Origin: a virus
IMG/VR virus record: IMGVR_UViG_3300022752_000350
Coordinates: 1-25,613 of that record
Reading direction: 5' to 3' (one strand)
DNA length: 25,613 bases
The position numbers and the translations under genes are program-made. The stretch's first letter is position 1, and the number at the start of each line of letters is the position of its first letter. The notes beneath the pieces were generated by a model, which searched no databases, had not been told where the DNA came from, and worked only from the letters and a program-made list of their open reading frames with translations. This document shows, in pieces, positions 1 to 25,613 of this stretch.

Positions 1-34
1 ATGGCATTTCCATTAACCTTGCAAGGAAAAGAAA

Positions 35-367
35 ATGGGCTACGAAGCAAAGAAAATTCCATCAGCAATCAGCTCTGATATGACTGGTGAAAAGAAAGTT
101 AGCGTTCCTAAAATGGATCGTGAATATGGCGGTGCTAAGTCTATGACAGGCGCAACACCACCTAAAGGCGCAACCAGCAGCGACACTAGCGGCGAACGCA
201 AAATGAAAATCCAAGGCGGTGTTGGCATGGGTATGGCTGATGGCATTGGTATGCGTGAAGCCAGCCACATGGGTATGCACGATGGACGCAAAGGCGAAAT
301 GAAAGGTGGCACAAGCGAAGCCACTTGTTATGAGCACAAGCGTTACGAGCACGCACAAGACAAATAA
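35..367 (+). CDS. Hypothetical Met/Gly/Lys-rich small protein
   Basis: The product is a 110-residue protein that I do not recognise. It is hydrophilic and low in complexity. A central stretch (about residues 62-92) alternates Gly and Met with scattered His, Asp and Lys, and the C-terminus holds a single Cys followed by His and Lys residues. There is no signal peptide or membrane segment. The start is preceded by an AAGGAAAAG purine run at good distance. It is the first complete gene of the window and lies upstream of the packaging genes in the same direction. The composition suggests a disordered protein; metal binding by the Met/His stretch is only a possibility. The function is unknown. Confidence 0.6.
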   Translation: MGYEAKKIPSAISSDMTGEKKVSVPKMDREYGGAKSMTGATPPKGATSSDTSGERKMKIQGGVGMGMADGIGMREASHMGMHDGRKGEMKGGTSEATCYEHKRYEHAQDK

Positions 368-369
368 GC

Positions 370-401
370 GTGGCAACTAGGGGTCAAAGCCCTAGCGCCA
401 C
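370..401 (+). other. Intergenic hairpin, two-part stem
   Basis: GTGGC (370-374) pairs with GCCAC (397-401), and CTAGGG (377-382) pairs with CCCTAG (390-395). The loop is seven bases and a small internal loop (AA opposite C) separates the two stems. No T-run follows, so it is not a standard intrinsic terminator. It sits just after the stop of the first gene and before the AAGGAG ribosome site of the next, so RNA processing or mRNA stabilisation is possible. Confidence 0.55.
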
Positions 402-429
402 TAAGCAAAACAACTAAAAAGGAGTTGAA

Positions 430-639
430 ATGCCTAATGGGAATTGTATGTCCTGTTGCCACTTTCTGAACACGGAAGTAATGGGGCAATGTCGTAGGTT
501 TCCGACCTACCAAAATAGACACGCAAATGAGTGGTGTGGCGAATACACAACAAAAGATGTTGTATTAGATTTGCCCATTTACGCTATGGAAAAACGCAAA
601 TACACCAGAAAGGTCAAAAATGATACGACCGCTGCGTGA
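430..639 (+). CDS. Small Cys-rich protein (zinc-ribbon-like)
   Basis: This 69-residue protein has Cys at positions 6, 9, 10, 21 and 36. They form a C-x2-C pair, a later C-R-R-F-P segment and a W-C-G-E-Y segment. Proteins with this spacing are seen in phages and bacteria and probably bind a metal (zinc or iron) through four Cys; that role is inferred from the pattern. The tail is basic (KRKYTRKVK). A strong AAGGAG site stands upstream. The 3' end overlaps the co-chaperonin start by 20 bases, so the two are probably translated together. Confidence 0.75.
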   Translation: MPNGNCMSCCHFLNTEVMGQCRRFPTYQNRHANEWCGEYTTKDVVLDLPIYAMEKRKYTRKVKNDTTAA

Positions 640-880
640 TCGAGTTGTTGTCAAACCAGAGGTTCGCATACTTAGCGACATAATTTGGGTAAACAACAAA
701 GAGTCATTTAATGAGGGTACTATTGTGGCGGTTGGTCCAGAAGTGGATCAGGCGGTAGTGGGTGACTTCATTAAATATGGCAATGGGGATTATTTGAACT
801 GGCCTACCCACCGCATTGACGGACAGGACTACCAAATTATCCAAGAAGCTGACATTTGTGCTATTGTTGAGGAATCATGA
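620..880 (+). CDS. GroES-like co-chaperonin (Cpn10)
   Basis: The 86-residue product matches the Cpn10 fold from end to end. It has the N-terminal IRPLRDRVVVK strand (residues 2-12), the GTIVAVGP core strand (33-40), VGDFIKYG (47-54) and a C-terminal QEADICAIVEE strand (75-85). E. coli GroES has 97 residues; the shortening here falls in the roof-loop region. The mobile loop, which in GroES contacts GroEL through an Ile-Val-Leu triad, reads SDIIWV (19-24). The protein probably caps host GroEL, as phage co-chaperonins such as T4 gp31 do, to fold a virion protein. No GroEL gene is in the window. It overlaps both neighbours. Confidence 0.9.
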   Translation: MIRPLRDRVVVKPEVRILSDIIWVNNKESFNEGTIVAVGPEVDQAVVGDFIKYGNGDYLNWPTHRIDGQDYQIIQEADICAIVEES

Positions 881-1041
881 AAGAAACCATCCAAATCAGA
901 ATCAACGACTTGATGGCAAAAGGCCGTGAGTTGGAACAACAGTTACACCAGATCAATGGTGCGTTGCAACAATGCCAGTGGACGCTGGCTGAACTGGAGA
1001 AAGACGATGCTGAAAAAGTCGACCAGCCCGAAAGCGTTTGA
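877..1041 (+). CDS. Small coiled-coil protein
   Basis: This 54-residue gene starts in an ATGA overlap with the co-chaperonin stop and ends at TGA 1039-1041. The product opens MKETIQIRINDLMAKGRELE and continues with regularly spaced Leu and Gln, as in a short coiled coil, then an acidic tail. It is all helix by appearance, with one Cys and no membrane segment. Similar tiny helical proteins are common just upstream of phage terminase genes, with no assigned role. The exact stop/start coupling and the helical pattern support it as a real gene. Confidence 0.7.
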   Translation: MKETIQIRINDLMAKGRELEQQLHQINGALQQCQWTLAELEKDDAEKVDQPESV

Positions 1042-1147
1042 GAAAAACATCAAGATTGAGATGAAATCTGGTAAGCCTATAAAGCAGGCCGTGGCTATTG
1101 CTTACGCTGTTAAACGTGAAGCTGAAAAAGTTAAGAAGAAGAAATGA
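1007..1147 (+). CDS. Tiny Lys-rich conserved phage protein
   Basis: I place the start at ATG 1007 because GGAG (about 996-999) lies at ideal distance. The frame extends upstream to 926, but that part is a shadow of the coiled-coil gene. The product has 46 residues, 14 of them Lys, with one Arg and four Glu. A KSGKPIKQAVAIAYAVKRE segment (residues 20-38) is typical of a small family found repeatedly next to phage terminases. The function is unknown; the charge would suit nucleic-acid binding. It overlaps the gene before by 35 bases and the next by an ATGA. Confidence 0.75.
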   Translation: MLKKSTSPKAFEKNIKIEMKSGKPIKQAVAIAYAVKREAEKVKKKK

Positions 1148-1416
1148 AGAAGCACGACAAGCCTATTGAGCACAAGACAACAGGCAAAGGCAAAACCTAC
1201 AACCCAACAGAAAAGGGTGCAGGAATGACCGCCAAGGGTCGTGCTGAGTACAACGCAAAGAACGGCAGCAATCTCAAGCCGCCAGCGCCAAACCCCAAGA
1301 CCAAAAAGGACGAGGGACGCAAAGCATCATTTTGTGCGCGAATGGAGGGCGTGGTTAAGAACGCCAAAGGACCAGCAGAACGCGCTAAGGCATCTTTAAA
1401 GAATTGGAATTGCTAA
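1144..1416 (+). CDS. Small basic conserved phage protein (DUF6321-like)
   Basis: The 90-residue product carries the hallmark order GAGMTAKGRAEYNAKNGSNL (residues 26-45), a Pro-rich link, then KASFCARMEGV and a C-terminal KASLKNWNC. This pattern recurs in phage genomes near packaging genes and I believe corresponds to the DUF6321 family; the name is from memory and unchecked. Two Cys, at FCARM and at the last residue, are notable. The protein is strongly basic with no membrane segment. Its start overlaps the previous stop (ATGA) and the next gene begins just after its own stop. Its role is unknown. Confidence 0.8.
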   Translation: MKKHDKPIEHKTTGKGKTYNPTEKGAGMTAKGRAEYNAKNGSNLKPPAPNPKTKKDEGRKASFCARMEGVVKNAKGPAERAKASLKNWNC

Positions 1417-1417
1417 C

Positions 1418-1582
1418 ATGGCTACTAAACCTGGACTTTACGCAAACATCCACGCCAAACAAGAACGCATCAAGCGTGAAAAGGCAGAGGGCAAGCCTGT
1501 GGAAAAGATGAGAACGCCTGGCACAAAAGGCGCACCAACCGCCAAAGCATTTAAGGAGTCGGCTAAGACCGCAAAGAAATGA
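1418..1582 (+). CDS. Tiny basic conserved phage protein
   Basis: This 54-residue gene begins at ATG 1418 and ends at TGA 1580-1582. The product starts MATKPGLYANIHAKQERIKR and ends with GTKGAPTAKAFKESAKTAKK. Both blocks are typical of a very small, widespread phage protein family found beside terminase genes. It is Lys-rich, lacks Cys and is probably unstructured. It overlaps the small terminase gene by an ATGA, so the two are likely coupled in translation. The function is unknown. Confidence 0.8.
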   Translation: MATKPGLYANIHAKQERIKREKAEGKPVEKMRTPGTKGAPTAKAFKESAKTAKK

Positions 1583-1989
1583 CAGAAGTTACCGAAAAGC
1601 GTCCAGTTGGCAGACCAACAACCTACGACCCTGCATATATTGACAGGGTAATAGAACTTGGGCGCATCGGTAAATCAATCGAGCAAATCTGCTATCAACT
1701 TAATACTCCTGTAAGAACTTTGTATGAATGGCGTGATCGTCATCCAGAATTTTCGCAAGCCTTGGAAGATGCTAAGCAATATGAGCAGGCTTGGTGGGAA
1801 GAACAGGCACAAGCGTACATGGTTGAGAACAAAGAAAGCGACAAATTGAACCCGACATTATGGTCAAGGTCAATGGCTGCAAGGTTTCCGAAGAAGTATC
1901 GTGAAAGCACAAAGCAAGAGATTACAGGCGCAGAGGGCGCACCGTTGTTGCAAGGCATACAAGTGACATTTGTCAAACCAAGTGAGTGA
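1579..1989 (+). CDS. terS: Terminase small subunit
   Basis: The 136-residue protein would recognise phage DNA and load it onto the large terminase. The N-terminus has the VGRPTTYDPAY entry typical of this family, then a helix-turn-helix at about residues 33-52 (SIEQICYQLNTPVRTLYEW), HPEF, and a long Gln/Glu-rich helix suited to ring assembly. The C-terminal tail, rich in Gly, Pro and hydrophobic residues, is likely the large-subunit contact. The gene is coupled to the preceding one by ATGA and overlaps the large-subunit gene, the usual packaging pair. Confidence 0.9.
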   Translation: MTEVTEKRPVGRPTTYDPAYIDRVIELGRIGKSIEQICYQLNTPVRTLYEWRDRHPEFSQALEDAKQYEQAWWEEQAQAYMVENKESDKLNPTLWSRSMAARFPKKYRESTKQEITGAEGAPLLQGIQVTFVKPSE

Positions 1990-3259
1990 TTTCAGCAACG
2001 CCCAATTTCCTGTAAAGCTGGCGTGTTTATTTGACCCGCCTAAGTCTAGATACCGTGTATTACATGGCGGTCGAGGTGGTGCTAAATCTTGGGGCGTAGC
2101 TCGAGCACTGCTGATTAAAGCCGCCAAAGAACCATTGCGAATCCTCTGTGCGCGAGAGTTTATGACTTCTATGCGGGATTCTGTACACAAACTGCTGTCC
2201 GACCAGATCATTGACCTTGGCCTGCAAACGTTCTACGAGATTACTCAAGCAAGCATACGCGGCAAAAATGGCAGTGAATTCAGCTTTGTTGGCCTAAAGA
2301 ACAATGTAGCCAATGTCAAATCATATGAGGGTGTGGACATTTGTTGGGTAGAGGAAGCTCAAACGGTGACTAGGTTGTCATGGAACGTGTTAGTTCCTAC
2401 CATCCGTAAACCAGACAGCGAGATATGGGTGACATTTAACCCTGAGTTGGAGACTGACGAGACTTACCAACGATTTGTAGTCCACAAGCCAGAAAATGCG
2501 GTGGTGACTAAGGTTAACTGGAATGACAACCCTTGGTTTCCTGACACACTAAAGTTGGAAATGGAAAGCCTAAAGGCGCGTGATCCAGAAGCGCACAGGA
2601 CGGTTTGGGAAGGGTTTTGCAGGCAAACAGTTGATGGGGCTATCTTTGCCAAAGAGGTGCAAATGGCTGAGTTGGAGAATCGCATTACCCGCGTTCCATA
2701 TGATGCTACAAAGCCTGTACACGCTGTGTTTGACCTTGGATGGGCAGATGCAACTGCCATTTGGTTTGTCCAGTTTATTGGCATGGAAACCCGCTTAATT
2801 AGGTACATGGAAGATAACCAACAGACAATCAGCCATTACTTAGCTGAGATGCAGAAGTTTGGTTATGTGTACGACACGTTATGGTTGCCGCACGATGCAC
2901 AGAACAAGACGTTGGCGGCAAATGGACGGTCAATTGAGGAAATTGTTAGGGCAGCGGGACATAAAACCCGCATTATTGAAAAGACGCCAGTAGTTGACAG
3001 CATTAACGCCGCAAGAACTATTTTTAGATCGTGTTATTTTGATAGAGAAAATTGTTATGATGGCTTACAATGTCTGCGTCATTATCGGTATGAGGTTGAC
3101 CCTGATACAAAGCAGTTCAGCCGCAACCCGTTACATGACCAGTATTCGCACGGTGCTGATGCCTTTAGGTACATTGGTCTGATGATTAATGAACCCAAAG
3201 AACGTAGGAAACCCAAACCGATGCCGATGTACGGCAGCGCAAACAGTTGGATGGGCTAA
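1970..3259 (+). CDS. terL: Terminase large subunit (ATPase/nuclease)
   Basis: This 429-residue packaging motor belongs to the PBSX-type/Terminase_3 group. The ATPase domain has a Walker A GGRGGAKS (residues 33-40), a Walker B ending in a catalytic Glu pair VDICWVEEA (122-130) and the coupling FNP (156-158). The C-terminal nuclease domain shows the first metal-binding Asp in FDLGWAD (D255) and a late SHGADAFRY (D397). No ATG precedes the Walker A motif: the only starts are TTG 1970 and GTG 1982, so translation begins at a non-ATG codon, probably coupled to terS. The portal start follows directly after its stop codon. Confidence 0.95.
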   Translation: MSNQVSDFSNAQFPVKLACLFDPPKSRYRVLHGGRGGAKSWGVARALLIKAAKEPLRILCAREFMTSMRDSVHKLLSDQIIDLGLQTFYEITQASIRGKNGSEFSFVGLKNNVANVKSYEGVDICWVEEAQTVTRLSWNVLVPTIRKPDSEIWVTFNPELETDETYQRFVVHKPENAVVTKVNWNDNPWFPDTLKLEMESLKARDPEAHRTVWEGFCRQTVDGAIFAKEVQMAELENRITRVPYDATKPVHAVFDLGWADATAIWFVQFIGMETRLIRYMEDNQQTISHYLAEMQKFGYVYDTLWLPHDAQNKTLAANGRSIEEIVRAAGHKTRIIEKTPVVDSINAARTIFRSCYFDRENCYDGLQCLRHYRYEVDPDTKQFSRNPLHDQYSHGADAFRYIGLMINEPKERRKPKPMPMYGSANSWMG

Positions 3260-5362
3260 ATGGACAATTACGACCCGATTATTCAAGAAGCGGTGGACTT
3301 TCTGAAGTTCAGCAACGATGCCGACACAATGAACCGCCAAGAAGCCTTGGAGGACTTAAAGTTTGTCAATGGCGACCAATGGCCTGTTGAACTGCAAAAC
3401 TCCCGCAATTTGGAGTCAAGACCAGTTCTGACCATTAATAAGCTCGATACGTTTTGCCGACAGGTTACCAACCAACAGCGCCAGCAACGCCCACGCATTA
3501 AGGTACACGCTACTAACACTGAAGCTGATGCCAAGGTAGCACAAGTTATATCTGGTGTTGTTAGACACATTGAGGTTAATAGTAACGCTGACCATGCATA
3601 TGACAACGCCTTTGATTACGCTGTCCGTATGGGTTGGGGTTACTGGCGTGTGACCACAAAGTATGTGCGTGAAGATTCATTCGATCAGGAAATCTATATC
3701 GAACCTGTGGATAACCCATTTACTGTTTACTTTGACCCTAATTCCATTGCACCTGATGGTTCAGACGCTGAAAAGTGCCTGATTACCACAATGATGCCGA
3801 AAGAGGTGTTCCGCCAGATGTACCCTGATTTGGATGACGGAACATCGTTTACCCAACGCGGCACAGGCGACAGCCAATCAGAATGGATTACCAAAGAAGA
3901 TATACGCATTGCCGAATACTTCTACACGGTGCGGGAAAAGGCAACGCTGTATCACTTGTCAGATGGAACAATGAAGTTTGCTGATGGTAAGGACTTTTTC
4001 CAACGATTGGAATTGGCTGGCTTGTCGGTTATTGATGAACGCGCAAGCTACAAGAAAACCATCAAATGGAAGAAGATGACCGCCATTGAGATTATTGAGG
4101 AACGTGATTGGCCTGGTCGCCACATCCCAATCGTCCCTTGCTACGGTCGCCATGTGGTAATCGGCAACAAGCGTAAGAAATTTGGCATGATTCGCAATGC
4201 CAAAGACCCGCAGCGTATGTATAACTTCTGGCAGACCAGCCTGACCGAAAGCATCGCACTTGCACCAAAAGCCAAGTGGATCATGGCAGAGGGTCAAGAC
4301 GAGGGGCATGAGAACGAGTGGGCGCAAGCAAACGTTAAATCCACATCCTATTTGCGCTATAAACAGCGTGATATTGATGGTCAGCCTGCACCACCGCCAC
4401 AGCGCCTACAACCTGAGCCACCGCCTGCTGGCGTGATTACTGCGGCAAGTGTCATCAATGACGATTTGTCTGCCATTATGGGTATCTTTGACCCTAATCA
4501 GATGCCCACAGGCAATATCTCAGGCAAGGCGCTGAACGGTCAGCAACAACAAGTTGACCTGACAAACTTTGATTATTACGACAATCTGACCCGATCAATC
4601 TCCCACACTGGCAAGATTATTCTGGACTTGATACCCAAGATTTACGATTCACAGCGTGTTTTGCGGATCATTGGGGACGATGGCAAACCAGATATGGTGA
4701 CGCTGAATGAACGCACAGAAGTGGGCGAAGTGCTGAACGATGTGACTGTTGGCGAATATGACGTAGTGATGGAGACAGGACCAGGCTACAACAGCAAGCG
4801 CCAAGAAGCTGTCAATTCCATGATGCAGATGTTGGGCGCTGACCCGACTTTGATGCAAACTGCGGGTGACTTGATATTCCGCAACATGGATTTCCCTGGC
4901 GCTGACACCATTGCCGACCGCTTGGCTACGCTGAATCCGCTGTCACAAGTGGACAAGAAAAGCCCAATTCCTCCGCAAGTGCAGATGCAGTTGGCACAAA
5001 GCAAGCAACAAATGGAACAGATGGCACAGCAGTTACAGCAATTGCAAATGGTCATCAAACAGCGTCAGGACATTGAACAAGTCAAGCAAGACAGCGAAAC
5101 TAAGCGCGAATTGCTACGCCAGACCGCCAAAGCACACAACACTGAGACGATGGCAGAAGTTAAGGTCAATGACCAGAATACCCGTGCGGTGACAAGCCAG
5201 AACAAGATGGAAATTGAAGCCATTATGGAACTGCTGTTACACCACATGGACACTGCCAGACTGAATAAAGAAATTGCCAAGCGCGACCGTGAGCAACAAA
5301 ACGCCATGCGGTTCGCTGAAACTGACATTTCCTCTGGCGCAAACCCATTAATTCAGCAATAG
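3260..5362 (+). CDS. Portal protein, P22 gp1-like
   Basis: The 700-residue protein would form the dodecameric portal through which DNA is packaged and ejected; P22 gp1 has 725 residues. The N-terminal half has the typical order of this family: LKFVNGDQWP, then PVLTINKLDTFCRQVTNQQR, then the GWGYWRV region. A proline-rich link lies at about residues 375-395 (PAPPPQRLQPEPPPAG). The C-terminal 150 residues are Gln-rich and predicted coiled coil, fitting the portal barrel. The ATG follows the terminase stop with no gap. The AT-rich orphan gene follows eight bases after its stop. Confidence 0.93.
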   Translation: MDNYDPIIQEAVDFLKFSNDADTMNRQEALEDLKFVNGDQWPVELQNSRNLESRPVLTINKLDTFCRQVTNQQRQQRPRIKVHATNTEADAKVAQVISGVVRHIEVNSNADHAYDNAFDYAVRMGWGYWRVTTKYVREDSFDQEIYIEPVDNPFTVYFDPNSIAPDGSDAEKCLITTMMPKEVFRQMYPDLDDGTSFTQRGTGDSQSEWITKEDIRIAEYFYTVREKATLYHLSDGTMKFADGKDFFQRLELAGLSVIDERASYKKTIKWKKMTAIEIIEERDWPGRHIPIVPCYGRHVVIGNKRKKFGMIRNAKDPQRMYNFWQTSLTESIALAPKAKWIMAEGQDEGHENEWAQANVKSTSYLRYKQRDIDGQPAPPPQRLQPEPPPAGVITAASVINDDLSAIMGIFDPNQMPTGNISGKALNGQQQQVDLTNFDYYDNLTRSISHTGKIILDLIPKIYDSQRVLRIIGDDGKPDMVTLNERTEVGEVLNDVTVGEYDVVMETGPGYNSKRQEAVNSMMQMLGADPTLMQTAGDLIFRNMDFPGADTIADRLATLNPLSQVDKKSPIPPQVQMQLAQSKQQMEQMAQQLQQLQMVIKQRQDIEQVKQDSETKRELLRQTAKAHNTETMAEVKVNDQNTRAVTSQNKMEIEAIMELLLHHMDTARLNKEIAKRDREQQNAMRFAETDISSGANPLIQQ

Positions 5363-5370
5363 GAGTCATC

Positions 5371-5685
5371 ATGCCTACCGTGACAAATAAGAACAGAGAA
5401 GAATTTAATGCTGAAGAAATGGCAAAAAAAGACTCAAAAAGACCCAGAGCCTCTAATATTTTTTATCACAGATATAAAGACAAAATTACACCCCACAAAG
5501 AATATTTTGAATTTGTAAAAACAAATGAACCTCATGTAAAAGAATATAGCTCTGGTATTAGAGATGAAGTTAAACGATTAACTGGATTGAACGAAAAGCA
5601 ACAAGCAAAGAAATTACACGAAAAAATGAAAGAAGCAGTTAATCATGTAACAGAAACATGGGACTATACAAAACCAAATGATTGA
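5371..5685 (+). CDS. AT-rich orphan protein between portal and scaffold
   Basis: I do not recognise this 104-residue protein. It is highly charged and helical, rich in Lys and Glu, without Cys, a signal peptide or a membrane segment. A stretch of aromatic and basic residues (IFYHRYKDK) sits near residue 30 and the C-terminus ends DYTKPND. A good AGGAG site lies nine bases before the ATG. Its codons favour A/T far more than the portal and coat genes around it, which suggests later arrival, like a moron gene. The stop is followed by two hairpins before the scaffold gene. Confidence 0.75.
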   Translation: MPTVTNKNREEFNAEEMAKKDSKRPRASNIFYHRYKDKITPHKEYFEFVKTNEPHVKEYSSGIRDEVKRLTGLNEKQQAKKLHEKMKEAVNHVTETWDYTKPND

Positions 5686-5700
5686 CACAACAATAATTTG

Positions 5701-5714
5701 GTGGTAAAAACCAC
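5701..5714 (+). other. Short hairpin after the orphan gene
   Basis: GTGGT (5701-5705) pairs with ACCAC (5710-5714) around an AAAA loop, flanked by TTTG and AAAA that could extend the stem with a bulge. There is no T-run after it on this strand. It may be weak termination or an mRNA end-protecting stem. Confidence 0.35.
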
Positions 5715-5723
5715 AAAACCTTA

Positions 5724-5740
5724 CTAGTTGGGTCAACTAG
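5724..5740 (+). other. Perfect 7-bp hairpin upstream of scaffold gene
   Basis: CTAGTTG (5724-5730) and CAACTAG (5734-5740) form a perfect stem around a GGT loop, 20 bases before the scaffold start. The following bases (GTTAATTCTT) are not a clean T-run, so it is a weak terminator at best. It could be a control element for the high translation of scaffold and coat. Confidence 0.45.
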
Positions 5741-5760
5741 GTTAATTCTTGAGGTAACTC

Positions 5761-6657
5761 ATGTCAGAAAAAGAAGCAGGGTCAGTATTGACCAGCGAAA
5801 ATGCAGCAGATTTTTATGCACAAAGATTAGGTTTAGCTGATCGTGAAGCATCTGAGGCGGTTGTTGAGGAAACTCCAACTGAGCCAGTAGCAGATACAGA
5901 CCAGAGTGAGCCTACAGCAGAGGAAGAAGCTAAACCCACAGAGGAAAAGAAGCAGAACCCGAAACTTGAGAGACGGTTTTCTGATCTGACTAAGCAACGT
6001 GAAGATGCGCGTAAAGAAGCGCAACAAGAACGTCAGCGTAGGGAAGAATTAGAAGCACGTTTAGCGGCACTTGAGAAACCGACAGCGCCAAAAGCGCAAG
6101 ACGTAGACGAAGAACCGCAACCAAGCCAGTTCCAAGACGCGTTTGAGTATGCGAAAGCCCTAGCGGAATATTCGACAGAAAAGGCGTTAGCGGAACGTGA
6201 TAGGCGAGATGCAGAGGAAAAGGTAGCAGTTGAACGCCAAAAGGTCATTGAGACTTGGGCGACAAAAGTGCAAGCCGCCAAAGCATCTTTGCCAGACTTT
6301 GATGAGATCGTGGCATCTAGTGATGTTGTTGTGAATGACGATGTTAGAGATGCAATTCTGGAGAGTGATGTAGGACCACAGGTTCTGTACCACCTAGCTG
6401 AAAATGATGAACTCGCAAAGAAAATAGCTGGTATGTCGCCTAAAGCGGCCTTGAGAGAGATAGGGAAATTGGAAGAACGGTTATCCGTAAAGCCAACTGC
6501 TAAACAAGATACTGTGGTTAAAAGTCGAGCACCAGCACCGATCAGCCCGATCCGTGGTGGGGTTGCACCAGTAGATGTACCAATTGGCAGCGATGGCGAA
6601 TTTCATGGTACTTATGCTCAGTGGAAAGCCCAACGCAGAACAGGCAAGATCAGGTAA
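5761..6657 (+). CDS. Scaffolding protein
   Basis: The 298-residue protein, close to the 303 of P22 gp8, sits between portal and coat as expected for a procapsid scaffold. Residues about 30-65 are acidic and Pro/Thr/Glu-rich. A long charged coiled coil follows (about 65-115, with repeated Arg, Glu, Ala and Gln), and a second helical part covers about 125-240. The C-terminus is basic (YAQWKAQRRTGKIR), matching the coat-binding helix-turn-helix end of P22 scaffold in position and charge. A GAGG site precedes the ATG. There are no Cys or membrane segments. The family assignment rests on position, length and composition. Confidence 0.87.
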   Translation: MSEKEAGSVLTSENAADFYAQRLGLADREASEAVVEETPTEPVADTDQSEPTAEEEAKPTEEKKQNPKLERRFSDLTKQREDARKEAQQERQRREELEARLAALEKPTAPKAQDVDEEPQPSQFQDAFEYAKALAEYSTEKALAERDRRDAEEKVAVERQKVIETWATKVQAAKASLPDFDEIVASSDVVVNDDVRDAILESDVGPQVLYHLAENDELAKKIAGMSPKAALREIGKLEERLSVKPTAKQDTVVKSRAPAPISPIRGGVAPVDVPIGSDGEFHGTYAQWKAQRRTGKIR

Positions 6658-6681
6658 ACCTAATCTTTTTGGAGAAATCAA

Positions 6682-7926
6682 ATGGCTAATCAATTGCTAA
6701 CCATCTCTAAGATCACCAACGAAGCGTTGATGGTCTTGGAAAACGAATTGACTTTCACATCGGAAGTCGACCGCAACTATGACGACCAATTCGCTGTCGT
6801 AGGTGCAAAAATCGGTAACACCGTTAACGTCCGTAGACCTGGTCGTTTCATCGGTACTACTGGCCCTGCTTTGAACGTTGAAGATTTCAACGAGACAAGC
6901 GTTCCTGTAACTTTGAGTACACAGTTCCACGTTGATACACAGTTCACTACACAAGACTTGGCTTTGTCCTTGGATATGTTTAGCGACCGCGTGTTGAAGC
7001 CTGCAGTGGCGGCTATTGCCAACAAGATCGACCGTGACGGTTTGGTCATGGCTAAAAACAACACCGCCAACATCGTTGGTACTGCTGGCACACCACCCAC
7101 AGGTTTGATTACATACCTGACCGCAGCCGCTTACCTTGATGCCGAGGGCGCACCACGCGATGGTCGCCGTTCATGTATCGTTGAACCCTTTACATCTGCC
7201 ACTATTGTGGACAGCTTGAAAGGTCTGTTTGTGCCTCAAGAAGCCATTGGCGAGCAGTATCGCAAGGGCTTGATGGGTCGTGACAGCGCAGGCATGAACT
7301 GGAAGATGGATCAGAACGTTGTGTCTCAGACATTCGGTTCTTATTCAACCGCTGTTCTGTCTTGCAACACTTCAACTGCAACAGGCTTCTTGACTTCTGG
7401 TTGGGCATCTACTTCAACAATCGCATTGTCAGCTACCACTGCCAGCGCATCGTTGCAACAAGGTGACGTTATCCAGATCGCCAATGTCTATGCGGTCAAC
7501 CCACAAAACCGTCAGGCTTATGGTTCAAACAAACTGCGTAACTTTGTTGTGACTGCGGCTGCGACTGTTTCTACTTCTGGTACTACATCTGTGACCGTCA
7601 GCCCTGCTGTCATCACTGCTGGTCAGTTCCAGAACGTGTCTGTCACATCACCTGGCGCATCTGCTGTTACACCTTTCAACAACACTGGTACTGTTTCCCC
7701 ACAAAACATCATCATGCACCGCAATGCGTTCTGTTTGGCAGTAGCCGATTTGGAATTGCCAGAAGGTGTGCATTTTGCTGGTCGTGCAAGCGATAAGGAA
7801 ATCGGTCTGTCAATGCGTGTGGTTCGTCAATACACCATTAACAACGATTCAATTCCTACACGTTTGGATGTGTTGTATGGCTGGGCCCCGCTGTACCCTG
7901 AGTTGGCTTGCCGCGTTGCCGCCTAA
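6682..7926 (+). CDS. Major capsid protein, P22 gp5-like
   Basis: The 414-residue protein is a P22 coat-type HK97-fold capsid protein (P22 gp5 has 430 residues). The N-terminus MANQLLTISKITNEALMVLE and the VDRNYDDQF segment are hallmarks of this family, as is a late NIIMHRNAFCLAVADLELPE segment near residue 345. A beta-rich stretch at about residues 225-335, with NVYAVNPQNRQAYG, corresponds to the inserted I-domain of P22 coat. A strong GGAG site precedes the ATG. Codon use here is the most G/C-favouring in the window, consistent with high expression. Confidence 0.95.
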   Translation: MANQLLTISKITNEALMVLENELTFTSEVDRNYDDQFAVVGAKIGNTVNVRRPGRFIGTTGPALNVEDFNETSVPVTLSTQFHVDTQFTTQDLALSLDMFSDRVLKPAVAAIANKIDRDGLVMAKNNTANIVGTAGTPPTGLITYLTAAAYLDAEGAPRDGRRSCIVEPFTSATIVDSLKGLFVPQEAIGEQYRKGLMGRDSAGMNWKMDQNVVSQTFGSYSTAVLSCNTSTATGFLTSGWASTSTIALSATTASASLQQGDVIQIANVYAVNPQNRQAYGSNKLRNFVVTAAATVSTSGTTSVTVSPAVITAGQFQNVSVTSPGASAVTPFNNTGTVSPQNIIMHRNAFCLAVADLELPEGVHFAGRASDKEIGLSMRVVRQYTINNDSIPTRLDVLYGWAPLYPELACRVAA

Positions 7927-7953
7927 TCATTAACTCTTTTTAAGGAAAAAATC

Positions 7954-8331
7954 ATGGCAAATCCAGGACCAGCATCAGCGATTACTCAAGAATCATTTGC
8001 ACCAATGACCAACGTGGTCAAAGGTGGCGTGTTTTCTTTGAGTTTGACTCCAGCAGCCGTAGCAACCATTACCACCGCCGCCCAAAACTTTGCCAGCACT
8101 GGCATTGGCTTGGTTGTTGGTGATTATGTTTCTGTGGCATTTAACGGTGCTCAGACAGCAGGCGTAGGCGTTCTTGACGCTTATGTATCTGCCGCTGACC
8201 AGTTGACCGTTCGCTTTGTAAACCCCACTGCTGCAAGCGTTACGCCTGCCGCTGGTACTTACTTAGTGTCTGTACAACGTCCAAGCACTTTGACCGCCAC
8301 TAACGCTACATCACCATTGCTTTCTTGGTAA
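7954..8331 (+). CDS. Small head decoration-like protein, copy A
   Basis: This 125-residue Ala/Thr/Val-rich beta protein directly follows the coat gene with a strong AAGGA site. It lacks Cys, a signal peptide and a membrane segment. The C-terminal half (LTVRF-N, then SVTPAAGTYL, about residues 90-112) is closely matched in the gene at 8421, so the two are paralogues. The position just after coat suggests a capsid decoration or surface protein; this is inference from position and composition. The gene is the last before a strong terminator. Confidence 0.8.
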   Translation: MANPGPASAITQESFAPMTNVVKGGVFSLSLTPAAVATITTAAQNFASTGIGLVVGDYVSVAFNGAQTAGVGVLDAYVSAADQLTVRFVNPTAASVTPAAGTYLVSVQRPSTLTATNATSPLLSW

Positions 8332-8347
8332 TAGGTGTGAAGTAGAG

Positions 8348-8386
8348 AAAAGCCACTCTCAAAAGGGGTGGCTTTTTCTATTTTTA
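8348..8386 (+). terminator. Rho-independent terminator after capsid genes
   Basis: AAAAGCCAC (8348-8356) pairs with GTGGCTTTT (8368-8376), and the stem is extended inward by G-T and C-G pairs around a CAAAA-type loop. TTTTT at 8373-8377 and TTTTT at 8381-8385 follow. This is the clearest intrinsic terminator in the window. It separates the coat/decoration unit from the paralogous gene and the fibre cassette. Confidence 0.88.
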
Positions 8387-8420
8387 AAGTACAATCAATT
8401 CATTCTGTAAAGGAATCATC

Positions 8421-8747
8421 ATGGCATCTACCACCGTCACCCGTGGAAATTCGCACGAAACTTTCTACATCTCTATTAACATCACACCAACAGCGGTTAC
8501 TGGTCAAACCACTAGCAATCAAACTTTCAGTGTGCCAGGCTTGTTAACCACCGACATTATCATTGCACAAGGTTACATCACTAACCAAACAAGTGGCGTG
8601 TTTATTGTTGAAGCTGATTGTATTGCTGCAAACGTTTTGACTGTTCAATTTGGTAACTTCACAACTGGCTCAGTCACTCCTGCGGCTGGTTTGTATGAGT
8701 TTCAAATTGTGCGTCTTGAAGGCCCAGCACCAACAACGGCAGGCTAA
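8421..8747 (+). CDS. Small head decoration-like protein, copy B
   Basis: This 108-residue beta-rich protein is a paralogue of the 7954 gene. It shares the block LTVQF-N, then GSVTPAAGLYEFQIVR, and a similar spacing of hydrophobic strands before it. The N-terminus (MASTTVTRGNSHETFYISIN) differs. An AAAGGA site precedes the ATG. There is one Cys near residue 69 and no membrane segment. A virion surface role is likely from position and paralogy but unproven. It is the first gene after the terminator and reaches almost to the start of the next gene. Confidence 0.8.
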   Translation: MASTTVTRGNSHETFYISINITPTAVTGQTTSNQTFSVPGLLTTDIIIAQGYITNQTSGVFIVEADCIAANVLTVQFGNFTTGSVTPAAGLYEFQIVRLEGPAPTTAG

Positions 8748-8749
8748 TC

Positions 8750-9094
8750 ATGGCAGGCTCAACCGTTCAAAGAAACGCTGGTTCAACGGTTGCGTTGTCA
8801 GTCACTAGCACGGCTCATGCGGCTGTGTTGATTGATGATTCAACCAATGACCAGATTAACTACACTGCGTTTTTGAACACTGGCGCAGCGCCTATTGCTG
8901 TGAAATGGGGTATTGCCGATCCTGGCGCACCCGCTTTTCCAGTAGATGGCACAAATGGCGATTTTGTCTTAGCTGCTGGCATGACAACACCGCTAATTTT
9001 GGCTACGCCTACAACACCATACTATCTGACAGCAAAAAGCAATTCAGGCACTGCTGGCATTTTGTATGTAACGCCTGCCGCCGATCAATCCTAA
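8750..9094 (+). CDS. Hypothetical virion surface protein
   Basis: I do not recognise this 114-residue beta-rich protein with certainty. It is Ala/Thr/Pro-rich, has no Cys and contains VKWGIADPGAPAFPVDGTNG in its middle (about residues 51-70) and a TPYYLTAKSNSGTAGILYVT end. That pattern of a small beta-sandwich exposing Gly/Thr loops is common in phage head-surface and fibre-accessory proteins. It begins two bases after the preceding stop and ends nine bases before the large fibre gene, so it is part of the same cluster. Confidence 0.75.
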   Translation: MAGSTVQRNAGSTVALSVTSTAHAAVLIDDSTNDQINYTAFLNTGAAPIAVKWGIADPGAPAFPVDGTNGDFVLAAGMTTPLILATPTTPYYLTAKSNSGTAGILYVTPAADQS

Positions 9095-9103
9095 GGAGTA
9101 GGC

Positions 9104-11740
9104 ATGGCTGATCCTGCCAAAGTCCTAGACCAGAATCTATTGCCTGTACAGGCGTATTTTGCTGTCGATGGAACATTTCAAACATTTATTGGTCAGGGTC
9201 AGCCATTTTTTGCCACGTTGAATCCAAATCAGTCTGGTTTGGCAATTACGCTAAGTACGTTAGATTCAAGCCCAATCGGGTCGATTACACCGTCTACTGG
9301 TGTTTTCACTAATATCTCAACTACCACAGGGTCAATTTCTACCACACCCACGGCAAACACAGATATTGCCAACAAATACTATGTTGACCAAATTGCCCAA
9401 GGGTTAAGCCCCAAGCAAGCAGTTAAATGCGGCACAACTGCCAACATTACATTGTCTGGATTGCAGACAATTGATGGCTATACGACCTTGGCTGGCGACC
9501 GTGTGCTTGTAAAGAATCAGTCTACAAGTTCACAAAACGGCATTTACATTGCATCAGCTACCGCATGGACTCGATCCACGGACATGGATGTGTGGTCGGA
9601 AGTGCCAGGCGCGTACACTGTCATTTTGAACGGCACAAATAACGCAAACACTGGTTGGGTTTGTACTGCCACAGACGCAGGAACAATTAACGTCACTGCC
9701 ATGCCTTGGGTTCAATTCTCAGGTATGGGGACTTACTTTGCTGGCACAGGTTTAAATCTTGCATCTAACACATTTAGTATTGCTAACACTGGCGTTACTG
9801 CCGCATCGGTTGGGTCTGCATCTAAAACGCTGACCGCCACTGTCAACGCACAAGGTCAATTGACTTCTTTGCTAGATACCAATATTGCAATTGGCGCAAC
9901 CCAAATCACATCTGGCACGATTGACACCGCAAGAATCTCAGGTTCATACACTGGTATTACTGGTGTTGGAACGCTGACCGCAGGCACATGGAACGCAAGC
10001 ACAATTGGCGTGGCTTATGGCGGTACAGGCGCAACCACATTGACAGGTTACGTTAAAGCAAGCGGCACAAGCGCATTTACAGCGGTGTCCACCATTCCTA
10101 ACACTGACATTAGTGGTTTAGGCACAATGTCCACCCAAAATGCCAGTTCTGTGGCTATTACAGGTGGTTCTGCGGCGGTTTCTACGCTTAAAACACTAGG
10201 TTTAACAGGTTATTTGTATGGGAATGACACAAGTGCTGTAACCGCATCAACAACCATTCCAACATCAGCTTTATCTGGTAATTTTGTTAGCACATTTTCA
10301 GCAGGTACAACAGGATTAACACCCAACACCAACACCGCAGGCGCGATTACTTTGGGTGGCACTTTAGCTGTTGCTAATGGTGGAACTGGCGTGACTTCAT
10401 CAAGTGGCGCTAATTCTGTTGTTTTGCGAGATGCAAATGCAAATATTACAGTTAATTGTTTGTTTGAGGGATATGCAACAGTAGCTGCAAGCGGAACAAC
10501 AATCGTTTTAACTGCGGCATCTGCCCAAAATTACCAAATCACTGGCTCTGGTGGTCAAGTAATCAGATTACCTAATGCAACAACGCTACCTAATGGCGCA
10601 TTGTTTACATTTAACAACAATCAAAGTTCTGGCGCTATTACTGTTCAGAATAATTCATCAACCACTGTTGCAACAATCAATTCTGGTGGATATGTAATTG
10701 TTACTTTAATAGATAACGCAATTGCGGCTGGCTCATGGGATCGTCACGACCAAACGCCAGCTAACGTATCTTGGTCTACTAACACGTTTGATTACTCTGG
10801 CTCTATTACTAGCGCAACGTGGAACGGTTCGACCATTGCTATTAATCGAGGCGGTACAAATGGAACGGCTACACCAACCGCAGGCGCAGTGGCTTATGGA
10901 ACTGGTACGGCTTACGGATTTACAGCGGCAGGCTCATCTGGTCAGGTGCTTCAGTCTAATGGTTCAAGCGCACCAACTTGGGCAACCCCATCAGCTTCAA
11001 TCACAATTTCTGATGACACATCAACAATAACAGCTAGATATTTGCTGTTTACAAACGCTACGACAGGATCAATTTCTACTGAATACGTCAGTTCCACTAA
11101 ATTACAGTACGTACCCAGCACTGGCGTTTTATCGGCTACTGGCTTTTCTGGTGCTGGTGCATTTACCACTTTAAGCGCAAGTTCTACTGTTTCTGGATCA
11201 GGTTTTACGTCATATTTTGCATCACCGCCTGCAATTGGTGGAACAGCAGCGGCGGCGGGTACTTTTACAACATTAACTGCAACCGCAGATTCTGCATTTA
11301 CGTCAACAGGTGCTTTACAGCTTCCATCGGGAACTACTGCTCAACAACCAACTGGTGTAGCTGGCAAGATTCGCTATAACACTACAACCAGTTCATTTGA
11401 GGGATACAGTGGTGGTGCTTGGGCATCTATTGGTGGCGGGTCAACAATTTCAGACGATACAACCACAAATTCAACTAGATACCCATTATTTGCGGCAGCT
11501 ACATCTGGAACTGCCTCAACAATATACACAAGCTCTACTGAATTAAAATACAATCCATCAACAGGTGTTTTAACTTCTGTAGGATTAGCGGCAAGTTCTG
11601 GATTGCATGAAAATTCAGCAACAATTGCCGCTAATTACACAATTGGAACAGGTAACAATGCTATGTCAGCAGGACCGATAACCATTAATGCAAGTGTTTC
11701 TGTCACAGTTCCATCTAGTTCAGTTTGGGTGGTTTTATGA
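9104..11740 (+). CDS. Large tail fibre protein with repeats
   Basis: This 878-residue Thr/Ser/Gly/Ala-rich fibre has an AAGGAG site. A domain widespread in phage fibres spans about residues 90-205: KYYVDQIAQGLSPKQAV, then GDRVLVKNQ, NGIYIASATAWTRSTDMD and GWVCTATD. Then come GGTG repeats (YGGTGATT, ANGGTGVTSS, NRGGTNGT) typical of trimeric beta-helix shafts. Two copies of a 46-residue repeat begin ISDDT at residues 635 and 782 and end PSTGVL. The C-terminus (AANYTIGTGNNAMSAGP, then VTVPSSSVWVVL) is a common fibre end domain. It lies outside the cell and probably binds the host. Its stop overlaps the next start. Confidence 0.9.
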   Translation: MADPAKVLDQNLLPVQAYFAVDGTFQTFIGQGQPFFATLNPNQSGLAITLSTLDSSPIGSITPSTGVFTNISTTTGSISTTPTANTDIANKYYVDQIAQGLSPKQAVKCGTTANITLSGLQTIDGYTTLAGDRVLVKNQSTSSQNGIYIASATAWTRSTDMDVWSEVPGAYTVILNGTNNANTGWVCTATDAGTINVTAMPWVQFSGMGTYFAGTGLNLASNTFSIANTGVTAASVGSASKTLTATVNAQGQLTSLLDTNIAIGATQITSGTIDTARISGSYTGITGVGTLTAGTWNASTIGVAYGGTGATTLTGYVKASGTSAFTAVSTIPNTDISGLGTMSTQNASSVAITGGSAAVSTLKTLGLTGYLYGNDTSAVTASTTIPTSALSGNFVSTFSAGTTGLTPNTNTAGAITLGGTLAVANGGTGVTSSSGANSVVLRDANANITVNCLFEGYATVAASGTTIVLTAASAQNYQITGSGGQVIRLPNATTLPNGALFTFNNNQSSGAITVQNNSSTTVATINSGGYVIVTLIDNAIAAGSWDRHDQTPANVSWSTNTFDYSGSITSATWNGSTIAINRGGTNGTATPTAGAVAYGTGTAYGFTAAGSSGQVLQSNGSSAPTWATPSASITISDDTSTITARYLLFTNATTGSISTEYVSSTKLQYVPSTGVLSATGFSGAGAFTTLSASSTVSGSGFTSYFASPPAIGGTAAAAGTFTTLTATADSAFTSTGALQLPSGTTAQQPTGVAGKIRYNTTTSSFEGYSGGAWASIGGGSTISDDTTTNSTRYPLFAAATSGTASTIYTSSTELKYNPSTGVLTSVGLAASSGLHENSATIAANYTIGTGNNAMSAGPITINASVSVTVPSSSVWVVL

Positions 11741-12342
11741 TTATTTTAGATGGAACAAATGGCGAAACATTTCCATCATGGACAACTGTTACACGACCTG
11801 CTTCCCCTAATGCTGGTCAAACTGGATATAACACTACTTTATCTGCGCTTGAATCATACAACGGTACAACATGGATTAGTATTGGAACAGTAACTAATGC
11901 TTTGACTATTGGTACTGGATTATCTGGTACAAGTTTTAATGGTTCTTCCGCAGTAACAATAGCAATAGATAGCACAGTTGCTACGTTATCAGGTACACAA
12001 ACCATAACAAACAAACGTATAAACCCAAGAGTTTCAAGTGCCGCCAGCCCAACCAGCCCATTAACACCAGACTTTAGTTCATATGATGTTTATGCTATTA
12101 CTGGTTTAACAACTGCTTTAACTATTAATGCGCCGACAGGAACACCTGTTGATGGAAATAAATTGATATTCCGAATTCTTGATAATGGAACAGCTAGAGC
12201 ATTAACTTGGAATGCCACATACACTGTAATTGGAGTTACCTTGCCCACAACAACAGTGGCAAGTAAAACAATGTATGTTGGTTGTATTTATAACGCTAAT
12301 AACACTCGTTGGGATGTTATTGCAGTAACTACACAGGCTTAA
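11737..12342 (+). CDS. Small tail fibre-like protein
   Basis: I use ATG 11737, which overlaps the stop of the large fibre (ATGA); an upstream TTG at 11725 is less likely. The 201-residue product opens MIILDGTNGETFPSW and then has a segment (PNAGQTGYNTTLSALESYNG, then TTWISIG) that resembles one in the large fibre (AGKIRYNTTTSSFEGYSGG). The middle carries a GTQTITNKRINPRV motif known from many phage fibre proteins. The C-terminal part is a small beta domain ending DNGTARALTWNATY and NNTRWDVIAV. It is probably a fibre or fibre-tip component encoded in tandem with the large fibre. Confidence 0.85.
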   Translation: MIILDGTNGETFPSWTTVTRPASPNAGQTGYNTTLSALESYNGTTWISIGTVTNALTIGTGLSGTSFNGSSAVTIAIDSTVATLSGTQTITNKRINPRVSSAASPTSPLTPDFSSYDVYAITGLTTALTINAPTGTPVDGNKLIFRILDNGTARALTWNATYTVIGVTLPTTTVASKTMYVGCIYNANNTRWDVIAVTTQA

Positions 12343-12344
12343 TC

Positions 12345-13316
12345 ATGGCTGTAACTAAATATATTTTTTATAATGGGGCTGGTGGACCAAGCAACTTTAC
12401 TGTTCCTGCTGATTTTGTTTCACTTGTTTCATTAGAAGCATTAGGCGCTGGTGGTAGTGGAAATACTGGCGGCGGCAGCACACAATATGGTGCTGGAGGT
12501 GGTGGTGCTTATTCAAAAACTCTTGGTAGTTCAGTAACAGTACCACTTGTTGCTGGTGTAACTACAGTTTTTTTTAATTCTCCGCAAAATGGCGGATTGG
12601 GTGATTCTTGGATAGCTATTACTGCCGTTCAATCAGGCCCACCCAGTTCTACCGCAACTGGAGTGTCTGCAAAAAGTGGTGGTAGTGCTTCGGCTAACGT
12701 AGGCGGTGCTGGTGGATCGGCTGCTTCTGGAGTAGGGGATACTAGATGGAATGGTGGTGCTGGTGGCACTGGAACTACTACAACAAGGAATAATGCTGGT
12801 GGAGGAGGTGGTGCGGCTGGCCCATCAGGTGCTGGTGGTGATGGAGGTGCGGCTTATAACAGTACCGCAAATAGAGGGCATGGGGGTGGTGGCGGCACTA
12901 ACAATGGTTCTGCTGGTAGTGCTGGCACTAGTACGGCTGGTGGTGCTGGTGGTAGCGGTGGTGGCGGTACTGCTTCGGGTGGGTCGGGTGGTACTTCTGG
13001 TTCACCTAGCGGCACTGCTGGATCTACTAGCAGTAGTGGTGCTGGTGGCGGCGGCGGCGGTTATGGTGCAACTGGTTTAAATAATTCTACCAATGCAGGA
13101 GGTATTTATACTGCTTATTCTAATGCAACTACTGGCGTTGGTGATGTAAATATTGGTGCTGGCGGCGGTGGTGGATTTGCTGGTACGTTAGGTCCTGGTG
13201 CTGGTAGAAGCGGAAATAGTGGTGGAATTACTACTGGCGGTACTGGTTGGGTTTTATTTACTTACCTTGCCGCAGATCCAGTTACAAACAATGGCAACTT
13301 TCTTGCGTTTTTTTAA
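12345..13316 (+). CDS. Glycine-rich tail tip/adhesin-like protein
   Basis: ATG 12345 is chosen over the upstream frame opening at 12309, which is a shadow of the previous gene. The 323-residue protein begins with a short beta segment (KYIFYNGAGGPSNFTVPADF), then from about residue 33 to 300 has block after block of poly-Gly and Gly-Ala/Gly-Ser (for instance AGGGGGAAGPSG). It ends GTGWVLFTYLAADP and a hydrophobic LAFF. Such glycine-rich domains occur in fibre-tip adhesins, where they can form polyglycine-II sandwiches, as in Salmonella phage S16 gp38. The tip role is inferred from composition and place in the fibre cassette. Confidence 0.82.
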   Translation: MAVTKYIFYNGAGGPSNFTVPADFVSLVSLEALGAGGSGNTGGGSTQYGAGGGGAYSKTLGSSVTVPLVAGVTTVFFNSPQNGGLGDSWIAITAVQSGPPSSTATGVSAKSGGSASANVGGAGGSAASGVGDTRWNGGAGGTGTTTTRNNAGGGGGAAGPSGAGGDGGAAYNSTANRGHGGGGGTNNGSAGSAGTSTAGGAGGSGGGGTASGGSGGTSGSPSGTAGSTSSSGAGGGGGGYGATGLNNSTNAGGIYTAYSNATTGVGDVNIGAGGGGGFAGTLGPGAGRSGNSGGITTGGTGWVLFTYLAADPVTNNGNFLAFF

Positions 13317-13369
13317 AAATAAATAATTGAATAAAAAAATGAAAAATCAACTTATTATTTTGGAAATTT

Positions 13370-13699
13370 ATGCCAACAATAGTTAACGGAACAAACGGTT
13401 TGCTGAGATCAGCAGATTATCAAACCCCATCGACAGGGTTTAGTTATACTTTTCCAGCGTCTTCCCAAGTTGTGATATTTAAACCATCTGCAACACTTGC
13501 GGCTGGCACAATTACAATGCCACTTGCGCCATCTGATGGTATGACCGTGACCATGACAACAACTCAAACAATTACAGCTTTGGTTTTGTCAGGTAATACA
13601 GGACAAACTGTAAACAATGCAATTACCACTTTGACAGCGGGAACTGCGGCATCGTATCTTTACCGATCTGCTGACACATCTTGGTATCGAATAGGATAA
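13370..13699 (+). CDS. Small fibre-associated protein
   Basis: This 109-residue beta-rich protein starts MPTIVNGTNGLL, echoing the IL-DGTNG opening of the 11737 gene. The remainder has alternating hydrophobic and Thr residues, then TAGTAASYLYRSADTSWYRI at the end. That end resembles the last segment of small trimeric fibre modules. It contains no Cys or membrane segment. A 53-base AT-rich gap precedes it, with GGAAATTT before the ATG. It probably belongs to the tail-fibre set. The assignment rests on context and composition, not on a recognised family. Confidence 0.72.
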   Translation: MPTIVNGTNGLLRSADYQTPSTGFSYTFPASSQVVIFKPSATLAAGTITMPLAPSDGMTVTMTTTQTITALVLSGNTGQTVNNAITTLTAGTAASYLYRSADTSWYRIG

Positions 13700-13709
13700 A
13701 GGGCAAAAA

Positions 13710-14396
13710 ATGAGCACTGTAGTTTTTCAAGCAGCATTAGGTGGTCAAATCAATCTGGTTGGGGCTAATACTGCATCAACGCTAAATATTAATGTGCCTG
13801 CATTTGCTGGAACAATGGCATCTTTATTATCCGTAAACAACAATGGCGTAACTTATGTAAATTCAAGTGGTCAACCGACAACTGGTTCAGCCTTAACATT
13901 TGATGGAACAAACTTTGTTACAACAGGTACAGCATCTGCTACCAAATTAATACCAACTGGAGGAACTGCAACTGGCAATGGAATGTATTTGCCAGCAAGT
14001 AATCAAATTGCTTTTAGTACAAATGGCACAGAAGGTATGCGTATTGACGCAAGCAGTAACTTGCTAATTAACTCAGGCTACGGCTCTGTTGCTACTGCAT
14101 ACGGCTGTCGTGCTTGGGTAAACTTTAATGGTGTGACAACAGTATCAATTAGAGGATCTGCAAATGTAAGTTCAGTTACTAGAGCTAGTGCTGGTCTTTA
14201 TACAATCAACTTTACGATTGCAATGCCTGATGTAAATTATTCTGCTATTGGAACTTGTAATTTTGAATATGACATAGGACTACCTTTAAACACTAAAACA
14301 TTTGCAACTGGTTCTATTGGAATAGAGACATTCAGACCATATCCATATAACACGGTTGTTGACGTAAGCACTGCTTGCGTTGCAATTTTCAGATAA
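13710..14396 (+). CDS. Tail fibre protein with tip domain
   Basis: The 228-residue protein has two parts. Residues about 60-120 carry fibre-shaft features seen in many phages: SALTFDGTNF, then NQIAFSTNGTEGMRIDASSN. The C-terminal about 100 residues start CRAWVNFNGVTTVSIRGSAN and run through LYTINFTIAMPDVNYSAIG, a recognisable fibre end domain found in several phage families. An AAAGGG site precedes the ATG. There are three Cys in the end domain, which is unusual for fibres. It likely takes part in host binding. Three small conserved genes follow. Confidence 0.87.
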   Translation: MSTVVFQAALGGQINLVGANTASTLNINVPAFAGTMASLLSVNNNGVTYVNSSGQPTTGSALTFDGTNFVTTGTASATKLIPTGGTATGNGMYLPASNQIAFSTNGTEGMRIDASSNLLINSGYGSVATAYGCRAWVNFNGVTTVSIRGSANVSSVTRASAGLYTINFTIAMPDVNYSAIGTCNFEYDIGLPLNTKTFATGSIGIETFRPYPYNTVVDVSTACVAIFR

Positions 14397-14405
14397 GGAG
14401 AAACC

Positions 14406-14657
14406 ATGACACAAGTAATTATTTGCCCAAACGATGATGGATGGGTATCAGTTATTAGCCCTGCGCTTGAATGTGGTTTATCTATTGAAGAAATTGCTCG
14501 TAAAGACGTTCCTGCTGGTAAGCCTTATCACATCATCAACGTAGACCAACTGCCACAAGAGCATATGTTTTTTGAAGCATGGGAAGCCGACTTTTCTAAT
14601 CCAGATGGACATGGGATTGGACATGACGCTTGGTTTGCAGAGCAGGGGCAAGCATGA
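14406..14657 (+). CDS. Conserved small fibre-partner protein
   Basis: The 83-residue product has a strand-rich start (QVIICPNDDGWVSVISPALE), then a well-known segment SIEEIARKDVPAGKPYHIIN, and ends with FFEAWEAD and a His-rich tail (DGHGIGHDAWF). Small proteins with this D/N-DG-VAV, IEEIA-KDVPAG, F--AWE order often lie just after phage fibre genes; their role is not established, but fibre assembly or stability is a fair guess. There is a strong AAGGAG site, and the stop overlaps the next start (ATGA). Confidence 0.82.
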   Translation: MTQVIICPNDDGWVSVISPALECGLSIEEIARKDVPAGKPYHIINVDQLPQEHMFFEAWEADFSNPDGHGIGHDAWFAEQGQA

Positions 14658-14881
14658 TTACCATCAATGTAACTAAAGCCAAAGTAATTGCTCACGATAT
14701 TCGTCGTGAACTAAGGTCTCAAGAATTTAAACCTTATGACGATGCAATTGCTAAACAAATACCTGGACAAATTGAGGGCGCAGAAGCGGCAAGGCAGGCT
14801 ATTCGTGATAAATATGCAATTATGCAAACAACAATAGATGCAGCAACAACAATAAATGAATTAAAGGCGGCAATAACATGA
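14654..14881 (+). CDS. Conserved small helical fibre-partner protein
   Basis: The start is ATG 14654, in an ATGA overlap with the preceding stop; the longer frame from TTG 14630 is less likely. The 75-residue protein is all helix and contains the family segment VTKAKVIAHDIRRELRSQEF, then AIAKQIPGQIEG, EAARQAIRDKYAIMQTTIDA and a Leu/Lys end. This pattern occurs repeatedly behind phage fibre genes, generally next to the partner encoded just upstream. It has no Cys and no membrane segment. The function is unknown; an assembly or capping role in the fibre module is inferred from the constant gene order. Confidence 0.82.
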   Translation: MITINVTKAKVIAHDIRRELRSQEFKPYDDAIAKQIPGQIEGAEAARQAIRDKYAIMQTTIDAATTINELKAAIT

Positions 14882-15198
14882 CAACATTCAATTGGAAAAT
14901 TTTAGAAATCTCTGCTGATGGTGAATTAATCACCCATGCCAAATATTTTGTTGCCGCTGAAACCGACACAGGCGAAAAAGTAGAAACCGAGGGAAACTGG
15001 TGGTTTAGCAACAAAATCCTTAATAAGCCATTTAATGAAGTGACTGAAGCGGATGTAGCGTCTTGGATTGAAAATGAGACTACCCAAAACGGCATAAACC
15101 TTATAAAATCCCGTTTAGAGGAACAATTAGCGTCCCTGCAAGGGAATAGAGTTGTTGTTGCGCCTTGGTTACCCCAAATCTTCACACCGAATATTTAG
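14878..15198 (+). CDS. Conserved phage protein (DUF7936-like)
   Basis: The 106-residue product begins [10 protein letters not shown], then has a strand pair with [20 protein letters not shown], a WWFSNK segment, [15 protein letters not shown] and a helix ending in a short Pro/Val tail. The overall pattern (a strand, a query-like middle, then T-EDV--WI and a C-terminal helix) resembles proteins placed next to fibre genes, some of which are grouped as DUF7936; I give that name from memory. It starts in an ATGA overlap with the gene before, so the three small genes form a coupled set. Confidence 0.8.
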
Positions 15199-15206
15199 GA
15201 ACAAAA

Positions 15207-16178
15207 ATGGCTCAACCAATTGACATTATCAGCAGGGCATTAAAGGATATTGGCGCATTAGAAGCTGGTGAAACTCCGACCGCTGATGCCACGCAAGACG
15301 CGTTTGATATGCTGAACGATATGCTCGATCAGTGGTCAAATGAGGATATGATGGTTTTTTATAAGACCGAAATCGTATTCCCCATTACGTCAGGTCAGAC
15401 GCAATACACGATTGGACCAGGCGGGCAAATAGGCGCAAACTTTGTCGGCAGCATTTCTGGCAACGTCTTAACAGTCACTTCTATTAACTCAGGCGCTATT
15501 GCTTTGGGGCAAACCCTAAGCGGTTCTGGTATTTCATCGGGTACAACCATAACAGGCTTTGCTACTGGTGCTGGAGGTAACGTCAATGAAATCGGAACGT
15601 ACACAGTCAACATCTCCCAAACCGTTGCATCAACAACAATCAGCGCCTATTACCAGCGACCCCTCGTTATCAGTTCTGCTTTTGTTCGTATCAATACTAA
15701 TTCAAATGGTACTCCTATTGTTAATGGTGGTTTAGATTACCCTGTCGCAATACTGGCGGTAGAAGATTACGAAATGATCGGACTAAAAACACTGTCTGGT
15801 CCTTGGCCTAAAGCCTTGTATTACCAACCAACCGAAACGCTTGGCAATATTTTTGTTTGGCCTAACCCTAGTCAGGGCGAAATGCACTTATTTGCGGACA
15901 CAATTTTCCGCAGATACGACTCAATCAATGACACAATTGTTCTGCCACAGGCTTATGCAATGGCGGCTAGATGGTGTTTGGCTGAACGTTTGATGCCTAT
16001 GTACGGCAAGAATAGCCAAGTGCAAATAGCAATGATTCAAGGCTTTGCGGCGCAAGCAAAGGCTACGATTAAGCGCACAAATATGCGTCCTGTTCAAACT
16101 TCTAGGTATCCTGATTCTTTGTTAGTCGGAAAAGCTAAAGACGCTGGCTGGATTCTCAGCGGTGGATTTGCGAGGTAA
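15207..16178 (+). CDS. P22 gp4-like head completion protein with insert
   Basis: The start is ATG 15207, with AGGA six bases before it. The 323-residue protein is a P22 gp4-type adaptor that binds the portal after packaging. Its N-terminus has the family helix [15 protein letters not shown] and [11 protein letters not shown], then a strand region ending YTIGPGG. At residues 79-147 an extra beta module is inserted ([36 protein letters not shown]). The family sequence resumes at [12 protein letters not shown], with the [19 protein letters not shown] helix later. P22 gp4 has 166 residues; this form is larger. The start follows the fibre partners closely. Confidence 0.9.
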
Positions 16179-16181
16179 TAA

Positions 16182-18038
16182 ATGGCAGATTTTGGATTTG
16201 TCGGACCAAGTTACACAGCACAGTCAATCTATGCTGACGCGCAGGAGTGCATCAATTTCTACCCTGAGATTGACCCACTCAAACAGCCTGGCGACCGTGG
16301 CGTGGTGGCTTTGTACCCTACGCCTGGCCTGACTCCAAAAATTGTTTTTCAAAACTCTCAAGAAGTCAGGGGATTACGCACTGTTTCTGGCGGTGGTCAG
16401 TTAATTTGTGTGGTGGGACAATATGTTTATGCTTTGACTTCCACACTTACGCCTACATTAGTTGGTCAGTTAAACACCACCACAGGACGCGTAGACATCA
16501 CTGATAACGGAATTAATGTCTATATTGTGGATGGTTCAAATCGTTACACATGGCGCATTTCAAGCCCATCTAGCGCAGTTTTTACAGGCTCAATATCAGG
16601 CACAACCTTAACTGTCACTGCTGTCACCAACGGCACAATTGGCATAAATCAATCATTGTTTGGCATAGGTATATTGCCAGAAACCGTGATAACTGCTTTG
16701 GGAACTGGAACAGGTGGTGTTGGAACTTACACCATAAACCTGACGCAAGCTGTTGCCAGTAAAGCAATGAATTCAGTTAATGTTGGCGCAGTGGTTACAG
16801 GATCAATTTCAGGCACAACTTTAACTGTGACTGCAGTTACATCTGGTACGTTATATGTTGGTCAAACTATCCAAGGCTCAACAGTCACGGCAAACACCAT
16901 GATTACCGCCCTTGGAACAGGCACAGGTGGCGCTGGAACATACACGGTCAGCACATCACAAACAGTCACATCTAGAACGCTGTACGGGCTTAATTTTGCC
17001 TATTTGCCAAGCACAGATGGTGCTTTTACAGGTGGCACAACAGTTGACATTGTGGACAATTATTTTGTGTATAGCCGCCAAAGTAGCCAACAATGGGGCG
17101 CATCAAACGTGCTTTCACCTATTTCGATAGGTACGTCATTTGGCTCAAAAGATGGTGCGCCTGATAATTTGGTGGCGCTGATTGTTGACCATCGTGAAGT
17201 TTATTTGTTGGGTGAAGCATCGTCAGAGGTATGGGTTGACGTGGGGGCGGCACAGTTTCCGTTCCAACGCATACCTGGCACATCTACTCAACACGGTATT
17301 GCAGCCACTTTTTCCGTTGCTAGAGTTGGTAATTCATTTGCTTATTTGTCCCAAAATAACCGTGGACAAGGCGAAATTATGATGATGAATGGATATATTC
17401 CACAAAGAATATCCAATCATGCTGTTGAAAATACCCTTGTAAATCAAACCATTAATGACGCAATTGCGTGGACTTATCAGCTTGAGGGACATGAAATTTA
17501 TGTGATTTCATTCCCAACCATTAACCTGACTTGGGCTTATGACATTGCTTCTGGTATGTGGCATAAATGGTTGTATACCAATAATTTAGGTCAATATGAA
17601 CGTCATCGAGGTAATTGCTGTGCTGTTTTCCAAGGAATGGTAATGGTGGGCGATTATTCAAATGGCACACTATATGAATTGGATAAAGCCAATTACACCG
17701 ATTCTGGTCAAAATGTCCGCAGATTACGCAGAGCACCACATTTGACAGCAGACTTACAACGGCAATATTTTGATGAATTGCAGATTCAGTTTCAGCCAGG
17801 CGTTGGAACAACCAACGTAGACAATCCTCAAGCTATGCTGAGATGGTCAAACGATGGCGGGTCAACTTGGTCAAATGAATATTGGGTTTCTATTGGCAAA
17901 CAAGGTAAATACAAAAATCGTGCCATTTGGCGTAGATTGGGGTATGCAAGGGACAGAATCTTTGAAGTTTCTGTGTCTGACCCAATCAATGCGGTAATTG
18001 TTTCTGCTAATCTCAAAGGAAGTGCGGGGGATAACTGA
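16182..18038 (+). CDS. P22 gp10-like packaged-DNA stabilisation protein with inserts
   Basis: The 618-residue protein matches the P22 gp10 tail-hub family. It begins [20 protein letters not shown] and NFYPEI, then LYPTPGL, and later shows [23 protein letters not shown] and [12 protein letters not shown]. Two beta modules are inserted at residues about 134-200 and 204-268; both open [15 protein letters not shown] and close with GTYT and a Q-V-S segment. Without them the protein would be about 483 residues, close to the 472 of P22 gp10. It would sit at the portal vertex below gp4. It begins three bases after the gp4-like stop and ends in a TGATG overlap. Confidence 0.93.
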
Positions 18039-18274
18039 TGGCAACAGGACTATATGGTGCAAGCCAAACCAACCCTTACCCGCAAGCTGAGTTTTTGGAT
18101 GGGCAAACTAAGCGCCCCACAAGGGCATGGCAACAATTCTTTTTGAATCTACTTAACTTTTCCAGTGCGTCTACGGCTACTGCGGGTTCAGCAACATTAC
18201 CGTCTAACCCTGTTGGGTTTATAAATGTTACGGTAAATGGTCAAAATTTCAAAGTTCCTTATTACAATCAGTAA
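18038..18274 (+). CDS. Small tail-associated protein
   Basis: This 78-residue protein begins in a TGATG overlap with the gp10-like stop. It has SQTNPYPQAEFLDGQTKRPT near the front, then AWQQFFLNLLNF, an Ala/Ser/Thr link and a short strand pair ending FKVPYYNQ. A small protein with an NPYPQAEFLD/KRP, W--FF--L order is often found directly after gp10-like genes in P22-like phages. It may take the place of the tail-needle gene, as nothing needle-like is seen, but it is far shorter than P22 gp26 (233 residues). The role is inferred from gene order. Confidence 0.75.
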   Translation: MATGLYGASQTNPYPQAEFLDGQTKRPTRAWQQFFLNLLNFSSASTATAGSATLPSNPVGFINVTVNGQNFKVPYYNQ

Positions 18275-18275
18275 C

Positions 18276-18737
18276 ATGGAACTTACAAAAATCAAAATCC
18301 CAACACGCGAGCAAATTGAAAAATTGCAACGTGAAATGTCGCAAATGCCTGTTGCGGATTTGCAAATGGCATCTGACGCAATGCACACCGAACATTATTT
18401 TCATGGCGGTATGTATGCACGAAAGTTAAGCCGCCCAGCGGGTTGTTTAATTGTTGGTAAGGTGCATAAACAAGATCATTATTTTTTGTGCGCCAAAGGT
18501 GAAATTATTGCTTGGTCAGAAAAGGGAATGGTGCATCTTCATGCTGGTGACATTATTGAATCCAAGCCTGGCACAAAGCGCGTAACGTTAGCTGTGACTG
18601 ATGCAATTGGCATCACTTTTCATAAGACTGACAAAACCGATTTAGATGAAATTGAAAAAGAAATGATTGAATCTGATGAACTTGCGTTGTTTGATTCCTC
18701 AAACAATTTAAAAGTTTTAGAAATTAAAGGGGAATAA
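18276..18737 (+). CDS. Cupin-like protein
   Basis: ATG 18276 lies just after the previous stop; the longer frame from ATG 18237 adds only residues shadowing that gene. The 153-residue protein starts with a helix (IPTREQIEKLQREMSQMP). A beta-barrel-like part follows, with HTEHYFHGGMYARKLSRPAG, GKVHKQDHYFLCAKGEI, HLHAGDIIESKPGTKR and ITFHKTDKTDLDEIEKE. The H-x4-H-x6-GE and later P-G pattern resembles a cupin metal site, but enzyme activity is unproven. The gene sits where P22 carries gp14, so a virion or assembly role is plausible. Confidence 0.8.
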   Translation: MELTKIKIPTREQIEKLQREMSQMPVADLQMASDAMHTEHYFHGGMYARKLSRPAGCLIVGKVHKQDHYFLCAKGEIIAWSEKGMVHLHAGDIIESKPGTKRVTLAVTDAIGITFHKTDKTDLDEIEKEMIESDELALFDSSNNLKVLEIKGE

Positions 18738-18738
18738 T

Positions 18739-19452
18739 ATGAGTTGGGTAGCTGCCGCAGTTATTGGAGGTTCAGTAATTTCTGGGTCAATGGCTCAGAA
18801 AGGTGCGCAAGCACAAGCTAACGCAATGCGGGAATCCGCTGCTTTGCAAAAGCAAATGTTTGATATTCAAAATGCACAGCAAGCACCATATCGGGAAGCT
18901 GGTTATTCTGCATTGTCAGACATTGGAGGCATGAAGCCTTATCTGACCCACCAATATGGCGCAGAGGATTTCCAACAAGGCATAGACCCTGGTTATGCTT
19001 TTAGATTGCAACAAGGCCAACGTGCTTTGCAAGCCCAACAAAATCAGGCAGGCGGTTTGATTGGTGGAAATGCTTTGGCTGCCATGCAAGACTACACACA
19101 AGGTCAAGCTAGTAACGAATATCAAAATGCTTTTAATCGTTACCAAACTCAACGTGGAAACATATATAACTCACTAGCGTCTATTGCTGGTTTGGGTCAA
19201 ACATCACTTGGTCAAACAGGTCAATTAGCAGGAACAACTGCACAAGGTGTTGGCGGTGCTATTGCTGGCGCTGGTTCAGCTTTGGGTGCGGGTCAAGTGG
19301 CAATGGGTAATGCACTTGGTGGCGGTTTTCAAACGCTTGGTAACCAACAATATTTGTCCAACTTACTAGCACAACGCAATCCTCTGGCAATGCAAGCGCC
19401 ATCGGGATATGGCACAGTTGTTCCTCAAGGTCAATATAGCACCACAGGTTAA
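18739..19452 (+). CDS. DNA ejection protein, gp7 position
   Basis: The 237-residue protein is in the place of P22 gp7 (229 residues), the first of three internal ejection proteins. Its N-terminus has a hydrophobic AAAVIGGSVISGSMAQKGAQ stretch followed by Ala/Gln-rich helix. A family segment FDIQNAQQAPYREAGYSALS and DPGYAFRLQQGQRALQ follows, and residues about 165-215 are Gly/Ala-rich. Such proteins are packaged inside the head and enter the cell envelope ahead of the DNA. An AAGGGG site precedes the ATG. The family pattern (QAPYREAGYxAL, PGYxFRLQQG) is recognisable from many podoviruses. Confidence 0.88.
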   Translation: MSWVAAAVIGGSVISGSMAQKGAQAQANAMRESAALQKQMFDIQNAQQAPYREAGYSALSDIGGMKPYLTHQYGAEDFQQGIDPGYAFRLQQGQRALQAQQNQAGGLIGGNALAAMQDYTQGQASNEYQNAFNRYQTQRGNIYNSLASIAGLGQTSLGQTGQLAGTTAQGVGGAIAGAGSALGAGQVAMGNALGGGFQTLGNQQYLSNLLAQRNPLAMQAPSGYGTVVPQGQYSTTG

Positions 19453-19462
19453 GGAATAAATC

Positions 19463-20860
19463 ATGGCAGATTACACACCAGTAGCAGCGCAAGCAAGACC
19501 ACCACAACAAATGTCATTGGCTGATATGGTCAATATGGCTGGTGGTATTCAACAATATCAACAAGCTCAACAATTAAATCCTATTCAATTAGAAGCGGCG
19601 CAAACAAATTTATCGCGCCTGCAACAATTAACACCTTTAGAAGTCAGAGGTAAAGCTGCCGAAACAAAAGTTTCAGAAGAAACTGCACCAAGCAGAATTA
19701 CTGAATTTGCCGAAAAAGCTGCTCAAGCGGGTATATCAACTCAAAGTATGCAAATGGATTTTGCCAATAAAAAAGTTATTGGTATTGCAAATCGGTTAAC
19801 TGGATTAATAAATAATCCATTAATTATTACTGCCGAACAAAATCCACAAGCTGTTAATCCAGATCAATTAGGCATGACAATAAAAAAATATGCAGAAGAA
19901 CAAGCAAATGCTTTAGGTATTCCTAAAGAACAAGCAGATCAATTGATTCAACCATATTTAGAACAAGCAAAAAACCCTGCCGCGTTAAGACAATTTCTAA
20001 AAGATAAATTGTTATCTACTTTAGATCAAGGTTCAAGATTAACAGCAATGCAGCCTAGTGGTGTTCCAATCAACACAGGGGCTGGTGGTGGGGTTGTTTC
20101 TACATCTCAATTTGGTCCTTATGTGCCTGGTACAGTTTTGCCTGGCACTGCATATATTCAGCAATTGCCACCAACGCAAGAAGTTATTGACCCTGCTACT
20201 GGTCAAAAACGTTTAATTGGTCCTGCTGGTGGAAATACGCCACCTTTAACTACAGGTCTTACACCAGCACAATCAGCAACATTAACAGCGGGTGCAAACG
20301 TGATTGGTGAAGATTTGCCTAAGACTATGGCAGAAGCTAAAGATGCGCCAGCAAGAATTGGCGTATTACAAAACATCAAGAAACTTGCGCCTGACGCATT
20401 TACTGGCCCAACTGCTGAACGCAGACAAATGGTTACTAGTTTTGCACAAATGTTAGGCATGGATGTTGGTAAGCTAGAAACCGCATCTACTGATGAATTG
20501 ATGAAAAACTCTGCATTATTGCAGTTAGCTGGTGGAAATACTGATGCTGCTAGAGCCTTGGCACAGTTTGCAAATCCTAATAACAAAATGAGCAAAGAAG
20601 GTATTGCAAAAGTTGTTGACCAATTGACAGGCATAGAAAAAATGAGATTGGCAAGGTCTAATTATTTAAGCCCTGCACAAAATGATGCTGCACAATATGC
20701 TCAACGCAAACAAGAATTTGATTCAATTTCTGATCCACGCATTTTCCAAGAAATGACTAGAGAAGATGTACAAAAATTGCGTAAATCAATGTCGCCTGCT
20801 GAACAAAAACAAATATCAAATATGGTACAAAAAGCTAGAAGATTAGGAGTATTGCAATAA
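19463..20860 (+). CDS. DNA ejection protein, gp20 position
   Basis: The 465-residue protein, close in size to the 471 of P22 gp20, is the second internal ejection candidate. It is Gln/Ala-rich with helical stretches: a QQYQQAQQLNPIQLEAAQTN start, then a middle of Pro/Gly/Thr-rich links (about residues 210-270) and a helical C-terminus (RREDV-like and KQISNMVQKARRLGVLQ). No Cys or signal peptide is seen. The assignment rests on gene position, length and composition; there is no sharp motif. A good AAGGA site precedes the ATG, and its TAA overlaps the next start (TAATG). Confidence 0.82.
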   Translation: MADYTPVAAQARPPQQMSLADMVNMAGGIQQYQQAQQLNPIQLEAAQTNLSRLQQLTPLEVRGKAAETKVSEETAPSRITEFAEKAAQAGISTQSMQMDFANKKVIGIANRLTGLINNPLIITAEQNPQAVNPDQLGMTIKKYAEEQANALGIPKEQADQLIQPYLEQAKNPAALRQFLKDKLLSTLDQGSRLTAMQPSGVPINTGAGGGVVSTSQFGPYVPGTVLPGTAYIQQLPPTQEVIDPATGQKRLIGPAGGNTPPLTTGLTPAQSATLTAGANVIGEDLPKTMAEAKDAPARIGVLQNIKKLAPDAFTGPTAERRQMVTSFAQMLGMDVGKLETASTDELMKNSALLQLAGGNTDAARALAQFANPNNKMSKEGIAKVVDQLTGIEKMRLARSNYLSPAQNDAAQYAQRKQEFDSISDPRIFQEMTREDVQKLRKSMSPAEQKQISNMVQKARRLGVLQ

Positions 20861-23313
20861 TGCCTACTTTAGCTGAATTATGGGATGAACCTGTTGTTAA
20901 ATCAACTGGTGGTCAAGGTGACCGTGAACAAACTCGAACTGCAATATTGCAGAATGAATTGTTAGACGCACAAAAACGACTGTCTTCAGCTATTGATCCG
21001 CAAGCAAAAATAAGATTTCAAGCGGATGTGGACGCATTAAATCGTGAACTTGGATTTGGAAAAAAAGTTAAATCTACACAAGTTACACAACAACCACAAA
21101 CCACACAACCGCAAACTACTCAACCTTTGCAAAGTGGTAATTTTGCAGACTTATGGGATGCAACTGAATCACCAAGCACAACTGGTGTAACGCAAACAAG
21201 CACTGCTAATGCTGGTCGTGGTTCTTACGAGGGATATACCCCATCAGATGAAGTCAGCGGAAAAGTTGTGGGTAAAAAATTAACACCACAAGACTTAGCC
21301 CAACCACAAACAGTAGTTGGGCAAGCATTAAAACAAGTTTTTGATGCACGAAAAGCTGTTCAACAATTGGTGCGACCAGCTTATGAAATTGGTGGAACAT
21401 TAATTGGTGCGCCAATAGGCGCGGTTGCTGGTCCAACGGCTGGTATAATTGAAACAATCCAATCAGGAAAACTTGGCACACCTGAGGGCATTAGATTAGG
21501 CGCACAAAAAGCGGAAGCAGTTCAACAAGGATTAACTCCTGACATCACAACTCCTACCGCGCAAACTGTATTATCAGGATTACAAAAAGCATTTGAAGCA
21601 TCAAAATTGCCGCCTGCAATAACTCCCGAATTAGCGGCTTTGCAACCAACTATTGGTTCTGCTACTAAACAAATTACACAAGGCATTAAAACTCGTTTGC
21701 CAGAAATCACATTTGAAAAAGTTCCAACTTCAACTGAAATAGGGGCAGTAAGCGCTAAACCATCAGTTGCCAAGCCAACGGCAAGCAGTGTAGGTGCGGC
21801 TGGCACAGAATTAAATCCTTATACAGGACAATTGACTGGTGAAGAAACAGCAAGAGGGCAGTTTCCTCAAATAAAACTTTCAAAAACACCAACTGATGTG
21901 TCGCCTAATGAGCAAACATTAAGGGCGCAAATTGTTCAACAAGTGATGCCAGATTCGGTACGCCCTGGTGTTATTACAGGCAACGAAAACATTTTGCGCG
22001 ATGAACACACAAAAGCCAAATTAGACACACCAGAAGGTTTAATTTACAAGCAACAAATTGCAAACGAACAAAACGCTTTGTCCAGATTTGCCCAAGATCG
22101 TGTTGATGCTACTGGCGCATCGCCAACTCTTATTAATGATGAACAACGCGGCAATCGAATTAACGATATATTTTTTGGCACTGCGCCTGATGATATTGGA
22201 AGTGCAAGTTTAAAAGGTTATTTAAACCAAACCAAACAAGAAATTTACAAAGACGCATTTAACAAAATGGGCAACAATCCCATTACAACATCACATATTG
22301 ATAATTTGTTTGCTGATCCGCAAACGCAAGCAACCTTTAAAGCTGAGGGTACGTCTGATATATTGAATGGCGCAAAAGACCTGATCCAACTTGCAAAAAC
22401 AACAGGATTTAGATTACCTGACAATACGGTAGCGCCTGCGGGTTCTGTGGCTGCTTATGATGCTGTTAGAAAAAGCCTAAATGGTATTTGGTCGCCAGCA
22501 AAGGCAAGGGCAATTTCTGAAATTAATCGAATGATTGACAAGGATATTGCCGCTAATGCAGACCCAGCGCTTTATAAGTTGGGTGATAAGGTGCATCAGA
22601 TTGAAAAAAATATTTTAGAAGCCCCAGGCATCGAAAACCTTTTTGGTGAAGTTGATCAAAATGGCATCACAAGGTCAAAAACACCCGCAGAAAAAATCCC
22701 TACTAAGCTAAACAATTTGCGTTTAGATCAATGGCGAAACATTAGAGATACTTTAGACAGCCTTGCAAATGGCACAATCAGAAATGCACCTGAGGGTTTG
22801 CCGCCCGTGCCAAATGAACTGCGTCAATCTGCGGCGGCTGCAAGGGCAGAAATTGATGGCGCTTTGGCTAGAGAAATTCAAAAAGCAGGCGCAACCAAAA
22901 CTGGCGTATGGAATCAAAATTCAGTCAACAATGTTTTGAATTCAGTTATTGGACAAAAAATTCTAGAAACTTTTTCGCCAGAGGAAATTAAGAATTTTCA
23001 TGTTTTAAATTACGCTGGTCACTTGATGCCAGGCATCCATCCTTACGAGGGCGCAGGCTTGCAACAACGAAGGCTTGGAATCATTGAGGGCAATTTGCCA
23101 AAAGCAGGCATGACCGCTGGTGCAACGGCTGGCGGTTTTATTGCTGGTCCAACAGGTGCGGCAGTTGGTGGGTATATTGGTGGAAAAGCTGGCGAAAAAG
23201 GCCAAGCGGCATTAGCATCAAGAACTGCAAAAATTGAAGCTGAAAAAGCACAAAAAGCGTTAAAAGAATCAGCCCAAAAAGGTTCAAAACTTTCAGATAT
23301 AGGGAAAAAATAA
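20860..23313 (+). CDS. Large DNA ejection protein, gp16 position
   Basis: The 817-residue protein is third in the ejection set, larger than P22 gp16 (609). The N-terminal 100 residues carry two copies of a short L/F-A-E/D-L-W-D motif (about residues 4-9 and 95-100) joined by a helix and a QTTQP repeat. A glycine-rich hydrophobic segment (YEIGGTLIGAPIGAVAGPTA, about residues 175-195) and a C-terminal one (GATAGGFIAGPTGAAVGGYI) could insert into membrane. The long middle is helical and Gln/Asn-rich. It starts in a TAATG overlap and ends in another with the collar gene. The enzyme role is unknown. Confidence 0.82.
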   Translation: MPTLAELWDEPVVKSTGGQGDREQTRTAILQNELLDAQKRLSSAIDPQAKIRFQADVDALNRELGFGKKVKSTQVTQQPQTTQPQTTQPLQSGNFADLWDATESPSTTGVTQTSTANAGRGSYEGYTPSDEVSGKVVGKKLTPQDLAQPQTVVGQALKQVFDARKAVQQLVRPAYEIGGTLIGAPIGAVAGPTAGIIETIQSGKLGTPEGIRLGAQKAEAVQQGLTPDITTPTAQTVLSGLQKAFEASKLPPAITPELAALQPTIGSATKQITQGIKTRLPEITFEKVPTSTEIGAVSAKPSVAKPTASSVGAAGTELNPYTGQLTGEETARGQFPQIKLSKTPTDVSPNEQTLRAQIVQQVMPDSVRPGVITGNENILRDEHTKAKLDTPEGLIYKQQIANEQNALSRFAQDRVDATGASPTLINDEQRGNRINDIFFGTAPDDIGSASLKGYLNQTKQEIYKDAFNKMGNNPITTSHIDNLFADPQTQATFKAEGTSDILNGAKDLIQLAKTTGFRLPDNTVAPAGSVAAYDAVRKSLNGIWSPAKARAISEINRMIDKDIAANADPALYKLGDKVHQIEKNILEAPGIENLFGEVDQNGITRSKTPAEKIPTKLNNLRLDQWRNIRDTLDSLANGTIRNAPEGLPPVPNELRQSAAAARAEIDGALAREIQKAGATKTGVWNQNSVNNVLNSVIGQKILETFSPEEIKNFHVLNYAGHLMPGIHPYEGAGLQQRRLGIIEGNLPKAGMTAGATAGGFIAGPTGAAVGGYIGGKAGEKGQAALASRTAKIEAEKAQKALKESAQKGSKLSDIGKK

Positions 23314-24053
23314 TGGCAGTCAATCTATCACCTATCGGCAACGGTCAACAGTTTTTTGACAACAACGGCATACCGCTTAATGGTGGATTGCTGTACACAT
23401 ATCAAGCTGGTTCAACCACACCACTGACAACCTACACAGACATTAATGGCACGATAGCTAATGCAAATCCTATTGTGTTGGATTCTGCGGGTAGATCGTC
23501 AAATGAAATCTGGTTGACCTATGGATTCAACTATAAATTTGTGTTGAAAACATCTGCTGGTACAACCATTGGCACATACGACAACATATATGGCATCGTG
23601 GGTGTGCAAACTGCGGTAGGCACTACTATCCCATCAGGCATGATTTCATTGTGGTATGGGTCTATTGGAAGTATTCCAACGGGATGGTATTTGTGTGATG
23701 GTACAAATGGCACACCTGATTTGCGTGATAGATTTATTGTGGGCGCAGGAACAACTTATTCTGTGGCGGCTACTGGCGGTTCAAAAGATGCAAGTTTGGT
23801 AAGTCACACACATACTGCAACGGTTACAGACCCTGGACACTTTCATTCAAATGGTGCGATTTATCCTTATAACGGTACAGGAACGCAAGCAGAACAAAAC
23901 CAAGCTGGCGCACCATCTGATTACACCAGTTTCAATGTAAACACAGGAACAAAAACAACGGGCATCACCGTGGCTAACAGCACAGAAGGCGTTTCTGCCA
24001 CAAATGCAAATCTTCCACCTTATTACGCACTTGCGTATGTTATGAAGAGTTAA
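23313..24053 (+). CDS. Tail protein: head-binding domain plus collar domain
   Basis: The 246-residue protein joins two parts. Residues about 1-95 (NLSPIGNGQQFFDNNGIPLN, then LLYTYQAGSTTPLTTYTD, NANPIVLDSAGR and YKFVLKTSAGT) resemble the head-binding domain of P22 tailspike, which holds it to the tail machine. Residues about 105-150 have the phage collar pattern SLWYGSIGSIPTGWYLCDGT, then TPDLRDRFIVGAG. A His-rich part (SHTHTATVTDPGHFHSNG) follows, and the C-terminus is NLPPYYALAYVMKS, as in collar-domain fibres. No endorhamnosidase beta-helix is present. It lies downstream of the ejection genes, as tailspike does in P22. Confidence 0.88.
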   Translation: MAVNLSPIGNGQQFFDNNGIPLNGGLLYTYQAGSTTPLTTYTDINGTIANANPIVLDSAGRSSNEIWLTYGFNYKFVLKTSAGTTIGTYDNIYGIVGVQTAVGTTIPSGMISLWYGSIGSIPTGWYLCDGTNGTPDLRDRFIVGAGTTYSVAATGGSKDASLVSHTHTATVTDPGHFHSNGAIYPYNGTGTQAEQNQAGAPSDYTSFNVNTGTKTTGITVANSTEGVSATNANLPPYYALAYVMKS

Positions 24054-24055
24054 TC

Positions 24056-24259
24056 ATGGAAATTGACCCCGTCAAATATGGTGTGCTTTGGCAAAAAGTT
24101 GAATCTTTGGAAGCCAAAATAGACAAGCTAGAAACTAGCATGGATAGGCTATTAGAGTTGGCAAACCAATCTAAAGGCGGGTTCTGGATGGGTATGGCGG
24201 TTGTTTCTGCCATATCTAGCATTGCTGGATATTTCACCAACTGGCTACACAAGGGGTAA
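24056..24259 (+). CDS. Small coiled-coil membrane protein (XhlA/holin-like)
   Basis: This 67-residue protein opens with an amphipathic coiled coil (EIDPVKYGVLWQKVESLEAK, then IDKLETSMDRLLELANQ). One membrane segment follows at about residues 41-60 (GGFWMGMAVVSAISSIAGYF), then a short basic end (NWLHKG). This layout matches XhlA-type and other small phage membrane proteins that assist holins. It begins the lysis region, three bases after the collar gene stop. The start has only a modest GAAGAG upstream. Its role as a lysis accessory is inferred from topology and neighbours. Confidence 0.75.
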   Translation: MEIDPVKYGVLWQKVESLEAKIDKLETSMDRLLELANQSKGGFWMGMAVVSAISSIAGYFTNWLHKG

Positions 24260-24262
24260 GAA

Positions 24263-24808
24263 ATTGATCCAATCACTCTTATTGCAATGGCAAGCACGGC
24301 TGTTGGATACATCAAACAAGGTTGTGCTCTTTATAAAGAATACAAAGCCACGGGTGCTGAAGTGGTTGATGTTATCCAAGACATCAGTGGTCACTTGGGT
24401 AAATTCTTTACGGCACAAGAAACCTTAACCAAGGTTGTCAAAGAAGAAGAAAAGAAACCTAAAACTGCGTCATTAAATCAACAGGCGTTAGACAGGGTTT
24501 TAGCGCAAAGAAGAATGGCGCAAATGGAGGTTGAGTTAAGAGAAACGCTGATATATCAAAGCCCACCTGAGTTGGGTGCAATATATACAGATTTCATAGA
24601 AATGCGAAAGGTAATCCAAGAAGAACAGGAACAGGCAGAAGCAGAGCAAAAGCAGCGTGAAAGGCTTAAACAATGGCAACGAAAGCAAATGATAAGCGCA
24701 CTGCAAGACAAGGCTCTGTATCTAATAGCGACTATGGTGGTTATTCTGTACCTGTATCTAATGGCGTATCTAATCGTTCTGGACAGGAAAGTTCGATGGG
24801 GTTTTTAA
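24263..24808 (+). CDS. Lysis-region tail-anchored coiled-coil membrane protein (probable ATT start)
   Basis: The 181-residue product has an N-terminal helix, a Lys/Glu-rich coiled coil (about residues 115-148) and one membrane segment near the C-terminus (about 152-173). I start it at ATT 24263, since AAGGGG (24251-24256) lies six bases before it and the reading M-DPITLIAMASTA matches what I recall of related phage proteins, which start MDP[IV]T. The first ATG, 24287, has no ribosome site. In-frame stop TAA 24257-24259 rules out anything further upstream. The protein lies between two lysis-type membrane genes. The exact function is unknown; it may assist lysis or tail insertion. Confidence 0.78.
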   Translation: MDPITLIAMASTAVGYIKQGCALYKEYKATGAEVVDVIQDISGHLGKFFTAQETLTKVVKEEEKKPKTASLNQQALDRVLAQRRMAQMEVELRETLIYQSPPELGAIYTDFIEMRKVIQEEQEQAEAEQKQRERLKQWQRKQMISALQDKALYLIATMVVILYLYLMAYLIVLDRKVRWGF

Positions 24809-24954
24809 TTGGATTAGTTGTGATGTGTTTTGTTTTTGTCATCATATTGCCAGTGATGGGAATGATGTACATGGATATTCTTGAGGCAAAACATGAGACA
24901 CAACACCAACAAAAACAAGTACAAAAGTTAATTGACCAAGCAAAGGAAAAATGA
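24796..24954 (+). CDS. Small membrane protein in the lysis region
   Basis: I prefer ATG 24796, with AGGA seven bases before it and a 13-base overlap with the preceding gene. The 52-residue product has a membrane segment at about residues 2-24 (MGFLIGLVVMCFVFVIILPV), then a short acidic turn and a charged coiled-coil tail rich in Gln, Lys and Glu. A longer frame from ATG 24673 would add 41 Ser/Asn/Gly-rich residues and overlap 136 bases; that extra part looks like a frame shadow of the neighbour's membrane segment. It lies between two other membrane genes, so a holin- or spanin-like role is possible. Confidence 0.6.
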   Translation: MGFLIGLVVMCFVFVIILPVMGMMYMDILEAKHETQHQQKQVQKLIDQAKEK

Positions 24955-25448
24955 TGGATTGGCTTAAACAAATTGCACCTACTATCGCCACTGCTTTAGG
25001 CGGTCCATTGGCTGGACTTGCTGTTGATGCAATCTCTAAAGCTGTTGGAATAGACCCTAAAGACGTTAATAAGACCATTGCCGAGGGTAAGTTAACCGCT
25101 GACCAGATAGCCCAGATTAAGACCGCTGAGATAGCTATGGCGGCAAGGGCACAAGAGATGGGTCTGGACTTTGAAAAGATAGCTGTTGATGACCGCAAGT
25201 CTGCCAGACAAATGCAATCCACTACTCAGTCTTGGATACCTGGCATCATGGCTATTGCCGTCACCATTGGATTCTTTGGTATTTTGGTTGGTTTGATGAC
25301 TGAGCACTTTAAAACATCTGATGCGCTGATGCTAATGCTTGGGTCACTAGGTACGGCATGGACGGGCATTATTGCTTTTTACTTTGGATCTTCTGCGGGT
25401 AGCCAAGCCAAGGATCAGCTTCTTCACAAATCAAGCCCTACACCATGA
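24951..25448 (+). CDS. 3-TM holin-like protein (GTA_holin_3TM-type)
   Basis: The 165-residue protein starts in an ATGATG run overlapping the previous stop. The N-terminus (WLKQIAPTIATALGGPLAGL) and the segment DPKDVNKTIAEGKLTADQ are typical of the three-membrane-segment holin family first noted with gene transfer agents. Two clear membrane segments lie at about residues 96-117 (GIMAIAVTIGFFGILVGLM) and 127-148 (LMLMLGSLGTAWTGIIAFYF), and the N-terminal hydrophobic stretch may be the third. Such proteins form lesions that release endolysin. The gene ends in an ATGA overlap with the M15 peptidase gene, as expected. Confidence 0.87.
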   Translation: MMDWLKQIAPTIATALGGPLAGLAVDAISKAVGIDPKDVNKTIAEGKLTADQIAQIKTAEIAMAARAQEMGLDFEKIAVDDRKSARQMQSTTQSWIPGIMAIAVTIGFFGILVGLMTEHFKTSDALMLMLGSLGTAWTGIIAFYFGSSAGSQAKDQLLHKSSPTP

Positions 25449-25613
25449 ATTTAACTTTGCACTTTACCCTTGAGGAATTGACGTTCACAGACCACCGTGA
25501 GTTTGACAATACCCCTAATGAACAAGAATTAGAAAATCTGAAACGTCTAAGTTTATTTTTAGAAGAAGTAAAGAAACTTCTAGGTGGTAAAGCAATCATG
25601 GTGAATAGTCCAC
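25445..25613 (+). CDS. M15-family peptidase endolysin, partial (3' cut by window)
   Basis: Only the first 56 codons are in the window. The product begins MNLTLHFTLEELTFTDHREF, then DNTPNEQELENLKRLSLFLE, and ends within GGKAIMVNSP. This start (NLT-HFTLEEL, a NTP segment, L--L---LE--R, and I-VNSG-YR beyond) is typical of phage D-Ala-D-Ala carboxypeptidase-like endolysins of the M15 family. The catalytic SxxHxxGxAxD lies past the edge, so activity cannot be judged. It overlaps the holin-like gene by ATGA, giving the classic holin/endolysin order. Confidence 0.88.
   Translation, partial: MNLTLHFTLEELTFTDHREFDNTPNEQELENLKRLSLFLEEVKKLLGGKAIMVNSP

Follow-up and report, generated by a model that had tools for sequence, protein, structure and literature searches.

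Three copies of one beta module in the gp4-like adaptor and gp10-like nozzle proteins of a P22-like virus

The gene block and its three module copies

The stretch of DNA analysed here (the window) is the whole 25,613 nucleotides of IMG/VR virus record IMGVR_UViG_3300022752_000350, and it contains a P22-like head and tail block with a portal protein (phrog_156), a major head protein (phrog_283) and several fibre-like genes, after which come, in order, the genes of an adaptor like gp4, of a stabilisation protein like gp10 and of a DNA-ejection protein. Three consecutive small proteins (125, 108 and 114 aa) follow the major head protein at 7954-9094; the first two have weak or no family matches, and the three may be decoration proteins. 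The adaptor gene (15207..16178, plus strand) encodes a 323-aa remote homologue of P22 gp4, which scores above the Pfam cut-off for SU10_adaptor (PF24175, E 2.8e-9), reaches the P22 gp4 chains in a profile search (E ~2e-5) and, as an AlphaFold2 model, matches podophage adaptors in Foldseek with E-values down to 1e-7. By profile and by helix-bundle fold the protein belongs with the P22 gp4/SU10-type adaptors. The next gene (16182..18038, plus strand) encodes a 618-aa stabilisation or nozzle protein of the head closure Hc3 type (phrog_578, E 3e-103; PDB matches 7eeq, 9vyg and 7sg7). P22 gp10 itself (8tvr) is matched by a module-free relative of this protein, with residues 44-464 aligned, and judged by these alignments the gp10-like core is homologous to P22 gp10/head closure Hc3 over its full extent. 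Comparison with relatives places a tail-fibre anchor-like protein of ~78 aa (18038..18274, plus strand; missed with an 80-aa open reading frame cut-off) directly downstream, beginning at the gp10 stop codon, and it is followed by a separate short tail fibre or adhesin-like protein (18276..18737, plus strand; phrog_12032, E 2e-35).

A segment of 65-69 residues occurs once in the beta domain of the gp4-like protein (approximately 15432..15650) and twice in tandem, with a 71-codon period, in the gp10-like protein (copy a, 16575..16766; copy b, 16788..16982; all plus strand). Pairwise local alignments of the three copies score 163, 173 and 205, at 54-61% identity, and because 500 shuffles gave no score above 82, this likeness is not a matter of chance. 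A search across the record found no further copy beyond these three. The original prediction, made from the sequence of the window, spoke of one module inserted three times; the three copies do lie where it placed them, but there are two insertion sites, the gp10 pair being a tandem array at a single one. Its description of the differences between the gp10 copies as mainly silent or mild is roughly right, in that 18 of 65 codons are identical, 21 synonymous and 12 conservative, with 14 of other kinds (DNA identity 62.6%).

Insertion sites and history of the modules

Homologues that lack the module exist for both proteins. The gp4 homologues of Rhodoferax phage P26218 and of a Manatee Spring phage are 237-codon frames without it, and in both the motif 'YTIGPxGN' continues almost directly into 'RP' at the module site. 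Among gp10 homologues, modules are lacking in all distant ones and in one clade of closer relatives with frames of 488-531 codons; these read through the very site at which the aligned module-bearing homologues carry their modules, and one of them aligns across it to P22 gp10 (8tvr, 472 aa) with a short gap only. Removal of the two modules (~140 aa) leaves the gp10-like protein of the window at ~478 aa, about the size of the P22 chain, as had been anticipated. Since both sites are read through in homologues that lack the modules, P22 gp10 among them, the modules are, on these alignments, inserts at two sites and separable from both core folds. The original prediction had likewise taken the segments to be a module outside either core fold, with the conserved family sequence resuming beyond it, and both statements are borne out, the former by the common predicted strands of all copies as well as by the module-free homologues, the latter on both sides of the modules in the homologue alignments; its alternative, that the same segments occur in every gp4 and gp10 homologue, does not describe what we observe.

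In a tree of the modules, the gp4, gp10 a and gp10 b copies form separate groups by position, and identity between genomes at the same position (0.66-0.72) is higher than between copies within a genome (0.50-0.54). The copies are as such orthologous by position and old, not three recent jumps, in keeping with the prediction that the gp10 copies are old, a and b each clustering by position across genomes. A search for recent transfer saw none, cross-family DNA identity of modules peaking at ~76%. The proposal of a spreading surface module therefore holds in part: the unit occurs in many unrelated virion proteins across viruses (see below), but it is not actively spreading in this lineage, where its copies are old and orthologous by position.

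In a gp10 core tree with the modules removed, module presence requires one change, the 74 rows that bear modules grouping with support 99 and 8 module-free rows forming their sister group. This tree alone cannot separate gain from loss; its deep outgroup is module-free, and most simply the gp10 pair would have been gained once, by one clade. Modules in gp4 occur in both groups, with and without gp10 modules, so the gp4 copy is older than the gp10 pair. Records of 28 relatives hold modules in frames sized as gp4 and gp10, mostly as 1+0 or 1+2, and of the 160 distinct gp4 sequences sampled first, 156 keep at least one module, while one of the four exceptions is truncated where its contig ends. 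These relatives were taken best-scoring first and many loci overlap or are near-copies, and the counts are accordingly not population frequencies. Some gp10 homologues later came to 3-4 copies, and copy number at this single site thus spans 0 to 4. In several 3-4-copy members a different beta unit, of a 'GGTGY' type, is lodged in the second gp10 module; we note a unit of this kind ('TVLSQTITTGGTGYNVNDVITVLGG...') in L063, L066, L074, L077, L082, L203 and L221. Where other gp4 proteins have the module, that of Xanthomonas phage PBR31 (L236:5258-5503) has an insert of divergent sequence, which may represent an earlier state of the module. Roughly 20 relatives, and L232 at 7416-7994, have a gene of ~200 codons between gp4 and gp10 (annotated as an endonuclease in MW202674) that is absent from the window; considered as a possible driver, it shows no link with the modules, the gap occurring with 0, 2 and 3 gp10 modules.

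Predicted fold, placement and spread of the module

AlphaFold2 modelling of the gp10 tandem pair from an alignment of 63 sequences (pLDDT 97.2, pTM 0.87) gives strands at residues 2-21, 27-30, 38-43 and 51-70 for the first module and at 73-92, 99-101, 109-114 and 122-139 for the second, while in the model of the gp4-like protein (pLDDT 82) the module strands are 76-95, 103-105, 114-118 and 130-148. The predicted order of long, short, short and long strands is common to all three copies, which is to say that the three segments are predicted to fold alike. Because the last strand of module a is joined to the first strand of module b by a two-residue turn, the tandem copies probably adjoin each other within a single sheet. 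In the gp4-like model, helices 4-14 and 26-45 precede a beta domain (53-232) that contains the module, and further helices follow; Foldseek retrieves with it the adaptors of cyanophage A4, KHP30, N4, SU10 and T7. In the adaptors of T7 and SU10 a beta domain serves as the fibre dock (PMC6702177, PMC9509320), and by its place between the helices the beta domain of the gp4-like protein would be the counterpart of this dock. The gp10 site corresponds, as far as can be judged from sequence, to a turn between strands 3 and 4 of approximately the second propeller blade. Given this architecture of the host domains, and the T7 and SU10 literature, the modules likely sit on the outside of the vertex.

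Searched against the PDB, the tandem model gives one confident match, chain 1 of 8eci (Foldseek probability 1.00, 36% identity over 69 columns, with a weak E-value of 0.13), and the gp4-like model also retrieves this chain (probability 0.97, E 0.10, again weak). The PDB names it 'Decoration protein', a protein of 124-126 aa from Arthrobacter phage Bridgette, in which dimeric capsid cement proteins surround the penton (PMC13033339). Since the E-values are weak, membership of the module in the decoration-protein fold is likely and not proven; the earlier suggestion of a decorating role nonetheless gains from a match made by both models. At the level of sequence, the divergent PBR31 insert finds the same chain with a weak score (E 9). 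When the modules were used as profiles against the PDB, antibody and designed-repeat noise was all that came back, and the antibody matches are short and weak (E 0.05 or worse) or, in Foldseek, of probability 0.05 or less. Pfam scans of 44 module members found no convincing model (scattered weak matches, e.g. FeoA at E 0.016), including no Ig, FN3 or Big_2-type match and no carbohydrate-binding module (CBM) or lectin family. NCBIfam matched neither of the two window proteins nor the tandem pair, and in PHROGs only parts of phrog_21413 and phrog_38233 correspond to the module.

The module is by no means confined to gp4 and gp10. Profile searches returned at least 600 rows from virus contigs and 61 loci from bacterial genome contigs, and the recurrence of the module across unrelated virion proteins, for which such a search had been proposed, is evident in them. 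Among the matches listed, 119 distinct module-bearing proteins other than gp4 and gp10 fall into 58 clusters, an upper estimate of the number of families, with the clustering partial and some members fragments. Named virion hosts include Baseplate_J, a T4 gp8-type baseplate wedge, a T7-type fibre, neck terminator PF23961, tail tubular phrog_394 and a phage cement protein family (PF22758/phrog_2122; L278, L044), and the module is found in tail fibres, tip and pectate-lyase-like proteins as well; others are a GDSL lipase and a secreted FG-GAP protein of Bacteroidota. In several (e.g. L080, L237, L259, L355) the module interrupts the profile of the host family. L259, a contig of a Sulfuritalea metagenome-assembled genome, has a phage-like region in which four or more adjacent frames carry modules, a neck terminator among them. 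Among predicted structures in BFVD, a protein named HK97 major capsid protein matches the module at 65% identity, and two collagen-repeat proteins of the giant virus Indivirus ILV1 (A0A1V0SCQ2, A0A1V0SDM6) match the module model at 35-42% identity.

The modules are under strong purifying selection, with dN/dS ~0.09 against 0.06-0.07 in the cores, rough values given that dS is near saturation. In composition they are rich in Thr (22%), Gly (17%) and Ser (11.5%), while Asp, Glu, Lys and Arg together make up 2.6% and Trp and His 0.1% each, and on these figures the module resembles neither a typical lectin nor an adhesin that diversifies.

Possible roles and comparison with known systems

Our preferred explanation, to which we assign a probability of roughly 0.55, is that an unnamed, reused beta module of the decoration type extends the fibre-dock domain of the adaptor and the propeller of the nozzle, strengthening the vertex or seating fibres; the fold and the history are supported, and it is the function that we infer. 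Two long strands (~20 residues) would form the ends of the module, with two short strands between them, and the first and last strands are probably neighbours, which would allow the unit to be inserted in a host beta turn without disturbance. One copy would then stand in the adaptor's outward-facing beta domain, in the place of the fibre dock of T7/SU10-type adaptors, and the tandem pair in a turn between strands of the gp10 beta-propeller. Twelve gp4 copies and six gp10 pairs would together build a beta-rich outer collar, and such a collar would enlarge the contact surface of adaptor, nozzle and fibre, presumably as structural cement or a seat for fibres and not as a binder of receptors or glycans. 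The presence of the module in cement-family proteins and in a predicted HK97 major capsid protein speaks for this explanation, as do the strong purifying selection and the shortened anchor gene found downstream of module-bearing gp10 genes (see below). 'Virion cement' is not the sole use of the module, as non-virion bacterial proteins carry it too.

A narrower possibility, which we hold tentatively, is that the modules serve specifically as a dock for tail fibres, with the short anchor and the adjacent short tail fibre held jointly by the gp4 copy and the gp10 pair. The T7 fibre is held between the fibre docks of adaptor and nozzle (PMC6702177), and a fibre-anchor domain lies directly downstream of gp10, with a protein of the short-tail-fibre family after it. 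This domain is a stand-alone frame of ~80 codons in 111 of 117 module-bearing loci, whereas it is fused to a longer protein in 105 of the 106 gp10 module-free loci with an anchor found (short in 1). The supposition that module-bearing gp10 genes have no anchor gene downstream proved to stem from a length threshold of 100 aa; the anchor is present and short. However, seven loci break the rule, six of them module-bearing with a fused, long anchor, and the gp4 module occurs with both anchor types. Because the association (among loci of which many overlap or are near-copies) amounts essentially to one evolutionary transition in the tree, perhaps shared by descent, a tie between anchor shortening and the gp10 modules is a lead and not proof. 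Two module-bearing loci with a long anchor, L133 and L174, sit close to the root of the module clade, hinting that the modules preceded anchor shortening.

It is rather unlikely that the modules are near-neutral, tolerated insertions with no specific job, spread by illegitimate recombination among repeat-rich structural genes. The very diverse host proteins, which share no function, and the 0 to 4 copies at one site would suit such a history, but a dN/dS close to that of the cores and the retention of at least one copy in nearly all distinct gp4 sequences (156/160) argue for constraint. Binding of host-surface glycans, a role suggested in the original prediction, finds no support and is in our estimation very improbable: the module does also occur in tail fibres, tip and pectate-lyase-like proteins, and carbohydrate-binding modules decorate the virions of lactococcal 936 phages (PMC6669499), but Trp, His, Asp, Glu, Arg and Lys are all but absent from the module, its dN/dS is low, and neither a lectin or CBM fold nor a corresponding sequence match is found among the leading matches.

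A broader and more speculative reading would make of the module a general-purpose virion 'clip'. A single unnamed fold would then be employed in two ways, on its own to decorate capsids and inserted into adaptors, nozzles, baseplates, fibres, cement proteins and capsid proteins, while bacteria and a giant virus would have similar units; by adding strands side by side it would build larger surfaces through tandem duplication. That virion proteins acquire small beta domains is known, yet this unit is common and is matched by no model in Pfam or NCBIfam, and here it lies inside the DNA-exit machinery, where inserts should be least tolerated. The ordered series from a gp4 copy to a gp10 pair to 3-4 copies among close relatives is a natural experiment on the gain of portal-vertex surface, in which relatives with and without modules can be compared directly. 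Definition of a module family would also clean annotation, as unrelated proteins match phrog_21413 and phrog_38233 only via the module.

Among known systems, the T7 gp11 and SU10 gp11 adaptors resemble the gp4-like model in having a beta domain in the same place between helices, and by their chain lengths (~190-230 aa) would differ from it in having no module. The nozzles of SU10 and T7 have domains inserted among the propeller blades (PMC6702177, PMC9509320). In P22 gp10, T7 gp12 and SU10 gp17 the inserted domain, where present, is unlike the module, and P22 gp10 has no insert at the site used by the gp10-like protein. Phage Ig-like accessory domains are small beta domains found on many unrelated virion proteins, whose core folds are independent of them. 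Compared with these domains (Fraser et al. 2006, as cited in PMC10684548), the module is likewise a small beta addition that occurs in many unrelated virion proteins and that the core fold can do without, but it differs in strand pattern and in lying inside conserved folds. The Bridgette decoration protein has in its matched part a core of the kind 'G-x-x-I-x-x-A/G-G-I-x-A-G-T-x-I-T-A', similar to that of the module; the former, however, is a free-standing capsid protein with an extra C-terminal part, whereas the module described here is an internal insert in proteins of the portal vertex.
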